A stretch of 64,000 nt of DNA from Ruminococcus sp. Lineage in GTDB: Bacteria > Bacillota > Clostridia > Oscillospirales > Ruminococcaceae. This document shows, one piece after another, positions 1 through 64,000 of the stretch; within the stretch, counting starts at the first letter, position 1; each line of letters begins with the position of its first letter. The notes under the pieces are model-generated. The model searched no databases. It had not been told where the DNA came from and saw only the letters and a list, made by a program, of their open reading frames with translations. Made by a program: the position numbers and the translations under genes. The stretch spans positions 30,772 through 94,771 of the forward strand of contig JAFXSC010000027.1 of the NCBI GenBank assembly GCA_017525915.1. Direction: 5' to 3'.

Positions 1-47
1 ATAGCTGGGAGTTCTACAACTCAGACAATGTCACTTATCTTGAATGA
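1..47 (+). CDS. Possible 3' end of a gene starting before the window
   Basis: The frame starting at base 3 reads 14 codons (SWEFYNSDNVTYLE) and stops at TGA 45-47. The composition is protein-like, so this may be the last codons of a gene outside the window. The stretch is too short to prove coding. Nothing about function can be said. Confidence 0.3.
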   Translation, partial: SWEFYNSDNVTYLE

Positions 48-188
48 TATAATACCTTAAAAATAAAAACTGTAAAAATCTGAAAAAATTTATGTATCCG
101 GTGTCACAATTCTGAAATGCCAGCTGTATATAGGTCAGAACGGCAAATAAAACCGTTGAAAATCAAATTTATGAAAGCAGGTATTATT

Positions 189-1400
189 ATGAAAAAGATT
201 ATTGCAACAACAATGGCACTGGTTATGGCGGCTTCTATGACAGCTTGCGGAAGCGTTGACAGCTCATCAGGCACTAAGCCCGGAGCAAATGTATCCGATA
301 TGTCCTACGGCGGTCCGGAAGCTAAAACTACAACGGAGGCGGTAACAACAATGGCAGCAACGGAGGCAACGACTATAGCACAGCTTGCAGGCGGCTGGGC
401 AGCTGTATCAGGTGATACATCACTCAGCGCAAACAAAAACGCAAAGGCAGCCTTTGACAAGGCGACAGGAGCACTTGCAGGCATGGGATTTGAGCCGCTT
501 GCAGTTCTTGGTACTCAGGTAGTTGCCGGTACGAATTACTGCATTCTTTGCAGAGGCAGGGCAACAGTTCCGGGCGCAGAGCCTTGTATCGAACTTGTGT
601 ACATCTATGAGGACTTAAAGGGCAATGCAGAGATAACCGGTTCAAAGACAATTATCGGCAGTGAGTCTCTTGACGGCGGCTGGTCGGCAAACAGCGGCGA
701 TACCGACATTGCAAAGAACGCTGACGTGAAGAAGGCTTTTGAGAAGGTAACTGATACTCTTACAGGTCTCTCACTGGAACCCACTGCATATCTCGGCAGT
801 CAGGTCGTTGCAGGTTCAAATTATCTCATTCTTTGCAAAGCAACGGCAGCAGTTCCCAATGCTGTGCCTGAGTTCAGGTTAGTTACCGTTTACGCTGACC
901 TTGAAGGCGGTGCGGAGATGACAGATATTGACGAGATATCATTCGGCGAGTATGACGGAGAAGCCAGCGAAAGTGAAGAAAACACTGAGGAGGCAACTGC
1001 TCAGCTCGCCAATCCGTGGGCTGGATATGCAACTGTCGAAGAAGCTGCAAATGCTGCCAATATCAGTTTTGCTGCTCCAGATACTCTCGGAGGAAGAGAG
1101 CGGTACCTCGTTCAGGCTATGAAGGGCGTTGCAGAGGTAAGATACGGCACCGGCAGCGATACAACGGGATTCCGCAAGGGGACTGGTACTGACGATATTT
1201 CCGGTGACTACAACACATACAATGAGATTAGCACGGCTGAGGTTTCCGGTGCAGATGTAACTCTCCGCGGCAATGACGGAAAGGTATTCGGGGCTATCTG
1301 GAATGACGGCACTTACAGCTACGCATATTACGCAGATGGCGGTGTCTCCATTGACGCAGCAAAGGCTGATATAGCAGCAATTATCGCAGAGAATAACTGA
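189..1400 (+). CDS. Lipoprotein with two stefin/cystatin-like repeats
   Basis: Predicted surface lipoprotein of 403 residues. I start it at ATG 189 because AGCAGG lies 8 bases upstream and the product then opens with a lipoprotein signal peptide (lipobox cysteine C20, after MTA). A Thr-rich linker follows. Two related repeats of about 90 residues (about 68-155 and 163-250) each begin with GGW, contain a helix-like stretch and then carry TQVVAGTNY (near 110) or SQVVAGSNY (near 205). QVVAG is the protease-binding loop of cystatins, and a leading Gly-Gly plus TQVVAGTNY is what human stefin A has. The last 130 residues (about 275-403) are a third domain with TDDISGDYN, which resembles the outer part of the anti-sigma factor encoded two genes downstream. 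It lies 15 bases before the sigma gene, so all three are probably one operon. Inhibition of papain-type proteases is inferred from the motif only; any ECF-controlled envelope role is equally possible. Confidence 0.8.
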   Translation: MKKIIATTMALVMAASMTACGSVDSSSGTKPGANVSDMSYGGPEAKTTTEAVTTMAATEATTIAQLAGGWAAVSGDTSLSANKNAKAAFDKATGALAGMGFEPLAVLGTQVVAGTNYCILCRGRATVPGAEPCIELVYIYEDLKGNAEITGSKTIIGSESLDGGWSANSGDTDIAKNADVKKAFEKVTDTLTGLSLEPTAYLGSQVVAGSNYLILCKATAAVPNAVPEFRLVTVYADLEGGAEMTDIDEISFGEYDGEASESEENTEEATAQLANPWAGYATVEEAANAANISFAAPDTLGGRERYLVQAMKGVAEVRYGTGSDTTGFRKGTGTDDISGDYNTYNEISTAEVSGADVTLRGNDGKVFGAIWNDGTYSYAYYADGGVSIDAAKADIAAIIAENN

Positions 1401-1415
1401 TTACAGGAGCATAAT

Positions 1416-2024
1416 ATGGAACTTGCGTTACAGGACAACTCACTTTCATTCGGAGGAGCTCTGCGGAGGATACTGCGGGCATTATACGCTTTTGCAGCAA
1501 TGCCGTTCGCAAAAAAGCGTTCGGAGACAAAGGCGGACCAGCAGGAGAAGTACCTCCGCGGAATAATGGAAAAGCACGGAAACAGGCTGCTTCGGCTTGC
1601 TTACTCATACCTTCACAATATGCAGGATTCCGAGGAGATATTGCAGGACGTGCTTATGAAGCTGCTTGACAAAGTTCCGGAATTCGAGAGCGATGAGCAT
1701 GAAAAGGCGTGGCTGCTGAGAGTGACTGCAAACCTCTCCAAAAACCGCATAGAGTACAACAAGCTCCGCGATACAGACGAACTCAAAGACGAGCTTGTCG
1801 CGGAGGAGAGACAGGATCTGTCCTTCGTGTGGGACGCCGTGAAGGAGCTGCCGGAGAATTACCGCGAGGTCATCCACCTGTTCTATGAGGAGGGATACCA
1901 GACCGACGAGATAGCCGATATACTCGGCGATACCGGTGCGAATATCCGAACAAGGCTAAAACGTGCAAGGGCTAAACTCAAGGAAATTCTGAAAGAGGAG
2001 TATGATTTCTGTGAGCAAGTATAA
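1416..2024 (+). CDS. ECF-type RNA polymerase sigma factor
   Basis: Sigma-70 family factor of the extracytoplasmic function type, 202 residues. Region 2 is visible at about 55-110 (RLLRLAYSYLHNMQDSEEIL, then the WLLRVTANL segment typical of region 2.4). Region 4 lies at about 140-190 (LPENYREVIHLFYEEGYQ, then a helix-turn-helix ending TRLKRARAKLKEIL). The first 40 residues are an extra basic extension not needed for the fold. AGGAG at 1405-1409 sits 6 bases before ATG 1416. The downstream anti-sigma gene overlaps its end, the usual arrangement for translational coupling. The upstream lipoprotein shares a domain with that anti-sigma factor, so the three genes probably form one signalling unit that senses something outside the membrane. 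Confidence 0.93.
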   Translation: MELALQDNSLSFGGALRRILRALYAFAAMPFAKKRSETKADQQEKYLRGIMEKHGNRLLRLAYSYLHNMQDSEEILQDVLMKLLDKVPEFESDEHEKAWLLRVTANLSKNRIEYNKLRDTDELKDELVAEERQDLSFVWDAVKELPENYREVIHLFYEEGYQTDEIADILGDTGANIRTRLKRARAKLKEILKEEYDFCEQV

Positions 2025-2655
2025 CGAGATTATGGAACATATCGAGCTTACTGATGAAATGCGCGAGCGCATAATCGGAAACGTTTCGGCAAAGCAGAAG
2101 CGCCGCCGGTTCAGCAGAATGATAAGTGCGGTAGTTGCGGCTGCAGCTTGTATCGCAATTGTATTTGCATCTGTTGCAGTGCTGAAGAATACCGGTAAGC
2201 TGAGTAAAACTGATAATCCCATCGTGGACGCGACTGCTCCAACAGTCGATACTGCCGGCACCTACGGAGGTACTATGTATCGGAGCGCAGCCGAGCTTTC
2301 AGAGAATTTCGGCATTGAAATATGTGAGCTCACGAAGCTTCCGTTCGATGTCAGCACAGTCAGCTATTCGATTATGTTCGACAGCTTTGCGGAGATAGAT
2401 TACTGCGGCGATGACGGCGAGGAATGCTGTTTCCGTATCGGCAAAGATACCGAGGATATCAGCGGAGAATACGACGAGTTCACAACTGTTGAGACTGAAA
2501 CTGTGAACGGCTGCGAGGTCACTCTCAAAGGCTATGACTATAGCTATCGTATAGCTTCATGGGTGAAGGACGGACATTTCTATTCCGTTTCACTCAGCAG
2601 CGGAACAGACAAGGACATTATACTGGAAATAGCCGGGGAAGTTATCAGCGGCTGA
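2011..2655 (+). CDS. Membrane anti-sigma factor
   Basis: Single-pass membrane protein of about 214 residues that probably holds the adjacent ECF sigma factor inactive. A short cytosolic part (SKYNEIMEHIELTDEMRERI) is followed by basic KQKRRR, one membrane helix (about 37-58) and an outer domain. GAGGAG at 1995-2000 is one base from ATG 2002 but 10 bases from GTG 2011, so I prefer GTG 2011; the ATG start would add three residues. The start lies inside the sigma gene, suggesting coupling. The outer domain contains TEDISGEYDEF near residue 147, resembling TDDISGDYN in the lipoprotein at 189-1400. The protein lacks a recognisable zinc-type HxxxCxxC anti-sigma motif, so the sigma-binding part is assigned from gene position and topology. 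Confidence 0.78.
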   Translation: MSKYNEIMEHIELTDEMRERIIGNVSAKQKRRRFSRMISAVVAAAACIAIVFASVAVLKNTGKLSKTDNPIVDATAPTVDTAGTYGGTMYRSAAELSENFGIEICELTKLPFDVSTVSYSIMFDSFAEIDYCGDDGEECCFRIGKDTEDISGEYDEFTTVETETVNGCEVTLKGYDYSYRIASWVKDGHFYSVSLSSGTDKDIILEIAGEVISG

Positions 2656-2670
2656 ATCTGAAGTACAAGC

Positions 2671-2702
2671 GCCTCCTGCCATAACGGCAGGAGGCATTTT
2701 TT
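2671..2702 (+). terminator. Rho-independent terminator after the sigma/anti-sigma operon
   Basis: GCCTCCTGCC (2671-2680) pairs perfectly with GGCAGGAGGC (2686-2695) around loop ATAAC, followed by ATTTTTTG. It lies 15 bases after the anti-sigma stop. Confidence 0.95.
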
Positions 2703-2774
2703 GTGGAAAATGCGTATCAGGTATTTGTATATTATTACAAAAGTTGGATGCTGTGAAAAATGCCGGATTATATC

Positions 2775-2803
2775 TTGAATTTTATGCCAGAATATGGTAT
2801 TAT
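2775..2803 (+). promoter_or_regulatory. Sigma-A promoter for the BspA-like gene
   Basis: TTGAAT (2775-2780), 17-base spacer, TATTAT (2798-2803). It sits about 70 bases before the start codon at 2871. Confidence 0.75.
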
Positions 2804-2870
2804 AGTAGTGAACGTCAAATGACTGACGGATGCTTTTCTCAGGAAGTGTTATTTAAGGAGGAACTCAGAA

Positions 2871-5800
2871 ATGAAAAAAACATTCAAAAAGACGATAGCC
2901 GCGGCTATGGCGCTTCTCATAGTTGCAGGTGCAGCTCCCTTCGAGCCCGGCACATTCAGCTTTATACCAAAGCCTTCCGTAACAGCGGAGGCTGCAAACG
3001 GAGTCGAGTTCAACGAGACGACCGGCGTGCTCACTCTCTCCGGCAGTTTCAGCTCATCAGAAGTGCAGAAGTATGCCAAGAATGAGAACGTTAAGACAGT
3101 CATAGCCGATTCCAGCGCTGTTTTCCCATCTTACTGCTTTAATCTTTTTCAGAATTTTTACTGTACGTCTATTGATATTAGTCAGGCGGATACCTCAAAA
3201 CTTATTGATATGTCCGGACTGTTCAAAGGCTGTAAAAATGCTACCTCGATCAAGATCTCTGGCTGCGATTTGAAGAAGGTCAAGACCTTTAAAAGCCTGT
3301 TTTCCGGCTGTTCTGCTCTTGAAACAGTCGATTTCACAGGCTGTTCAACATCATCTGCCCTGACAACTGTGAATTCAATGTTCTCGGGCTGTAGCGCTCT
3401 TACTGCTGTCAAAAGCTTAAATGCTCTCACAACTACCGGTGTTACTGATTTTAACGGTATGTTCTCAAGCTGCGCTTCTCTTCCTTCGATTGACCTGAGT
3501 GAGCTCAATACAGAAAATGCGCTTTCTATGGATGCTATGTTCAGCGGCTGCAATTCTTTTGCCTCTATTGATCTGAGATATATCAATTCATCAAATGTGA
3601 CTTCTATGCAAAGTATGTTCAGTTACTGCACAGGTTTGACATATCTTGATCTTACAGGATTAAATACAGCCAAAGTAACAAATATGAGTTCTATGTTCAG
3701 TGGGTGTGATGCACTCACATCTATCAAATTTCCTTCGAATTTTGATACATCGAAGGTTGAGAATATGTCCTCGATGTTCTATAACTGTAAGGCACTTGCT
3801 TCTGTTGATCTTTCAATGTTTAATACATCTAATGTTACCAGGATGGATTATATGTTTGAGAACTGCTACAAGCTCGCTGATATTGATCTTTCCAATTTTG
3901 ATACATCAAAAGTAGTGACTATGTCCCAAATGTTTAACTCATGTTATGCATTGACAGATCTTGATCTGTCAAGCTTCGATACATACAATGTTACTGATAT
4001 GATGCATATGTTTAATAGCTGCAGCAAGCTGACTTCTCTTAAAGTACCGTTCGATACACATAATGTTAAAAATATGGCTTATATGTTCCAGGGGTGTTCT
4101 TCCATCACCTCGCTTGATCTCAGCACCTTTGACACTTCTAATGTAACAGACATGCGGTATATGTTTGAATACTGCAAATCGCTGACAAACGTAACCTTCG
4201 GTACAAGATTTGATACCAGAAAAGTTACAAATATGTCCTATATGTTCTACTATTGCTGGAAGCTCAAAACCCTTGACCTTTCACGCTTCGATACAAAAAA
4301 TGTTTCAAAAATGGACCATATGTTTGCTGTCTGCGATAACCTCAGGACTGTATATGCTTCTGAGCTCTGGAGCAATGAAGCTGCGCTTGGTCCCAATGGA
4401 AACAGTACACAGATGTTTGGCGGATGCAGATTCCTAACAGGCGGATCCGGCTTTGCCCATGATTCCAAGAAGATTGACTGCAACTATGCAAACTTCGGAG
4501 AAGAAGGCTATTTCACAAAGGGAACAGCCAATTTCCCGATAAAGGTCGGAGGCGAGCGGGTAACTACCGACAACCGCGAGAATATCTACTCCAATGGTCC
4601 GGATCATGTATACTATGATTATGACAGTAACACCCTCTATATCCCTTGTGATGTTGAAGTGCCTGTCAGCGATGGCAATGCAGAGCTGATATATGCAGAG
4701 GACTCGCTGAATATCTGTTTCAGCTCCGGCGATGGTCAGAGGACGGTAACTGCGTCCGGAGAGACAGGCAGCAAGACCCTGATGAATATCAACTGCAATT
4801 ACAGAACGATCAATATCACCGGTCATGATGCAGTGATTCCCGAAGATAACAGTACCAATCTTGATGCCGTGGGCTGGGATATCAGTATTACCGGAAAAAA
4901 CAACACCGTTGATATAAACAGCTTCACAAGCTTCAGCTCCGGAAGGCTCGCTTCTCTCTCCGGTGATGACAGCGGCAATAAGCTCAGTTTCACTGATATG
5001 GAGGCTGATATAGCAGGTGACGTTTACGGCTTTGACGGCGGATTGACCTTTAATGGCTGCGCAGTCGCTGCACCGCTCAATGCCACCGTTTCCGGCGGCA
5101 GTATCCTGAAGGATGGTTCACCGGCTTCTGATGTCAGAATAAGAAAGGATACAGCCTGCTATGGCGTCCTCAGCACGGCAAGTGTCGTATTCGGCGGCGC
5201 TCTCGGTCTTAATTACAAGGTTAAGCTCAGCGATACGCTGAAAGATTCTGATGCTGTATATGCCCTCATGACAGTTAACGGCAGAGAGAAAAAGATCTGC
5301 GTTAAGGATCTTACTCCCGACAGCAGCGGCTTCTATACCTTTACCTGTCCTGTTTACTCCACCGAGATGCGTGATGATATTTGCTTCACGCTGTATTACG
5401 GTGACAATAAGACAGAACTTCTTACTTCAAAGGGAAAGACGGCAGACAACGGAGAATTCCACTATTCTGTCGCCGACTACCTCACAGCAGTAACACAGCT
5501 TGAGGGCACAGGCTATGCCAAGATAAGAGCCCTCGCAAGCGCTACACTCGATTACGGTGCAGCTGCACAGATACGATTCGACCATAACGCAGAAGGCGTT
5601 GCTTTAAGCAAAGAGGTTGTTGATCTTATCTTCAGCGATATCGACAAATACACAATCAGCACCACTGCCAAGGACAAGAGACCTTCCGGCGTAACAGCTT
5701 CAATGAGCGTTGAGTTCGGTGAGGACAATACACTCTTCATTACCTATACACTTCCCAGCGGCAAGACAACCAACGATTATAAATTCTATATTGACAGCAA

Positions 5801-6062
5801 GGTAGTTACCCCCAAGAGCCTCGGCAGCAATATGTACAGACTTGAAGTTAAGAATATCTCACCTGACAACCTCGCTAAGAACCATATCTTCAACTGCAAG
5901 GAAAAGTCAACAAGCAAGTCGTTCAGGGCAGAGCTCAATGTTCTTTCCTATGCTAATGCTGTTGCAAAGAGCTCGATGAACGCCAATGATATCGATCTGG
6001 CAAAGGCTATGTATCTCTACTACTATGCAGCAGCAGATTACACAGGAAAGCTTCCGCAATAA
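2871..6062 (+). CDS. BspA-like (DUF285) secreted repeat protein
   Basis: Secreted protein of 1063 residues. AAGGAGG (2855-2861) precedes ATG 2871, and the N-terminus is a signal peptide (KKTFKKTIAAAMALLIVAGA) probably cut near residues 40-43. Residues of about 90-520 are roughly 15 repeats of 23-24 residues with the pattern FDTSNVTxMxxMFxxCxxL, the leucine-rich-like DUF285/BspA repeat found in surface proteins of gut anaerobes and mycoplasmas. Residues of about 545-770 form a beta-rich region, and about 770-1063 a second non-repeat region ending YYYAAADYTGKLPQ. There is no LPXTG-type sorting signal or C-terminal membrane helix, so it is either released or held by non-covalent binding. BspA-type repeats are associated with host-protein or polysaccharide binding; the ligand is unknown. 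It is a single gene with its own promoter and terminator. Confidence 0.9.
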   Translation: MKKTFKKTIAAAMALLIVAGAAPFEPGTFSFIPKPSVTAEAANGVEFNETTGVLTLSGSFSSSEVQKYAKNENVKTVIADSSAVFPSYCFNLFQNFYCTSIDISQADTSKLIDMSGLFKGCKNATSIKISGCDLKKVKTFKSLFSGCSALETVDFTGCSTSSALTTVNSMFSGCSALTAVKSLNALTTTGVTDFNGMFSSCASLPSIDLSELNTENALSMDAMFSGCNSFASIDLRYINSSNVTSMQSMFSYCTGLTYLDLTGLNTAKVTNMSSMFSGCDALTSIKFPSNFDTSKVENMSSMFYNCKALASVDLSMFNTSNVTRMDYMFENCYKLADIDLSNFDTSKVVTMSQMFNSCYALTDLDLSSFDTYNVTDMMHMFNSCSKLTSLKVPFDTHNVKNMAYMFQGCSSITSLDLSTFDTSNVTDMRYMFEYCKSLTNVTFGTRFDTRKVTNMSYMFYYCWKLKTLDLSRFDTKNVSKMDHMFAVCDNLRTVYASELWSNEAALGPNGNSTQMFGGCRFLTGGSGFAHDSKKIDCNYANFGEEGYFTKGTANFPIKVGGERVTTDNRENIYSNGPDHVYYDYDSNTLYIPCDVEVPVSDGNAELIYAEDSLNICFSSGDGQRTVTASGETGSKTLMNINCNYRTINITGHDAVIPEDNSTNLDAVGWDISITGKNNTVDINSFTSFSSGRLASLSGDDSGNKLSFTDMEADIAGDVYGFDGGLTFNGCAVAAPLNATVSGGSILKDGSPASDVRIRKDTACYGVLSTASVVFGGALGLNYKVKLSDTLKDSDAVYALMTVNGREKKICVKDLTPDSSGFYTFTCPVYSTEMRDDICFTLYYGDNKTELLTSKGKTADNGEFHYSVADYLTAVTQLEGTGYAKIRALASATLDYGAAAQIRFDHNAEGVALSKEVVDLIFSDIDKYTISTTAKDKRPSGVTASMSVEFGEDNTLFITYTLPSGKTTNDYKFYIDSKVVTPKSLGSNMYRLEVKNISPDNLAKNHIFNCKEKSTSKSFRAELNVLSYANAVAKSSMNANDIDLAKAMYLYYYAAADYTGKLPQ

Positions 6063-6110
6063 GGAATCGTCTGAAATACTTCTTGAATAACATGAAATAC
6101 TGATACTAAG

Positions 6111-6140
6111 ACCGGGGCTCAATGAGCCCCGGTCGCTTTT
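6111..6140 (+). terminator. Terminator after the BspA-like gene
   Basis: ACCGGGGCTC (6111-6120) pairs with GAGCCCCGGT (6124-6133) around AAT, followed by CGCTTTT. Confidence 0.93.
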
Positions 6141-6473
6141 AAATAACAGAGTAATACTATATATAATAGTATTAAAAGGGTAGCTGCTCTGTGTCCTTGC
6201 CTTGCTGTTTTTTAGAGCGTTTATATAAACTCAGCCGTAATTTCGGCAGCTATTTGTTTACAATGTTGGAAAGTGTTGAAAAAACAGCGTATTATGTAAA
6301 ATATTAATGACGAATATTGTGCGGTTTTAACGAATTTTCAAGTGACCGGGAACTTTTTCAGCCTTCGGAAATCTTTGAGGCACCTAACAATTGCCTGTTT
6401 TTCGCTGAAAATTCCTGATGTAGCCACGAAAGCGTACTGTCAGCATTAACATATGGAGATACTATGCTATCAG
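6141..6473. other. 333-base intergenic region without a gene
   Basis: No coding frame is supported. An AT-rich hairpin (AATACTAT at 6153-6160 with ATAGTATT at 6166-6173) follows the terminator. AGGCA at 6378-6382 pairs with TGCCT at 6392-6396 and is followed by GTTTTT, which could be a weak terminator of a short RNA. I see no convincing promoter for such an RNA. Confidence 0.4.
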
Positions 6474-6502
6474 TTGACAATGTGAAATTATAGTGATATA
6501 AT
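6474..6502 (+). promoter_or_regulatory. Consensus promoter of the SipW/sortase surface locus
   Basis: TTGACA (6474-6479), 17-base spacer and TATAAT (6497-6502), an exact sigma-A consensus 60 bases before the first signal peptidase gene. It may serve the whole run of genes to 10.4 kb and beyond. Confidence 0.9.
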
Positions 6503-6562
6503 ATAGGTTAAGATATTATATGATTTTTATATCAGTATATCTTTTTCATATACAGGATAGAG

Positions 6563-7264
6563 GTGGTAAGTATCAACGCTGAAAAGAAACAGACAGAACA
6601 GACTCAGACAAGTAAGGGATATAAGGTGTTTTCGATAGTCCGTTCTGTAATTGTTTACCTCTTTGCCTTTTGTATTATAATAGGTGCGCTGTTGTTTGCA
6701 TCGAGCAAGAATCCAAACAAATCGCTTTTCGGATACCGCTACTATACCGTGCTTACTCCCTCAATGGAGCCGAAGTACAGTGAGGGCGATATGGTGTTCG
6801 TAAAGCTGTGCGGTGCAGGGAGCATTGATGTAGGCGATGTCATTACATTCAATCCCTCCTCGGGCGGCGACGCATACCTTACCCATAGAGTAACACAGAA
6901 GATTGAAGATTATCAGGGCTCCGGCGTGACCTGTTTCCGGACGAAGGGTGACGCCAACGATTCTGAGGACTCATTCCTCATCGATGAGGACCGCGTAATA
7001 GGAGTTGTAAAATTCCATGTGCCGCATCTCGGCCACATAGTCCGGTTCATACAGCTCAGATGGTATTTCGTAATACCGTTTATTTTGCTGATCGCAGTTT
7101 TTTTCCACCTTATGCAGCTATATTTCGCACCGCCAAAGGTTGAGACGGAAACTGTTGTAAATACCGGGGAGATCTCCGGATCAGAAAAAGGGGACGACCC
7201 GGACAAGGATCTCCCAGAAGAATTACAAGGAGTGATAAAGGATGAAAAAGACCAAGAAGAATGA
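6563..7264 (+). CDS. sipW: SipW-type signal peptidase I (first copy)
   Basis: Membrane-bound serine peptidase of 233 residues that removes signal peptides from a small set of partner proteins. It has an N-terminal membrane helix (about 24-48), the nucleophile motif LTPSMEP with S67, and LTHRV with H108. His instead of the Lys of ordinary bacterial signal peptidases marks the ER/SipW subtype (S26B). TKGDANDSED follows. A second membrane helix lies at about 172-193, and the acidic tail ends in the cytosol. The start is GTG 6563 with AGGA at 6554-6557. The gene overlaps the next one by 23 bases, and that next product has a SipW-type signal peptide, so they are almost surely enzyme and substrate. 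Confidence 0.9.
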   Translation: MVSINAEKKQTEQTQTSKGYKVFSIVRSVIVYLFAFCIIIGALLFASSKNPNKSLFGYRYYTVLTPSMEPKYSEGDMVFVKLCGAGSIDVGDVITFNPSSGGDAYLTHRVTQKIEDYQGSGVTCFRTKGDANDSEDSFLIDEDRVIGVVKFHVPHLGHIVRFIQLRWYFVIPFILLIAVFFHLMQLYFAPPKVETETVVNTGEISGSEKGDDPDKDLPEELQGVIKDEKDQEE

Positions 7265-8861
7265 TCGCCGAATCCTTGCCGCAGCACTGGTCGTTGCAGG
7301 CGTAACAGTTGCCGGCTCCACCTTTGCGTGGTTCACAAGCAAGGACGAGGTTACCAACAGACTGAGCGCGAGCGCAAGCTACAATGTAAGCATCGCCGAA
7401 GATTTTACCCCGCCTGAGAATTGGGTTCCCGGTCAGACGATCGACAAGAATGTCGGTGCGGTCAATACCGGCAATACCGATGCGTTCGTTCGTATGTGGC
7501 TGGAAGGTGAAATGCGACTGATTGCAGAGGGGGCATCTAGCCTTGCTGCAAATTCAACAGATGTGACAGGACTTGTCGCCGTGACAGATCAGCAGCTTTT
7601 GGATTCTAACCTGACATATAAAGTCGGTGATGTTTATCTGAAAGAACTGTCAACCAAAACAATTCAGAATCCTGATGCACAGAATGCAGCATCTCCGACA
7701 GCATATTCTGAGGTGATGTCTGTTCAGGCAGGCGGTGAACTTGCACTTGTTACTCCTAAAACAGGCAATGCTTCGTACAAGTTTACCCCTAATCAGGCAA
7801 TGAGCGTTACCAACAATGCAGGAGCTATTCAGCATATCGCAAAAGACGTTGAGTATACTGTTACGATTGACACCACTGCAGCAGCAGACATTGTCGTTAC
7901 TACTACTCCTGCTTCGGGTACAACTCCGGCATCTGGAACCATTACATTGAATTCACTGGCTGCTTTCCGCAACATTGATTCCAACACGTTTGTACCTGTT
8001 TCTGATGGTTTGTACATTTTCAGAAGAAATGGTAATATGACCAATGGTTCTCCTGCTGCCGGAAGTCAAGATGACTACGAGTTCAGCGGGTACTATGTAG
8101 AGACAATTAGCGGGACACAGCATTTCTTTGCACTGGAATACGACAATACAGGCTCTCAGCGTTCTGATAATGTCCTGCCGGATAGCGTTGTAACAGTTAC
8201 TCTTGGTGCTGACAATAATTATACAGTTGCTGATAATGGTATCAAGATGTTCGCCGCAACTCAGCAGACGATTGAAAACAACGCACTGAATTGGAAGTAT
8301 ATCGATACTGATACAACTGTAACTCCTTACACTAACAATACAGACAGAACAGTCGTGTATGTATCTGGCGGCAAGATTTATGACACTCTTGGTGACTTTG
8401 TTGCAGGTGATGAATCCACAACTGTTACAAGTGTTTCTTCGGGTTATACAGCAGGGACGGATATCACCTATACAGCCCATAGATTCCTTGTTGCAAATGG
8501 TAATGTTATCATTAATATTGCACTTTCCAACATCGGTGCAGACGCTGAGAAATGGACGGCGAAAACAGCAGATGGTAAGGACACTACATTCTACTACAAC
8601 AATGACCTCGAAGAGGGCGCAACCACGGCACAGCTTGTTGGCAGCCTGACTATGGACAGTTCCGTTACTCAGAACGATTACATCGCATTTGATTTTGACC
8701 TCAATGTTCTCATGGATTCTGTTCAGGTTACTATTGCTGATAACGGTGACGAGGGCTTTGCTTCTGTTGACTCATGGGCAGCTGCTGGAAACAATGTCGC
8801 GGCAACTGGTGGAGAAGGTACTGTTACAAACGGCGAAATTGAACTGATTTCTTGGTCTTAA
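7242..8861 (+). CDS. SipW-dependent TasA/BsaA-like matrix protein
   Basis: Secreted protein of 539 residues. The N-terminus has a twin-charged start (KKTKKNDRR), hydrophobic core ILAAALVVAGVTVAGSTFAW and the FTSKDEVTNRL segment that marks SipW-processed proteins such as TasA, camelysin and BsaA. Next comes PGQTIDKNVGAVNTGNTDAF, typical of this fold. The body to 539 is Thr/Asn-rich beta protein. The end SWAAAGNNVAATGGEGTV resembles the ADAIQ/W-type tail of the family only loosely. There is no sorting motif. AAGGAGTG at 7227-7234 gives ATG 7242, inside the end of the signal peptidase gene. It is probably the main fibre or matrix subunit of the locus. Confidence 0.82.
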   Translation: MKKTKKNDRRILAAALVVAGVTVAGSTFAWFTSKDEVTNRLSASASYNVSIAEDFTPPENWVPGQTIDKNVGAVNTGNTDAFVRMWLEGEMRLIAEGASSLAANSTDVTGLVAVTDQQLLDSNLTYKVGDVYLKELSTKTIQNPDAQNAASPTAYSEVMSVQAGGELALVTPKTGNASYKFTPNQAMSVTNNAGAIQHIAKDVEYTVTIDTTAAADIVVTTTPASGTTPASGTITLNSLAAFRNIDSNTFVPVSDGLYIFRRNGNMTNGSPAAGSQDDYEFSGYYVETISGTQHFFALEYDNTGSQRSDNVLPDSVVTVTLGADNNYTVADNGIKMFAATQQTIENNALNWKYIDTDTTVTPYTNNTDRTVVYVSGGKIYDTLGDFVAGDESTTVTSVSSGYTAGTDITYTAHRFLVANGNVIINIALSNIGADAEKWTAKTADGKDTTFYYNNDLEEGATTAQLVGSLTMDSSVTQNDYIAFDFDLNVLMDSVQVTIADNGDEGFASVDSWAAAGNNVAATGGEGTVTNGEIELISWS

Positions 8862-8915
8862 TCGCTACACATGACACAATAAATCAAACATAAGTAAAGG
8901 AGGGAGGCTGGCTTG

Positions 8916-9686
8916 ATGCATGCAAAAAAAGTTTTTGCTGCGCTGGCAGGCAGCCTCCTGCTTCTTTCCTGCAATTGCCTCACGGCTTTTGCGGAGGTCG
9001 CTTTGCCAGAAGGCGCGGTAAAGGGGCTTCCGGAGAAGCTGACCGCTATGGACTCTGACGGCAACGTAGTCAGCAGTTCTACAGGCGAATACTTCTTCCA
9101 TGTGGAGAACATGGACTACGGCGTTACCTACACTAAGGACGTCCAGCTCATGAATCTCCGCGACGATAAGGCGTACCATATCTATTTTTACGTCGAGCCG
9201 CTGTTCAAAAACGGCGAGATCGACCTCGAAAAAGGCTGTGAATGCACCTTCTGGCTTGACGGTCAGGAGTTCTACAAAGGCGATGTCACAGGCCATGGCA
9301 ATATCGACCTGACACAACAGGTCTATGACTGCGGTCTCTACAATCCCGGCGACAGCCACACGCTGAAATGCAGTGTCGTCTGGAACAATCTCGATGTTCT
9401 GGTGGGCGTGGACAACGGTCACCGGCTGATTGACATTAATGGCGAGCATGTGCTGGTCGGTTCCGATGACAGCGGTTATGTCGAGGGTGAGATCGAGTTC
9501 AAGTGGATTTTCTGTGCCGCTGTGGACGAGGACTATGATCCGCCGAAGACAGGTCTCTTTTTAGCTGGAAACTCGTTCTGGCTTATTGCTATTGCCGTAC
9601 TGTCAGTAATGACAGGCGGAATGCTGTTTCTGGTGTTCCTGAAAAAGAAACAGAAAGACGCCAATGATAAGACGAATGAAACGTAA
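8916..9686 (+). CDS. Cell-wall-anchored protein with PPKTG sorting signal
   Basis: Secreted, wall-anchored protein of 256 residues. It has a signal peptide (HAKKVFAALAGSLLLLSCN), a beta-rich middle, and a C-terminal sorting signal made of PPKTG (about 210-214), a 25-residue hydrophobic helix and a KKKQKDAND basic tail. PPKTG is a variant of LPXTG. The sortase gene directly downstream overlaps by 23 bases, so it is the likely enzyme. AAGGAGGGAGG at 8897-8907 supports ATG 8916; a TTG three bases earlier is less likely. Within the locus this could be the wall base to which fibre subunits are joined (inference). Confidence 0.85.
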   Translation: MHAKKVFAALAGSLLLLSCNCLTAFAEVALPEGAVKGLPEKLTAMDSDGNVVSSSTGEYFFHVENMDYGVTYTKDVQLMNLRDDKAYHIYFYVEPLFKNGEIDLEKGCECTFWLDGQEFYKGDVTGHGNIDLTQQVYDCGLYNPGDSHTLKCSVVWNNLDVLVGVDNGHRLIDINGEHVLVGSDDSGYVEGEIEFKWIFCAAVDEDYDPPKTGLFLAGNSFWLIAIAVLSVMTGGMLFLVFLKKKQKDANDKTNET

Positions 9687-10428
9687 AGCGGTGATCGTCA
9701 GCCTGCTTCTGCTGATTTCTGCCGGTGTTTACTGCGGTTATAGGTACTATCATGAGGACGTTCTTCCGGAAAAGCAGATCGATGAAGCCTATGACAAACA
9801 GATCGAGCTTTTTGAGAGCATAAAGCCTGAGATAGCTGAAAGTGAGAAAGGTTGCAATATATTGGAGCCTGCTGAAGAAGTTAACAGCGGTGTTGTCGGT
9901 TGGATCACTATTCCCGGCACGCATATAGACTATCCGATATGTCAGGCAGAGGATAACGACTTCTATCTCCATAACGGTTTCGACGGGCAGTATAACAACG
10001 AACTTGGCTGTCCGTTCCTGGATTATCGCTGCGAATCCGATTTCAGTGGCTTTAATTCGATCGTATACGCGCATCATATGTCAGGACAGCGGATGTTTGC
10101 AGATATCAGCCTCTTTAAGGATCAATCGTTTTTCAACGCTCATTCCGCAGGACAGCTGATACTGAATGATGATGTCCGCACGGTGCGCTTTTTTGCATAC
10201 CTGAATGTTTACCCGACTGCTCCCGCATATCATGCGGTTTTCATGACTGATTCCGAAAAGCGGGAGTATCTTGAATATATCGAAGAAACGGCAGATTATT
10301 GCCTATATTCTGCCAATGACCTGGATAGTGATGACCTCAATTTATTGCTTCTCTCTACTTGCACCTATGAGTTTAACGATGCAAGAGGGATACTTGTAGG
10401 AATAATTGAGCCGGCACAGACATCATAA
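9664..10428 (+). CDS. srtB: Class B sortase
   Basis: Membrane transpeptidase of 254 residues. An N-terminal helix (about 7-24) anchors it, and the catalytic domain shows His in YAHHM (H137 or H138), Cys in LLSTCTYEF (C233) and Arg in DARGILVG (R241), the complete sortase triad. The VGWITIPGTHIDYPICQAED segment and the length fit class B. It overlaps the PPKTG protein gene, which is its probable substrate. ATG 9664 has no strong ribosome site; ATG 9676 is an alternative that keeps the anchor. Confidence 0.92.
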   Translation: MIRRMKRKAVIVSLLLLISAGVYCGYRYYHEDVLPEKQIDEAYDKQIELFESIKPEIAESEKGCNILEPAEEVNSGVVGWITIPGTHIDYPICQAEDNDFYLHNGFDGQYNNELGCPFLDYRCESDFSGFNSIVYAHHMSGQRMFADISLFKDQSFFNAHSAGQLILNDDVRTVRFFAYLNVYPTAPAYHAVFMTDSEKREYLEYIEETADYCLYSANDLDSDDLNLLLLSTCTYEFNDARGILVGIIEPAQTS

Positions 10429-10575
10429 CTTACAATAATTACGGAAACCGGACGTATCCCCCATGATGTTCGGCTTTTGACTCAATACAAACAGATTTCA
10501 TCTGCACCTATATACTATGATCATATACAGAGCCATGATTGTCGTTGTTTTTCATACAATTATGCTCTTGAAACC

Positions 10576-10612
10576 GCACTTGATTCTTATGGGGGAATTG
10601 GGTGCGTTTTTG
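10576..10612 (+). terminator. Possible weak terminator between sortase and second SipW gene
   Basis: GCACTTGATTC (10576-10586) can pair with GAATTGGGTGC (10595-10605), 11 pairs including three wobbles, followed by GTTTTTGTTTT. The rest of the gap 10429-10677 shows no gene and no convincing promoter, so transcription may also read through. Confidence 0.4.
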
Positions 10613-10677
10613 TTTTGGTTTTGCGCTGTTTATGATTTGATTCAGGTGTGAAAAGAGAATGTCTATGAAGCGGAATT

Positions 10678-11157
10678 ATGGCTAAAATCAAAAAAGTATT
10701 CAATACAGTATATATTGTGATATCTACTGCGGTGATTACCGTTGGTGTAATTCTCGTTGTATTACTATTATGCGGTATCCGGCTGTATAGTGTCCAATCA
10801 GGCTCTATGGGGGAGCTGCTTCCTGTTGGCTCTGTCTGCTTTGTAAGCACCTACAGTAAGTATGAGAATATAGAATACGGAGATGTGATATCTTTCCGCG
10901 TCAGCGATGGTATGCGTGTCACTCACAGAGTTGTCAAAGTGACAGCGGAGGGAGTCTATACGCAGGGGGATATGAATAAGGAGCAAGATCCTGATCCTGT
11001 TACAAAAGAAAATTATATCGGAAAGACGGTGTTTGCTCTACCGTATCTTGGGGCAGCGCTGGGATTTTTCCATACGCTGTGGGGCAAAATAGCGATTTGC
11101 TTCGGCATTCTGCTGCTGGTGATCGCAGGAGTATTCTATAAGAAAACTTCAGAATGA
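10678..11157 (+). CDS. sipW: SipW-type signal peptidase I (second copy)
   Basis: Second ER/SipW-type signal peptidase, 159 residues. It has an N-terminal helix (about 10-34), SGSM with nucleophile S43, VTHRVV with H83, and a QGDMNKEQDPDP segment equivalent to the GDNN/D motif. A closing helix lies at about 133-152. It is shorter than the first copy (233) and lacks the long acidic tail. Its stop overlaps an ATG (ATGA at 11154) just ahead of the next SipW-type substrate gene. Two such enzymes in one locus suggest different substrates or a duplication. Confidence 0.9.
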   Translation: MAKIKKVFNTVYIVISTAVITVGVILVVLLLCGIRLYSVQSGSMGELLPVGSVCFVSTYSKYENIEYGDVISFRVSDGMRVTHRVVKVTAEGVYTQGDMNKEQDPDPVTKENYIGKTVFALPYLGAALGFFHTLWGKIAICFGILLLVIAGVFYKKTSE

Positions 11158-11171
11158 AAGGAGGTATTCCC

Positions 11172-11924
11172 GTGCAGATCAAAAAGAAATTAAAAAATGT
11201 GATTCGCAAGAACAAACGCCAGAAGCTGACTTTGATCGCAGCTTTGATTGCGGTCTGCGTTTGTATGCTGACGGGAATCTTCTCCTATTTTCACAGTCAG
11301 GACGTTGTTACGAACAGACTAACTGCTCCCAATGGAGCAGTAGGTATTCAAGAGCCTTTGTGGGACAATAAAGGACAATATAAAGCGAAAGCCTCTGAAC
11401 CGGGCATGACAATAGAGAAGAATCCTTCCGGTGTCAATACAGGGCAGGTTGATGTGTATATCCGACTTGTCATGACGATAGATGCAAGCACTTTCAATTC
11501 TAAAAATGACACCTATGATGCCAGTTATCAGTATAGCGAAGCAGAGCGTGTAAACCGCATTCTTGACCATATCAAGCTTGCAAACGGTGATGCATTTCTG
11601 AACGCTATGCGGACATCTACAAACAATGCAAATTTTATTATGGACAAGAAGACAGATGCTGGTACTGAAAAGACTACCTACTATTTCTACTACATCGGCG
11701 ATGATGCAGAGCAGAAAATGAAAGTGGTCAAGCCCGGCGAAAAGACGGCCGATCTGTTTGATCATATTGACATTCCGATTTATAAAAAAGACTATTTTGG
11801 CGTTTTTGATCAGCCGTATGATATTATTCTGACGGCAGAGGGCGTTCCGGCTGCAAATTATCCTGACGGGTTGACTGTGACGGCTGGGATCGGGACAGAT
11901 GAGAACCCAAGTCCTTTCAATTAA
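11172..11924 (+). CDS. SipW-dependent fibre subunit-like protein
   Basis: Secreted protein of about 250 residues. AAAGGAGGT (11157-11165) lies 6 bases before GTG 11172, so I start there; ATG 11154 has no ribosome site. The N-terminus shows a basic stretch, a hydrophobic core (LTLIAALIAVCVCMLTGIFS) and FHSQDVVTNRL, the same SipW-substrate signature as in the protein at 7242. EPGMTIEKNPSGVNTGQVDVYI matches PGQTIDKNVGAVNTG of that protein, so both are TasA/BsaA-like. It probably forms or caps a fibre and is processed by the signal peptidase encoded just upstream. Confidence 0.82.
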   Translation: MQIKKKLKNVIRKNKRQKLTLIAALIAVCVCMLTGIFSYFHSQDVVTNRLTAPNGAVGIQEPLWDNKGQYKAKASEPGMTIEKNPSGVNTGQVDVYIRLVMTIDASTFNSKNDTYDASYQYSEAERVNRILDHIKLANGDAFLNAMRTSTNNANFIMDKKTDAGTEKTTYYFYYIGDDAEQKMKVVKPGEKTADLFDHIDIPIYKKDYFGVFDQPYDIILTAEGVPAANYPDGLTVTAGIGTDENPSPFN

Positions 11925-11972
11925 GGCTGAAGAGAAGTTCAATTGAAATTACTATGAAAGGTAGATGGCGTA

Positions 11973-14900
11973 ATGTTTGGGAAAATGACAAACAGGTTAA
12001 TCAGTTTTCTGACTGCTGCAGTTCTGACAACATCAAACGTGCTGCAGATTGCGCCTGTTGTTGCAGTAGATGACGGTCCGGATCTGACATATCAGAGTAT
12101 TGAGCTGTACCCGAACGGCGAAGAAGCGGAGCAGGTCGTCACACTGGACGGCTTGATGCCGGAGCGCGCCGAGGCTGAGGCCATTGATGTATCAGAGGAG
12201 TATGACGGCGTTGCTGCGTATGATATAACGATTACGGACGACGGCGAGGAATACCAGCCGGGTGAGAGATATCCGATTCTCGTAGAGATCGTGGATCCGG
12301 TGATCCCTGAGAGCAACAGCATTGAGTTATGGCATATTCTTGATGACGGCGAAAGAGAACAGATCTTTGACTTTACCGCAGAGGAAGGTAAGGTCAGATT
12401 CTTTGCGACCGGTTTTTCAGTGTATCAGATCGTGGATGCTATTAAGCCTCTCAATATTATCTATGATGTAGAGGCACTTTCCGGGGAATCTACGCATGGT
12501 ATTTATGAGATTGAAACGATTGGAACAAGCACCGATTTCGTATATAATGTTGTGACTCCGTCATTTGACCCCCTTACAGGAACAGCGACGAAGATGAACA
12601 GCCTTCAGGCTTTCAAGGATAATCTTGCGGATGGATTTTATCTTAGCACCAAGCGCTATGGATATTATGCAATCAATGGTCAAGAGAATAATTCGCGAGA
12701 TGCTAATAGAACTGGTATTGCTCTTACTCGCATATATAAAACTAATAATATTCACAACAATTTAACTAATGCGTATGAAGCGGGCGCAAAGAAGTTTTAT
12801 TTCGAGGAAGTAGATGCTAATAATAGTTACTACAAAATTTATACAATGGCTGATGACGGGACTACGAGAAAGTATGTTAGCCATAATGGAACAACTAACA
12901 ATGTGTTTTTGACAAATGATGAAAATAATTCGGATTCAACTCTCACATATGAAACGGTATGGAAAGTTGGGTATAATAGTGATTATTTTTATTTTCAAGA
13001 CATTTATGGGAGTTTTAATGACAAAGATTGCTTTTTGAGTGAAACAGCGAGAGATAATAATACATCGCGTGGATTGACCATATATAATAACGGGTATACC
13101 GATGGCGGTGCACAGTTTTATCTTTGGACTTATTCTCCGCCGGAATTAACCGAAGACCCGTATCACTTAAATGGGCAAACCTATGGGTTGATTAATAATA
13201 ATGGCACCAAGGGCTATGCTTTAATGGCAGGTAAGCCGTCAACAAATCAGGCTACCGACCTTGGCATTGTTGAAGTCAATAGAGGAACAGGCAGCTATAC
13301 CTCTCAGTATGGTATTTCAGGCTGGACATTTGAATGGATTCCCGGAACATTGACATATTATGTCAGCGCAAAGGCTGATAATGGTGCAGATCAGAAATAC
13401 CTGAAACTCAATGCTGCCGGTATATCCTTGGTTGATGCTTCGGAGGCATCTGCCATAATGGTAACACCAGACAGAACAACAGGAAGAATAAAGCTTACGG
13501 TTCCTTCTATGAATGCTTCCATTATAAGAAGTGGCAGTGCCCGCTTCATGAAAGACAAAAATACCGTTACCACAGAAACAAACTATACAAATGAGCTAAG
13601 ACTTTTCGATCTGGTTGAAATTCCAACAACCGCAGATGCACTTGCATTGGATGGAAAGACTGACATTTTGGTTTATAATAATCAGTATGCGGTTCTTTCG
13701 ACTGGAAACGGTTCTACTTTGAACAGGCAGGCTGTAACCGTAAAATCCGAAACAGAATATGTATATTTCAATGATCTTACAGAATGGACGTTTACAAATG
13801 TTGACACCAACCGTTATATCATTTCTACAGAAATAGATGGTGTTACGAAGTATCTGAAAATCGTAAACGGAAACGGCAAAGTATTCCTGTCAGATACAGA
13901 GTTTATTTTAACTGTGCTTTCTGATGATAATAAGATTAAAATATCCAACACAACAGATAAGAGATGGTTGGGACACGGCAATTCTGCTTTTCAGTCTAAA
14001 AATGAGAGCGATGCGGCATCTTTGAATCTTGCTTCTACAACACCTGCCCCAACCTCAGATCCGCTCGGACTTGACGGCAAGACATATGGTGTGATTGCTT
14101 GTGATGCGGAAAACAACAAGGGTATTGTTTTGAATTCCAAGACACAGCTGACTTATGATGCTGCTAACAAGAAATATATCAACACCACAGAGATGCTTTC
14201 AGGCTGGACGTTCCATTGGGAAGGGGAAAACAAGTATACACTGACGAATTCCGAAGGAAAGTATCTTAATAGTACTTTTGGTGTGAGTGACACTGCACAG
14301 GTGTTTGCTGTTATCAAAGATGGCGATGCCATTACTATGTATAATCCGGAGAATTCAAAAGTTCTTTCGTGGAATGAAAGCTTATTAAAATTTGATTTTC
14401 AATCACCCAATACAACAATGCCGCATTACTTCCATCTGGTGGATCTTTCCAATCAGCCAACAGATCCCTACGGTCTCGACGGCAGATCTTTTGGCCTTAT
14501 GTATTATCAGAACGGCGTTTACGGTTATACAATGCAGGCTAAAGCAAATTCGGACAGTTCGGCTTTGCAAAGCTATTCGACAGAAACGAGAGTCAATCCT
14601 CTGACACATAACTATGTTAACTTCGTTACCGAGGAGGATGACGCAGTTTCATTCTGGAAATTCAAACATGTTGCGGATGATTATTATCAGCTTTCAGCTA
14701 ATACTGATAACGGTGTAAAATACCTGAATATCACTTCAGCCGGAAAACTGCAACTCTCCGACACTCCGCAGAGCATAAGAGTGAATCCCGGCTCGGGCAG
14801 CTATGCGGGCATGATTCAGCTGTATGCAGAAGGAAAATATGTTGAATTCACGACGAGTACTTTTTCCGCCAAAAACTTTGACATCAATAACAAGGGACTG

Positions 14901-17900
14901 TTCTGGCTGAATCTGATCGAAGATGTGTCCATGCTGATCCCGGATGACTTTGTGGTTTACACTGCCAAGAAGGTCGGAGTATCTGAGCGCGAAGAAGGCA
15001 ATCCGAATAAGTATAAGGTTCGCAATAACGAGCCAGGAGAAACCCCGGTGCATAATGAAATCATTATTTACACCCGTGTGTGGGATGCAACGCAGAACAG
15101 ATACCGCTTCTATGCCATCGACCATGACGGCAGCCTTGTAGAGTGCTATGAGCGCGGCGATAATATCATGTGGATCGGCAGCCAGGTTAATACGCTGAAA
15201 TGGACGTTTATTGAGTATCTGTATGATGACGGCACCACGACCAATTACTATGATCTGTATAATCCGTATTCGGGCAAGTATATCGTTCCGCAGATCAAGG
15301 ACGGGCAGATCCTTGTCACGGAAGATCAGCCACGCGGTATAAATATGCCCGGCCGACGCGAAGGCGAATACTATACGCAGTTCATCAAATGGGATGATGC
15401 AAACTATGCTTTTGCAGCCGTTAGAGCAAACAATACTGACACTGCGATAGAGTCCTGCAAGAAAAAACAAGGTGATACGTTCTATTTTGCACATCTGGAT
15501 ACCTCTGCTGATCTGAACGAGGTTGAAACTGTTGATAATTCAAAGTATGGCATTACCATGAAGATGGTTGACTTTAACGGTGCAACGATCAATACGGACG
15601 AAGCGGGTAATAAACTTGGTTGTGATACAACAGTAGAGCAGCATACAGTAATGGGACGCTCGCACTGGTCACGAGAAGATGCCTTAAAAGCCGACTCCGG
15701 TTTGTTGTCAACCAATTTGGAGGGTGAATATCCCACCGCATTGCTGACTAATAATTCTTTAGGTGTATTGTTTGACAAAGCGGATACACATGTTGTCAAT
15801 CATCTGTTTATCCAGAGTACATTGGAGCAGAGCGGCTATTTTGAATATGACAGCTGCCAGAATTTTGCGACGCTGAAAGACGCGGACGATCACGATTTTG
15901 GAAATCCCTCTAAAAACAGTGCCGGTGAATATCTGTTCCTGGTGGAGGAAAACGGCTATCAGGTTGTCAAGGCATATGCTGATCCGTCAACGGCACCCGC
16001 CGGCGCAAAACAGATCTACGATTTCAGAGTCACAAAGGAACTCGCAACTTATGATTCGGGCGGTGACAAGCCCTCTCTGAAACACTGTCAGTTCCTGCCG
16101 TATGACGGTATTGATGCAGGTTATTACGCAACTACAAACGGCTGGAATCTGTATGATGCATTGCAGGAGCCGTTGAGTGATTCCGATCCCAGAAAGTACG
16201 AGCGACTCCACAAGATTGATACTGTTGACAACTATTTTGGCATGGAGCTGGAGGCAAGCTTTATCCAGACACCTAACGGAAAAGATAACTGGAACCATCC
16301 GATCATCTTTGAGTTTACCGGAGACGATGATTTCTGGCTTTATGTTGACGGTGAGCTTGTCATTGACCTTGGCGGTGTTCACTCTGCTCTTGAAGGTACT
16401 GTCAATTTTGCTACCGGAGAAGTTGTTGTGAATGGAGTACCTAATACATTAAGGGACATTTTCTATAAAAACTATCGCGGATATACCCCTGAGGAAGCCG
16501 TTGCAAATATAAAAAGGTTAAAAGGCAAAAACAATCTTACGCTTCAGGATATTGAAGCAGATCCGGAATTAAAGGCAATATACGACAGGTACATGGAAAG
16601 ACATCATACTCCTGAAGAAGCACAGCAATACGTTGAGAAACTTTTTAAAGAGACAGATGACGGCCACTATGTCTTTAAGGATTACACGAAGCACACCATG
16701 AAGATCTTTTACATGGAGCGTGGTGCTGGTGCTTCCAATTTGCATATGCGCTTTAATATCAGTTCTGTCAATCCCGGCAGCGTAATGCTGACCAAGCAGG
16801 TAGAAACTAAGGATGAAAATGGAAACGAAATTCAGACTGGTATAGACGGAGAACTCGATGAAAACCTACTTCAATTTCCGTATCAGATCTGGTTTGCAAC
16901 TAAGGATGTGCAGGAAGCAGCAGTTGCGGCGTACAAAACTACGCATGAAATTACAGCTGAGCTTGAAGAGCCGCAGATCATTGAGGCATTAAATGAATAT
17001 GCAGCTTTAAATCCGGATGCAATGCTTCTCACGCCTGATACAGATAATTTCAGTATCGGCTACCAGCAATCTGCCAGACCCATCCGTTATGAAGAGAGCT
17101 TCACTGACAATCGAAATGATACTTTCCATAAGGTCTTTTTCCTGTATCCCGGCATGAGCGCGGACATTCGTTTCCCGGAAGACACGCTGTATTATAAGAT
17201 CATTGAGTGCGGCATCGACTCAAATGTTTACGATATTACGGATATTGAAGGTGGTGACGGCAACACCAACGTTAACGGTGCGACAGAACTGCCGTGGACA
17301 AAGGTCAGCGACCGTCCGAATGTTGTTTATAAGAATACAGTTGCAAAGAATGCGTTCAAGCCTCTGCGCATTACAAAAATACTGTTTGATGATCAGGGAA
17401 ATAAAGTGAGCTATGAGGATGACTCTGAACGCTATACGTTCCGTCTGTATCTGACCGACGGTATTTCTGATAATCTGAAGCTCACCAATATGTACAAATA
17501 CCACGTATTGGATCCGAGTGGAAACTATTGTACATGGGATTCCAACACTGGGGATTTTGTATCAACGGGAAAATCGGATCTATCTCAGCTGCAGGATAAA
17601 CTCGACCTTATTTCGTTTGAAACATCTATCAACGGTGCGATCTCCAATATTCCTCCCGAGTATACGGTTGAGGTTCCTAATCTGCCGCTTCACTCCTATT
17701 TCATGGTGGAGGAGCGCGCTGATGAGACACCAAGGGGATATAAGTATCTGCGATTTAGTGATCACGGTACGGGTAATAATCTATATCCTGCTTCCTTTAA
17801 TAAACAGGATACCGTTATAGTGAATGGAAAGACGCATACTATCAAAGAAGAGGATAGACAATGTGCAGGACAGATACCTGAGGATATTAAGGATAATGAT

Positions 17901-20126
17901 ACCGGGGATACAATCTTAACTATCAGCCCATGGGTGGATATTGATAACAAACAAGGCTGGGAACTATGTGCCGAAAAGGTGTGGTCTGACAAGGACTTTG
18001 TCAAGGGTCATGACAACATCTATACCGCTGTCTACCTGAAGAATTCGGACGGCACCGAAACGTTAAAACGGGATTCCATCAGAGAACTCAGAAGCCCTGA
18101 TACAGGAGTATGGTATTATTACGACAAACTTGATGAAGGGCATACATTCTCCGATTATGCCATTTATGAGGTCAAACTGAGCGAGGCACCGACGTCAGTT
18201 ACAGCGGTCGAAGATGCGTTGCGCGGAACAGTGTACGAAGTAGCTGTTTCAGACACCACCAATGTGACAAAGAACGAGGACGGCCCACTGTTTAATGTCG
18301 GCTATATGAAAAACTGGGAGATACAAGCCCAGAAGGATTGGACGATAAACAGCGAGAGTTCGACATACACCGCCGTCTATCTGAAAAACACAGACGGCAG
18401 CGAAACGCTGCTGGAGGATTCCATCAGAAAGCTCGATGCCCCGAATACCGAAGTATCTTATACCTTTGAGACTCTTAAGCGGGGTCATACTTTTTCTGAT
18501 TATGCCGTTTATGAGGTGGATCTGAATCAATATCCGACATCGGTGCAGGGAACAGAGCAAATCGTGACGGTTTCAGAGCCCGGTCTTGTGACAAAAAAAC
18601 CTGCGGATGGTTCGTTCAGTTATGTAAAGCCTTCGGAGAACGGCAGCTACCGCGTGAGCTATGATAAAGGTACGCCGACTGGCGGCAAAAATAATGTACG
18701 CACAGATTCGATCACCAATACACGTCAGGGCGGTCTCGTTATTCATCTGTATGAAATGAATGAAATGGGTGAACCAACAACGACTGCTTTGAAGGGCGGC
18801 GTTTTTGAACTGAAAAAGGCGGGTGACGGTACACTGCTTGGCGAATATGTTTCAGACAAAGACGGTCTTGTGACAGTCATGTATGACTTTGATCTGAATC
18901 AAGAGTATATACTTACTGAAACGTCAGCTCCTAAGGGCTATCTGGGTGTACCAAATACCATCACCATTCGCATAAATACTGATGAAGAAGGAACAACTGC
19001 AACGGGCATTACAGTCAGTGGAAACAGCACAGAATGGGCGACAGGAAATTTAAAATCATTGACAGAAGAGATTGTCGCAGAGGTGGATGTCTACAACCCG
19101 AAGTTCGAGGTCAAGTTCAAGAAGGTAGACACTCAGGGGCAGCCGCTGGAAGGCGCGACCTTCTCGATCTATCGCTGCGTCAAAGCTATGCAGAACGGCG
19201 TTGATATTGAACGAATGGACTATTATCCTTTGGAAGGATATAAGGATTTTAAGTCTGCCGGGACAACCGGAATCATTTTTGACATCTGCGAGGCAAATAA
19301 CAATTTGCTGCTTCCCGGAAAGTATTATCTATACGAGGAAGAAGCTCCGACGAATTATATCGGTCTGGAGAAGCCTATCAAATTTGAGATCACCGATATT
19401 GGCGAAGTTCTCATATACGAAATTGCGGCGAATGGAACGGAGACACCGGTAACTTCCAATCAATATTTATCCAAGGAAGGTTATTCCTATCTGTTTACCA
19501 TTCCTAATCAGTTTTCCAGACGTGATTACTATTTCGACATCGAAAAGATCATTTTCGTGGACAAGAATGTTCATGACCGTGATACCGAGCAGAAGTTTAT
19601 TTTCAAGGTTGACAGATTTGATGAGGGTACTGATAATTTCAGCGACAGTAATATCAAAGATTCATTCTATGTCACGCTCAACTGCGATAACGATATTACG
19701 CAGACCTATGTGTACCCGTTCAGCGAGGAAACCGTTGACGGAAAGACGTTCAACAACGATAAAACAATTACCTGTCGAGACGGATATAGCTTCCCGGCCG
19801 CAATCTGGAACGGGAGAAAAACGGTTCATGTTTCAAGCGATGGCGTATACCGTGTTTCGGAGGTTTCGGGCTGGTCGTCAACAGATTATGATTTCTGGCC
19901 GGGTTCAAATGTGTATAAGGGGTATGGTTCTCCTGTCCGGCAGGGACAGTCCGACGGATACGTTATCTTTGATACGTCCGCAGTTAAGGCGGATCAGTTC
20001 AAAAACGATACCGCTACGATAAACGGCAATGTTGAATACCGCCCGACCGCAAGCTTCACGAACAGCGAGACCGAATATGCATATCTCAGCTCACAGGCTT
20101 ATGCAGACAACAAGATCAACCGATAA
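11973..20126 (+). CDS. Giant secreted adhesin (fibro-slime, Cna-B and SpaA domains)
   Basis: Secreted protein of 2717 residues, the largest gene here. It has a signal peptide (about 1-31), then a region with at least four repeats of about 135 residues introduced by DPYHLNGQTYG, LALDGKTD, DPLGLDGKTYG and DPYGLDGRSFG (about 390, 556, 695 and 830). A fibro-slime/PA14-like domain lies at about 1410-1600 (FTGDDDFWLYVDGELVIDLG and FYMERGAGASNLHMRFNI), interrupted by a helical insert near 1490-1565. Two Cna-B-like units follow (about 1990 and 2110, both with YTAVYLKNxDGxETL and GHTFSDYAxYEV). Two SpaA-like units come next (about 2255 and 2375; KGGVFELKKAGDG, LEGATFSIYRC). A final domain ends NKINR. 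There is no LPXTG-like signal or C-terminal helix, which is unusual for such an adhesin. It may be linked through a pilin or the PPKTG protein. AAAGG precedes ATG 11973. Confidence 0.87.
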   Translation: MFGKMTNRLISFLTAAVLTTSNVLQIAPVVAVDDGPDLTYQSIELYPNGEEAEQVVTLDGLMPERAEAEAIDVSEEYDGVAAYDITITDDGEEYQPGERYPILVEIVDPVIPESNSIELWHILDDGEREQIFDFTAEEGKVRFFATGFSVYQIVDAIKPLNIIYDVEALSGESTHGIYEIETIGTSTDFVYNVVTPSFDPLTGTATKMNSLQAFKDNLADGFYLSTKRYGYYAINGQENNSRDANRTGIALTRIYKTNNIHNNLTNAYEAGAKKFYFEEVDANNSYYKIYTMADDGTTRKYVSHNGTTNNVFLTNDENNSDSTLTYETVWKVGYNSDYFYFQDIYGSFNDKDCFLSETARDNNTSRGLTIYNNGYTDGGAQFYLWTYSPPELTEDPYHLNGQTYGLINNNGTKGYALMAGKPSTNQATDLGIVEVNRGTGSYTSQYGISGWTFEWIPGTLTYYVSAKADNGADQKYLKLNAAGISLVDASEASAIMVTPDRTTGRIKLTVPSMNASIIRSGSARFMKDKNTVTTETNYTNELRLFDLVEIPTTADALALDGKTDILVYNNQYAVLSTGNGSTLNRQAVTVKSETEYVYFNDLTEWTFTNVDTNRYIISTEIDGVTKYLKIVNGNGKVFLSDTEFILTVLSDDNKIKISNTTDKRWLGHGNSAFQSKNESDAASLNLASTTPAPTSDPLGLDGKTYGVIACDAENNKGIVLNSKTQLTYDAANKKYINTTEMLSGWTFHWEGENKYTLTNSEGKYLNSTFGVSDTAQVFAVIKDGDAITMYNPENSKVLSWNESLLKFDFQSPNTTMPHYFHLVDLSNQPTDPYGLDGRSFGLMYYQNGVYGYTMQAKANSDSSALQSYSTETRVNPLTHNYVNFVTEEDDAVSFWKFKHVADDYYQLSANTDNGVKYLNITSAGKLQLSDTPQSIRVNPGSGSYAGMIQLYAEGKYVEFTTSTFSAKNFDINNKGLFWLNLIEDVSMLIPDDFVVYTAKKVGVSEREEGNPNKYKVRNNEPGETPVHNEIIIYTRVWDATQNRYRFYAIDHDGSLVECYERGDNIMWIGSQVNTLKWTFIEYLYDDGTTTNYYDLYNPYSGKYIVPQIKDGQILVTEDQPRGINMPGRREGEYYTQFIKWDDANYAFAAVRANNTDTAIESCKKKQGDTFYFAHLDTSADLNEVETVDNSKYGITMKMVDFNGATINTDEAGNKLGCDTTVEQHTVMGRSHWSREDALKADSGLLSTNLEGEYPTALLTNNSLGVLFDKADTHVVNHLFIQSTLEQSGYFEYDSCQNFATLKDADDHDFGNPSKNSAGEYLFLVEENGYQVVKAYADPSTAPAGAKQIYDFRVTKELATYDSGGDKPSLKHCQFLPYDGIDAGYYATTNGWNLYDALQEPLSDSDPRKYERLHKIDTVDNYFGMELEASFIQTPNGKDNWNHPIIFEFTGDDDFWLYVDGELVIDLGGVHSALEGTVNFATGEVVVNGVPNTLRDIFYKNYRGYTPEEAVANIKRLKGKNNLTLQDIEADPELKAIYDRYMERHHTPEEAQQYVEKLFKETDDGHYVFKDYTKHTMKIFYMERGAGASNLHMRFNISSVNPGSVMLTKQVETKDENGNEIQTGIDGELDENLLQFPYQIWFATKDVQEAAVAAYKTTHEITAELEEPQIIEALNEYAALNPDAMLLTPDTDNFSIGYQQSARPIRYEESFTDNRNDTFHKVFFLYPGMSADIRFPEDTLYYKIIECGIDSNVYDITDIEGGDGNTNVNGATELPWTKVSDRPNVVYKNTVAKNAFKPLRITKILFDDQGNKVSYEDDSERYTFRLYLTDGISDNLKLTNMYKYHVLDPSGNYCTWDSNTGDFVSTGKSDLSQLQDKLDLISFETSINGAISNIPPEYTVEVPNLPLHSYFMVEERADETPRGYKYLRFSDHGTGNNLYPASFNKQDTVIVNGKTHTIKEEDRQCAGQIPEDIKDNDTGDTILTISPWVDIDNKQGWELCAEKVWSDKDFVKGHDNIYTAVYLKNSDGTETLKRDSIRELRSPDTGVWYYYDKLDEGHTFSDYAIYEVKLSEAPTSVTAVEDALRGTVYEVAVSDTTNVTKNEDGPLFNVGYMKNWEIQAQKDWTINSESSTYTAVYLKNTDGSETLLEDSIRKLDAPNTEVSYTFETLKRGHTFSDYAVYEVDLNQYPTSVQGTEQIVTVSEPGLVTKKPADGSFSYVKPSENGSYRVSYDKGTPTGGKNNVRTDSITNTRQGGLVIHLYEMNEMGEPTTTALKGGVFELKKAGDGTLLGEYVSDKDGLVTVMYDFDLNQEYILTETSAPKGYLGVPNTITIRINTDEEGTTATGITVSGNSTEWATGNLKSLTEEIVAEVDVYNPKFEVKFKKVDTQGQPLEGATFSIYRCVKAMQNGVDIERMDYYPLEGYKDFKSAGTTGIIFDICEANNNLLLPGKYYLYEEEAPTNYIGLEKPIKFEITDIGEVLIYEIAANGTETPVTSNQYLSKEGYSYLFTIPNQFSRRDYYFDIEKIIFVDKNVHDRDTEQKFIFKVDRFDEGTDNFSDSNIKDSFYVTLNCDNDITQTYVYPFSEETVDGKTFNNDKTITCRDGYSFPAAIWNGRKTVHVSSDGVYRVSEVSGWSSTDYDFWPGSNVYKGYGSPVRQGQSDGYVIFDTSAVKADQFKNDTATINGNVEYRPTASFTNSETEYAYLSSQAYADNKINR

Positions 20127-20146
20127 TACGAAAGGAGGAGCGATGC

Positions 20147-20830
20147 ATGAATAAGAAAAAGAAAAAGAAACGAACGATTATCATTTGCAGTAGTCTCATA
20201 GCAGTATTGCTCATCACTCCTCTGATCGTATTCGCATTGGTGTATTACAGTAATCGTCGAACGAACTCATTTCAGCCTGCCGAAGCGAATATTCAGGTGA
20301 AGGAAGGCAACGAGGTCGGTGACGAGATTAATAATACTGCCGACTACAAATGGACAGCAACTGATGACGGTAATTTTTACAAAGTTGAAAAGCCGGTTCA
20401 AATTTATGATGAGCGGAAAAAGAACGATGAGTATCTGCGTGTGCGCTTTATACCGATGTGGTATGACACAGACGGAAACGTAGTTGGCGGGGCAGATGAA
20501 TTTTCTGATTTCAGTAGTTTTGCTCTGGACAATGAGGAGCAATCACAGGCAACAGCACTCCTGTTCAAGAATTCATCCGGTACTGAGCTCCTGAAGCTGA
20601 ATCTGGATCCGAACTGGAGCGATAGCTGGAGCTATAATACATCAGATCAATGCTTCTATTATAAAGCTGCAATCAAGTCAGGAGATATATCTTCTACATT
20701 GATGACAGGAGCACAAATCTCTAAAGCTGTATTTGACAGCACAGAGGAGTATACACTGCATATTGAGGTTCTCGCCGATGCGATCCAGACAAGCGGTGAT
20801 CCGAAAAACGACCGGAACTGGTCAGAATAA
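20147..20830 (+). CDS. Small TasA/camelysin-like fibre protein
   Basis: Membrane-exported protein of 227 residues. AAAGGAGGAG (20131-20140) precedes ATG 20147; the ATG at 20143 stops after three codons. A Lys-rich start (NKKKKKKR) is followed by one hydrophobic helix (about 10-33), then a beta-rich domain. The tail EEYTLHIEVLADAIQTSGD resembles the end of TasA/camelysin-family proteins, where AIQ near the C-terminus is common. It lacks the clear SipW signature of the other two proteins, so it may stay anchored by its helix. It is the last gene of the surface locus and ends in a strong terminator. Confidence 0.72.
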   Translation: MNKKKKKKRTIIICSSLIAVLLITPLIVFALVYYSNRRTNSFQPAEANIQVKEGNEVGDEINNTADYKWTATDDGNFYKVEKPVQIYDERKKNDEYLRVRFIPMWYDTDGNVVGGADEFSDFSSFALDNEEQSQATALLFKNSSGTELLKLNLDPNWSDSWSYNTSDQCFYYKAAIKSGDISSTLMTGAQISKAVFDSTEEYTLHIEVLADAIQTSGDPKNDRNWSE

Positions 20831-20839
20831 CAACAAACA

Positions 20840-20886
20840 AGCGGCTACGGAAAGAAGCAACCTGCTTCCGATGTAGCCGCTTTTTA
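20840..20886 (+). terminator. Terminator of the surface-fibre locus
   Basis: GCGGCTAC (20841-20848) pairs with GTAGCCGC (20873-20880), with an inner stem GAAGCA/TGCTTC, followed by TTTTTATTT. Confidence 0.95.
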
Positions 20887-20937
20887 TTTCTGTACCGTAA
20901 GCGCCAGATGAACCAAGCCTTGCCCACATAAACTGAA

Positions 20938-20959
20938 CGAGCCGAGGAAACTCGGCTCG
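20938..20959 (-). terminator. Perfect hairpin with tetraloop, perhaps a displaced terminator
   Basis: CGAGCCGAG (20938-20946), GAAA, CTCGGCTCG (20951-20959), a perfect 9-pair stem. Read on the minus strand it is followed by TTCAGTTTATG. If the element at 21014-24987 is removed, it lies about 60 bases after the 44-residue peptide gene on the minus strand and could have ended that operon. The T-run is weak. Confidence 0.4.
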
Positions 20960-21005
20960 AAGTGTATCTGTGTAACGCTTATGTCTGTTTGCTGGTAATA
21001 TGAAC

Positions 21006-21013
21006 GTCACAAA
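21006..21013 (+). repeat. 8 bp target-site duplication, left copy
   Basis: GTCACAAA directly before the GTAAGG end of the mobile element. The identical direct copy lies at 24988-24995. Confidence 0.85.
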
Positions 21014-21093
21014 GTAAGGGTAAAATGTTCCGCGTCTTCCCATCCGGTGTCAAAAATGGTATAATGGAATCCTAAGCAAGTCATTGGACTTGT
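21014..21093 (+). repeat. Terminal inverted repeat, left, with built-in promoter
   Basis: Begins GTAAGGGTAAAATG and matches the reverse complement of 24908-24987 at 73 of 80 positions. It contains TGGTATAAT (extended -10) reading inward. Confidence 0.85.
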
Positions 21094-21123
21094 GAAAAAT
21101 CATTCAGCCGAACAATATGGAGC

Positions 21124-22158
21124 TTACAGCACCACCTGATTCTTTCCGTTGTTTTTTCCAAAGTACAGCTTTTCATCCGCCTTTGAGATCCAGATATCAC
21201 TCGACAAGCTCTCATTATAGCTACAGACACCGATTGTCACAGTAATTCTGAGGTCACTGCCCTCATAGCGGAATACCTCGTCAGCGATCTTTTTTCGGAG
21301 AGCTTCAAGCCGCTCAGAACCGCAAGACTTTCTTTCGCTGAGAATGATAAACTCCTCACCGCCCCATCGGCAGACAATACAGTCCTTGCAGGTCTCCTGT
21401 GCAAGCACTGCAATCTGATGCAGGATATAGTCACCACAGTTGTGTCCGTAGGTGTCATTGACCTTCTTGAAGTCATCTATATCAAGCAGCGCGATCCAAC
21501 GATCTACCGGACTCTTGGTCTCCATCTGATTCAACGCAGCAAGAAGATAATGACGGTTATACAGACCCGTGAGGTTATCGACCATTGCCATACGCTCCAG
21601 CTTTTCCTCGTTACGGATTGCTATATTGTGGAAAAGATATAGGAAAAGTATCACGATACTGAACGTAGCGACTGAATTGAAGATGATGTGAATATCAATG
21701 GCACTTCTCGGAACATTATAGATCGGGTCGTGAAATCTTGCATAAACATACACACCGATATAACAAGCGACATGAACAGCGATCATAGGTACAAAGGGCA
21801 GTTCCTTTTTCAGCACCCGCTTGTGGAGATAGCCGAAATAGCTGATGCAGGTAATCATTCCGACGGCATAAAGCTGAAAAGCCGGCTCTGTACCCATGCA
21901 AACCACACCTGTTATCATAAACCCGAGAATGACTGCGCAAATTATCACGGTTGAGGTCAGATAATGCTTTTTCAGGATGAGATAGATATTGGTCGTGTTA
22001 ATGACCAGCTTCACATAAATAACATATCTGATGATGGGCATATCATAGATGATTCCCATGCTTAAGAAAAATACATCTGTGAAGAGCAGAAACCCGCCGA
22101 AGAACAGCGTCAGATTTCGTATCAAAGCTGTGTTTTTATCCGATTCATTCATATGCAT
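21124..22158 (-). CDS. Membrane diguanylate cyclase (GGDEF)
   Basis: Makes cyclic-di-GMP from two GTP. About 344 residues. The first 185 hold six or so hydrophobic helices forming a membrane sensor without a family I can name. The GGDEF domain follows (about 190-344) with MVDNLTGLYNRHYL, DIDDFKKVNDTYGH and the intact active-site loop RWGGEEFIIL. The RxxD inhibition site expected five residues before GGEEF is not there. GGAG at 22163-22166 could serve ATG 22158 or ATG 22152; GTG 22161 is also in frame. The EAL gene ends 12 bases upstream, so synthesis and breakdown of the messenger are encoded in one operon, within the mobile element. The stop lies 30 bases from the left terminal repeat. Confidence 0.9.
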   Translation of the reverse strand: MHMNESDKNTALIRNLTLFFGGFLLFTDVFFLSMGIIYDMPIIRYVIYVKLVINTTNIYLILKKHYLTSTVIICAVILGFMITGVVCMGTEPAFQLYAVGMITCISYFGYLHKRVLKKELPFVPMIAVHVACYIGVYVYARFHDPIYNVPRSAIDIHIIFNSVATFSIVILFLYLFHNIAIRNEEKLERMAMVDNLTGLYNRHYLLAALNQMETKSPVDRWIALLDIDDFKKVNDTYGHNCGDYILHQIAVLAQETCKDCIVCRWGGEEFIILSERKSCGSERLEALRKKIADEVFRYEGSDLRITVTIGVCSYNESLSSDIWISKADEKLYFGKNNGKNQVVL

Positions 22159-22170
22159 CACGCTCCGATC

Positions 22171-23709
22171 TCAAACAGACTGTATCGTATAGAGGTACTT
22201 TCCGTCCTCCAATTTTGAAATCCGGATATTTTTTAGTTTGTAGCCGCTGCCGCCGCGAACCTTGAACGACTGCTGAATATAGTCTTCCACTCGCTTTTTG
22301 AGAGTATCAAGGTCGAAAAACGCCAGATATCTATCCCGATCCTCCGGGTGAACTTCTGTAGCGGCGAATTCAGTGATTCCTTTCCTCAGTGAAACCGTGC
22401 CATAGATTTTCGCAAATCCGGCATTGGAATAGATCTGTACGGCACCGTCCTTATCCGGAGTGATCTCTGTGACAAGATCATAGGTTGCATACAGCGACTG
22501 GCTGTATTTGAGAACGAGGTAATCGCTTCGTTCTGAGCTGATGATATGAACGGTTGATGCAATGAGATGCCTGTCTCCGGAGGATGCGATCAGTTTGGTT
22601 GTAAATGTATATACAACATCTCTTATGATGTTATCTATTTTCTGAATGCCGCCGGGATAAATGGTTCTCTCGATCTGACGCATAAATCGGTCATAGTATG
22701 CATATCGTTCGTCATTGACATCGTTTTCAATCTGCTCTATGGAGTTGTAGCCGAGCTTCTTTATCTCCTCTGAATAGGCGGCATTCACATAAGGATATGA
22801 TATCTTGCCATGATTGTACTCGATTAAAGCTATCGGAGCCGTTCCACAAACATAGTCCGTATTGTTTTCTGACAGATCGAGTGTTGTCATAAGCGGATCA
22901 CCGCTTAAAAAATCAATTTCTCCTGCTTTGTTCCAGAATTCACGTTCACTTCTTGTTTCTGAGGAGTGGGTTTCCAGATAGGCTAATAAGTCCGCCTCAC
23001 ACATCGGCTTTGCAAAATAATACCCCTGTAATATCTCGCAGCCAATGTCTCTGAGAAATGCAAGCTGTTCTTCGGTCTCCACGCCCTCTGACAGCGTGTG
23101 AATTCCGATAGCTTTGGACATATTGACAATAGAGGAGATGATTTTTCTGGAACGGACATCGAACTTCCTAAGCAGCGACATATCGATTTTCAGGACGTCG
23201 AACGGATAATCGCGCAGCACGTTCAAAGACGAGTACCCGCTTCCGAAATCATCCATCCAGATACTGAAGCCTGCATTATGGAACTGTTCAAACAGTCTTT
23301 GCGTGTTCTCAGGATTTGTGAGCATTGTGCTTTCCGTGATTTCAAAATGAATTGCGCTGGCCGGAACATGGTAGCGATTCAGGATATCTGTGATCTCACG
23401 GAACATATCTGTCTCCACGAAATCAAGTCTTGACAGGTTGATAGAAAATATCATGTCCTTGCAGTCATTTTGCTGATAGTAGCGACAGACATTCTCTACC
23501 ATTGCCAGATCGAGCTTGTGTATCAGCTTGTGTTCTTCCAGTGAGTTTATAAACTCACCGGGCGGTATCAGTCCTCGCTCCGGATCGTCCCATCGTGCCA
23601 AAGCCTCGGCACCAAAGACCTTGCCGGAGATGGTACGGGTCAACGGTTGGAAGAATGCCTTAATATACCCGTTGTTCAGGGCTTCTTCAAATCTGTTTAC
23701 AAAATCCAT
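22171..23709 (-). CDS. Cyclic-di-GMP phosphodiesterase (EAL) with C-terminal PAS-like region
   Basis: Cleaves cyclic-di-GMP. 512 residues with the EAL domain first (about 1-245). Visible motifs are AEALARW, INLSRLDF, FEITEST, MDDFGSGYSSL, LKIDMSLL, SEGVET and LQGYYFAKP, so all metal and catalytic positions look intact. Residues of about 280-512 form a PAS-like sensor pair; the order EAL then PAS is reversed from the usual. There is no membrane helix. GAGGTGAT precedes ATG 23709. It stands between the exonuclease remnant and the GGDEF gene and is likely read from the promoter at 24464-24492. Confidence 0.9.
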   Translation of the reverse strand: MDFVNRFEEALNNGYIKAFFQPLTRTISGKVFGAEALARWDDPERGLIPPGEFINSLEEHKLIHKLDLAMVENVCRYYQQNDCKDMIFSINLSRLDFVETDMFREITDILNRYHVPASAIHFEITESTMLTNPENTQRLFEQFHNAGFSIWMDDFGSGYSSLNVLRDYPFDVLKIDMSLLRKFDVRSRKIISSIVNMSKAIGIHTLSEGVETEEQLAFLRDIGCEILQGYYFAKPMCEADLLAYLETHSSETRSEREFWNKAGEIDFLSGDPLMTTLDLSENNTDYVCGTAPIALIEYNHGKISYPYVNAAYSEEIKKLGYNSIEQIENDVNDERYAYYDRFMRQIERTIYPGGIQKIDNIIRDVVYTFTTKLIASSGDRHLIASTVHIISSERSDYLVLKYSQSLYATYDLVTEITPDKDGAVQIYSNAGFAKIYGTVSLRKGITEFAATEVHPEDRDRYLAFFDLDTLKKRVEDYIQQSFKVRGGSGYKLKNIRISKLEDGKYLYTIQSV

Positions 23710-23736
23710 TCTATATCACCTCTAGTCGAGTTATCA

Positions 23737-24277
23737 TCATGTAAGTCTGTATGTCCTGATAAAATCCTTTTCATTTGCGCCGTCAGCAATGTATCTGAGC
23801 AGTATCTCTGCACAGGCTCTACTATCGCTGTCTGCCTTGTGGTGATCCAGAGGGATCCCGTAGTAATCGCATAAGATATTCAGGTTGTGCTTCATCCCCG
23901 GCAGGAGCTTGCGCCCGGCTTGGACGGTACAGAGATAGCGCACTGACTTCTTCCATGTGATATTGTAGGCGGTTAAGCATGCTTTCAAAACAGAAAGATC
24001 GAATACCGCATTGTGAGCAACAAGAACGCCGGACTCCATCCATGGTTTTATAGTTTCCCACAGTTCAGAAAATGTCGGAGCATCTGCCACAGTGAAGTCA
24101 TCTATTCCTGTCAGCTCTATATTAAAGCTATCGAACGGCACTTCTGGGTTTACATAGGAAAAGAGACTATCCGTAATTACACCGTCAGATATTTTTGTAA
24201 TTCCTATTGCGCTCATGCGATTGTTATAGCGGTTGGGTGTTTCTACATCAAATACTATGTAGGTGTGAAGTGTGCAT
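23737..24277 (-). pseudogene. Frameshifted DnaQ-type 3'-5' exonuclease
   Basis: DEDD-family exonuclease. The open part from ATG 24216 has AHNAVFDLSVL (motif II) and HHKADSDSRACAEIL (motif III). The catalytic first motif lies upstream in the same frame as YIVFDVETPN but has no start codon. A good start, ATG 24277 with AAAGGAGG 7 bases before it, is in another frame and stops after nine codons. Removing seven bases just after that ATG (CACACTT, next to a second CACAC) gives M-H-T-Y-I-V-F-D-V-E-T, an ideal N-terminus. This looks like a 7 bp duplication that broke the gene. A product starting at 24216 would lack the DxE residues and be inactive. A sequencing error cannot be excluded. Confidence 0.72.
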
Positions 24278-24307
24278 TGACGCGCCTCCTTTCATTCCAA
24301 CAGCAAC

Positions 24308-24409
24308 TCATGAACATAAATCATCGCAGTGTTTATCTAAGTGAAACACGTTGAGAATGGTAGCTTTCTCGGCAATGTTCGTGCCGACAACTGTGAATTT
24401 ATCGTTCAT
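24308..24409 (-). pseudogene. HsdM N-terminus-like fragment (33 codons)
   Basis: Short ORF with AAGGAG about 9 bases before ATG 24409. The first 19 residues, MNDKFTVVGTNIAEKATIL, look like the start of type I restriction-modification methylase subunits (HsdM, where NKFTVVGTNIAEKATxIW is typical). The remaining 14 residues do not, and the ORF then stops. It is the first gene after the operon promoter, so the fragment may now serve only as a leader providing translation signals. It suggests the cargo region was joined from pieces. Confidence 0.6.
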
Positions 24410-24463
24410 AGGGTATCTACTCCTTGCGATTGCTGATAAGATATGCAATAAGAATATATAGTT

Positions 24464-24492
24464 ATTATATCATATAATTTAAGAAGTGTCAA
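24464..24492 (-). promoter_or_regulatory. Consensus promoter of the element's cyclic-di-GMP operon
   Basis: On the minus strand TTGACA (24492-24487), 17-base spacer, TATAAT (24469-24464). Exact sigma-A consensus, 55 bases before the HsdM-like fragment. Confidence 0.92.
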
Positions 24493-24545
24493 TAAAATTA
24501 ATGTGTAAAATGACATATGTAGTGAAAGGCAATTGTACAAAAAAA

Positions 24546-24577
24546 GCCAGCAGAGCGCGTGGCTCTGCTGGCTTTTG
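24546..24577. terminator. Bidirectional terminator inside the element
   Basis: GCCAGCAGAGC (24546-24556) pairs perfectly with GCTCTGCTGGC (24562-24572). It is followed by TTTTG on the plus strand and by six T on the minus strand. It separates the truncated tnpA ORF from the cyclic-di-GMP operon promoter. Confidence 0.85.
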
Positions 24578-24578
24578 T

Positions 24579-24600
24579 GTAAGCGTAAAGTAAGCGTAAA
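24579..24600 (+). repeat. Tandem 11 bp repeat resembling the element end
   Basis: GTAAGCGTAAA occurs twice in a row (24579-24589 and 24590-24600). It differs by one base from GTAAGGGTAAA at the left end of the element, so it may mark an old inner end of an IS66 copy. Confidence 0.55.
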
Positions 24601-24622
24601 CCGCCAACATAAGCTACCAAAG

Positions 24623-24653
24623 AAACAGACTCACCTTGAAGGTGGGGCTGTTT
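24623..24653 (-). terminator. Hairpin after the truncated tnpA ORF
   Basis: AAACAG (24623-24628) pairs with CTGTTT (24648-24653), with inner CACCTT and AAGGTG. On the minus strand it follows the stop at 24659 and runs into TTTCTTT. Confidence 0.5.
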
Positions 24654-24658
24654 GCATA

Positions 24659-24829
24659 TCAAGTATTGAATGGCAAGCTGATCGTCCCGGCAGGCTGTGA
24701 GAACAATTCTGTCAGATACTGCTCTGTATCCACACCGTTTGCCTGCTGTGCTTCAAGCTGTTCTGCCCATTCCCGCATGCGTACATCCTGCTTTACTGCC
24801 GTGATCGCTGTTGTGGTTTCCGATTGCAT
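24659..24829 (-). CDS. Truncated IS66 accessory protein (TnpA-like), 56 residues
   Basis: Small ORF with GAGGAGG 8 bases before ATG 24829. TTAITAVKQDVRMREWAEQL resembles the N-terminus of IS66-family accessory proteins (TnpA), where VRxxxWAxxI precedes a helix-turn-helix. The expected continuation, a CxxNGI...YYYW-like DNA-binding part, is absent; the product ends SQPAGTISLPFNT. It is transcribed from the promoter in the terminal repeat (TGGTATAAT near 24939). It is probably a remnant of an internally deleted transposase operon. It could also have a new role; nothing shows one. Confidence 0.6.
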   Translation of the reverse strand: MQSETTTAITAVKQDVRMREWAEQLEAQQANGVDTEQYLTELFSQPAGTISLPFNT

Positions 24830-24907
24830 ACCGATTCCTCCTCGTGTCAGTCTAATTTACTCCAATTTAGTCCATTGGACTGATTTAGACTGTCTCAAAT
24901 GGTCTAA

Positions 24908-24987
24908 AGAAGTCCAACGGCTTTCTTAGGATTCCATTATACCATTTTTGACACCGGAAGGGAAGACGCGGATCATTTTACTCTTAC
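24908..24987 (-). repeat. Terminal inverted repeat, right, with promoter for tnpA-like ORF
   Basis: Read on the minus strand it begins GTAAGAGTAAAATG and matches the left repeat at 73 of 80 positions. TGGTATAAT inside it points toward the ORF ending at 24659. Confidence 0.85.
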
Positions 24988-24995
24988 GTCACAAA
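24988..24995 (+). repeat. 8 bp target-site duplication, right copy
   Basis: GTCACAAA directly after the ...CTCTTAC end of the element; identical to 21006-21013. Confidence 0.85.
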
Positions 24996-25016
24996 CATAC
25001 TTTGCTCACTTACGTT

Positions 25017-25151
25017 CTAACTGAAATCAATATTCGGAGTTCCGGGAACGTCTCCGGCATCTCCGCCGTTACTCAGTGTTGACGTCGTGATGACATCCTC
25101 TGCATCGAACCGGATGATCTCCAGCTCCGGAATAGTGTATTTTTCTTTCAT
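25017..25151 (-). CDS. Small acidic peptide with ITTS motif (44 residues)
   Basis: Uncharacterised peptide beginning MKEKYTIPELEIIRFDAED followed by VITTS and a Gly/Pro/Asp tail. GGAGG lies 8 bases before ATG 25151. From memory, short clostridial proteins with the pattern KPExExIxFxxEDVITTS are common near surface-protein genes, but their function is unknown to me. It follows the 25170-27242 surface gene by 18 bases, so the two are one transcript. There is no signal peptide. The mobile element inserted 21 bases after its stop codon. Confidence 0.7.
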   Translation of the reverse strand: MKEKYTIPELEIIRFDAEDVITTSTLSNGGDAGDVPGTPNIDFS

Positions 25152-25169
25152 TATCGTATCCTCCGTATA

Positions 25170-27242
25170 TCAAGTCAGGTTTATCCGGCAGCTAAGCATC
25201 CATTCGTCTTCCTCAGGAACGCCTGCTATTGTGACGGCAAACAACACACAGTCCTTGGCGAGCATATACTGCTGACCGTTGAAGCGCATACCGGTGTAAT
25301 AGGTGTGTGTAACAGAGGTTATCTCACGGCCGTTGTATCTGGCAGTGAATGTCGCTCTGGTTTTGCCTTCGAGTTCGGAAATTGGCTTGACAAATACGAA
25401 ACGTGTAAGGCGCTTGCCGTCCACTTCTGCCGTCTGCCTGTAAGTGCCGGGACAGAGTGCAGGGGGGGCAATCGTGTAGCTGCTGTCATCGTTCTGTACG
25501 ATCGACTGGGCGCCCGAACCGAGGTATTTACCCCATTCTGCATTCCATGTGGAGAAGGTGCCATTGTTGAACGTGATGCTGCATCCGTCCTCTGCGGTGA
25601 TAGTGCAGCCGCCTGCCAGTTCAAAGTAACCGCCGTTCACTATGACATTGCCGCCTGCCGGAATAACTGTGTTCTCCGGCGCATAGCTCTGATCTACGTA
25701 TGCGTGGAAACCGCTGGTGTTGGTGACCTTACCGGTGCCCTCTGCGGAGGTATCACTGAATGACAGAGTACCTGCACCACTGGATATATCACCGGGGATA
25801 AATCCGCTCTCAACAAGGAAAGACCTCTCCGCCATGTTCAGTGTGTGACCGTTCAGGTCAATGGTAAGATTGCCGTAGACAGTGCGCTCACCCTCGGTCA
25901 TGGAAAGGTCGATGTCTTTCGTCAGCCTGAGTATCGTGTCATATCCGGTGACCTCATTGCGGATATATGCCTCATTAAGCATACTTATGACTTCATAGAA
26001 TTCATGCGGCTGGGAGACCGGTATCACATCGTTCTCGATGTAGCTGATCTTGATGTCGCCGAAGCAGGAGGCAGTGAGTATGTACTCTTCCTTCTCCTCA
26101 TCGTATGAAGGCAGGCTGAACTCGCCATCTTCCGTGGTCAGAACGAATGGCTTTTCGGAAGTGTAGGTGATGTAGTTCTGACGTTCTCCGTATTCCCCGA
26201 CGCCGTAAGGATTGATGTTGCTGGGATCGAGTTCCTCATCGGTGTAGGTGTATTCAGCTTTAACGCCGCCGTCCTCCGGAAGGTCGAGGGTCAGCGTCAG
26301 CGCAAAGCTGTACGGGTTTTCAAGTGTACCGTCACCGCTCGTGACGAAGAAACCGAGAGGCGTGGTGGAATAGGGCAGGGAAGTGAACCACGTCAGCGGG
26401 TAGTAGTAAGTGCCGTCGGAAAAACCGAAGCTGTATTGCCAGTCGCCGAAATCATAGGCGACCTTATTCACCTTGACGTAAGCATCTTCGGTCATTTCAA
26501 GGACTGTGCCGTGCTGATCGGTGTACCGGAAGACTTCGCCCTGCTGTAGTTTCACCGTATCACCGAGGAAGATGAAGGAGCCTACAGAGAGAGTTTTGGC
26601 ATTCTCGATATCCGGTCCCTCCATCAGTTCTTCTTGTGTAATGGTGAGCTGCTCTTGACCTTTGATAACAGGCGAACTTTCAAGCTCGATCTCCTCAAAC
26701 ACCGGAATTTCTTGTTCAGTAGTGCTTGTGACCGTAGTCGAAGAACTTGTAGATGTAGTTGTAGTGCTTGTAGTCGTAGAGCTTGTAGTTTGATTATCTG
26801 GAACTGATTGACCTGAAACTATATTACTCGTACTTGAACTTGCATCTTTAAGAACTGTATTTCCATCGCTATTGGTCTGTGTGGTGTCATCTTCTAATAA
26901 ATCGGATACTGTTCCGTGATCTCCGGACTCCATTGTTGCGCTGCCAGTCCTGCCGATCAGTTCGATTTGACCTCTGGTGTTGTTTTTCACATTGGCGCTT
27001 GCACCGTCCTTCTTGGTAGTTACAGTGCTTCCCTCAGCGCCTTTTTTGAATGCTACATTAACTGTGGCGTATACGGCAACATCTGTCGGTACAGACGATT
27101 GCAACGCACCTTTATTTGCCGTCATTACTTAAGGAACAGCAACCTCTGACTTCCCGGTCGCTGTTGCACCGAACGAAACTCCGCTCATCGCAAGCGATGC
27201 CGCCAGAATACAAGCCGCCGCTTTTCTCATTAGCTGATTCAT
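25170..27242 (-). pseudogene. Surface protein gene with in-frame stop after the signal peptide
   Basis: AGGAGG lies 7 bases before ATG 27242. Translation gives a good signal peptide (MNQLMRKAAACILAASLAMS, then GVSFGATATG), EVAVP, and then TAA at 27131-27129. The same frame continues without further stops for 651 more codons from ATG 27125. That part has a Ser/Thr-rich linker (about residues 110-140 of the open part), then beta-rich modules, one with the pectin-lyase-like LTIDLNGHTLNMAERSFLVE. Without readthrough the long part would lack a signal peptide and a ribosome site, so the gene is probably inactive. A sequencing error or a recent nonsense mutation would explain the clean frame. Ligand and function are unknown. 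Confidence 0.75.
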
Positions 27243-27248
27243 TTTCAT

Positions 27249-27397
27249 TCCTCCTGTTCTGATTCAGGTAAAAAATCAAAAACGTATCACACAGGATAAC
27301 TCATCCCATGCGATACGTCATCTGCTCATGTGAAAATGCATTGTGACGTGCTATCCGTCCCGGGAAACCGTGCCTTTCGTACACGGGTTTCCTGATT
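27249..27397 (-). promoter_or_regulatory. Leader with terminator/antiterminator pairing (attenuator or riboswitch candidate)
   Basis: About 150 bases between promoter and ribosome site on the minus strand. A first hairpin pairs GGAAACCCGTG with CACGGTTTCC around a GAAA-type loop (27392-27363). A second, ACGTATC with GATACGT plus inner GGAT/ATCC (27318-27282), is followed by TTTTTGATTTTTT and is a terminator placed before the gene. ACGTCA (about 27349-27344) can instead pair with TGACGT (about 27320-27315), which uses the 5' arm of the terminator. The two forms exclude each other, as in attenuators and riboswitches. I recognise no known ligand class. Confidence 0.6.
27270..27318 (-). terminator. 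Intrinsic terminator inside the 5' leader
   Basis: Stem ACGTATC/GATACGT (27318-27312 and 27288-27282) with inner GGAT/ATCC and a T-run at 27281-27270, located before the ribosome site of the gene ending at 25170. Confidence 0.75.
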
Positions 27398-27403
27398 ACG
27401 CTC

Positions 27404-27432
27404 ATTATAGCACAGCCGCTGTAAAGATGCAA
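27404..27432 (-). promoter_or_regulatory. Promoter for the leader and surface pseudogene
   Basis: Minus strand TTGCAT (27432-27427), 17-base spacer, TATAAT (27409-27404). Confidence 0.82.
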
Positions 27433-27508
27433 TAGAATACTGTGAGTTTTACATAAATGCCAAATAATAGGCGGCGCTTTTGTTGGAATCATAAAAGGAA
27501 TGCTGACT

Positions 27509-28714
27509 TCACTCAGCAGTTTCATGTTCCTCCCGGGTTCCGGCTATGCTGACAAAGGTTTTGACGAACCACAATATCACAACATAAAGTATCGGGTCAC
27601 ATAATGCACGCAATCCGATCGTATAGACAGCCTGCCCGTATATTCCGCTGAAATGCTTGTTCAGCATCTTGACCTCATAAAGCCCCATGATATTGAATAA
27701 CAGTGAGGATATGAACAGTGCAAGCATACTGATGTTGAAGCGCTTCATATTTTCAGGGGTGTTTATTTCGCTGTGTGCCGATGAGAGCATAACTCTGATA
27801 AGCATATACACAGTCACGGCGGAAGCTATGAACACGGGCAGATCTTTTATAAGTCTGAATATCAGCAGGTTCCTGTATGTTTCGGGGGAGTCGGCAAGCT
27901 CACGCGGGAAGGTCAGCAGATCAGAATAGAACGGAAGCATGGCGTCGTGAGTTTTATAGCTCGCTATTTCATAAATTCTTGTGATAATTCGTATCAGCAT
28001 GAAAGCACAGGATACAGCACCAATGAGAGCGGCAAATGATTTCAGCGCCTTTGAATTTCCGGACGTGTCCTTTTTCTGTACGTTCAGCGAGTGCTGCCTT
28101 GTAATTAGTGCTGTCATTATGATAAGCGCCGGTATGCCGAAAAGCTGATATATCTGACAGTAGTATGACCTGTTCTCAAATATACCTGTGACATAGGGCT
28201 GTTCGGCGTTCATCATGTATATCCCCCTTATCACTGACCAGATGCCCTGTATCAGCACAGCGATACCTGCGGTCATAAGCAGTTTCCAGCCGTTCTGACA
28301 GAAGAAGCGTTTCTTGTCGGCCTTTCGGAACGCCAGAAAAACACAGACGAACAGCAGAACAGGCGACACCGTTGTAATAATATTGGTCACTATGCCCATG
28401 GGAGAATTCTTGTCCGTGACTTTGTCGGCGGCTTTGTAGTTTTCGACTGAACCGTAATTGTTCTCCACTGTGAGCCATATATAGAACGTGCCGCAGTAGT
28501 CGTGCCCCAGGTCGCTCTCAGGCGTCAATTCCGAAGCTTTCCTGCCGTTTCCTGCTATTACAGCCTTATCCTCATCGTCAACAACGAACAGGACAAATAT
28601 CGCTTGACTGATATAAAACAAGACAACTCCGACAATGAGCACCACAAAAGTGAAGCTGACGTTATGTATTTTTTTATTCGCCTTTTCGGACATTTCGTCT
28701 GGTTCAAAGTTCAT
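27509..28714 (-). CDS. Polytopic membrane protein of unknown function
   Basis: 401 residues with about eight hydrophobic helices. The first (about 20-45) is followed by an outer loop of about 60 residues (EDKAVIAGNGRKASELTPES...), and the rest are spaced through to about 390. I do not recognise a family, transport motif or catalytic residues. AGGAGGC (28727-28721) precedes ATG 28714. It has its own promoter and lies after the WG-repeat/lipase gene on the same strand. A short hairpin around the stop codon (GCTGA/TCAGC) followed by CCTTTT may end the transcript. Confidence 0.8.
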   Translation of the reverse strand: MNFEPDEMSEKANKKIHNVSFTFVVLIVGVVLFYISQAIFVLFVVDDEDKAVIAGNGRKASELTPESDLGHDYCGTFYIWLTVENNYGSVENYKAADKVTDKNSPMGIVTNIITTVSPVLLFVCVFLAFRKADKKRFFCQNGWKLLMTAGIAVLIQGIWSVIRGIYMMNAEQPYVTGIFENRSYYCQIYQLFGIPALIIMTALITRQHSLNVQKKDTSGNSKALKSFAALIGAVSCAFMLIRIITRIYEIASYKTHDAMLPFYSDLLTFPRELADSPETYRNLLIFRLIKDLPVFIASAVTVYMLIRVMLSSAHSEINTPENMKRFNISMLALFISSLLFNIMGLYEVKMLNKHFSGIYGQAVYTIGLRALCDPILYVVILWFVKTFVSIAGTREEHETAE

Positions 28715-28734
28715 TCTACAGCCTCCTGAAAGGC

Positions 28735-28763
28735 ATTATATCATAATGAATGCCGTTTGTCAT
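28735..28763 (-). promoter_or_regulatory. Promoter of the membrane protein gene
   Basis: Minus strand ATGACA (28763-28758), 17-base spacer, TATAAT (28740-28735). Confidence 0.75.
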
Positions 28764-28804
28764 TGACATATGTTAATTCTATCCTTATCTGCTTCAAGCT
28801 GCTG

Positions 28805-31618
28805 CTATCTTCTGATACTGTTTTTCTTTTTTGTCCGGAACAACACTATCATGGATATGATAAGCAGCACTACTAATACTGATAATACTACTATAAGTAC
28901 AATCGGTGCAGAGTCTGAGCCTTTACCGGAGGATGCTTCGTTTCCGTCTTTGCCGACGGTACTGAGCCTGTTTCCGTTTGCATCGACCACATATACAGCC
29001 TGTTCCGACACGTTTGCTGTGACCGGAACGGAAAAGCGCTTGCCGTTTTCGAGAGGAATATTGTTATACTCATAGCTGTCTCCGACCGTTTCACCATTCA
29101 TTGCGACCTCCTGAAATCTTACGTTCATGCTGCCGCTGTCGTAGGCAGTGACCCTGACCTCAAAATCCTCGTCCTCCGGCAGTACAAAGGATTTCCCTCC
29201 GTCCTCGTCTACAAACATCGGGAGCAGGGTATTCTCCTCATCGACCGCTTCGTCCTTGACTCTACCAATGAGTTCGCCCTTATAGTAAACTTCAACATCA
29301 ATAGGGCACCATAAGGACAGATGAACCCAGTTTTTGACGCTATCGAGAAAATCATCATTTTTAACGCCTTCAACATAGTATTTGAATTCATGACTTTCTG
29401 TCATTTGCCTTACAGGCTGCCTGAGATGTAAACTAATGAACGGGTAGCTGTTGTATCCCTTGCCTTCTAATTTGAACGGACGGCAGTGACCGAATTTGAC
29501 ATATCCGATAGGAATATTGGGGACAGCGTCATCACTGTTGAGTATATTGAAGATATTGTGCGCATAGTCAAGGGTGTCTTCACTGTAATCTGTAACAACA
29601 TTAGGTGTTGCATAGGTATAGGTGTAGATATCTTTCTCAGTCACAAAATCGCCGAACGCTCCGCGGTTGGCAGCATATCCGCATATATTGGCACACGCCG
29701 CACCGAGACTGTGACCTGTGAACAGGAATTTAACCTGCTTTCCCGTACCATTGATATAATCACCGTGTTCTTCCACATATTGATTCCAGCCAATAATTGC
29801 TAACTGATAGAATGATGCAAAACCAGTATGAATATTCAGATTTACAACTGTATTGCCCTTAGTGTTCTTTATCGGATAATTGCTTGACAGGAAACTAAGA
29901 TCCGTACATATATCATCAAAACCGGACGTCCCTCTGAATGAAAATGCAACGAGAATGGTATCATCCAATTCTTTTGTCGCTATTGAAAAAGCTCTGTCAT
30001 TACGCCCGAAAAACCAATCTAAAATTGGCAGTGCCTCAATAGAGATAAGTTCCATATTAAAAACATTTCGTATTTCAGGATTACCGTTCAGGTACGAATC
30101 ATACAAATTCTTGACGTTTTCGTCTACTATATCACCATAGGAATAAAGGAAAAGCATTTCAGATGGTATTAATCTAGTATTGCCAGAATATTCAATATGA
30201 AGCGCAGTTAATGGTATTCTTATAACGGGCTTATATTCATCAGGACATTTAGAATAGCCGAACATCATCTTGTTATCGAAACCGAGCTTGTCATATGCGT
30301 TGATTATATTCGAGCCGGTATGGTCACTGTCGCCGTCATCATAAGCCGCCATGCTTAGCGCAACGGCAAGCGTTGAAATGTCCTTGTGATATTCTGTACT
30401 GTCCTGCATGAACATTTCCTCCGTGCAGGATACATCGTCAACATAACCGCCAGGATAATGTATGTCGCAGGGCTCGTCTTTTGTCTCAGGCTGATTGTTA
30501 CCGCCCTCTTTTTTGAGCAGTTCGATAACTCCCCACTTGCCGTTCATCTTGACCCATGCAAGTCCGTTATGTACTGGGCGGATATCCTCAAACTCTCCGA
30601 ATCTTACCAGTACATTGCCGCTGAGGTCAATGTATCCGCATTCGCCGTTCTTTTTGGCAGCGATAACTCCTTCTGTCGGCAGGAACGGAGCAGGGCAGTA
30701 AAAATCACGGTTGAAGCTTTCCTCGTCCTCGCCGTACAGCAGTACCGATACCGGTTTCCATGGAATTTCATAGAAGTAATTGTCCTCAAAAGGCTCAAGC
30801 TCAGCCATTATTTCATTTCCCTTATTGTCAAAGACAGTCCATACCTCTTTGTCCTTTGAAAAGGCACAGTACATCCACGATTCCAAAAATACGGATTGTG
30901 CGTATGCATAAGGGTATTCCGGCTTGACCAGTATTCTTTCTGTATCCGCAAGTCCGAAATTTGAGGACATAAGCTCGGAATCGCCAATGCCGGGGTAATC
31001 TTTCATAGGGACACCGGTCTCGACCCTTCTGCTGTTGTAAGCCTCCAGCGAATATGTAGCTGGCTGTACAATGAATGAATATGAGCCTATATTGCAACTC
31101 TGCCAGTCTTCCATGACACCATAAACTGTATTATCTTTTACGCTCCACAGCAATCCGAAAGAGAGTAATCCGTCTATATCCGGAATGCCATATTTCCATG
31201 AGGTTTTGTCGTAAACGTTGTCGAGTTCATCGATACCTTTTGAAACAGTTACCGTCTTTCCACTCTTACTGTCATAAACTGCCCGGTAATAATCCATACC
31301 GTAACGCAAGGCGTTGCAGCTGTCATATACCGGCTCGACTACTATATTTCCGTCGTGGTCGATGAATCCGTATTTGCCGTTTTTCTTGATGTACACATAA
31401 TTGTGGAACCAAAATTGTCCGGTGTCATTGGTGGTATAGTCACTGACGTAAATATTATCCGCCTCGACGGTCGGTTCTAAGTGCCATGTATAACCCATGT
31501 CTGTTGGTACTCTTGTCGGCTTTGCATTTACAGTCGCAGCGCCCTGAACGATACCGCAGCCGGATATAATTGTACCGCACAAGAGACCGCTGATAATCCT
31601 TGAAAACATCTTTTTCAT
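28805..31618 (-). CDS. WG-repeat and class 3 lipase surface protein
   Basis: Exported protein of about 937 residues. The start has a hydrophobic core and a lipobox-like IISGC, so it may be a lipoprotein. A C-terminal helix (APIVLIVVLSVLVVLLIISM) with RTKKKN tail could also anchor it. Residues of about 80-365 hold WG-type beta repeats (KKNGKYGFIDHDGNIVVEPV, KKNGECGYIDLSGNVLVRF, KMNGKWGVIELL). Residues of about 410-760 form an alpha/beta hydrolase of lipase class 3: nucleophile in FTGHSLGAAC, acid probably in NSDDAVPN, histidine probably in ESHEFKYY. It likely hydrolyses an ester outside the cell; the substrate is unknown. GGAG at 31632-31629 fits ATG 31618 (spacing about 10); ATG 31627 and 31624 are in frame too. 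Confidence 0.83.
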   Translation of the reverse strand: MKKMFSRIISGLLCGTIISGCGIVQGAATVNAKPTRVPTDMGYTWHLEPTVEADNIYVSDYTTNDTGQFWFHNYVYIKKNGKYGFIDHDGNIVVEPVYDSCNALRYGMDYYRAVYDSKSGKTVTVSKGIDELDNVYDKTSWKYGIPDIDGLLSFGLLWSVKDNTVYGVMEDWQSCNIGSYSFIVQPATYSLEAYNSRRVETGVPMKDYPGIGDSELMSSNFGLADTERILVKPEYPYAYAQSVFLESWMYCAFSKDKEVWTVFDNKGNEIMAELEPFEDNYFYEIPWKPVSVLLYGEDEESFNRDFYCPAPFLPTEGVIAAKKNGECGYIDLSGNVLVRFGEFEDIRPVHNGLAWVKMNGKWGVIELLKKEGGNNQPETKDEPCDIHYPGGYVDDVSCTEEMFMQDSTEYHKDISTLAVALSMAAYDDGDSDHTGSNIINAYDKLGFDNKMMFGYSKCPDEYKPVIRIPLTALHIEYSGNTRLIPSEMLFLYSYGDIVDENVKNLYDSYLNGNPEIRNVFNMELISIEALPILDWFFGRNDRAFSIATKELDDTILVAFSFRGTSGFDDICTDLSFLSSNYPIKNTKGNTVVNLNIHTGFASFYQLAIIGWNQYVEEHGDYINGTGKQVKFLFTGHSLGAACANICGYAANRGAFGDFVTEKDIYTYTYATPNVVTDYSEDTLDYAHNIFNILNSDDAVPNIPIGYVKFGHCRPFKLEGKGYNSYPFISLHLRQPVRQMTESHEFKYYVEGVKNDDFLDSVKNWVHLSLWCPIDVEVYYKGELIGRVKDEAVDEENTLLPMFVDEDGGKSFVLPEDEDFEVRVTAYDSGSMNVRFQEVAMNGETVGDSYEYNNIPLENGKRFSVPVTANVSEQAVYVVDANGNRLSTVGKDGNEASSGKGSDSAPIVLIVVLSVLVVLLIISMIVLFRTKKKNSIRR

Positions 31619-31674
31619 TATCATCATCTCCGTTATGTCATTTTTGCATCAAAGTCTTGTTTCCGCTATATTCA

Positions 31675-31703
31675 ATTATAGTATCCGCTATAAGATATGT
31701 CAA
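31675..31703 (-). promoter_or_regulatory. Consensus promoter of the WG-repeat/lipase gene
   Basis: Minus strand TTGACA (31703-31698), 17-base spacer, TATAAT (31680-31675). Confidence 0.9.
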
Positions 31704-31745
31704 TATTTGTACAGCTCCTGCGTAAAAAATAAGTTCATCAAATAC

Positions 31746-31774
31746 TGTACAAAGCAGACCAAATATGGTATAAT
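31746..31774 (+). promoter_or_regulatory. Extended -10 promoter of the DHH gene
   Basis: TGTACA (31746-31751), 17-base spacer ending TGG, TATAAT (31769-31774). The -35 is weak but the TG extension compensates. It is divergent from the lipase promoter. Confidence 0.65.
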
Positions 31775-31807
31775 AAAAAATAGCTAAAAAAAGGAGAACA
31801 GAGTCTT

Positions 31808-33361
31808 ATGAAATATGAACCGCTGCTGAAGCATCTTCTTAACTATGATGATATTGTCATTCAGGTGCATCACAATCCCGATGCCGATGCGATCGCTTCC
31901 GGATTTGCGCTTTGCCGCTATCTGGAAAAAAACGGGAAAAGACCGCGCTTAATTTATGCCGGAGAACGCGAGATCAGCAAGCCCAATATACTCATCATGC
32001 TGAACAAGCTCGGCATTCAGGTCAGCCATGTCAAAAACCTGAACGAAAATGGCACGCGACCTCAGCTTCTTATTACGGTCGACTGCTTTCACGGAGAAGG
32101 GAATGTCGGCAGCTTTGCGGCGGAAAACGTCATTGTCATCGACCATCACCGCCTCCCTAAGGGAAAGCCTGTTCCGGAGCATTCAGTCATCAAGGAGCAT
32201 TACGGAAGCTGTGCAGCTGTCATCTATGAACTGTTCAAGGAGGTTGGCTATGACCTCAACGAGGAACAGGAAGTTGCAACGGCACTCTACTACGGCTTGT
32301 ATATGGACACCGTCGGGCTTTCAGAGATAAGCGAGCCGATGGACCGTGAGCTGCGCGATACCGCAGACTATGATAAAGCGCTCATACGGCTGCTTGCGAA
32401 TACCAATCTGACAGAGGAGGAACTCGGTATTATCGGCAAGGCGCTAAGTACCTGCAAGTATTATCAGCATCCCGACAGCTTCGCGGTATCAGACGATCCC
32501 GCCATTCCGAAGCAGCACAGCGCCTATACCCTTGCGGAGAACTGCGATCCTAATCTTCTCGGTATCATCTCCGATACGCTGATCCAGGTCGATATGGTTT
32601 CAGACTGCGTTGTCTGCTGTCCGTATCATAACGGATACAAGCTCTCCGTCCGCACCTGTGCGGATTCGGTCAAGGCGCCTGATCTTGCCGCGTTTATTAC
32701 CTACGGATACGGTGGAGGCGGCGGACATGATAACAAAGCAGGCGGCTGCATCGACTATAAAAGTTTGCTGCCGAAGGACATTATGGATTTTCTTGCAGAC
32801 CGCATCCGCGATTTCTTTACAAAGCCAGATGTCATTTCCGCGGGCAGGGAGCATCCTGATTTTTCCGGCGCAGAGCGTTTCCGGAAAAAAGAGACCGTTC
32901 TGGGCTATGTACCGACAGCATTGCTCTCGCCGGACGGAGAGGAGATACGTATTCGTATGCTGGAGGGTGACATTACTTTGACGCCCGACCCGGACATCTA
33001 CCTGATGGTCGGGGTGATAGGGGAGGTATATCCCATCACGCGTGAAAAATTCGAGAAAAAATATGTCATATGTGAGGGGACACCGGATGTGTCTGCATAT
33101 CATTATCCGCCTTCCGCATGGATCGGTCAGAACAAAACAGGTATACAGCTCGCGGAATATCTGCGCGGCTGCAAGGCGTCCGGAAACAGCGAGATACTTG
33201 CCTTGAAGCTGGATAATTTTACAAAGCTCTATTCTCTCTGGGATCAGGAGCATTATATGTACGGTAACATCGGGGATTATCTGGCACATCCAACACAAGA
33301 CGAAAACGACCTCTATATCATACGCGGAGATATTTTTGCATTGACTTATGAAGGCTGCTGA
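31808..33361 (+). CDS. DHH-family phosphoesterase
   Basis: Cytosolic metal-dependent phosphoesterase of 517 residues. The DHH domain shows HHNPDADAIASGF (motif I), TVDCF (motif II) and VIDHHRLPKG (the DHH motif). The DHHA1 domain ends with GYGGGGGHDNKAGG (substrate-binding GGGH, about 300-313). This is the NrnA/GdpP-type architecture that degrades nanoRNA or cyclic dinucleotides. It carries an extra C-terminal region of about 190 residues (about 330-517) that I cannot assign, and it has no membrane helices, PAS or GGDEF domain. With many cyclic-di-GMP enzymes around, cleavage of pGpG is a reasonable guess but only inference. AAGGAG (31791-31796) precedes ATG 31808. Confidence 0.9.
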   Translation: MKYEPLLKHLLNYDDIVIQVHHNPDADAIASGFALCRYLEKNGKRPRLIYAGEREISKPNILIMLNKLGIQVSHVKNLNENGTRPQLLITVDCFHGEGNVGSFAAENVIVIDHHRLPKGKPVPEHSVIKEHYGSCAAVIYELFKEVGYDLNEEQEVATALYYGLYMDTVGLSEISEPMDRELRDTADYDKALIRLLANTNLTEEELGIIGKALSTCKYYQHPDSFAVSDDPAIPKQHSAYTLAENCDPNLLGIISDTLIQVDMVSDCVVCCPYHNGYKLSVRTCADSVKAPDLAAFITYGYGGGGGHDNKAGGCIDYKSLLPKDIMDFLADRIRDFFTKPDVISAGREHPDFSGAERFRKKETVLGYVPTALLSPDGEEIRIRMLEGDITLTPDPDIYLMVGVIGEVYPITREKFEKKYVICEGTPDVSAYHYPPSAWIGQNKTGIQLAEYLRGCKASGNSEILALKLDNFTKLYSLWDQEHYMYGNIGDYLAHPTQDENDLYIIRGDIFALTYEGC

Positions 33362-33395
33362 GTGCAGCAATGCCGGAGAAACGCGCAATATTCAT

Positions 33396-33428
33396 AAAAA
33401 ATAGTCACAGTTTCCTGTGACTATTTTT
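33396..33428. terminator. Bidirectional terminator between DHH and flotillin genes
   Basis: AAAAATAGTCACAG (33397-33410) pairs with CTGTGACTATTTTT (33415-33428) around TTTC. It ends the plus-strand DHH gene and the minus-strand flotillin gene. The same arms recur at 43202-43251. Confidence 0.92.
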
Positions 33429-33468
33429 CTTTCCCTTAACTTAATGACATTACACTTGCTTTACAGCT

Positions 33469-34995
33469 TTAATCATCCGTATCCGTATTATCTGCGTCAG
33501 TTATATCTTCCATAAACTCTGTTCCGTAGTCCGGGTCGGATACAGGCTCCTCGCTGACTTCATCTCCGGGAGCACTTACTGCTCTGCCGCTGAGAAAGCC
33601 TGAAAGTATGCCTCTGATATCCACGCCAGTCGCCTCGGAAAGACCGTCTGTGACTCTTGTGGTGGAGCTGATGATGTCGCCTACCAGTCTGCTTGAATTG
33701 CCGTCGCCGTACATTGTGATGCGGTCAACATTTTCAAGGGGAGCAGCAGCGTTCTTGACTACTTCGGGGAGAGCCTTGAAGTACATCTCAAGGACAGCAG
33801 CCTCGCCGTATTTCTTCATAGCCTCTGCCTTGGCGTTTATACCTTCTGCCTCCGCAAGACCTTTTGCGCGGATAGCATCTGCCTCAGCCTTACCTACTGC
33901 AGCGATACCCTCAGCCTCCTGCATACGAGCGAATTTTGCAGCCTCTGCCTCGGCCTTCTGAGCCTCAGCCTCCTGCTCTCTCTGGAAGCGGTCTGCCTCG
34001 GCTTCCTTCTTGAGCTGATAGAGCTTAGCGTCAGCCTCCTGCTGAGCCTTGTAGCGCTCAGCTTCAGCTTTTTTCTTTATTTCGGCATCAAGGGATTTTT
34101 CTTTAACTTCTGCTTCTTTAGCCTTGAGCTCTACGTCCTTCTCAGAAGCGGCGATGTTGGCGTTAGCCTTTGATACTTCGATTGTCTTGCGCTGCTCCTC
34201 TTTCTGGATCTCATAAGCTGCATCGGCAATAGCAAGCTGTGTATCGGCTTCTTTTTTCAGTTCTGCCTGACGGATAGCAAGCTCGTTGTTTTTCTGAGCT
34301 ATCTCAGTCTCAGCAAGCACCTTGGCGTCGTTTGCTTCCTTCTTTGCCTGTGCCTTCGCGATCTCTATCTCCTTCTCGGATTCAGCTCTTGCAATAGCCG
34401 CTTTCTTCTGAATCTTCGTGGTGTTGTCGATACCGAGATTTTCAATGAGATTCTGGTCATCGGTGAAGTTCTGAACGTTGAATGATACTATCTCAAGTCC
34501 CATTCTGTTCAGATCGGGAGCTGCGTTTTCCTGTACCTTTTCAGCGAAAGCCTTGCGGTCATTGACCATAGCCTCAAGAGTCATCTGTCCGACGATCTCA
34601 CGCATATTGCCTTCGAGGACCTCACGCGCTACCTTTGCAACATAAGTGGTGTCCTTATTGAGAAAATTCTCAGCGCCAAGCTTGATGAGAGCCGGGTCGC
34701 TGCTGACCTTTACGTTAACATTTGCATCAACATTGATATTGATGTAATCGGCTGTCGGAACTGCACTCGATGTTTTGACATCAACAGCAATAAGCTGTAA
34801 TTTCAGCTTGTCAACGCGCTCAAAGAAAGGGATGCGGATACTTGCCTTGCCAATGATTATCTTGCGTCTCAGACCGGAGATAATGTATGCGGTGTCCGGA
34901 GGAGCTTTGATGTAACCGGTGACGAGAATGAGAATGAAGAGTGCTACGCCTGCTGCGATAGCGATAACGAGTTCGATAGGGAAATTCTGGAACAT
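33469..34995 (-). CDS. Flotillin-like SPFH/band 7 membrane protein
   Basis: Membrane scaffold protein of 508 residues. GGAGGT lies 6 bases before ATG 34995; the longer frame above it has no ribosome site and covers the promoter. An N-terminal hydrophobic hairpin (about 5-30) precedes the SPFH domain (about 30-200; APPDTAYIISGLRRKI, IRIPFFERVDKLKLQLI). Next is a long Ala/Glu/Lys coiled coil (about 200-400; EKEIEIAKAQAKKEANDAK and similar) with flotillin-type KAEADAIRAKGLAEAEGI. A tail of about 100 residues ends acidic. Flotillins organise membrane microdomains. No NfeD gene, its usual partner, is adjacent. Confidence 0.93.
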   Translation of the reverse strand: MFQNFPIELVIAIAAGVALFILILVTGYIKAPPDTAYIISGLRRKIIIGKASIRIPFFERVDKLKLQLIAVDVKTSSAVPTADYININVDANVNVKVSSDPALIKLGAENFLNKDTTYVAKVAREVLEGNMREIVGQMTLEAMVNDRKAFAEKVQENAAPDLNRMGLEIVSFNVQNFTDDQNLIENLGIDNTTKIQKKAAIARAESEKEIEIAKAQAKKEANDAKVLAETEIAQKNNELAIRQAELKKEADTQLAIADAAYEIQKEEQRKTIEVSKANANIAASEKDVELKAKEAEVKEKSLDAEIKKKAEAERYKAQQEADAKLYQLKKEAEADRFQREQEAEAQKAEAEAAKFARMQEAEGIAAVGKAEADAIRAKGLAEAEGINAKAEAMKKYGEAAVLEMYFKALPEVVKNAAAPLENVDRITMYGDGNSSRLVGDIISSTTRVTDGLSEATGVDIRGILSGFLSGRAVSAPGDEVSEEPVSDPDYGTEFMEDITDADNTDTDD

Positions 34996-35059
34996 AGTGT
35001 ACCTCCTTCTTGGTAAGTTCGGATCGGCTTGTGATGTACACCGTCTGTGTACAATAAGC

Positions 35060-35088
35060 ATTATACACTGACCGCAAACAGTTGTCAA
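35060..35088 (-). promoter_or_regulatory. Consensus promoter of the flotillin gene
   Basis: Minus strand TTGACA (35088-35083), 17-base spacer, TATAAT (35065-35060). Confidence 0.92.
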
Positions 35089-35429
35089 TATCCCTTCAAA
35101 CGACGATATATACAGAAATACTACCATTTCAGATACAGAAATATATATCCAGTGCGGCAAAATATAAGTTCGTAAGAACCTATACTATGTTCGGATGACA
35201 GAGTTTCTCCCACAGATGTTTTTTTCCATATTAAGAATATATGTCATTATTCCAACAAAATATGCGTTTGCATTGTTTTTTAATATCCTGCGATCATCCA
35301 GTGATGAGGGAGGACTTTTTGACGTATTGCAACCTACCTATGAAGTATCGGCATCTCTGTTATCTGATCTTCACACTGAGAAAAATCTGGTTCTTATTTA
35401 AAATAGCTTGGAATTATGCGAAGAACAGC
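35089..35429. other. 341-base intergenic region, no gene seen
   Basis: AT-rich divergent spacer between flotillin and the dockerin enzyme. It has open frames of about 70 codons but no ribosome sites or protein-like composition, and a short palindrome GTTCGTAAGAAC near 35168. I see no structured RNA. Confidence 0.5.
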
Positions 35430-35458
35430 TTGAAATATGCCAATAATTGTGATATATT
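35430..35458 (+). promoter_or_regulatory. Promoter of the dockerin enzyme gene
   Basis: TTGAAA (35430-35435), 17-base spacer, TATATT (35453-35458); an overlapping TATTATAAT follows. Confidence 0.7.
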
Positions 35459-35494
35459 ATAATCAGTGATGATCCAATATAAGGAGTGAGAGTT

Positions 35495-37660
35495 ATGAAA
35501 AAGCATCTTCTAAGCATTCTGCTTGTTCTGGTCATGATATCATGTATGATACCGAATACCGTATTTGCTGAGGACATCAATTCAGACAGTTCCAGATCTG
35601 AAGAATACGGCACATTTATTGACGGTGAACATATCATCAGCGATATGATAGAAAAAAACGGGATGTATGCACATCCGCGTATCATAATGTCTGAAGAGAA
35701 ATTTTCAAAACTTAAAACACATATCGGAGATGATTCGGTAACAGCGCTCCTTATTGATAAACTTCGTAATGAAGCGGACAGGACCCTCGATATGCCCGTA
35801 TGTGAATATGAAATTCCCGATGGGATACGTCTTCTTGAAACGTCAAAAAGGATACAGCGCCGGGTCGCTGCTCTTGCTATGGCGTACAATATTTTCGGCG
35901 ATGAAAAATATGCACGGCGCTGTTACGCAGAACTTGTAGCAGCCTGCAATTTCCAGGACTGGAATCCGAGGCATTTCCTTGATACCGCCGAAATGAGTAC
36001 CGGTTTTGCCATAGGCTATGACTGGTTGTATAACTGGATGAATGACGACCAGAGGGCGTTCATCAGGAACAATCTGATCAATAAAGGACTCGTTCAGGTC
36101 ATGGAAGATTTCGAGGACAAGCCGCGCAGCAGAACTTATCGCTGGTATCAGGATTATCCAGGCGATAACTGGAAAATTGTTTGCAGCGGAAGTATGAGCA
36201 TGGCAGCTCTTGCAGTCGGAGATGAGGCTGATGCACGGGAAATAGCATCTGAGGTACTGAACTTCGCTTATAAGGAAGCATATTCTTTTGTCCGCCGTGC
36301 CTACAGCGAGAAGGACGGAACGTACAGCGAGGGACTGGGCTATTGGGATTATGCAACATATTATCTTGGCCTGCATTCCTCCGCACTGGCAAGTGCGGTC
36401 GGAACCGACTATGGCCTTGCTGATTTTAACGGGCTTCGCAAGTCGGTCGATTTTATCCGGTATATGAGTTCAAACACATCAAAATCCTTCAGCTTCGGTG
36501 ACGACCGTGAAGGTCAGGATACAGGCTGGTCGGTGCTTCTCTGGCTTGGTGATTATTTTAAGTCATACGATATTGCAGCCGCCAGAATCAAAAGTATCAG
36601 AAAAGGCAGCTTCCTGTATTTTGACCTTCTCTGGATAGATGAAGATAAAATACCTGATTCAGCCAAAGACAGTCCTACCGACTGGGGTGAAGTCGGAGCT
36701 TCAAACGCAAGCTTCAGAAATACATGGGATGAAAGCGGTATCGTAGCCGCACTCCATGCAGGTGAAAACAATTATAAGTACCACGGTCACTACGATCTGG
36801 GATCATTTTATATAGAGTATGGCGGTGAACGATTCTTTACCGATCTGGGGAATGAGAATTATGAACTCCCGAACCGTCAGTATTCCTACCGGATAAGGGC
36901 AGAGGGACACAATACACTTGCGATCAATCCGTCCCATGAACTCGATCAGCAGGAAGGTGCAGAATGCCTGATAATCAGTTTCGGCGAAGGTAACGAAGCT
37001 TTCGCTGTCACCGATCTCACCGCTGCCTACGAGCCGAGCGGTGCGGAGAGCGTTGTCCGCGGACTTAAAATGATAAAGGACAAAGAGTGCGTTATAATCC
37101 AGGATGAGGTCGTTCTTAATGCTCCGGGTGATGTATACTGGTTTGCCCACACAAAGGGACAGATCGAAGTAGCTGATGACGGCAGAAGCGCAGTTGTTAC
37201 TGTCGGTTCGGAAAAGATGTGGGTAGGTCTCATCAGTGATAACGGTGTTTTTACTGTAATGGACGCCGAACCACTGCCGGAATCTCCTGTCGTCCAGAAT
37301 CAGACGGATAACAGTGAATACAGAAAACTTGCCGTGCATCTGACGAATACCAAAGACACAACTATCTCAGTAGCCTGCATTCCGCTGAAAGGATCAGAGA
37401 TACGGCCTTTATGGACTCCGTCAGTGAAAGCGATTGACGAATGGACTTCTCAGCTGACAGAGGGGGATGTCAACAATGACGGCGAGTTCAATATTTCCGA
37501 TGTTGTCCTGCTGCAAAAGTGGTTGCTTGCAGCGCCAGACACGCATCTTGCTAATTGGAAAGCCGCGGATCTCTGCGCTAACAACAGACTTAATGTACTT
37601 GATCTCTGTCTTATGAGGCGAAAACTGATAGAAAAATCAGGACAGAGCAGAATCGGGTAA
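35495..37660 (+). CDS. Heparinase II/III-type polysaccharide lyase with type I dockerin
   Basis: Secreted enzyme of 721 residues. AAGGAG 8 bases upstream supports ATG 35495 and a signal peptide cut near residue 25 (NTVFAED). Residues of about 45-370 form an alpha-toroid (HPRIIMSEEKFSKLK, AMAYNIFGDEKYARRCYAEL, GSMSMAALAVGDE). Residues of about 390-640 form the heparinase II/III beta domain (KYHGHYDLGSFYIEYGGERF, AEGHNTLAIN). These are lyases acting on uronic-acid polysaccharides; the substrate is not readable. The last 65 residues are a dockerin: GDVNNDGEFNISDVVLLQKW is a good first calcium loop and ADLCANNRLNVLDLCLMRRK a degenerate second. The dockerin predicts attachment to a cohesin scaffoldin, encoded elsewhere. 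The last 24 bases overlap the convergent gene at 37637. Confidence 0.88.
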   Translation: MKKHLLSILLVLVMISCMIPNTVFAEDINSDSSRSEEYGTFIDGEHIISDMIEKNGMYAHPRIIMSEEKFSKLKTHIGDDSVTALLIDKLRNEADRTLDMPVCEYEIPDGIRLLETSKRIQRRVAALAMAYNIFGDEKYARRCYAELVAACNFQDWNPRHFLDTAEMSTGFAIGYDWLYNWMNDDQRAFIRNNLINKGLVQVMEDFEDKPRSRTYRWYQDYPGDNWKIVCSGSMSMAALAVGDEADAREIASEVLNFAYKEAYSFVRRAYSEKDGTYSEGLGYWDYATYYLGLHSSALASAVGTDYGLADFNGLRKSVDFIRYMSSNTSKSFSFGDDREGQDTGWSVLLWLGDYFKSYDIAAARIKSIRKGSFLYFDLLWIDEDKIPDSAKDSPTDWGEVGASNASFRNTWDESGIVAALHAGENNYKYHGHYDLGSFYIEYGGERFFTDLGNENYELPNRQYSYRIRAEGHNTLAINPSHELDQQEGAECLIISFGEGNEAFAVTDLTAAYEPSGAESVVRGLKMIKDKECVIIQDEVVLNAPGDVYWFAHTKGQIEVADDGRSAVVTVGSEKMWVGLISDNGVFTVMDAEPLPESPVVQNQTDNSEYRKLAVHLTNTKDTTISVACIPLKGSEIRPLWTPSVKAIDEWTSQLTEGDVNNDGEFNISDVVLLQKWLLAAPDTHLANWKAADLCANNRLNVLDLCLMRRKLIEKSGQSRIG

Positions 37661-38080
37661 GGGAATAGCTACTCTTGTTTCAAATTGAACATCGGTATCA
37701 AAAGGTTCGTCCCAGCAGATATCTCCGATGCCTCGCCAGTATACTGTTATGATGCCGTCACTGATGCTCTCGATGACGAATTCTGCTTTGTTGATCTGTT
37801 CGTACTCAACTACATTCAGCACTCCGGCATAGCCGTATTCATTTTCGGGTGTTTCCCAGACAAATCTTTTGCCTGCAAGTTCATGAATACTCTTAGCTTT
37901 GATAAATATACCCTCGACTTGTTCTAAAGATACTTCCTGACACTCAAAGTCTATGTCATCGTTATCAATGCTTGCATATACCTCTGTAAACAGACGTATG
38001 CCGTCATTCTCACGTTCAATTGAGATACTGCCTCTCGGCTCGTTATAGTCGTAACCTGCCAGTTTGAAAAAGTTTGCCAT
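37637..38080 (-). CDS. Uncharacterised 147-residue protein
   Basis: Unknown cytosolic protein beginning MANFFKLAGYDYNEPRGSIS. GGGAGAG lies about 9 bases before ATG 38080; ATG 38095 has no ribosome site. It is acidic, beta-rich in appearance (alternating hydrophobic strands, EFVIESISDGIITVYWRGIG), without signal peptide, helices or a motif I know. Its end overlaps the convergent dockerin gene by 24 bases. It follows corA on the same strand with a hairpin between. Confidence 0.7.
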   Translation of the reverse strand: MANFFKLAGYDYNEPRGSISIERENDGIRLFTEVYASIDNDDIDFECQEVSLEQVEGIFIKAKSIHELAGKRFVWETPENEYGYAGVLNVVEYEQINKAEFVIESISDGIITVYWRGIGDICWDEPFDTDVQFETRVAIPLPDSALS

Positions 38081-38125
38081 ATTTTTCTCTCCCATTTATT
38101 ATTTTCATAAGACCCAAACTATTCT

Positions 38126-38149
38126 AACAGGGATCAGTTGATCTCTGTT
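38126..38149 (-). terminator. Hairpin downstream of corA
   Basis: AACAGGGATC (38126-38135) pairs with GATCTCTGTT (38140-38149), ten pairs with one wobble and a 4-base loop. It lies 25 bases after the corA stop. There is no clear T-run, so termination is uncertain. Confidence 0.45.
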
Positions 38150-38173
38150 GACGATGATACTGCAGCATCTCTT

Positions 38174-39091
38174 TTACAGCCACTTCTTCTTTTTGAAGAA
38201 TATCAAACTGATAATGACAATAATAACACTTGCTGCTATTACTGTTGGATATGCCACTTTGTATTCAAGTTCGGGCATATACTTGAAATTCATACCATAC
38301 CAGCCTGCAATAAGAGTCAGCGGCATAAAAATAGAAGTGATGATAGTGAGGAGCGTCATAATACGATTCTGCTTCTTATCAAGCTGAGACTGGTACAGAT
38401 CGCGTATCTGTATGGAATAATCACGCAGTGAAGCTGTCAGATCGTGAAGCCTTGATACTCTCTGTGAGAACAGGTGAAAATAACGGGTGTTATCCTCGTT
38501 AAAGAAATCATTCTCATTTTCTTCAAGTTCCTGACTGAAATCAAGGAGCTGTTCATAATGGATACGCATATCTCTGAGGTCGCTCCTGATATGGCTGACG
38601 GTCACAGACGGGTCATTTTCATCACCTTCAAGTATATTGGATTCGATCGTATCAAGCTCTTTGTCAAATTTCTGAAGAACGGCCTGATCACTGGAAACTA
38701 TCTGCTCAAGGAAGTCATAAATGAATCGTTCGATACTGGGCATTGCCCAGCGCTTTGAACTTATGATATTTTCAATAAGATCATTTACAAATCCGCTGTC
38801 ATCAATGAATACTATGCCTTTTTCATCAAGGGCAAATGCGAAATTGGTGTTCGGCGACGAAATATCCGATCTGTCCGGTACAGAAAAAGTTCCTGTGAGC
38901 GAATCATAGTTTACCTCAGCTTTTGTTGAATGGATAGCTGAAAGGTCGATATCCATTTCTATACCCATATCAAATTTGTCTTTGCTTTCAAGCCATTCAA
39001 CAGATGTCAAAACAGCAACAAACTTGCTGTCCGTACTCCTGATATCAAGTTTTTCAGTCTTTTCAAGTGTATTTCTTATGTAATAATACAT
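38174..39091 (-). CDS. corA: CorA-type divalent metal ion transporter
   Basis: Membrane channel for Mg2+ or similar ions, 305 residues. A soluble N-terminal domain (about 1-240) with long helices (FDKELDTIESNILEGDEND, FSQRVSRLHDLTASLRDYSI) is followed by two membrane helices near the end. The first is closed by LIAGWYGMNF, carrying the GMN signature of the family. The tail is KKKKWL. AGGAG lies 7 bases before ATG 39091 but can be masked by CTCC in a small hairpin (39102-39117). It has its own promoter. Confidence 0.92.
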   Translation of the reverse strand: MYYYIRNTLEKTEKLDIRSTDSKFVAVLTSVEWLESKDKFDMGIEMDIDLSAIHSTKAEVNYDSLTGTFSVPDRSDISSPNTNFAFALDEKGIVFIDDSGFVNDLIENIISSKRWAMPSIERFIYDFLEQIVSSDQAVLQKFDKELDTIESNILEGDENDPSVTVSHIRSDLRDMRIHYEQLLDFSQELEENENDFFNEDNTRYFHLFSQRVSRLHDLTASLRDYSIQIRDLYQSQLDKKQNRIMTLLTIITSIFMPLTLIAGWYGMNFKYMPELEYKVAYPTVIAASVIIVIISLIFFKKKKWL

Positions 39092-39101
39092 TGCTCTGCT
39101 C

Positions 39102-39117
39102 CTTTTTAGGAGATGAT
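39102..39117 (-). promoter_or_regulatory. Hairpin masking the corA ribosome site
   Basis: On the minus strand TCTCCTAAAAAGGAGC lets CTCC pair with the GGAG ribosome site. This could tune corA translation. Four to five pairs only, so it may be chance. Confidence 0.35.
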
Positions 39118-39178
39118 CCCTATTTGTTTCTTAGCTGTGTTATTTTCAGCAAGTCTGACAACTTCTGATGCTTTCTTA

Positions 39179-39207
39179 ATTATATCATCATCACCGGTAT
39201 AAAGCAA
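39179..39207 (-). promoter_or_regulatory. Promoter of corA
   Basis: Minus strand TTGCTT (39207-39202), 17-base spacer, TATAAT (39184-39179). It implies a leader of about 80 bases. Confidence 0.75.
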
Positions 39208-39255
39208 GTATTCAGAGGGGAATATTTAAAATGCAATAATGCGCTGACAGGCTTC

Positions 39256-39288
39256 CACTCCCTCCGCAAGGAGGGAGTGTTATTTTAT
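39256..39288. terminator. Strong hairpin between the TetR gene and corA
   Basis: CACTCCCTCC (39256-39265), GCAA, GGAGGGAGTG (39270-39279), perfect, followed on the plus strand by TTATTTTAT. No plus-strand gene ends here; the TetR gene on the minus strand ends 137 bases before it. The rest of 39208-39415 shows no convincing gene. Confidence 0.6.
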
Positions 39289-39415
39289 CCGCTAATGAAG
39301 CAAATTATAAGTTTGATAATCAAAGGAATGCTTCCGTTGGTGATCAATAACGGCATTAGCATCGACAATAGCTGCCCCGAGCCTGATAATGCTATGACAA
39401 GTGCAAACAGTGATC

Positions 39416-40009
39416 TTATTTCGCAAAGTCCTGATAAGGAGCGGTCATCCTCTTGGCGTATTCGCCCATCATTATGATAAATTTGTTCATTTCTTCAATG
39501 ATCTGTTTCGGATCGTCTTTCATACCGCCGTGTGTCCAGCGGCATATAACATTCCATACACTGCCGATATTCATTGTTATAAGGTAGCTTGGATCGAGCC
39601 CCCGGAAAAAATCCGCAGGCACGAGCCCGAGAGCTACAAGCTCATCATGCTTTACGGGCAGGGCTTCGTTGAGCTTTTGCAGAACGCGGTACATCATATT
39701 GTTCTTATCGAATAAAAGCAGCTGTTCCTTATGCTCTGAGCAGAAACTGAAGATTATCTCTATCGGCGTGATCTGATTCGCCTCTATCAGCCGGTCTTTG
39801 TATTCGTCGATGAGCTGGTCGAGTATTGCATCGAGCACATCATCCTTTGAATCAAAGTTGCGATAAAACGTTTTCCTTACGAGCTTGGATTCGAGAGCTA
39901 TCTGCTTGACTGTGATCTCCTCATAGGGATGCTCGTCCATGAGCCTCAGGAGCGCATTGCAGATCTCGGCTTTCGACCTGAGTGCAGAGGGGTTCGTTGA
40001 ATCGTTCAT
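39416..40009 (-). CDS. TetR/AcrR-family repressor
   Basis: DNA-binding regulator of 197 residues. GGAGG 7 bases upstream supports ATG 40009; nine further codons upstream lack a ribosome site. The N-terminal helix-turn-helix (about 10-60) reads SKAEICNALLRLMDEHPYEE, then ITVKQIALESKLVRKTFYRN, close to the TetR pattern ITVxxIAxxAGVSxxTFYxHF. The C-terminal helical part (about 70-197) would bind a ligand. It is divergent from an ABC exporter operon, and two palindromic operators lie between, so it most likely represses that operon and itself. Confidence 0.9.
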   Translation of the reverse strand: MNDSTNPSALRSKAEICNALLRLMDEHPYEEITVKQIALESKLVRKTFYRNFDSKDDVLDAILDQLIDEYKDRLIEANQITPIEIIFSFCSEHKEQLLLFDKNNMMYRVLQKLNEALPVKHDELVALGLVPADFFRGLDPSYLITMNIGSVWNVICRWTHGGMKDDPKQIIEEMNKFIIMMGEYAKRMTAPYQDFAK

Positions 40010-40070
40010 AATAATACCTCCCAAAAAGTGACACAAAAAATATAACTTCGTGTATCTTTTGCGTTTCCTG

Positions 40071-40099
40071 TTGACATTTCGCTGAACCTATTATATCAT
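40071..40099 (+). promoter_or_regulatory. Promoter of the ABC/FtsX operon
   Basis: TTGACA (40071-40076), 17-base spacer, TATCAT (40094-40099). The predicted start lies just before the operators. A divergent TATAAT on the minus strand around 40098-40093 would serve the TetR gene. Confidence 0.78.
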
Positions 40100-40110
40100 A
40101 TCCTTGTAAG

Positions 40111-40145
40111 TTACACAAGTGTGTAAACGTTATACACCTGTGTAA
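40111..40145. promoter_or_regulatory. Paired palindromic operators for the TetR repressor
   Basis: TTACACAAGTGTGTAA (40111-40126) and TTATACACCTGTGTAA (40130-40145). The first has perfect 7-base arms, the second one mismatch; the centres are 19 bases apart. They cover the start region of the ABC operon and the probable -35 of the TetR gene. Confidence 0.75.
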
Positions 40146-40175
40146 CTTTTAGAAAACTCAAAAGGGGAGAAGGCT

Positions 40176-40868
40176 ATGATAAGCATCAGGAATATAGTGA
40201 AGAAGTATAGGTCAGGAAGCGAGGAGATCGCAGCGCTCGGCGGCGTCAGCGCAGAGATAAGGGCGGGCGAATTCACCGTGATACTCGGACCGTCAGGAAG
40301 CGGAAAAAGTACGATGCTTAATATGCTCGGGGGAATGGATCGTCCGACAAGCGGAGAGATACTTTTATGCGGCGAGGATATCTCGGGATTCTCCGAGAAA
40401 AAGCTTACAGACTATCGCAGGAAGAACGTAGGCTTTGTGTTCCAGTTCTATAACCTCGTTGAAAACCTTACTGCCTATGAGAACGTCGCTATTGCGGCTG
40501 ATCTGAACGGGAAAGCCGACAAGGCAGCCGAGGCACTCAGGGACGTAGGACTTGAAAAGCGGATGAAGAGCTTTCCGAGTCAGCTTTCCGGAGGCGAGAT
40601 GCAGAGAGTTGCGATAGCGAGGGCAGTTGCGAAATCTCCGAGGCTGCTGCTATGCGATGAGCCTACGGGAGCGCTTGACGTTGCAACGGGAGATATGATC
40701 TTCGGGCTTCTGAAGAAGTATTCACATAACAAGGATGCGGCCGTAGTCGTGGTAACTCACAATCCCGAGGTCGCAAAGATAGCCGATCACGTTATACGCC
40801 TGTGCGACGGAAAAATAGTAGCGGATGAAAGCCCTTGTCTGCATTTAATAGAAGCCAGAGCAGTCTGA
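40176..40868 (+). CDS. ABC transporter ATPase (LolD/MacB type)
   Basis: Cytosolic ATPase of 230 residues that drives the FtsX-type permease encoded next. Walker [10 protein letters not shown] (about 39-47), Q-loop [12 protein letters not shown], signature [14 protein letters not shown], Walker [13 protein letters not shown] and H-loop VVVTHN are all intact. GGGGAGA precedes ATG 40176. The gap to the permease is 24 bases. The pair resembles exporters for antimicrobial peptides or lipoproteins; control by TetR rather than by a two-component system argues for a small-molecule signal (inference). Confidence 0.93.
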
Positions 40869-40892
40869 CAGAACAAGAGGGGGGAGACGAAA

Positions 40893-43184
40893 ATGAGATT
40901 TCTGTTTAGAAAAATGCTCCGCAGCGTAGGACAGTTCAAGCTGCAATTTATATCCGCGCTGCTTCTTGCAATGCTTTCGGTCATGATCTACAGCGGTCTT
41001 GAAGGTGTCTGGAAAGGCATCGAGTACGAGTTCGATACATTTGCCGGTGAGACGGATCTTGCTGACGAATGGGCGTTCGCTACTTACTTTACACGCGACG
41101 ATGTTACCGCAATAGAACAGATGGAGGGCGTGTCCGGAGTATCGCAGAGGCTTCGCATAACCGTATCGGCTCCCTCTGATGACGGCGGCAGCGATTACCT
41201 GAGCCTTGATACTGTCGGAGATGAGAGCATATCTTCGATGAAGCTCATAAGCGGAGAAAAATACGATAAGGCTCTTACGGACAGCATCTGGCTCGACCGC
41301 GATTACGCCGAAGAAAACGGTATATCCGCTGGTAATACGATAGATATATCGTACAGCGGAAACTCCGCGCGTGCAACTGTTGCGGGCATAGTTGTGTCCG
41401 CAGAAAAAGCGCATTATATCGGCACCACTGATAATTACATCCCTGAGCATAATAAATACGGCTACGGATTCATGAGCGATGATCTGCGCGAAAAGCTTGG
41501 AGTACGGATTTCCTGCAACCTGCTTGAGATAAAGAGCAGCGGCAGCGCAGTCAGGGCGAATATCAACGAGCTTCTTGGTGAGCGGTTTATCGCCTATTAC
41601 GACAGAGACACGCTTTTCGATGTATCGTTCGTTAGAACTCAGGCTGCCAATCTCAAAAGAGTATCGATTCTTTTCTCGGCGCTGTTTATACTGCTTTCCG
41701 CGCTTTCGATGCGGACCACAATAAAGCGTTTGATAGACGCGCAGTCTGCGGATATAACCACACTCAAATCGCTGGGCTTTTCAAACGGAAAGCTGACGCT
41801 TTACTACTCCCTCTACGGACTGCTCGTAAGCGTTCTTGGAACCGGAGCAGGCTATCTGGCGTCGTTCCTGTTCTCAAAAATAATACAGAGATCGCAGAAG
41901 AAGCTGATCTCTCTGCCCGAGTGGGAGATCAGGCATACCGTAGGTTCGCTGATAGTTATACTGCTGATAATAGTCATGTCTTTGCTTACCTCCGCGATAT
42001 CCGCAAGAAAGGCGCTTAAAGGTCTGCCAGCCGAGTCCGCACAGAACAAAGCCGTAAGAACAAAGACTTTGCTGATGGAGAGGGCAGGGAGTATCTGGAA
42101 CAGACTGAGCTTTGGAGCGAAGTGGACGCTAAGAGATGCTTCCGCACACAAGTCGCGTATCATGCTCGGGATCGTAAGTGTCTGCGGAAGCTTTATGTTG
42201 CTCATAATCGGATCGGGAACTCCCGATTCGATAAAAGCACTTACTGAGAAAAGCTATTCCGAGGAATTCGTCTACGACTATAAGCTGACGCTCAACACTG
42301 CAAACACCCCGGAGCAGACGGAGACGCTTAAAGACGAACTGAACGGTCAGCTTATACAGACTGTTCAGAGCAGAGTTACTCTTGACGGCGGAAGCAAGGT
42401 TTATTTCAAGCCTATTACCATTTTTTCGGAAGGTGACTATATCGGTCTCAGAACGACAGACGGTAGCGAGCTCAGCGAAAACGGCGTATATATCACCGAA
42501 GGCATCGCCGATTCGTTTGGCGTAAAGACGGGAGATAAGCTTGAGCTGTTTCCGTCGCTTTCGAGTGGAAGTTTTGATTTCACCGTTGACGGTATCGTTC
42601 CGTCGAGTATGCCGCAGACGCTTTATATCGGGGCGAAGCGCTGGACGGATGCGGGAGCGGAGTTCTGTCCGTCGCATCTGCTCTGCGGTCGTGAATACGA
42701 TCCTGACACTTTCGGAAACGATGTGCGTATCTCGCAGTTTATCAGCAGAAAGCAGCAGGAGGATAACCTCAGGAATTTCAGCTCCGTGACGGCGAGTGTG
42801 TTTTTGCTGATGAAGGTCGTAGCTGTTGCGCTCGTTGCGATAGTGCTGTACAACCTCGGTATCCTCAGCCTCATTGAAAGAGCAAAGCCGTATAACACGT
42901 TCCGGGTGCTCGGTTTCCGTTTCGGGGAGATACGCAGATTTGCATCGTTTGAAAGCGTTATTATCCTCGTCATCGGAACGATCGCAGGGATACCGTTCGG
43001 GCTAAGATTTCTGGAGCTTTACTGCGCGAACTTTTCAAACGATATGATGAAGATATATCCCTCTATCGGAATGATAAGCCTTGTTATCGCATTCTGCATA
43101 GTGGCGGTATGTACCGCTGCGACTATTGTCCTGTTATCGCGCAGGATAAGAAAAACAGACATGACGCAGGCTTTGAAGGAATAA
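40893..43184 (+). CDS. FtsX-like ABC transporter permease
   Basis: Membrane permease of 763 residues. The first helix (about 17-40) is followed by a large outer domain (about 45-250), then three helices (about 253-370), a linker, a second copy of this layout starting near 425 (second outer domain about 450-620), and three closing helices (about 630-755). This is the duplicated FtsX arrangement of MacB-type systems. The ending RIRKTDMTQALKE is typical of the family. GGGGGGAG precedes ATG 40893. It partners the upstream ATPase. Confidence 0.9.
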   Translation: MRFLFRKMLRSVGQFKLQFISALLLAMLSVMIYSGLEGVWKGIEYEFDTFAGETDLADEWAFATYFTRDDVTAIEQMEGVSGVSQRLRITVSAPSDDGGSDYLSLDTVGDESISSMKLISGEKYDKALTDSIWLDRDYAEENGISAGNTIDISYSGNSARATVAGIVVSAEKAHYIGTTDNYIPEHNKYGYGFMSDDLREKLGVRISCNLLEIKSSGSAVRANINELLGERFIAYYDRDTLFDVSFVRTQAANLKRVSILFSALFILLSALSMRTTIKRLIDAQSADITTLKSLGFSNGKLTLYYSLYGLLVSVLGTGAGYLASFLFSKIIQRSQKKLISLPEWEIRHTVGSLIVILLIIVMSLLTSAISARKALKGLPAESAQNKAVRTKTLLMERAGSIWNRLSFGAKWTLRDASAHKSRIMLGIVSVCGSFMLLIIGSGTPDSIKALTEKSYSEEFVYDYKLTLNTANTPEQTETLKDELNGQLIQTVQSRVTLDGGSKVYFKPITIFSEGDYIGLRTTDGSELSENGVYITEGIADSFGVKTGDKLELFPSLSSGSFDFTVDGIVPSSMPQTLYIGAKRWTDAGAEFCPSHLLCGREYDPDTFGNDVRISQFISRKQQEDNLRNFSSVTASVFLLMKVVAVALVAIVLYNLGILSLIERAKPYNTFRVLGFRFGEIRRFASFESVIILVIGTIAGIPFGLRFLELYCANFSNDMMKIYPSIGMISLVIAFCIVAVCTAATIVLLSRRIRKTDMTQALKE

Positions 43185-43201
43185 ACTGCGCGGACTAAAG
43201 T

Positions 43202-43251
43202 AAAATAGTCACAGAATCTGATCAATCAAAATCAGAACCTGTGACTATTTT
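43202..43251. terminator. Bidirectional terminator after the ABC/FtsX operon
   Basis: AAAATAGTCACAG (43202-43214) pairs with CTGTGACTATTTT (43239-43251), with an inner TCTGAT/ATCAGA stem. It lies between convergent genes. The arms are the same as at 33396-33428. Confidence 0.9.
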
Positions 43252-43266
43252 CATGAATAAAGTGGT

Positions 43267-44691
43267 TTATGTGGCATTGACGCGTATTCTTCTGTCATTC
43301 TTGGCGTGAAGCTTATAGTATTCTTCTTTGTCTTTAAACATTCGCTCATCAGCAGTCCGCATAGCCGAATTGATATCGTAAGAACCTGACAACCAGACAT
43401 AGCCTACGGAAAAGCTAACATCGTGAGTGTTATCCGAAAGTGCCCGGAGCTGGGTTATCCTTTCTTCCATTATATTCTGAGTGATATCGGGACAAAGAAC
43501 AACAAACTCGTCTCCGCCGGCACGGTATATCTCATAGTCTCCGAATGCTAACTTCAGAACAGACGCAGCTCTGTTCAGAAACATATCTCCTGCATTGTGA
43601 CCTTTCGTATCATTGACATTCTTCAATCCGTTCAGGTCAATAAAGGCGACACCCATAGTATCCGGAAGCTTTGATTCGCCTGAAACGAGCTTCTTGACAC
43701 GTTCATCCATAGCGTTTCTGCTGCTCACCTGTGTAAGTGCATCTATCGTACTCATTACCTTGAGATGCGACATTATCTGGTGATTGGCGATTACTGTGCC
43801 CAGCAGGAATGATGATAATTCGAGAGTTTCTTTTATCAGCATCATCTTTGTCGTATCAAAATTCGCAGCACATATAAATCCAATCAATGACTGATCGAAG
43901 CGGACACCGTACAGAACGAGATTTTCTATCTTATTGATGCAAAGCGAAGCATACCAGACAGGGTCGCGTTCCTTGACCACGGACAGGTTATCGAGAAGCA
44001 GACAATCACTGTCGGCAAGATCGTTTTCCCAAGCCTGTGCGACTTCATAGGGAGTGCGCCCCATTTCAGATGCTATCTGCTCCATGACATCATTACGGAG
44101 ACCGTTCTCGCTGATAAAATCACATTCCATGGTATTTTTATTGATGGTAAAAAGTCCGCATTTTTCGGCAAGGCATATCTTCTTTATCTCATGTATCGTT
44201 GCAGCCATTGACTGCTGAAAGTCCTGAGATTCGTGCAGCCTTACGCTGATATTCATTACAGCCGATGAGACCTCCAGAGAATGCTGTGCCATAGCATCGG
44301 ATTCGAGCTGAGGCGAGAATGTGCCGACATACAGGCAGTAAACGGTTTTGATACCGTCCTTCTCCTCCGTCTCTTTTAACGGCAGATAGAAGCCTTTAAG
44401 CCAGAAGCCGTGAGCATTTGTGTAGGAATACAGAAATTCGCTGTTACTTGCACAGTTATAGATATAGCTCTCAAAGTTTATATCTGTAAAATAAGTCCGC
44501 CAAGGTATTCCCGGATAAAACTTCGGAGCGTCAGGGTTCATATTAAGGACTCCGCCGTTCATTTTATTGAGCGCTATCAATCTTATCTCACTGAAACTTC
44601 CGTCCGGCATTATATCGAATGAATAAATGCCAGCCATACCGTTTATCTTCTCAACATATTCCTGATAATAATTATAATCCATAAAATCCAA
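43267..44691 (-). CDS. GAF-GGDEF diguanylate cyclase
   Basis: Cytosolic enzyme of 474 residues that should make cyclic-di-GMP. An N-terminal PAS-like part (about 1-130) is followed by a GAF-like domain (about 150-310; FQQSMAATIHEIKKICLAEK) and GGDEF (about 320-465) with STIDALTQVSSRNAM, FIDLNGLKNVNDTKGHNAGD and the active loop RAGGDEFVVL. No RxxD inhibition site is seen. GGAGGT lies 8 bases before ATG 44691. It starts 17 bases after the GGDEF/EAL gene on the same strand and is related to it in the sensor half, so the pair is an operon of paralogues. It ends at the shared terminator. Confidence 0.92.
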   Translation of the reverse strand: MDFMDYNYYQEYVEKINGMAGIYSFDIMPDGSFSEIRLIALNKMNGGVLNMNPDAPKFYPGIPWRTYFTDINFESYIYNCASNSEFLYSYTNAHGFWLKGFYLPLKETEEKDGIKTVYCLYVGTFSPQLESDAMAQHSLEVSSAVMNISVRLHESQDFQQSMAATIHEIKKICLAEKCGLFTINKNTMECDFISENGLRNDVMEQIASEMGRTPYEVAQAWENDLADSDCLLLDNLSVVKERDPVWYASLCINKIENLVLYGVRFDQSLIGFICAANFDTTKMMLIKETLELSSFLLGTVIANHQIMSHLKVMSTIDALTQVSSRNAMDERVKKLVSGESKLPDTMGVAFIDLNGLKNVNDTKGHNAGDMFLNRAASVLKLAFGDYEIYRAGGDEFVVLCPDITQNIMEERITQLRALSDNTHDVSFSVGYVWLSGSYDINSAMRTADERMFKDKEEYYKLHAKNDRRIRVNAT

Positions 44692-44708
44692 ACCTCCCGG
44701 ACTGCGGC

Positions 44709-46976
44709 TCAGAGCTTCTGACGTTCCGCAGCATCTTTAAGGGCTGTCTTTTCTGCATCTTCCGGACTCAGCGGTCTTCCCCACACAAATCCCTGAATGA
44801 AATCGCAGCCTATATTCCTCAGTATCTCAACCTGATCCTCTGATTCAACGCCTTCCGAAACGACCTCAAAGCCCATAATATGTCCCATTGAAATGATAGC
44901 AGCTACATACTGCCTGAATGATTCGCCCTCATTCATCTTGTCGATGAAGGACTTGTCGATTTTCAGGATATCAGCAGGGAAGCTGTTGAGATAGCTGAGA
45001 GCGGAATAACCTGTTCCGAAATCGTCGATCGCTATCTTTATACCCATTTCTTTTATCCTGTCTATGCAGTTCAGGGCTTTTTCGGCAGAATCTATCATTA
45101 TCGATTCAGTGATCTCTATTTCGAGTTTGTCGGCAGAGATCCCGCTGATAGCAATTACCTTCATTATCTCATCGAAAAAGTCATTCTTCATAAGATGCCG
45201 CACGGATACGTTTATGCTGAGTACCAGATCGGAACCGGTCTTTCTGAGCAATTCTCCGAAGAACAGGGCGGCTTTCCTGTATACAGTTCCGTCTACCTTA
45301 TCAATGAGACCGACTTTTTCAGCCACAGGGATAAACTCCGCCGGGCTTATGTTGTTGCCTTTACTATCTTTCATACGGGCAAGGGCTTCAAAGCCTCTCA
45401 GCTTATGTTCCATATCGTACTGAGGCTGGAGATTAAAGAATATCGTATCATTATCAAGTGCTTCTCTTATTATCTTCTCGACCTCTATGGTACGCTCATG
45501 CTTTAACAGGTCTGGAGTAAAGCGCAGAATATGATTGCTGCTTGCGGCACGCTTTATCTCCTTCATGGAAGCAGCCGCGTATGTCAGCAGGGAATCGCTG
45601 TTCTCCGAATCCTCGGGATATGATGTATAGCCGAAACTTGCATTGATATAGAAATCGCAGTCATCTACCGTAAGACGCTTGTTCAGCGCCTTTTCATACA
45701 TCTGTATCGTATTTGAAACATAGTCGCTGGAATTATAATCGCGGATAACAAGTGCAAATTCGTCACCGCCAAGCCTTGCGATATAATCATGCGTTCCGGC
45801 TGCACCTGTATCTGCAATATTCTTCCAGCGTGAAGCTATTTCAACGAGAGCCTTGTTGCCTGCCTGAAATCCCAATGTATCGTTTATGCTTTTGAACGAA
45901 TTCAGGTCCATGATAACAAGAGTGAAAGGCTTCCTCATGCGAATAAGCTCGTCCAGAAGCTCACAGCAGGCAAAACGGTTGGGGAGGGAAGTGAGTACGT
46001 CCGTATAGCTCATCTGTTTCAGACGCTCCATCATTCTGTATCCTGCCATCTGCGAGGAAATAAAATATGTAGTAAGCTCCAGCGTTTCCTTTATGCGCAT
46101 CGTGTTGGTAATGTCATAATTGGTAGCCCAGATGAAGCCGAGCACCTCATCGTTGTGGCGAAGGGGGAACAGAACAAAGCTATCCACTCCGGCCTCTCCG
46201 AAGGTCTGATACCAGACAGGATTGATGCTGCGGATGCGTTCCTTGTCCTTTTCGTTCTGTATAATCATGCAGTCGCTTCCGCCTATCATATCCACCCATG
46301 ATGCGGCTATATCATAAAAATCGGCAAACTCTGTAACGCGCTTGACCCTGCTCTTGTCATCAATGCTTGCGGACAGGACTGAATAAGTACCGGAGGCTTT
46401 ATCCATAGACATCAGCGTACATACCTCAGCCCTGCATATCAGTCTTACATCATTGATTACTTCGTCGATGTTTTTCTTGAAATCATCAGAACGGTGAAGC
46501 TTTATGCAGGCTTTCAGCACGTCTTCGGAAGCTGTTCCCGACTGACTTGAGCTTACTCCGACTTCTTCGGGATCACACGGTCTGGCGGTATATATACAGT
46601 AGCAGAGGTTTCCGTCCTCGATCGACATTGGCATACTGAAAATATTGAACCATAGATTCATCTCGTTCAGATGTACATATGTATGCACCGGTATCTTTTT
46701 AACTGCCGAGCGGTACAGGATATCCTCAAATCCGAGATCCTTCGGAAGATACTCCTCATATAGAGAATTCGGAACAAAAACATGCGTTTCCATGAGTACC
46801 TCGGGAAAACCGGTCATGTCCGGCATCATCGGAAGCACCGGATGCTCAATCGGGTCGATATAGCCTTTGTTCCCGGCAACAATGCGTATTTCGCCGTATC
46901 CGCCGTCAGCTTTTTTCTCAACTGAATAAATGCAGGTCGGTGAATCATAACAATCAACAAATCTCTGAAAATCCAC
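44709..46976 (-). CDS. GAF-GGDEF-EAL bifunctional cyclic-di-GMP protein
   Basis: 755 residues. I place the start at GTG 46976 (VDFQRFVDCYDSPTC), because the longer frame to ATG 47093 runs through the promoter and the related gene at 56875 begins MDFQQF. AGGAG lies 10 bases before the GTG. An N-terminal domain (about 1-130) is followed by GAF (about 155-305), GGDEF (about 310-470; MDLNSFKSINDTLGFQAGN, ARLGGDEFALV) and EAL (about 490-745; FEALARM, INVSVRHL, EIEITESIM, DDFGTGYSAL, LKIDKSF, SEGVES, FIQGFVWGRP). Both active sites look intact, so the net direction is set by the sensor. Probably an operon with the next gene. Confidence 0.92.
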   Translation of the reverse strand: MDFQRFVDCYDSPTCIYSVEKKADGGYGEIRIVAGNKGYIDPIEHPVLPMMPDMTGFPEVLMETHVFVPNSLYEEYLPKDLGFEDILYRSAVKKIPVHTYVHLNEMNLWFNIFSMPMSIEDGNLCYCIYTARPCDPEEVGVSSSQSGTASEDVLKACIKLHRSDDFKKNIDEVINDVRLICRAEVCTLMSMDKASGTYSVLSASIDDKSRVKRVTEFADFYDIAASWVDMIGGSDCMIIQNEKDKERIRSINPVWYQTFGEAGVDSFVLFPLRHNDEVLGFIWATNYDITNTMRIKETLELTTYFISSQMAGYRMMERLKQMSYTDVLTSLPNRFACCELLDELIRMRKPFTLVIMDLNSFKSINDTLGFQAGNKALVEIASRWKNIADTGAAGTHDYIARLGGDEFALVIRDYNSSDYVSNTIQMYEKALNKRLTVDDCDFYINASFGYTSYPEDSENSDSLLTYAAASMKEIKRAASSNHILRFTPDLLKHERTIEVEKIIREALDNDTIFFNLQPQYDMEHKLRGFEALARMKDSKGNNISPAEFIPVAEKVGLIDKVDGTVYRKAALFFGELLRKTGSDLVLSINVSVRHLMKNDFFDEIMKVIAISGISADKLEIEITESIMIDSAEKALNCIDRIKEMGIKIAIDDFGTGYSALSYLNSFPADILKIDKSFIDKMNEGESFRQYVAAIISMGHIMGFEVVSEGVESEDQVEILRNIGCDFIQGFVWGRPLSPEDAEKTALKDAAERQKL

Positions 46977-47063
46977 TTGCTCCGATCTCCTCTCCTCACC
47001 AGACAATCTGATGCGATCATAAAAATATGCAGTCTCCGGGTCACAGTCTATAATGTATATTGT

Positions 47064-47092
47064 CATTATAGCACAATTTTTGTTAAAAATCA
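47064..47092 (-). promoter_or_regulatory. Promoter of the GGDEF/EAL operon
   Basis: Minus strand TTGATT (47092-47087), 17-base spacer, TATAAT (47069-47064). It overlaps the first in-frame ATGs, which decides the later GTG start. Confidence 0.82.
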
Positions 47093-47219
47093 ATATAAAA
47101 ATTTAAAATAAATATCAATGATTTCAGCATCTGTATTTTTGTAATAATTGCATTTTGGTGCATAAGACCGTTCATATAATCAGGTGTAAACATGGTGTGA
47201 TATTTTTTTCATTTAGCTC

Positions 47220-47248
47220 TTGACAAGCCGTGAATGCCGTGGTATAAT
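47220..47248 (+). promoter_or_regulatory. Consensus promoter at the amidase start
   Basis: TTGACA (47220-47225), 17-base spacer, TATAAT (47243-47248). The amidase frame begins at ATG 47249, directly after the -10 box. Confidence 0.85.
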
Positions 47249-47884
47249 ATGCTCGAAAAGGCTATTTTAAGCCAAAAACACGACTCGGTTTTAGTTGATT
47301 CACCACATGGCGGGGCTGACGGCGGCTGCACTTCCGCAGAGGGAGTTCCCGAGAAGGGGATAAACCTGAATATCCTTCTGAAACTGCGCGACCTCCTGAC
47401 TGTCAGCGGTTATAACGTTGAGGTCACAAGGGATACAGATGTATCCATACACGACAGAGGGATAGAAGGACTTGCCGCACAGAAAAGCTCTGACATGGAC
47501 AACAGGCTCGCTATATTCAACAAGTACGACAATGCGGTATGCATATCCATTCACCAGAACCAGTTCACCCAGCCGCAGTACAGCGGCGCCCAGATGTTCT
47601 ACTCGGCAACAGAGCCTTCAAGCGAGGCGCTTGCAAGGTCACTCCGAAACAGCTTCCGGTCGCTCCTTCAGCCGGACAACGACCGTGAGATAAAGCAGTG
47701 CGGAAAGGAACTGTTCCTGTGCTATTACAGCGTTAATCCCACGGTAATGGCTGAATGCGGATTCCTTTCAAATCCGGAGGAGGCTGCGCTCCTGAACACG
47801 GATGAATACCAGACAAAGGTTGCGCTGACCCTGTTTTCGGGCATCAGCGACTTTGTGAACGGCAGAGCGAAGCGCGGTCAATAA
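47249..47884 (+). CDS. N-acetylmuramoyl-L-alanine amidase (Amidase_3, CwlD-like)
   Basis: Zinc amidase that cuts the peptide from the glycan in peptidoglycan, about 211 residues. Zinc ligands are His in VDSPHGGADGG, Glu in VPEKGINL and His in SIHQNQ; the catalytic Glu is in MAECGFLSNPEE. All are present. There is no signal peptide or membrane helix, while CwlD proteins normally have one. The start is uncertain: ATG 47234 lies inside the promoter, ATG 47249 sits on the -10 box with no ribosome site, and no other in-frame start exists before the zinc motif. The N-terminal export part may have been lost, or a non-standard start or an upstream promoter is used. Confidence 0.82.
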   Translation: MLEKAILSQKHDSVLVDSPHGGADGGCTSAEGVPEKGINLNILLKLRDLLTVSGYNVEVTRDTDVSIHDRGIEGLAAQKSSDMDNRLAIFNKYDNAVCISIHQNQFTQPQYSGAQMFYSATEPSSEALARSLRNSFRSLLQPDNDREIKQCGKELFLCYYSVNPTVMAECGFLSNPEEAALLNTDEYQTKVALTLFSGISDFVNGRAKRGQ

Positions 47885-47897
47885 CAGGGGAGAAGTA

Positions 47898-47926
47898 TTG
47901 ACATTTCCCGCCGGAAAGTGTATACT
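47898..47926 (+). promoter_or_regulatory. Promoter of the C1A peptidase gene
   Basis: TTGACA (47898-47903), 17-base spacer, TATACT (47921-47926). Confidence 0.85.
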
Positions 47927-47997
47927 GTTTATAAGAGATCCGGAGCGGTGCGACCGTTGACGGATGTAACAGAATACAGGGATAAGGGGGGAGTAGT

Positions 47998-49887
47998 ATG
48001 CCATTCTGCGGCGACTGCGGAAGATATCTTGCCTACGGAGAAGTATGCGGCTGTACGAAGTCCGCTGAAAGTTCAACCGGTGAGGCACCGGGGCTGCACA
48101 GCTACATATGCAGCTATTGCGGAGCAAATGTTGATGCCGGAAAGGTATGTACCTGTCCGAAGGCACAGTTCGAGGCGAGGTTCGTCCGGACCAAACCTGC
48201 GCGGCCGATTAACGGCTCCTCGCCGGTGCGCTCATTTTCTGACAGCACAGCAACACCGCCGCCTGCAAGGTCTTATCCATATTCGCCGCCTTCAGCAGGT
48301 CATGTGACTTCGCTGCCGCCTCAGTACAGACCGTACACACAGCCGCCTCCGAAGAAAAAAAGCAGGAACGCCGCTGTAATAATAATGACCGTTGTGACCG
48401 TTCTGCTTTTTGCGGGACTATTCACAAGGCTCTCACACTTCAAGCCGGGCAGGGACGAAAAAAGCAAGTACGATGCCGTGGTAACGCAGCCCTCCACCGA
48501 AAAGACTACTTCCGGAGATAAGGTCACGACCTCTCCGGCGACCACAGAGCCAGCGACTGAGGAAGTCACCGATGTAAAGCCTGGCGGCAGTCATATCACT
48601 ATCCCGACCGGTGCTTTGCCGACGAGCTTCAGCCTTGTTGATAAAGGGCTTGTACGCGACCACGTTGAAAGTCAGGGGGAGTACGGTTCGTGCTTTGCCT
48701 TCTCATGGATAGGCATTTTCGAGAACCGCCTTCTCGCTCAGGGGATAACTTCTGATTTTTCGGAATGGGCGTTCTTCAAGTCGTTCAAGGAGTGGTATTA
48801 CAATGCCAACCGCACCAATGACATCGCCTCGCTTGCAAATCTTCATTCGGCGGTAGTGCCTGAGTCGTCAGCGCCTTATCCTGATGATGACGAGGAATAT
48901 GATGTTGACGTTGATATCGAGAAAGGCTCTGAGTACATGATATCGGACGTTTACCTTCTTTCCGAGACCTCGGGCGGTACACGCGACGATATCTCAAAGG
49001 TCGCAAAGCAGTATCTTTCCAACGGCTACGCGCTTATATGCTCTGTATACTACGATGACGGCGAGCAGATATATACAGATAACAACAACGGTTCATGGTA
49101 CGTCTGTGACAACATTCATAACCAGAAGCTTGCTATCAATCATTCCGTTCTGATAGTCGGCTGGGACGATAACTATTCAAGGAGCAATTTCCTTAATGAG
49201 CCTCCCGGAGACGGCGCATGGCTCGTCAAGAACAGCTGGGGAGTTTTCTACGGAGATTACGGCTACTACTGGCTGTCCTACTATGATGAGATGTTTGAAT
49301 ACTCCGAGCTTGCGGCAGCGGATATAACCGATGCCGACCTCTGCGATACCATGCAGTCATACTGGTGCTACGGCTGGGATTACAGCTACTACAATGTGCA
49401 TTCAAACACAGCGATAGAAGGCACTCCCATGAAGAAGGCATATCAGGCGTGTACCTACACAGCCGAGACGGATATGGATATCACAGCGGTATCGTTCTTC
49501 ACGGTCTTTGATGATATGAAATACAGGGTGTATGTCACGACAAAGGACGATGAGTACATTTATTACGACCACCCGGACGCCTACGGCACGCAGCAGACCT
49601 GCGGCTATCATATGGTCGAGACCCCGCTGCACAAGCATATCCGGAAGGGCGATGACTACACGGTCATTCTCGAGCTTGAAAGCGAGGAGAGCGGCTACCT
49701 TATAGTACAGGACAGTGAATACGCAAGCGACAAGCCGACTGCCCGTGCGGCAAAGGTCGGAACTTGCTATGTCAGCGCCGACGGAAGCGACTGGTCTGAC
49801 GTAAAGAGCTACTGCCTGAAGAACGTGGACGGTACAGAGAGCATTATGCCGCTATGCATCAATGTATACGGTGTTGAGACAAAGTAA
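47998..49887 (+). CDS. Membrane-anchored papain-family (C1A) protease with zinc ribbons
   Basis: 629 residues. Two zinc ribbons open the protein (CGDCGRYLAYGEVCGC and CSYCGANVDAGKVCTC, about 4-19 and 38-53). A Pro-rich linker, one membrane helix (about 122-143) and a Thr/Ser-rich stalk follow. The peptidase domain lies at about 205-450: nucleophile C232 in GEYGSCFAFSW, H382 in NHSVLIVGWDD and N412 in LVKNSWG, a complete triad. The last 170 residues resemble the lectin-like domain often fused to bacterial C1 peptidases. Topology puts the ribbons in the cytosol and the protease outside. GGGAG precedes ATG 47998. Secreted cystatin-like protein from 189-1400 could act on it. No typical inhibitory propeptide is visible. 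Confidence 0.9.
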   Translation: MPFCGDCGRYLAYGEVCGCTKSAESSTGEAPGLHSYICSYCGANVDAGKVCTCPKAQFEARFVRTKPARPINGSSPVRSFSDSTATPPPARSYPYSPPSAGHVTSLPPQYRPYTQPPPKKKSRNAAVIIMTVVTVLLFAGLFTRLSHFKPGRDEKSKYDAVVTQPSTEKTTSGDKVTTSPATTEPATEEVTDVKPGGSHITIPTGALPTSFSLVDKGLVRDHVESQGEYGSCFAFSWIGIFENRLLAQGITSDFSEWAFFKSFKEWYYNANRTNDIASLANLHSAVVPESSAPYPDDDEEYDVDVDIEKGSEYMISDVYLLSETSGGTRDDISKVAKQYLSNGYALICSVYYDDGEQIYTDNNNGSWYVCDNIHNQKLAINHSVLIVGWDDNYSRSNFLNEPPGDGAWLVKNSWGVFYGDYGYYWLSYYDEMFEYSELAAADITDADLCDTMQSYWCYGWDYSYYNVHSNTAIEGTPMKKAYQACTYTAETDMDITAVSFFTVFDDMKYRVYVTTKDDEYIYYDHPDAYGTQQTCGYHMVETPLHKHIRKGDDYTVILELESEESGYLIVQDSEYASDKPTARAAKVGTCYVSADGSDWSDVKSYCLKNVDGTESIMPLCINVYGVETK

Positions 49888-49890
49888 ATT

Positions 49891-49926
49891 AAAACAGCCA
49901 TAAGGTTCGGACCTTATGGCTGTTTT
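49891..49926. terminator. Bidirectional terminator between C1A peptidase and ABC ATPase
   Basis: AAAACAGCCATAAGGT (49891-49906) pairs with ACCTTATGGCTGTTTT (49911-49926) around TCGG. Confidence 0.95.
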
Positions 49927-49946
49927 GTTATATAACAGGGAATGGA

Positions 49947-50633
49947 TCAGGCGATATCGGTGACCGATCTTATCTGACCGTCAACGAGCTTTACGAGCTT
50001 TGTACCGTACTTTGCGGCATCTTCCGAGTGAGTTACCTGAACGATAGTCTTGTTGTACTTTTTGTTTATCTCTCTGAAAAGCTCCATTATCCTCATACCG
50101 TTCTGGGTGTCGAGGTTTCCGATAGGCTCATCGAGGAAGAGGATATCAGGGTCGAACACGAGAGACCTTGCGATCGCAACTCTCTGCTGCTGACCGCCGG
50201 AAAGCTCACGGGGAGTGAGCTTGCGCTTATCCTCCATGCCGATTATTTTAAGGCATTCGTCAAGTCTGTCCTTGTATTCGGACCTGTTCTTGCCTGCTAT
50301 CATGAGCGGAAGGGAGATGTTGTCCTCAACGTTGAGGTTGGGAACAAGATTGTAGAACTGGAAAACAAAGCCGATATCGTTATTTCTCATTTTGCAGAGC
50401 TCCTTGTCCTTGAGCTTGCTGAGATCGGTGCCGTTTATGGTAACAGAACCGGATGAAGGCATATCAAGTCCGCCGAGGAGGTAGAGCAGAGTTGACTTTC
50501 CGCCGCCGGAGGGACCCATTATAGAGATGAATTCACCCTTTTCAACTGTGAGATCAATGTCCTTGAGGACGTGAGATTTTTCCTTGCCGTTTACAAATAT
50601 CCTGTTGACCTTTTTTACTTCAATAACGTTCAT
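49947..50633 (-). CDS. ABC transporter ATPase (MacB type)
   Basis: ATPase of 228 residues for the adjacent permease. Walker A MGPSGGGKSTLL, Q-loop [12 protein letters not shown], signature LSGGQQQRVAIARS, Walker B ILFLDEPIGNLD and H-loop VQVTHSED are intact; Ile replaces the usual Thr in DEPTG. GGAGGT precedes ATG 50633. It starts 18 bases after the permease gene. It is a separate system from the one at 40176, which has a TetR regulator. Confidence 0.92.
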   Translation of the reverse strand: MNVIEVKKVNRIFVNGKEKSHVLKDIDLTVEKGEFISIMGPSGGGKSTLLYLLGGLDMPSSGSVTINGTDLSKLKDKELCKMRNNDIGFVFQFYNLVPNLNVEDNISLPLMIAGKNRSEYKDRLDECLKIIGMEDKRKLTPRELSGGQQQRVAIARSLVFDPDILFLDEPIGNLDTQNGMRIMELFREINKKYNKTIVQVTHSEDAAKYGTKLVKLVDGQIRSVTDIA

Positions 50634-50651
50634 ATATTTACCTCCGGTTGA

Positions 50652-53159
50652 TTATTCGTATTTGAGTTCCTGAACAACGTTGAGCTTCTTGCTCTTTCTC
50701 ATTGTTGAGAGCGAAGCGATGAATATAACAGCTATGAGCACGATCGAATAGGAGATTATAGCGGTCGGATCAAATGTTATGCCGAACGGCAGGTCTATCT
50801 TCTCCATTATCTTCGTACAGATGCGGCACATAAGCAGCGTGTACGGTATGGATATCGCTATGCTCCAGAATACGCAGAAGATATTCTCGGTGAATACGAG
50901 CCTCTTACGCATCTTTCCGTTAAGTCCGACAGAAGCCATGACTGCGAATTCACGTCTTCTCTGCTGGAACGAGATGGAGATGTTGTTGAATATGCCTATC
51001 GAAGCAACGATGAGTGCAAGATAAGCGAATATTGAAAGTATCATGACGAGCTGCTTGTTGCCTTCAACATTCTCCTCCATTGCGTCATCTCTGGAGATGT
51101 AGGAGGCACCGAGGTTTGCGAGGAAGCCCTTGAACTGATCCTCAGCATTCTTCATTGCCGCATCAAGCTCCTTATTATTATCAGGTTTATTGCTGATGTT
51201 AAAGGTTATGCTGCTTGCTTCCTTGATGTGGAGCTTATTGAGGATAGTCTCAGGCTTCATGAGAATGACCCTGCCGTTGTTGTAGAGCCTTCCGTTGAAA
51301 GTACCGACAACCTTGAACTTGTAGTCCTCGCCGTCAACGTTGAACTCTATCTCGTCGCCGATGTCCTTGCCGGATATCTTGGAAACATATGTTGAGATGA
51401 TGACGGTATCGTCACCGGAATTTGCAAGCTCGTTGATATAATCCTTCTGCTTGCCCTTGTTTAGCCTGAGGTAAAGGTTGTATTCCGAGTATTTTACCGG
51501 GTCGGCAGCTTCGATGAATACGATCTCCTTCTTTATCAATGCCTGAGCATTGTACTGGGGAAGGATAGAATCATTATCCACACAGTCGAGAGAGCTGAGC
51601 TTCTCGATTATCGTATCTGTTGTTCTGCCTGCCGCATTGTTGTCGATGATGTTGTAGATCTGGTAATCGTATTGAAGGTCTCTGTAAGCATCCTCAACTA
51701 CATTCGTAAGGCTTGTTCCGACAGATGCGATAAGCAGCACTGACGAGAACGAGATAACGAGGAGAGTGATATTTCCGCGGAGAAGCTTTGATGTCTTGAT
51801 GTTGTTGAGTGCAAGGAATATCGAGGTCTTCTTTCTGAAAACGCTGCTGAGCCAGCCGGAAGCGTATTTCAGGAACTTTCTCAGGAGCATTATCATGCCG
51901 ACAAGTGCGGCTGCACCGATGAGGAAGCTTGCGTCGATAGTCCATTTGCCGGTCGCAAATGCAGCGAAGATGCTGAATATGAGGAGACCGATACCGACAA
52001 CGAAGCGGATCTCGCCGCTCTTGTGCTTTGTTTCGAGCCTGTTGAGGATAACGTCCTTGACAGGGAGCTTTCTGATCCTTCTGACAGGCATGAGTGCTGA
52101 CAGAACGCACATCAGTATCGAGAAGATGATGCCGACGATAATAAGTCTGGGCGTGATGTGGAACGCCATATAGATGCCGTAATCAGCCAGCGGAGAAGTC
52201 AGTCTGCTGACGTAGTAGAGTATTGCTTCGCCGAGTATCGTACCGATGATACCGCCGACAAGACCGTAGAGGAAGCTCTCCGTGAGGAGAATGTTCTGTA
52301 TCTTCTTCTTAGTCGCACCCTGACTCATGAACGTACCTATCACCGTCAAACGCTCGGTGATTATGAGCTTGAATGCACCGTGGATGATGATGCAGCAGAT
52401 AACGCATACGATAGCGAACATGACGTATACAGTGGTCTCCATAGAGCTTGTCATGGACTTGTATGCACTGAGGTCGGAGAGGCTTGAAGCCTTGACCCTT
52501 GTGTTGTTATCGTTGAAGTTATCGCAGAACTTTACGGCGTTCCTGTCGGTGTTGGCATACATATAATTATACCTGCCGCCAGCCTGCATCATTTCGTTCA
52601 TGTACTCATAGGGGAGAATAACGTTGAAGGATTCCTTGGTATCCCCATAGTATGTACCCTTGGGGGCAGCAAGAGCCGATACAGAAAACTCGACTGCTTC
52701 ACCGTTTACAAAGACGGAGAACTTGTCGCCGACCTTCAGGTTTCTTTCTTCGGCAACTCTCTGTGAGATAACGCAGAGAGGTTCGTTTGTATCTTCGGGA
52801 GCTTTTCCCTCGACAACGTACTTGCTGCAATCCTTATTGCCGATGAGGTAGATGTAGGAGATCTTGTCGTCCTCGTTGATGACACCGATCATACGGAGGT
52901 GTCCTTCAAGCCCGGAAATCCCGGTATGGTCGAAATCGTCCTCGCTGAAAAAGACATCGTCGGTATTTGAGTATATCGAGATATCCTTTCCGTCGGCAGC
53001 CTGCTTGATAGTATCGGTATAGCCGTCAAGAATGACATCGACCGCACCGAGACTGAATACGAGCAGAGCCGTACTTACCATGATGGAGAAGATGAGCAGA
53101 AAGAATCTGCCTTTTTTCTCCAGCATATTTTTTGTGATGTAACGTAAAAAAACGCGCAC
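50652..53159 (-). CDS. FtsX-like ABC transporter permease
   Basis: Membrane permease of about 835 residues with two FtsX modules. The first helix (about 15-37), large outer domain (about 40-240), helices at about 245-370, a middle pair of helices near 395-440, second outer domain (about 480-700) and closing helices (about 705-825) are visible. AGGAGG is one base from ATG 53165 but 7 bases from GTG 53159, so I choose the GTG. It is co-transcribed with the ATPase that follows. The substrate is unknown. Confidence 0.9.
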   Translation of the reverse strand: MRVFLRYITKNMLEKKGRFFLLIFSIMVSTALLVFSLGAVDVILDGYTDTIKQAADGKDISIYSNTDDVFFSEDDFDHTGISGLEGHLRMIGVINEDDKISYIYLIGNKDCSKYVVEGKAPEDTNEPLCVISQRVAEERNLKVGDKFSVFVNGEAVEFSVSALAAPKGTYYGDTKESFNVILPYEYMNEMMQAGGRYNYMYANTDRNAVKFCDNFNDNNTRVKASSLSDLSAYKSMTSSMETTVYVMFAIVCVICCIIIHGAFKLIITERLTVIGTFMSQGATKKKIQNILLTESFLYGLVGGIIGTILGEAILYYVSRLTSPLADYGIYMAFHITPRLIIVGIIFSILMCVLSALMPVRRIRKLPVKDVILNRLETKHKSGEIRFVVGIGLLIFSIFAAFATGKWTIDASFLIGAAALVGMIMLLRKFLKYASGWLSSVFRKKTSIFLALNNIKTSKLLRGNITLLVISFSSVLLIASVGTSLTNVVEDAYRDLQYDYQIYNIIDNNAAGRTTDTIIEKLSSLDCVDNDSILPQYNAQALIKKEIVFIEAADPVKYSEYNLYLRLNKGKQKDYINELANSGDDTVIISTYVSKISGKDIGDEIEFNVDGEDYKFKVVGTFNGRLYNNGRVILMKPETILNKLHIKEASSITFNISNKPDNNKELDAAMKNAEDQFKGFLANLGASYISRDDAMEENVEGNKQLVMILSIFAYLALIVASIGIFNNISISFQQRRREFAVMASVGLNGKMRKRLVFTENIFCVFWSIAISIPYTLLMCRICTKIMEKIDLPFGITFDPTAIISYSIVLIAVIFIASLSTMRKSKKLNVVQELKYE

Positions 53160-53209
53160 TTCCATTCCTCCTGTTAATGAATTTTGTATTTATTAATAAC
53201 ACAATTGCT

Positions 53210-53238
53210 ATTATAGCACAAGATTATTAAAAAGTCAT
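53210..53238 (-). promoter_or_regulatory. Promoter of the second ABC/FtsX operon
   Basis: Minus strand ATGACT (53238-53233), 17-base spacer, TATAAT (53215-53210). Confidence 0.65.
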
Positions 53239-53376
53239 TAAAAAATTGTGCTGACTTGAAAAAACAGCTCATTGTATCAGTACATTGACAATTATAGCTG
53301 AAAACAGAGCTCCCGGGTAGTGTCAGAGGTCAGTTTCTGGTGTGACAAATGTCATTTTTTGACACCGGAAAAGAAT

Positions 53377-53398
53377 AATGCCTGCATTTGCAGGCATT
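53377..53398. terminator. Hairpin after the lipoprotein metallopeptidase gene
   Basis: AATGCCTGC (53377-53385) pairs with GCAGGCATT (53390-53398) around ATTT. On the minus strand it follows the stop at 53412 and leads into ATTCTTTTCC. Confidence 0.75.
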
Positions 53399-53411
53399 TT
53401 CTGATATTAAT

Positions 53412-54470
53412 TCATGACAGCTTTGAGCGTATGTCGTATTTCTGACGGAGCTCAGAGGCACAGCCAAAAGGCGCATTCGACGGCAGATACGCAAAATCTG
53501 AGTTGACGTATATATCCCATACCTCGTCTATGGTCTTGCCCTCAAGGTCAGTCCCGGCAAAGATATCGCTCCATGCGATGTTCCACACATCTTCGGAATA
53601 TCCGCCGTTCCGGCACACGCGGAAGTAATTCCGCATTATATCGGTGCCCGCATTGGTGTAGTTGTAGTCGAGCCAGACGAGGAAGCGCACAGAGGTCTCA
53701 CGGTCGCTTTCAGTGTCAACAGTCTGGAGCACCCACGAAACATCGTTGTAGGCGCCGTTGTCCAAAGCATATTCATAGCGGCAGCAGTCTGCGAAGCGCT
53801 CTATATAGCTGCTGTATTCAAGGTTGTCGCCGTTCCAGCCGTACTGTACAACGTGCGCGAGCTCGTGGGTTATGCAGTCGAAGTCGTCAGTGTTGCTGCA
53901 AAGCCACATATCGTGCAGGTGAACGAAATTTCCGCTGGATTCCGCGATCTCGTAGCCGGTGTTCTCCACGGCAAGCGTAACACTCGTCGGAGCGCCGGAA
54001 AGGTCGCCGTAGCGCTCATACATACGCGGATAGCACTGCCAGAAAAGGCGCGAGAGCTCGACGAGCTGCGTGGGAGTAGTATTCTGTTCCCAATTGCTTA
54101 GGTCAATAGTCAGTGTATAATCCGTGCCGCGGACGTTTCCGGTCTGGATAACGCTGTCCTCATTGAGGGATACGTCCACTCCGCTGAGTGCGGAGGAAAA
54201 CATCGGACGCGTGAGCAAGCCTTCATCCTCGGTGGAAGTCTCTGCTGAAGTCTGCTCCTGCGTGGGTAATTCCGCAGCAGTTGTAGTTGCTTTCGTACCT
54301 GCTGACCGCGGAGGTTCAGTGGCTTCCGGTACAGCTTCAGCGGTAGTATCTGCTTCTGTGGTAGCGGAAGCGGCAGGTATTTTTATCTTGCTCTCAGAGC
54401 TTCCGCCGATGCTGCTGCATCCGGTGAGCAGAGCTACCGCTGCAAGAGCGCAGATGAGTTCTGTTTTCAT
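53412..54470 (-). CDS. Lipoprotein metallopeptidase of the basic-secretory-protein type
   Basis: 352 residues. Lipoprotein signal with LLTGCSS (lipobox Cys at about 18), Thr/Ala/Glu-rich linker to about 85, then a catalytic domain. THELAHVVQYGW carries the HExxH zinc motif (about 202-206), and IERFADCCRYEY follows as in BSP-type peptidases (PF04450-like). A sequence like SGNFVHLHDMWLCSN matches the strand before the motif. It probably cleaves proteins outside the cell, tethered to the membrane. AGAGGT precedes ATG 54470. It is a single gene with its own promoter and terminator. Confidence 0.82.
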   Translation of the reverse strand: MKTELICALAAVALLTGCSSIGGSSESKIKIPAASATTEADTTAEAVPEATEPPRSAGTKATTTAAELPTQEQTSAETSTEDEGLLTRPMFSSALSGVDVSLNEDSVIQTGNVRGTDYTLTIDLSNWEQNTTPTQLVELSRLFWQCYPRMYERYGDLSGAPTSVTLAVENTGYEIAESSGNFVHLHDMWLCSNTDDFDCITHELAHVVQYGWNGDNLEYSSYIERFADCCRYEYALDNGAYNDVSWVLQTVDTESDRETSVRFLVWLDYNYTNAGTDIMRNYFRVCRNGGYSEDVWNIAWSDIFAGTDLEGKTIDEVWDIYVNSDFAYLPSNAPFGCASELRQKYDIRSKLS

Positions 54471-54503
54471 GAAGAAGACCTCTTTTCTTGTTCCTTTGCT
54501 GAT

Positions 54504-54532
54504 ATTCTAACACTTCAGCATACAAATGTCAA
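54504..54532 (-). promoter_or_regulatory. Promoter of the lipoprotein metallopeptidase gene
   Basis: Minus strand TTGACA (54532-54527), 17-base spacer, TAGAAT (54509-54504). Confidence 0.8.
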
Positions 54533-54601
54533 CAGATATATGAATGCCAGCGCCTGTTCAGATAATTATTACGGAATTTTGCATAAATTGTGAAAATAGT
54601 A

Positions 54602-54630
54602 TTGACAAATCACCTGTTATGTGTTAAAAT
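54602..54630 (+). promoter_or_regulatory. Promoter of the three-gene small-protein operon
   Basis: TTGACA (54602-54607), 17-base spacer, TAAAAT (54625-54630). Confidence 0.82.
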
Positions 54631-54686
54631 TAACAAGACAGCATATACTGATATGCTGAGAAATTTTGAAATCAGGAGGAATGATC

Positions 54687-55265
54687 ATGGGATTATTTGA
54701 CAGTCTGAAAAAAGTTACCAGTAACGCAAATGCTATCAGCGCAGCAGCAAGTGCTCTTCCGAAGTCGAGCGGAAAAACAGTGGAAGTTGTTTTTCCTAAT
54801 CTTCCGGAGACCCTTGAACAGTTCAAGGCTCTGCCTCAGGCACAGCTTACAAGCGCATTCGATACAGCAGCACTTACAGTTCTTGCACTTTGCTTCTATC
54901 CCCAGAACAAGGAGCTCTCGATAGAGATGCTCAACTTCCTCAAGGGACCGAATTCTCTCAATCCTGCTGAGCTCCAGTTCCTTCGTGACCGCTTCATGGA
55001 CAAGGACTATGTTCCAAGATCATATTTCGTAGGTGCTACACCCGCTAACGATTATCAGCCCTCCCAGCCTTATACGATAAAGGTCAGCGAGAATCCTTAC
55101 AGCTATACTCAGGAGAATTACGCACAGCTTTATATGTCCTCCGGCGGCGCTGACAGCCCGAGATATGTCCGTCTCCGTCTTGCCAAGGACGGCAAGTGGT
55201 ACCTCTGGGAGCAGTTCATACTATCCGACATAAGAAAGCCCGAGAGCACCAATCCCTGGGCATAA
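54687..55265 (+). CDS. Conserved-looking cytosolic protein, unknown function
   Basis: 192 residues beginning MGLFDSLKKVTSNANAISAA. CAGGAGGA gives 7 bases to ATG 54687; ATG 54681 is too close. Helical N-terminus, then a central segment LCFYPQNKELSIEMLNFLKG and a C-terminal strand region with RYVRLRLAKDGKWYLWEQF. There is no signal peptide or helix. I do not recognise the family with certainty. It is the first gene of an operon with two small paralogous proteins. Confidence 0.78.
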   Translation: MGLFDSLKKVTSNANAISAAASALPKSSGKTVEVVFPNLPETLEQFKALPQAQLTSAFDTAALTVLALCFYPQNKELSIEMLNFLKGPNSLNPAELQFLRDRFMDKDYVPRSYFVGATPANDYQPSQPYTIKVSENPYSYTQENYAQLYMSSGGADSPRYVRLRLAKDGKWYLWEQFILSDIRKPESTNPWA

Positions 55266-55279
55266 AGGAGGAAATCGCT

Positions 55280-55654
55280 ATGGATGTTTCAGGAATGTGG
55301 AAGATCGTTGAGATAAACGCAATGGATCAGGATTTCAAACAGACATGGAAAAAGGTGGCTGAAATAGCCGATGACCCGACTGTTTCCGATTTGCAGAAGA
55401 TGATGACCAAGTCGCTCTATGTATTTGAGGAGGGCGGAAGATTTCTTCAGCTCTTCCCGAAGGAGTTCAATGATGACCCCGAAGCTAAGGATTACGATGA
55501 TAGATTTGTTCTCGGACACGAAGGAAAGTGGAAGCTCGAGGACGGCAAGCTCTATGCTGAGGGCGATGATGAGGACGAATGGACAGAATTTATTCCCGTC
55601 GGAGATGACGGTACGCTTGAAATATTCGGCTTCTTCAGGATCGCCAAAGCCTGA
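55280..55654 (+). CDS. Small acidic protein, lipocalin-like pattern, copy 1
   Basis: 124 residues beginning MDVSGMWKIVEINAMDQDFK. AAAGGAGG lies 8 bases before ATG 55280; upstream codons in the frame overlap the previous gene and lack a site. Strong acidic composition and alternating strands (GKWKLEDGKLYAEG, WTEFIPVGDDGTLEIFGFFR). The GxWK start and strand pattern recall small lipocalin-like proteins, but this is weak. It is paralogous to the next gene. Function unknown. Confidence 0.75.
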   Translation: MDVSGMWKIVEINAMDQDFKQTWKKVAEIADDPTVSDLQKMMTKSLYVFEEGGRFLQLFPKEFNDDPEAKDYDDRFVLGHEGKWKLEDGKLYAEGDDEDEWTEFIPVGDDGTLEIFGFFRIAKA

Positions 55655-55686
55655 GACAGCCGCAGTATGATTAAGGAGGAATTGTA

Positions 55687-56109
55687 ATGGATATCATTGG
55701 TGTATGGAAGGTTGCGGAGGCGCAGACCTTCAACAAGCAGACATTCAAGCTCGACTGGCGCAAGGCTGAGGACATTCTTGCAGACGACAGCCTTGAGGAC
55801 TACGAGAAGCAGCCGATCTCGATGCGTTTCCTTTTCACAGAGGACGGCAAGATCAAGACCCTTTCACCTATCCCGGAGGGCGTTACAAAGGAGGAACTCG
55901 ATGAGGCTATAGCTTCCGGTGAGTGTTCTCTTTACGATGAGAATACCATCGTTGTTGAGGAGAAGGAGTGGAAGGAAGAGGACGGAAAGATCGTCTGGAA
56001 TACCGGCGTCAAGGGCGAGGTAATGGACGAGGAGATCAATCCCTGGGCTGAACTCAAGCAGACTGACAACGGCATCGAAATGATGACATTCAGACTTGTT
56101 AAGGAATAA
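55687..56109 (+). CDS. Small acidic protein, lipocalin-like pattern, copy 2
   Basis: 140 residues beginning MDIIGVWKVAEAQTFNKQTF, clearly related to the product at 55280 (same MDxxGxWKxxE start, similar DWRKAEDI helix, same closing strand). AAGGAGG lies just upstream. It is acidic and cytosolic. The pair may arise from tandem duplication. Function unknown. Confidence 0.77.
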   Translation: MDIIGVWKVAEAQTFNKQTFKLDWRKAEDILADDSLEDYEKQPISMRFLFTEDGKIKTLSPIPEGVTKEELDEAIASGECSLYDENTIVVEEKEWKEEDGKIVWNTGVKGEVMDEEINPWAELKQTDNGIEMMTFRLVKE

Positions 56110-56122
56110 TGATATATTACAG

Positions 56123-56149
56123 GGCGGATATGCAGATATCCGCCTTTTT
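56123..56149 (+). terminator. Terminator of the small-protein operon
   Basis: GGCGGATAT (56123-56131), GCAG, ATATCCGCC (56136-56144), then TTTTT. Confidence 0.95.
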
Positions 56150-56180
56150 GCTGCCTTGCGGAAATATTTCCGGAAACCTC

Positions 56181-56209
56181 TTGACTAAAGCGTCAAAATA
56201 TGAGATAAT
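56181..56209 (+). promoter_or_regulatory. Promoter of the small multidrug-export-type gene
   Basis: TTGACT (56181-56186), 17-base spacer, GATAAT (56204-56209). Confidence 0.75.
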
Positions 56210-56244
56210 ATGTATGTTTGATTTCATTGAAAGAGAGATAGTCT

Positions 56245-56721
56245 ATGTTTAAGAAATACCTGATAACATTCCTGATATCAATGGTTCCTCTTGTTGAACT
56301 GAGAGGAGGCGTACCCGTCGGCACAGGCATGGGACTTCCTTGGCACTGGTGTCTGCTGGTCTGCATGATAGGAAATATGATACCGGTGCCGTTCATATAC
56401 TTCTTCGCAAGAAAAATACTTGTGTGGGGAAGCGACAAGCGTGTGATCGGGAAGTTCTTCTCATGGTGCCTTGAAAAGGGCGAAAAAGGCGGAAAGAAGC
56501 TTCAGGAGAAGGCAGGAAAGGGCATATATGTCGCACTGCTGCTGTTCGTCGGGATACCGCTTCCCGGTACTGGCGCATGGACAGGCACTCTTGCGGCGAG
56601 CATACTTGACCTTGACTTCAAGAAAAGCATAATCATGGTCGTTCTGGGAATACTCCTTGCAGGCATCATAATGACGCTACTCAGTCAGGGCGTAAAGACC
56701 GGCATCACCTCCGCGTTCTGA
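56245..56721 (+). CDS. Small multidrug-export-type membrane protein (COG2426-like)
   Basis: 158 residues with four hydrophobic helices. The conserved signatures PLVELRGGVPVG (about 16-27) and GIPLPGTGAWTGTLAA (about 104-119) are those of the small-multidrug-export/COG2426 family. The actual substrate of the family is poorly defined. AGAGAGAT precedes ATG 56245. It stands as a single gene between a promoter and a terminator. Confidence 0.88.
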   Translation: MFKKYLITFLISMVPLVELRGGVPVGTGMGLPWHWCLLVCMIGNMIPVPFIYFFARKILVWGSDKRVIGKFFSWCLEKGEKGGKKLQEKAGKGIYVALLLFVGIPLPGTGAWTGTLAASILDLDFKKSIIMVVLGILLAGIIMTLLSQGVKTGITSAF

Positions 56722-56727
56722 AAAATC

Positions 56728-56757
56728 AGCCGTAGGATACGTCCTGCGGCTTTTTTT
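56728..56757 (+). terminator. Terminator after the COG2426-like gene
   Basis: AGCCGTAGGA (56728-56737) pairs with TCCTGCGGCT (56742-56751) with one wobble, then TTTTTT. Confidence 0.93.
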
Positions 56758-56766
56758 CGTATACTC

Positions 56767-56795
56767 TTGAAATGTGCTGATATGTGTGATATAAT
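56767..56795 (+). promoter_or_regulatory. Promoter of the GAF-GGDEF gene
   Basis: TTGAAA (56767-56772), 17-base spacer, TATAAT (56790-56795). Confidence 0.85.
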
Positions 56796-56874
56796 GAAAA
56801 GAGAATTATAATGCGGTCGAACACTGTGCATCAAGATAAATCATCAACAGCTATGCTGTGGAAAGGACTGTTCT

Positions 56875-58290
56875 ATGGACTTTCAGCAATTCGCGGACGG
56901 TTTCCGTAACGATACCTGTGTCATTTCTGTTGAAAAAAAGGAAGACATCGGGCACGGCGATATCCGTATAGTTGCCGTAAATAAAGGCTTTTTTGATGTT
57001 CTTCGCAATTTGCTAAAAAAAGCCGTCAGCTCGGATTTTGAGTTTGTGCCGGATTCGCTGTATGACAGATATTTGCCGAGGAGTTCCAGCTTCGAGGATA
57101 TCTGCTGCCGCGCAGCACTTGCAAAGAAGCCCGTACATACCTATGTACACATCGGAGATCCCGATATATGGCTGAATATCTTTCTTATGCCGATCGAATA
57201 CGATGATCCGTGCCGTGCGTACTGTTCCTATACTATTGAAGCAACGGAGCTCGCCGGTATCGACCTCATCTCCACACACTCTCCCGAGACCTCGGCTGAC
57301 GTTCTCAGGACGTGTATAAAGCTGAGGGAAACTGATGATTTCAAGAAGACCATGAAGGAGGTCATAGGCGATATACGAAGGATATGTGATGCAGCAGTCT
57401 GCACGCTTATGCTCATAAATCCTACCGACGGCACCTGCTCGGTGCTTGCTACTGATATCCGCGAGGGAAGCACGCTGAAGCGCGTCACTCAGTTCGTGAA
57501 TTTCTACGATATCGCTAATTCATGGCTTGAAACGATAGGCGACAACGATTGCCTCATAATCAAGAGCGAAGAGGATATGAAGTATATCAGCGAGGTCAAC
57601 AATCCCTGGTATCTTACTCTTGAAGAAGCCGGAGTTGACAGCGTGGTAATGTTTCCGCTGAGGTACAACAGCGAGGTTCTCGGCTTTATATGGGCGACCA
57701 ATTTTGACACTCGCTATACCATGCGTATCAAGGAAACACTTGAACTTACTACGTTCTTCATTTCCTCCGAGATAGCAAGCTACAAGATGGTCAGGAGCCT
57801 TGAGATGATAAGCTATACCGATATGCTTACCGGCGTACGGAACCGCAATGCTATGAACAACAGGGTGAGCGATATCATTTCCGGAAAGCACCTGATGGAC
57901 AAGCCCTATGGCGTGGTATTTGCCGACCTTAACGGCTTGAAGAATGTGAACGACAGCGGCGGACATTCGGCTGGCGACCTTCTGCTGAAAAAAGCGGCAA
58001 TCGTGCTTCAGGAGATATTCCCGGGGAAGGAGATATACCGTGCAGGCGGCGATGAGTTCATGGTGATAGTCACTGACTGTACGAACGATGAACTTGGCGA
58101 GATGGTCGCAAAACTCAGGAGGAGAAATTCCGCTCCGGAGAACGTCTGCTTTGCGGTGGGCGGCTGTTTTTGCGGAAAGGGCATGGATATCTGCAAGGCG
58201 ATGCAGATGGCGGACCAGCGTATGTACAAGGACAAGCAGAACTATTACGCAAGTCACCCGGAGGAACGCCGGGACCTGCGCCGCAGATGA
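56875..58290 (+). CDS. GAF-GGDEF diguanylate cyclase
   Basis: 471 residues, probable cyclic-di-GMP synthase. The N-terminal part begins MDFQQFADGF and is closely related to that of the GGDEF-EAL protein at 44709-46976 (shared VHTYVHxxxxxxWxNIFxMP). A GAF domain lies at about 150-300 (DDFKKTMKEVIGDIRRICDA) and GGDEF at about 310-460 (YTDMLTGVRNRNAM, FADLNGLKNVND, RAGGDEFMVIV). There is no EAL domain and no visible RxxD inhibition site. AAGGA precedes ATG 56875. It is read in the same direction as the hydrogenase-like fusion that follows, but a terminator and a promoter separate them. Confidence 0.92.
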   Translation: MDFQQFADGFRNDTCVISVEKKEDIGHGDIRIVAVNKGFFDVLRNLLKKAVSSDFEFVPDSLYDRYLPRSSSFEDICCRAALAKKPVHTYVHIGDPDIWLNIFLMPIEYDDPCRAYCSYTIEATELAGIDLISTHSPETSADVLRTCIKLRETDDFKKTMKEVIGDIRRICDAAVCTLMLINPTDGTCSVLATDIREGSTLKRVTQFVNFYDIANSWLETIGDNDCLIIKSEEDMKYISEVNNPWYLTLEEAGVDSVVMFPLRYNSEVLGFIWATNFDTRYTMRIKETLELTTFFISSEIASYKMVRSLEMISYTDMLTGVRNRNAMNNRVSDIISGKHLMDKPYGVVFADLNGLKNVNDSGGHSAGDLLLKKAAIVLQEIFPGKEIYRAGGDEFMVIVTDCTNDELGEMVAKLRRRNSAPENVCFAVGGCFCGKGMDICKAMQMADQRMYKDKQNYYASHPEERRDLRRR

Positions 58291-58300
58291 TATTGATGTT

Positions 58301-58328
58301 AAAAAGAACTGCTCTTGCAGTTCTTTTT
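58301..58328 (+). terminator. Terminator after the GAF-GGDEF gene
   Basis: AAAAAGAACTGC (58301-58312), TCTT, GCAGTTCTTTTT (58317-58328), perfect stem. Confidence 0.93.
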
Positions 58329-58349
58329 ATGTTATTAACAATTTGTCTA

Positions 58350-58378
58350 TTGATTTCTTACATTTTAGCAGTTATAAT
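58350..58378 (+). promoter_or_regulatory. Promoter of the hydrogenase/GGDEF/EAL fusion gene
   Basis: TTGATT (58350-58355), 17-base spacer, TATAAT (58373-58378). Confidence 0.82.
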
Positions 58379-58477
58379 AATAATATACTTTCAACTGTTT
58401 TCATAGAATTTCCGGCATTCTGCTTCATGAGATGCGACATATATTTGCAATACCAGAATAAATAGAGGTGGCAGAAA

Positions 58478-61045
58478 TTGAATACTCTGATTTTTACTAA
58501 CGATAAGTGCGTCGGCTGCAATAAATGTATCAACGTTTGCAGTGCTATGGGAGCCTGTATCTCTACTGAGGCTGAGGAAAACGGCAGATCACGCATAGAC
58601 GTTGACCCCAACAGATGCGTTGGCTGCGGTGCCTGCTTTGATGCCTGCGAGCACGGTGCAAGAGAGTATAATGACGATACTGAGGCTTTTCTGGCTGATC
58701 TCGCTGCCGGTGAATCTATTTCACTACTGATCGCTCCTGCTTTTCAGGCAAATTATCCCGACGAATACGAGCGCGTGCTCGGCGGACTGAAAGCACTTGG
58801 CGTCAGGCATATCATCAATGTTGCTTTCGGAGCGGACATCACGACATGGGGATATCTTAAATACATTCAGGATAACAATTTCATTGGAGGTATTTCCCAA
58901 CCCTGTCCGGCAGTCGTTACATACATTGAAAAGTATCTTCCGGAGCTGATACCGAGCCTGTTCCCTGTGCAGAGCCCACTTATGTGCGCGGCTGTCTACG
59001 CAAGGACGCAGATGAAGATAACCGACCGATTTGCCTTCCTGAGCCCGTGTATTGCAAAGAAACTGGAAATAAACGACCCGGCTAACGAGGGACTTGTGCA
59101 GTACAACGTCACCTTCAACCACCTTATGAAGATATTCCGCGAAAAGCAGCTCTACGGCGAACCGGTCAGGGACGAGATAGAGTACGGTCTCGGCACTATC
59201 TACCCGATGCCCGGAGGACTTAAAGAGCACGTCAGATGGTTTCTCGGTGACGGCGCATTCATCCGCCAGATCGAAGGCGAGCGCCATATGTACGAATACC
59301 TGAAGGCACATTCAAAGACTATCATCGACCGTGAGCTGCCATTCCTGTTCATAGACGCTCTCAACTGCGAAAACGGCTGCCTTTGCGGCACCGCGACCGA
59401 CCCGGAGCTCTCCTCGACTGACAAGGCGCTGTTCTCGCTTCTGAAAATACAGGAAAAGGTCAAGACGGAATATGACGATTCTACTGTGGCGCGTGAGCTT
59501 TCGCCTGCCGAACGCCTTGAAGCGCTCAACAGCAGATTCAGTCACCTTGATCTTTCCGACTATCTCAGGACCTACCGCGACCTATCGGATACCTGCATTG
59601 TTAAGTATCCTTCGCCGGAGGAGCTTGAGCATATCTATATGTCAATGGGCAAGAAAACCGAAGCTTCGCGCCATATCAACTGTATGTCCTGCGGCTACAA
59701 CACCTGCTACGACATGGCAACGTCAATATTCAATGGCTTCAACCACAGGGACAACTGTGTCTACTACCTGAAAACAACGGTCGAAAGATCACAGCACGAC
59801 GACCTGCTCGGTATATTCAACCGCCGCTATGCTCTGGATTATCTTGCGAATGCCGAGCTCGAAGGCAGGAGCATCTCAGTCGTAATGATAGATATTGACG
59901 GCTTTAAGGGCATCAATGCAACATACGGTCACGCCTTTGCGGACGAGATACTAAAAAGCTGTGCCGAGCGTCTGAAACAGCTTGATTTCGGCGAAAAGCA
60001 CTGGCTGCTCGCACGCTACGGCGGAGATCAGTTCATGGTTCTCCTTGATGAGCTGCTCACAGAGAACCACCCGAAGCTCAACAGGATACGCAAGTTATTT
60101 GATGAACCGTTCCTGCAGGACGGCATTGAGCTCAGACTTACTGTCTGTATCGGTGTATGCAATTCTGACGGTTCAATGGACGTAGAGACTCAGATAAACA
60201 ATGCCGAGGAGGCAATGTTTGAGTCCAAATTGCAGGGACTTAACAAGATATTCTTTTACAGCCATGAAATGCAGGAAAAAGATGAGGAAGAAAAGCGTAT
60301 CTGCGAAAAGATCACCGATGCGCTTGAAAATGACGGATTCTTCATGCTCTATCAGCCTAAGGTCAACGTACAGACCCTCGGGCTTTCCGGATTTGAAGCG
60401 CTTATCCGTATGAAGGCAGCCGGCATCGGTCCTGCAAAGTTCATACCTATCGCCGAGAAGAAGGGCTGGATATGGAGGATAGGACGTATCACAACTGAAC
60501 TTGTCATAAAGCAGGTGGCCGAGTGGCGCGATGTAGGGTATGAGCTCTATCCGGTATCGATCAACTATTCAAGCAATCAGCTCAGCGACGAGGGTTACGT
60601 TGATTTCCTTGAAGATATGCTGAAAAAATACAATGTTGACCCGAAATATATTGAGATAGAGATAACCGAGGGAGTGCTCATCAAACAGACCGTTCAGGCG
60701 AACGAGCTTTTCAGGCGCTTTATGGAACTCGGGATACGTCTTCTCATGGATGATTTCGGAACAGGTTATTCATCGCTTGGCTATCTGACCTATATCCCTG
60801 TCGATGTTGTCAAGCTGGACAAGTCGCTCGTGGACAATTATCTTGTTGAAGGCAAGGCGAGCTTTATTGACGATGTTATCCGCCTTGTGCATGACCTGAA
60901 AAAGGAAATGACGATCGAGGGCGTTGAAGAAAAGTGGCAGTATCTCCGCCTGAAGGATTTCGGTGCCGATACCATACAGGGCTACTATTTCAGCAAGCCT
61001 CTGCCCCCGGAGGAAGCGATAAAGTATATACCGTCAATATCGTAA
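58478..61045 (+). CDS. [FeFe]-hydrogenase-like sensor fused to GGDEF and EAL
   Basis: 855 residues. Two 4Fe-4S ferredoxin motifs (CVGCNKCINVC at 11-21, CVGCGACFDAC at 47-57) lead into an [FeFe]-hydrogenase large-subunit domain (about 75-320). The H-cluster positions are readable: SQPCPA (C143), SPCIAKKLE (C191) and NCENGCLCG (C297, C301), so all four cluster cysteines are kept. The second cysteine of the usual TSCCP motif is Gln, as in sensory rather than catalytic enzymes. A further Fe-S motif (C402, C405, C410, C427) follows. The GGDEF domain (about 440-600) has RYGGDQF in place of GGDEF, so it may be inactive or regulatory. EAL (about 610-850) has FEALIRM, EIEITEGV, DDFGTGYSSL, KLDKS and EGVEE. 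Start TTG 58478 with AGAGGTGG six bases upstream. Inferred role: tying hydrogen or redox state to cyclic-di-GMP breakdown. Confidence 0.88.
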   Translation: MNTLIFTNDKCVGCNKCINVCSAMGACISTEAEENGRSRIDVDPNRCVGCGACFDACEHGAREYNDDTEAFLADLAAGESISLLIAPAFQANYPDEYERVLGGLKALGVRHIINVAFGADITTWGYLKYIQDNNFIGGISQPCPAVVTYIEKYLPELIPSLFPVQSPLMCAAVYARTQMKITDRFAFLSPCIAKKLEINDPANEGLVQYNVTFNHLMKIFREKQLYGEPVRDEIEYGLGTIYPMPGGLKEHVRWFLGDGAFIRQIEGERHMYEYLKAHSKTIIDRELPFLFIDALNCENGCLCGTATDPELSSTDKALFSLLKIQEKVKTEYDDSTVARELSPAERLEALNSRFSHLDLSDYLRTYRDLSDTCIVKYPSPEELEHIYMSMGKKTEASRHINCMSCGYNTCYDMATSIFNGFNHRDNCVYYLKTTVERSQHDDLLGIFNRRYALDYLANAELEGRSISVVMIDIDGFKGINATYGHAFADEILKSCAERLKQLDFGEKHWLLARYGGDQFMVLLDELLTENHPKLNRIRKLFDEPFLQDGIELRLTVCIGVCNSDGSMDVETQINNAEEAMFESKLQGLNKIFFYSHEMQEKDEEEKRICEKITDALENDGFFMLYQPKVNVQTLGLSGFEALIRMKAAGIGPAKFIPIAEKKGWIWRIGRITTELVIKQVAEWRDVGYELYPVSINYSSNQLSDEGYVDFLEDMLKKYNVDPKYIEIEITEGVLIKQTVQANELFRRFMELGIRLLMDDFGTGYSSLGYLTYIPVDVVKLDKSLVDNYLVEGKASFIDDVIRLVHDLKKEMTIEGVEEKWQYLRLKDFGADTIQGYYFSKPLPPEEAIKYIPSIS

Positions 61046-61057
61046 CATTAATAAGTG

Positions 61058-61085
61058 AAAGGACTGCTCCGGCAGTCCTTTTTAT
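61058..61085 (+). terminator. Terminator after the hydrogenase-like fusion gene
   Basis: AAAGGACTGC (61058-61067), TCCG, GCAGTCCTTT (61072-61081), then TTTATG. Confidence 0.93.
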
Positions 61086-61153
61086 GTAACAGGCTTTTCT
61101 CCTCCGGAATATCATGTAATGTGCAGTTGAGCTGCACAGGAAGGAGGAGATCT

Positions 61154-61408
61154 ATGAATCTCGATCTGTTTGACAACATGAACGGATTAATTATGCGCGA
61201 GCGTGAGAATATGATGTCCGTAAGTGCTGATAATAATTCCGCGGAAGCGCCCATGCCGCGTTTCCCGAAAAATACGTCCCTCGGTATCGCATATGTGCCT
61301 TTCCAGCAGTGGAGCGAGGTATACACCGACGATCAGGCTCTTGCCAGAGGAACACTGTTCCCGGAGCTTGATCTTCCGTTTGGCAGGGGAGGGAAAGAAG
61401 ATGAATGA
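61154..61408 (+). CDS. cotJA: Spore coat protein CotJA
   Basis: 84 residues. The C-terminal half IAYVPFQQWSEVYTDDQALA followed by RGTLFPELDLPF is the CotJA hallmark. AAGGAGGAG (61141-61149) precedes ATG 61154; the open frame upstream covers the previous terminator. CotJA works with CotJB and CotJC in the inner spore coat. It overlaps cotJB by 8 bases. Confidence 0.92.
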   Translation: MNLDLFDNMNGLIMRERENMMSVSADNNSAEAPMPRFPKNTSLGIAYVPFQQWSEVYTDDQALARGTLFPELDLPFGRGGKEDE

Positions 61409-61649
61409 GCGGAAAATGCTTCTTGCAAAGATAAAAAAGTACGATTTTGCGATCAAGGAGCTCAATCTTTATCTCGACACACACCCGAACTGCCGCAGAG
61501 CTCTCTCACTCTATTCCAGCTATGTTAAGCTCAGGAAGGAAGCAGTAAGCGAATTTACCGAGAATTTCGGACCGCTGACCCCTGATATGAACAACGATCC
61601 GCAGAACTGGAACTGGATAAGTGACCCCTGGCCGTGGGAAAGGAGCTGA
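61401..61649 (+). CDS. cotJB: Spore coat protein CotJB
   Basis: 82 residues beginning MNERKMLLAKIKKYDFAIKE. LNLYLDTHPNCRRALSLYSS and the closing PDMNNDPQNWNWISDPWPWE are typical CotJB. GGAGGG lies 7 bases before ATG 61401, inside the end of cotJA. It is followed after 4 bases by the cotJC remnant, the normal gene order. Confidence 0.93.
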   Translation: MNERKMLLAKIKKYDFAIKELNLYLDTHPNCRRALSLYSSYVKLRKEAVSEFTENFGPLTPDMNNDPQNWNWISDPWPWERS

Positions 61650-61653
61650 GACT

Positions 61654-61797
61654 ATGTGGATATATGAGAAAAAACTTCAATACCCCGTAAATATCAAGAA
61701 CCCGAATCCGAAGCTTGCCAAAGCGATCATCTCTCAGCTTGGCGGACCGGACGGCAGAAGGTTATACTTTTGCGGCAAATATTATCTCAGCAGTTGA
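61654..61797 (+). pseudogene. cotJC: Truncated cotJC (manganese catalase-type coat protein)
   Basis: AGGAGC 8 bases before ATG 61654 and 47 codons. The first 34 residues (MWIYEKKLQYPVNIKNPNPK, then LAKAIISQLGGPDG) are a standard CotJC start, but the next residues should read ELAASLRYLSQRY and instead give RRLYFCGKYYLSS and TGA. The rest of the catalase domain, about 150 residues with the metal-binding Glu and His, is missing. The following bases are already the promoter of the potassium channel gene. So cotJC was cut by a deletion or rearrangement. Confidence 0.85.
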
Positions 61798-61822
61798 AAT
61801 ATCTGAAATACTGTGGTATAAT
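61794..61822 (+). promoter_or_regulatory. Promoter of the potassium channel gene, overlapping the cotJC remnant stop
   Basis: TTGAAA (61794-61799), 17-base spacer, TATAAT (61817-61822). The stop codon of the cotJC remnant (61795-61797) lies in the -35 box. Confidence 0.85.
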
Positions 61823-61843
61823 ATACATATCCAGGAAGGCGGT

Positions 61844-62839
61844 GTGGACTTGAAGGATGAAGACAGATCGGCGTACAGGCGCCGGAAAAAGCGTATACAC
61901 GATGTGATACAGATTGGTAACAGGGGAGATCTCCCGAGCCGCAGCTTCGATTATTTTATAGTAACGGTCATAATATTGAATATAGCGGCGACGTTCCTTA
62001 GTACATTTGACGAGCTTTCGGCGTATTACTGGCTCTTTTCATTGATAGATGCTGTGACGATAGGCATATTCTGCGTGGAGTATTCGCTGAGGATCTGGAC
62101 TGCGGATATCCTTTATCCGGACAGCGGACCGGTGAAGTCGCGTCTGCGGTTCCTGTTTTCGTTTGACGGTATAGTTGACCTTCTTACGATACTGCCGTTT
62201 TTCTTCCTGTCGGGCTTCATAGTTTTCAGAATGCTGAGAGTTGTGCGTATACTCAGACTTTTCAAGATAAATGCACAGTACGACTCGTTCAACGTAATTA
62301 AGACGGTACTTGTTGAGAAGCGCAATCAGATCGTGTCATCGGTATTTATAATAATAGTGCTGATGCTTGCCTCGTCACTCGGTATGTACAGTGTTGAGCA
62401 TCCTGCTCAGCCCGAGGCATTTTCCAATGCATTCTCAGGCATATGGTGGAGCGTTTCGACACTTCTCACAGTCGGCTACGGAGACATCTATCCTATAACT
62501 GTTCTCGGAAAAATAATGGCAATAGTAATAGCGTTTCTCGGTGTCGGAGTAGTTGCGATCCCGACCGGTATCATAAGCGCGGGATTTGTTGAACAGTACA
62601 CGAAGAAGCAGCATTCGGCTGATAAGCTGACGGATATAACGGAGGTCGGAGAAGTTCTTGTTGAACCCGGAAGTTCGCTGTCCGGACGAACTATTGCAGA
62701 GCTTGAGGAAGAACTTGAAATAAGGATATTGATGATACTGCGCGGAGAACTGCCGGTCATACCTCTTTCAACGATCGAAGTCGAAGAGAACGATATTTTA
62801 ATACTAAAGAGTGAAAGGCTCGTAAAAAGCGGAAAATGA
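61844..62839 (+). CDS. Voltage-gated-type potassium channel with C-terminal RCK/TrkA-C-like domain
   Basis: About 331 residues. The longer open frame from 61715 runs through cotJC and the promoter, so the start must be later; GTG 61844 or TTG 61850 follow AGGAAGG (61833-61839). Six membrane helices (about 30-250) follow the S1-S6 plan. S4 is FRMLRVVRILRLF with regularly spaced Arg, and the pore loop has the selectivity filter TVGYGD (about 213-218). Residues of about 270-331 (EVLVEPGSSLSGRTIAELEE, ILILKSERLVKSG) look like a TrkA-C domain that binds a regulator. It conducts K+ across the membrane. Confidence 0.9.
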   Translation: MDLKDEDRSAYRRRKKRIHDVIQIGNRGDLPSRSFDYFIVTVIILNIAATFLSTFDELSAYYWLFSLIDAVTIGIFCVEYSLRIWTADILYPDSGPVKSRLRFLFSFDGIVDLLTILPFFFLSGFIVFRMLRVVRILRLFKINAQYDSFNVIKTVLVEKRNQIVSSVFIIIVLMLASSLGMYSVEHPAQPEAFSNAFSGIWWSVSTLLTVGYGDIYPITVLGKIMAIVIAFLGVGVVAIPTGIISAGFVEQYTKKQHSADKLTDITEVGEVLVEPGSSLSGRTIAELEEELEIRILMILRGELPVIPLSTIEVEENDILILKSERLVKSGK

Positions 62840-62841
62840 AG

Positions 62842-62884
62842 AACTCCCTTGCGCCGATAAACGGCGGAAGGGAGTTTATTTCTT
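62842..62884 (+). terminator. Terminator after the potassium channel gene
   Basis: AACTCCCTT (62842-62850) pairs with AAGGGAGTT (62868-62876), inner CGCCG/CGGCG, then TATTTCTTT. Confidence 0.85.
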
Positions 62885-62929
62885 TGAAAAATGCAGATAA
62901 TAGTCTCACTTCAAGTACGGAGGTTTGAG

Positions 62930-63172
62930 ATGAAAAAGCTGCTGAAACTGGTGATGATAATTATTGTTATCAGGCACGGAAGGGGAATATATCGTGAAAT
63001 GCACAACAGCTTCTATGCTGTGAAGGGGATAGTGCAGAGACTGTCGTCATGTGATTCTGCGGAGGAACTTTTCCGTGAAATTGGCTTTTCCAATGATGAG
63101 ATTGGCGGTGGACTGAAAGTACTGTCAGAAGCCGAGATCTTCGTAATCCTCAGGGATAAAACGGTGGTATGA
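62930..63172 (+). CDS. Small basic protein of unknown function (80 residues)
   Basis: ACGGAGGT precedes ATG 62930. It begins MKKLLKLVMIIIVIRHGRGI with one hydrophobic stretch, then a helical, partly acidic part ending ILRDKTVV. It may be a small membrane-associated protein. No motif is recognised. Its last 48 bases overlap the convergent gene at 63125, which is long for two real genes, so one end may be misjudged. Confidence 0.5.
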   Translation: MKKLLKLVMIIIVIRHGRGIYREMHNSFYAVKGIVQRLSSCDSAEELFREIGFSNDEIGGGLKVLSEAEIFVILRDKTVV

Positions 63173-63673
63173 AATGTGACAGCAGCCGAAATCGTCCTCG
63201 GCAGAGATGCAATATCTGTAATCGTCCGGTTGCCCGTCCTCGAAATAGACCAGATAATCAAATTCGCCGCCGGAGGACTTATCCTCAATGTGAACGCGGT
63301 CAGAGTATTTTCTGAACAGCGCGAAAGCGTCATCAAGGGTGGCGCCATGTCTGACTGCAAGAGAAATGAGCTCCGCAAGAAAATTGTTTTCAGACGCAAG
63401 ATCATGGACGTAAGACACACCCTGCGCCGGTACGGTAACACAGACGCCGCCGCTTATGTTGCGGAAGGTCAGTTCGCCGAGCCTCGGGGAAGAATAGTTG
63501 CGGAATACTGCGGTAAACTCTGCGGATTTTTCAGGTGTAACCTCACAGCCGAGCAGATGGCTGAGCGAGGAATACATATAATTCAGGCTGACCGGGCGCG
63601 GCTCATAGCCAAGTTTGAGCTGAGCCTCGCGGATATTGTCAATAAGGTTTTGTTCAAGTCTTCCAAGATTCAT
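63125..63673 (-). CDS. Uncharacterised cytosolic protein, DUF3877-like
   Basis: 182 residues. AGGAGT lies about 7 bases before ATG 63673. It begins MNLGRLEQNLIDNIREAQLK, continues LGYEPRPVSLNYMYSSLSHL, and ends with the acidic IPEDYEDLGF. The start pattern (NLI..I.E.Q.KLGY..E....YP...L) reminds me of the clostridial family DUF3877, not verified. There is no signal peptide or helix. A TATAAT on the minus strand just before the gene suggests its own promoter. Function unknown. Confidence 0.75.
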   Translation of the reverse strand: MNLGRLEQNLIDNIREAQLKLGYEPRPVSLNYMYSSLSHLLGCEVTPEKSAEFTAVFRNYSSPRLGELTFRNISGGVCVTVPAQGVSYVHDLASENNFLAELISLAVRHGATLDDAFALFRKYSDRVHIEDKSSGGEFDYLVYFEDGQPDDYRYCISAEDDFGCCHISYHRFIPEDYEDLGF

Positions 63674-63795
63674 AACATCACTCCTGATTATAGTATAGCT
63701 GATAATGGAGGAATGTAAGCGTTTGTTAGCTTAGAGCAAGAATATTTATGTGCAAATAATCTAAAATGTCAGCGAAAGTGAGAGGAATTTTTTAG

Positions 63796-63824
63796 TTGAC
63801 AAACCCTGAAAATAGTGATATAAT
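63796..63824 (+). promoter_or_regulatory. Tandem promoter P1 of a probable rRNA operon
   Basis: TTGACA (63796-63801), 17-base spacer, TATAAT (63819-63824). Followed 107 bases later by an almost identical promoter, as is usual for rRNA operons. Confidence 0.85.
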
Positions 63825-63902
63825 AACATTACTGTCAAACGCGGGCAAGTGCGAAGGTGAAACAGAAACGAAAAAATTTCTGAAAAAATTTCAAAAAAGC
63901 AC

Positions 63903-63931
63903 TTGACAAAAGCGAAAAACAGTGATATAAT
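63903..63931 (+). promoter_or_regulatory. Tandem promoter P2 of a probable rRNA operon
   Basis: TTGACA (63903-63908), 17-base spacer, TATAAT (63926-63931). The spacer ends CAGTGA, like ATAGTGA in P1. Confidence 0.87.
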
Positions 63932-64000
63932 ATTAAAGCTGTCTCGCGAGGGGCGGCGAACGGTAACTTGAAAATTGAACAATGCTAAGAAAAAAGTAAC
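63932..64000 (+). other. Start of an rRNA-type leader transcript, cut by the window end
   Basis: GC-rich discriminator (GTCTCGCGAGGGGCGGCG) after P2, then TTGAAAATTGAACAATGC, which resembles leaders before 16S rRNA in Firmicutes. The rRNA gene itself would be outside the window. Confidence 0.55.

Follow-up and report, generated by a model that had tools for sequence, protein, structure and literature searches.

An IS66-derived unit enclosing a cyclic-di-GMP gene pair in Ruminococcus

Ends of the unit and the IS66 remnants

In a 64-kb window of Ruminococcus DNA (the whole stretch that was analyzed), genes for a predicted diguanylate cyclase and a predicted cyclic-di-GMP phosphodiesterase lie between long inverted repeats, which raises the question of whether these genes moved together as passengers of an IS66-type element and whether they can still do so. 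The original prediction described an IS66-like unit with 80-bp inverted ends (seven mismatches), GTAAG termini and a perfect 8-bp direct repeat exactly outside both ends. These observations were reproduced, and the unit proper, which is located between convergent predicted genes, was refined to positions 21014 to 24987 (3,974 bp). The inverted ends comprise 78 nt with 92% complementarity; when the two outer ends are compared over 80 bases, 73 are identical and seven are mismatched. Both outer ends start with GTAAG and adjoin perfect copies of the 8-bp sequence GTCACAAA (Table 1), which occurs four times on the plus strand of the window, two of these being the copies flanking the unit, and not at all on the minus strand. 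Given the composition of the window, two specified positions would show an 8/8 match with a chance of about 1.6e-5. IS66 has been described as having 8-bp repeats and 20-30-bp ends beginning GTAAGCG (PMC11946415), and two members of the family as having 8-bp repeats (PMC3281130). In the unit, GTAAG is found at the two outer ends, the inner, distal (D) end reads GTAAGCGTAAACCGCC, and the 8-bp duplication is found at the outer ends.

Table 1. Features of the IS66-derived unit (positions are those of the window)
Feature	Position	Strand	Basis or remark
Left target-site duplication copy, GTCACAAA	21006-21013		Read from sequence
Left terminal repeat, tnpA-proximal (A) end of IS66	21014-21091	+	78/80 like A end of G044:C31 (L030)
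GGDEF protein, 345 aa, predicted diguanylate cyclase	21124-22161	-	Pfam GGDEF, E 1.4e-31; GGEEF motif
EAL protein, 512 aa, predicted cyclic-di-GMP phosphodiesterase	22171-23709	-	Pfam EAL, E 1.2e-67; aligns with RocR
DnaQ-like 3'-5' exonuclease, probable pseudogene	23737-24261	-	Pfam RNase_T, E 5.1e-20
Promoter-like TTGACA-17-TATAAT, TG before second hexamer, 12/12	24464-24492	-	Reads into the three passengers
Terminator-like hairpin with A and T runs on either side	24546-24572		Seen directly in sequence
Internally deleted IS66, 398 bp	24590-24987	-	A end with start of tnpA, fused to end of tnpC with D end (GTAAGCGTAAACCGCC)
56-aa fused ORF, TnpA N-terminus and TnpC C-terminus (IS66 remnant)	24659-24829	-	Homology to L094
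Right terminal repeat (A end)	24910-24987	-	78/80 like A end of L090
Right target-site duplication copy, GTCACAAA	24988-24995		Read from sequence

The proposed IS66 origin was borne out by the right end, which aligns with both ends of the IS66 genes at locus L094. The two matching segments, one of 253 bp at 93% and the other of 88 bp at 82%, meet at an 11-bp overlap. L094 is an IS66 whose TnpA and TnpC both pass the NCBIfam cut-offs, with 59.8 bits against 28 and 378 bits against 180, respectively. Within the unit, the only transposase gene found was the 56-aa fusion of tnpA and tnpC, and tnpB was not found, in agreement with the earlier statement that no intact transposase is present; since the set of tnpA, tnpB and tnpC is absent, the unit is an IS66 derivative and not an IS66. 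The right copy has both of its ends, and the left copy consists of only about 80 bp; since neither copy is intact, the reading as a standard composite transposon with complete IS elements was rejected. The left end, like the right, is derived from the tnpA side of an IS66. Each outer end is closer to an end from another genome (78/80 in both cases) than to its partner, and two different IS66 copies are therefore indicated. The flanks of the deleted right IS66 alone are unlike (4/8 match), and the 8-bp repeat as a scar of this remnant alone was rejected. The repeat fits the whole unit and not the deleted IS66, and therefore joint movement of the entire unit is the most likely history.

Passenger genes and their control signals

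The cyclase, the phosphodiesterase and the gene fragments that had been predicted inside the unit were found, the first two as genes with Pfam GGDEF and EAL matches (Table 1), and to these must be added the exonuclease passenger, which had not been named. The reading frames of the EAL and GGDEF genes are open, and the predicted catalytic motifs are present (GGEEF in the GGDEF protein; the EAL, N, E, DD, K, E and Q positions in the EAL protein), as identified from alignments with PDB chains and from the invariant columns among five EAL proteins. We take these residues to have the catalytic role in both proteins, and both breakdown and synthesis of cyclic-di-GMP are predicted for the pair. The N-terminal half of the GGDEF protein is hydrophobic as judged by eye, and the C-terminal half of the EAL protein gave no Pfam match. 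For the window branch of the GGDEF gene, dN was about 0.06 and dS about 0.95, which are rough values with pairwise dS of up to 2.2. The homology of the exonuclease extends upstream of the listed ORF (23737 to 24216), and the frame above this ORF has no ATG, GTG or TTG before a stop; the gene is probably broken at its start.

A promoter scan found 14 sites (shuffles: mean 9.7, sd 3.3), of which the site in Table 1 alone matches the consensus at 12 of 12 positions, and the passengers may be transcribed from it. Note that the terminator-like hairpin sits between the IS66 remnant and this promoter-like site, and is not among the seven terminator-like sites of the scan. The whole window gave no match to Rfam at the gathering thresholds, and therefore contains no curated cyclic-di-GMP riboswitch.

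Relatives in other genomes and in the host assembly

Copies of the end, which the original prediction had suggested should exist in other genomes, were found in 7 of the 125 genomes of the genus (host included) and in 23 stretches of genome_contigs, and relatives with tnpA, tnpB and tnpC are present in other genomes. Four relatives have an A end as well as a D end, and none of them shows a perfect 8-bp repeat (3, 6, 1 and 2 of 8 positions match); therefore the 8-bp rule is not reproduced in the clade's own copies. The whole unit was not found elsewhere in the genus (125 genomes, one per species, with two candidates per genome scored), and a survey of 59 of the 123 loci of more than 3 kb holding an end gave only two units with two A ends (A-A units). 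The second A-A unit (G087:C104) has different passengers, namely an ECF-like sigma factor, a zinc-finger protein of anti-sigma type and an HD protein, which are located inside one IS66 between the tnpA and tnpC pieces, with an A end abutting the D end; it has no target repeat (GAATGATT and GAAGAATA).

The EAL-GGDEF pair without the exonuclease was found in two other genera, and the nearest whole relatives found for the EAL protein also belong to other genera. Near-identical pieces (293 bp at 98% and 127 bp at 100%) are present in another species of the genus (G043, a MAG with 7% contamination), and the best of the other GGDEF relatives in the genus reached 37-40% (up to 16 candidates scored in each genome). 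G043 was rejected as a second cassette, since its pieces stop inside genes at contig edges and have no IS66 ends. Plasmids and phages gave only short exonuclease or EAL similarity (four and two records, respectively), and a search for close relatives found no viral contigs carrying the EAL and GGDEF proteins.

An empty site in related strains and a full IS66 with the same ends in the host had also been suggested as checks, and neither was found. Using the two flanks, we saw no joined empty site and no long close flank match in the 125 genomes; the longest match of the left flank was 67% over 723 query bases (G009), and the right flank matched best in G015 (78% over about 114 bases) and G053 (66% over about 400 bases). 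These comparisons do not decide the matter, as they covered a single genome for each species and two to three scored candidates in each genome. In the host assembly, there was no second copy of the unit (all 28 candidates scored), no matching A end elsewhere at up to two or three mismatches, and no autonomous IS66 transposase with matching ends. The host has one IS66 tnpC match, which lies at a contig edge; its A end is diverged and its C-terminus altered. The host assembly consists of 67 contigs, and therefore repeated IS copies may be missing from it. There were 38 GGDEF matches in the host, 37 of which exceed the cut-off.

Origin of the unit and comparison with known systems

We consider it likely that the unit is a non-autonomous IS66 derivative with passengers, that is, a mobile insertion cassette, which originated from two IS66 copies and moved as a whole. 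We infer the following order of events. Two IS66 copies of slightly different subtype would have come to flank the exonuclease gene and the EAL-GGDEF operon, with the tnpA-proximal ends of both copies facing outward and the EAL-GGDEF pair having its own promoter-like site. The left copy would have been reduced to its outer 80 bp, and in the right copy a deletion between short near-repeats, one in tnpA and one in tnpC, would have left 398 bp. The two outer A ends may then have been recognized by an IS66 transposase acting in trans, and the whole 3.97-kb unit would have been transposed to the present site, generating the 8-bp duplication. This history draws on the repeat that fits the outer ends, the homology to L094, the difference between the two ends, the open signalling genes and the existence of a second A-A unit. 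Against it stand the searches that gave no empty site and no further copy of the unit, the imperfect repeats of the four IS66 relatives and of the second A-A unit, the small number of A-A units in the loci surveyed, and the G043 pieces, which lack IS66 ends.

It is also conceivable, although somewhat unlikely, that one IS66 alone took up the passengers (the transporter-IS route), with a new left A end placed beyond them by transposition or gene conversion and with no second whole IS66 at any time. The left IS66 sequence of about 80 bp, which is followed by no further IS66 match before the GGDEF gene, is consistent with this route, and the passengers of G087:C104 lie within one IS66 as the route would predict. 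However, a left end made as a fresh copy of the unit's own right end does not fit with outer ends that are each more similar to ends from other genomes than to one another, and the passengers in the window lie outside the D end (24590), in the style of a composite transposon. We regard it as very unlikely that the GTCACAAA repeats and the ends are coincidental, that is, the result of separate IS66 insertions and deletions at an old chromosomal operon which never moved as a unit. The results of the searches for an empty site and a second copy would agree with such a history, as would the imperfect repeats of all four IS66 relatives, but the low probability of the 8-bp match argues against it, and so do the lack of a close GGDEF relative among the candidates scored in the genus, apart from the G043 pieces, and the occurrence of the nearest whole EAL relatives in other genera.

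The cassette origin from two IS66 copies is compatible with a further reading, which concerns the present state of the unit and towards which we lean: after having moved once as a unit, it would now be immobile, and its signalling genes would be an ordinary acquired pair among many. The failure to find a matching A end in the rest of the host assembly, the diverged IS66 there and the number of GGDEF matches point in this direction, against which the possible loss of repeated IS copies from a 67-contig assembly must be set. The present mobility that had been proposed thus gains no support from the host assembly, and the insertion may be recent, as had been proposed: the repeat is perfect, yet the exonuclease and the IS66 part have decayed.

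With its clear boundaries, the unit exemplifies the capture of a second-messenger gene pair by IS66 ends, and it raises the testable possibility that two ends from the tnpA side can serve IS66 transposase. A more general proposal, which we think unlikely at present, is that the IS66 elements of Ruminococcus and its relatives repeatedly yield transposase-free A-A cassettes with regulatory modules, so that signalling circuits would spread between species with IS66 acting in trans. If such cassettes recur, they would provide a simple cause for some of the patchiness with which cyclic-di-GMP and sigma-factor modules are distributed in gut Clostridia. In a host with so many GGDEF matches, one extra pair may have a small physiological effect.

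Mobile insertion cassettes have IS ends around passenger genes together with a target duplication, and the unit likewise has inverted IS ends around genes unrelated to transposition, no transposase, and a duplication around the whole. They also resemble the unit in having no transposase of their own and are presumed to be mobilized in trans by a related IS, according to PMC3129680. The unit differs from them in that it is derived from IS66 with both outer ends from the same (tnpA) side, carries a cyclic-di-GMP gene pair and an exonuclease, and still nests an internally deleted IS66 at the right. It shares the GTAAG ends, the 8-bp duplication and remnants of tnpA and tnpC with the IS66 family, but has neither tnpB nor a functional transposase, is mostly passenger in its 3.97 kb, and has long inverted ends (78-80 bp). 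Its outer ends from two IS66 subtypes and the inward-facing right D end are reminiscent of composite transposons, although the left copy is only 80 bp and neither copy is functional.

Tn21 and Tn501 belong to the Tn3-type transposons and encode machinery of their own. Cyclic-di-GMP turnover genes are carried on mobile elements, as in the unit here, by Tn21 (an EAL gene), Tn501 and integrative conjugative elements, as described in PMC10333796. In contrast to Tn21 and Tn501, the unit is a small IS66 derivative in which a cyclase and a phosphodiesterase occur together. Among the titles and abstract openings of open-licence full-text papers, and in part of the longer lists, we found no paper on an IS66 cassette with cyclic-di-GMP genes. 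Passenger-carrying cassettes and cyclic-di-GMP genes on transposons are already known, and what is new here is an example with an unusual passenger.

Inverted ends and target duplication

The original prediction of an IS66-like unit carrying a cyclic-di-GMP operon gave its coordinates correctly, and the inverted ends, their GTAAG starts and the flanking GTCACAAA were all located there (see the table). The left and right ends of the unit agree at 73 of 80 bases, GTAAG begins both outer ends, and GTCACAAA abuts both from outside; with the composition of the window, a perfect 8-bp match would arise by chance at any one fixed pair of positions with a probability of about 1.6e-5. The flanks of the IS66 remnant, an internally deleted IS66 forming the right end of the unit, agree at only 4 of 8 bases, so that the duplication fits the 3,974-bp unit but does not fit the remnant alone. 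The perfect repeat, previously taken as a sign of recent insertion, would fit insertions of widely differing age. No long close match to the flanks, of the kind that an empty site would give, was found in 125 genomes (one genome per species, 2-3 candidates scored in each). Various genomes of the genus contain short matches to the DNA of a small ORF adjoining the insertion site.

Features of the unit, its surroundings and related loci (unprefixed coordinates refer to the window)
Feature	Coordinates	Strand	Remarks
The unit	21014-24987		3,974 bp
Flanking repeats	21006-21013; 24988-24995		GTCACAAA
Inverted ends	21014-21091; 24910-24987		78 nt, 92%
IS66 remnant	24590-24987		398 bp
Promoter-like site	24492 to 24464	-	12/12 consensus bases
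First passenger			DnaQ-like exonuclease, RNase_T match
Second passenger			EAL protein, 512 aa, motifs align with RocR
Third passenger			GGDEF protein, GGEEF motif present
Small ORF	25018-25151	-	about 43 codons, MKEKYTIPELEIIRFDAEDV... (by eye)
Upstream ORF	11973-20126	+	2,717 codons, surface-protein-like by eye
Host IS66	L079 61-2371 (G000:C21)
Unit in another genome	L032 2631-6500 (G087:C104)		sigma-70-type factor, zf-HC2 protein, HD protein (Pfam)
Pieces in another species (G043)	L028 1-293; L029 1-127		293 bp at 98%; 127 bp at 100%

The 8-bp duplication by IS66 elements is reported in parts of two published sources (PMC11946415, PMC3281130). Among four other places having an A end (the tnpA-proximal end) and a D end (the distal end, on the tnpC side) in order, none showed a perfect repeat (3, 6, 1 and 2 of 8 bases agreed), and for this reason the rule rests here on the literature and the unit, not on its neighbours. 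This absence of perfect repeats in the relatives is a result against easy generalisation.

Two tnpA-side ends and their relatives

The 253 bp that run leftward from 24987 share 93% identity with the start of locus L094 from a Clostridia MAG (JAGKVC010000214.1), and the 88 bp from 24745 to 24658 share 82% with the end of its tnpC. The two matches overlap by 11 bp, CAGGCAAACGG, and therefore about 2.1 kb was lost between near-repeats. The ORFs of L094 read as TnpA (59.8 bits; NCBIfam cut-off 28), TnpB and TnpC (378 bits; cut-off 180), and a more distant IS66 in genome G008 has TnpB_IS66 and DDE_Tnp_IS66 matches (Pfam). The remnant stops at 24590 with GTAAGCGTAAACCGCC, resembling the distal end of its relatives. 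These alignments identify the right end of the unit as a broken IS66. By eye, a terminator-like hairpin adjoins the IS66 end both at 24546-24590 and at L031 850-900 (G087:C107), a possible target preference.

In the 80-base comparison, which took in six outside ends, the left end of the unit agreed at 78 bases with the A end of L030 (genome G044), and the right end, also at 78, with the A end of L090 (sheep omasum MAG); the left end is accordingly read, from its sequence, as a second tnpA-side IS66 end. The end of the GGDEF gene comes directly right of it, and the DNA between them gave no match to further IS66 sequence. The passengers might have been captured by a single IS; the end comparison favours two IS66 copies of different subtype as the likeliest source, because each end is more like an outside end (78/80) than like its partner (73/80). 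With two copies, the unit would have been a composite transposon with its tnpA-side ends outward, both IS66 copies having since been worn down.

In the search originally suggested, the end of the unit was found in Ruminococcus genomes: allowing for up to 2 mismatches, its A-end pattern occurred in 7 of 125, host included. With the pattern widened slightly and up to 3 mismatches allowed, it occurred in 6 of the 396 genomes of the family sample (host and G008 included); the exact pattern occurred in 23 stretches of genome_contigs, and the A end in 59 of 123 loci over 3 kb. In the host, the pattern lies only at the unit's two ends, and the full IS66 with matching ends that was originally to be looked for as well was not found. 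The sole TnpC match there, with TnpA and TnpB ORFs beside it (by eye), has a diverged A end sharing little beyond the tip with that of the unit, and the C-terminus of its tnpC is altered, beside an inverted-repeat stretch at the edge of its contig.

Among the 123 loci, inverted A ends no more than 12 kb apart marked two places, the unit (L001, L112) and G087:C104 (L032, L092). In the latter, the passengers sit between tnpA and tnpC pieces (ORFs read by eye), one A end lies directly against the D end, and no 8-bp repeat surrounds this second unit. Elsewhere in this genome, two tnpA-side ends at L031 850 and 3734, 2.9 kb apart and alike in orientation and flanking sequence, enclose a repeat-rich ORF of 812 codons; this pair looks like a duplication.

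Passenger genes and their relatives

The three passenger genes, exonuclease, EAL and GGDEF, read leftward in this order from the only one of 14 promoter-like sites (shuffles: mean 9.7, sd 3.3) with full consensus. The exonuclease relatives in L011 and L012 start MRYIVFDVETPNR, and the reading in the window agrees with them from YIVFDVETPN onward. No ATG, GTG or TTG start was found above this point in the frame up to the nearest stop, and the listed ORF, which begins at the next ATG, is without the DVE motif. Judging from this reading, the exonuclease gene is probably dead; it may instead start at a rare codon. The EAL motifs are invariant in all five aligned proteins. In three-way comparisons, the window branch had dN of about 0.06 and dS of about 0.95 for GGDEF, and dN of about 0.05 with saturated dS for EAL, ratios that are rough because pairwise dS reached 2.2; they reflect selection along the long window branch, not time since insertion.

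An EAL match at 1e-60 was found in 22 of 396 genomes, host included (at most three candidates scored per genome; few genomes of the host's genus in the sample). Among the candidates scored, the closest whole relatives were in G431 (72%) and G510 (74%), from two other genera of the family, where the GGDEF gene comes after the EAL gene, the exonuclease is not adjacent, and a search allowing 3 mismatches gave no A end. The GGDEF relative in G510 (L125 8026-9177) has its RWGGEEFIILS stretch duplicated. Within the genus, 18 of 125 genomes, host included, had a GGDEF match at 1e-30 (at most 16 candidates scored per genome), at best 37-40% among those scored, the G043 pieces excepted. The host, with a genome of 3.09 Mb, has 38 GGDEF matches, of which 37 exceed the Pfam cut-off.

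The G043 pieces, spanning the exonuclease end with the EAL start (L028) and the EAL end with the GGDEF start (L029), are the first bases of two contigs in a MAG with 7% contamination. They look transferred because the remainder of one contig is mostly 70-85% like the host (14 of 16 matches, the other two 69% and 97%; repeated sequence accounts for several of the 16; 40 of 71 candidates scored). The two longest matches cover about 1.25 kb, at 80%, and about 0.8 kb, at 70%. A resolvase gene adjoins one piece, and no IS66 ends were found at either. The pieces lend support to the three genes having moved together, not to their having been moved by the unit's IS66 ends.

Comparison with known elements

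IS66 ends combined with an EAL-GGDEF pair were not met in the open-licence literature, by title and abstract start, with longer result lists covered in part. Tn21 and Tn501 are transposons known to carry c-di-GMP genes, according to part of one source (PMC10333796). Parts of two others (PMC3129680, PMC3281130) describe MICs and MITEs, transposase-free IS derivatives moved in trans, and transporter ISs, which carry passengers. The unit is akin to these, but its two tnpA-side ends, as read from the sequence, are its unusual feature.
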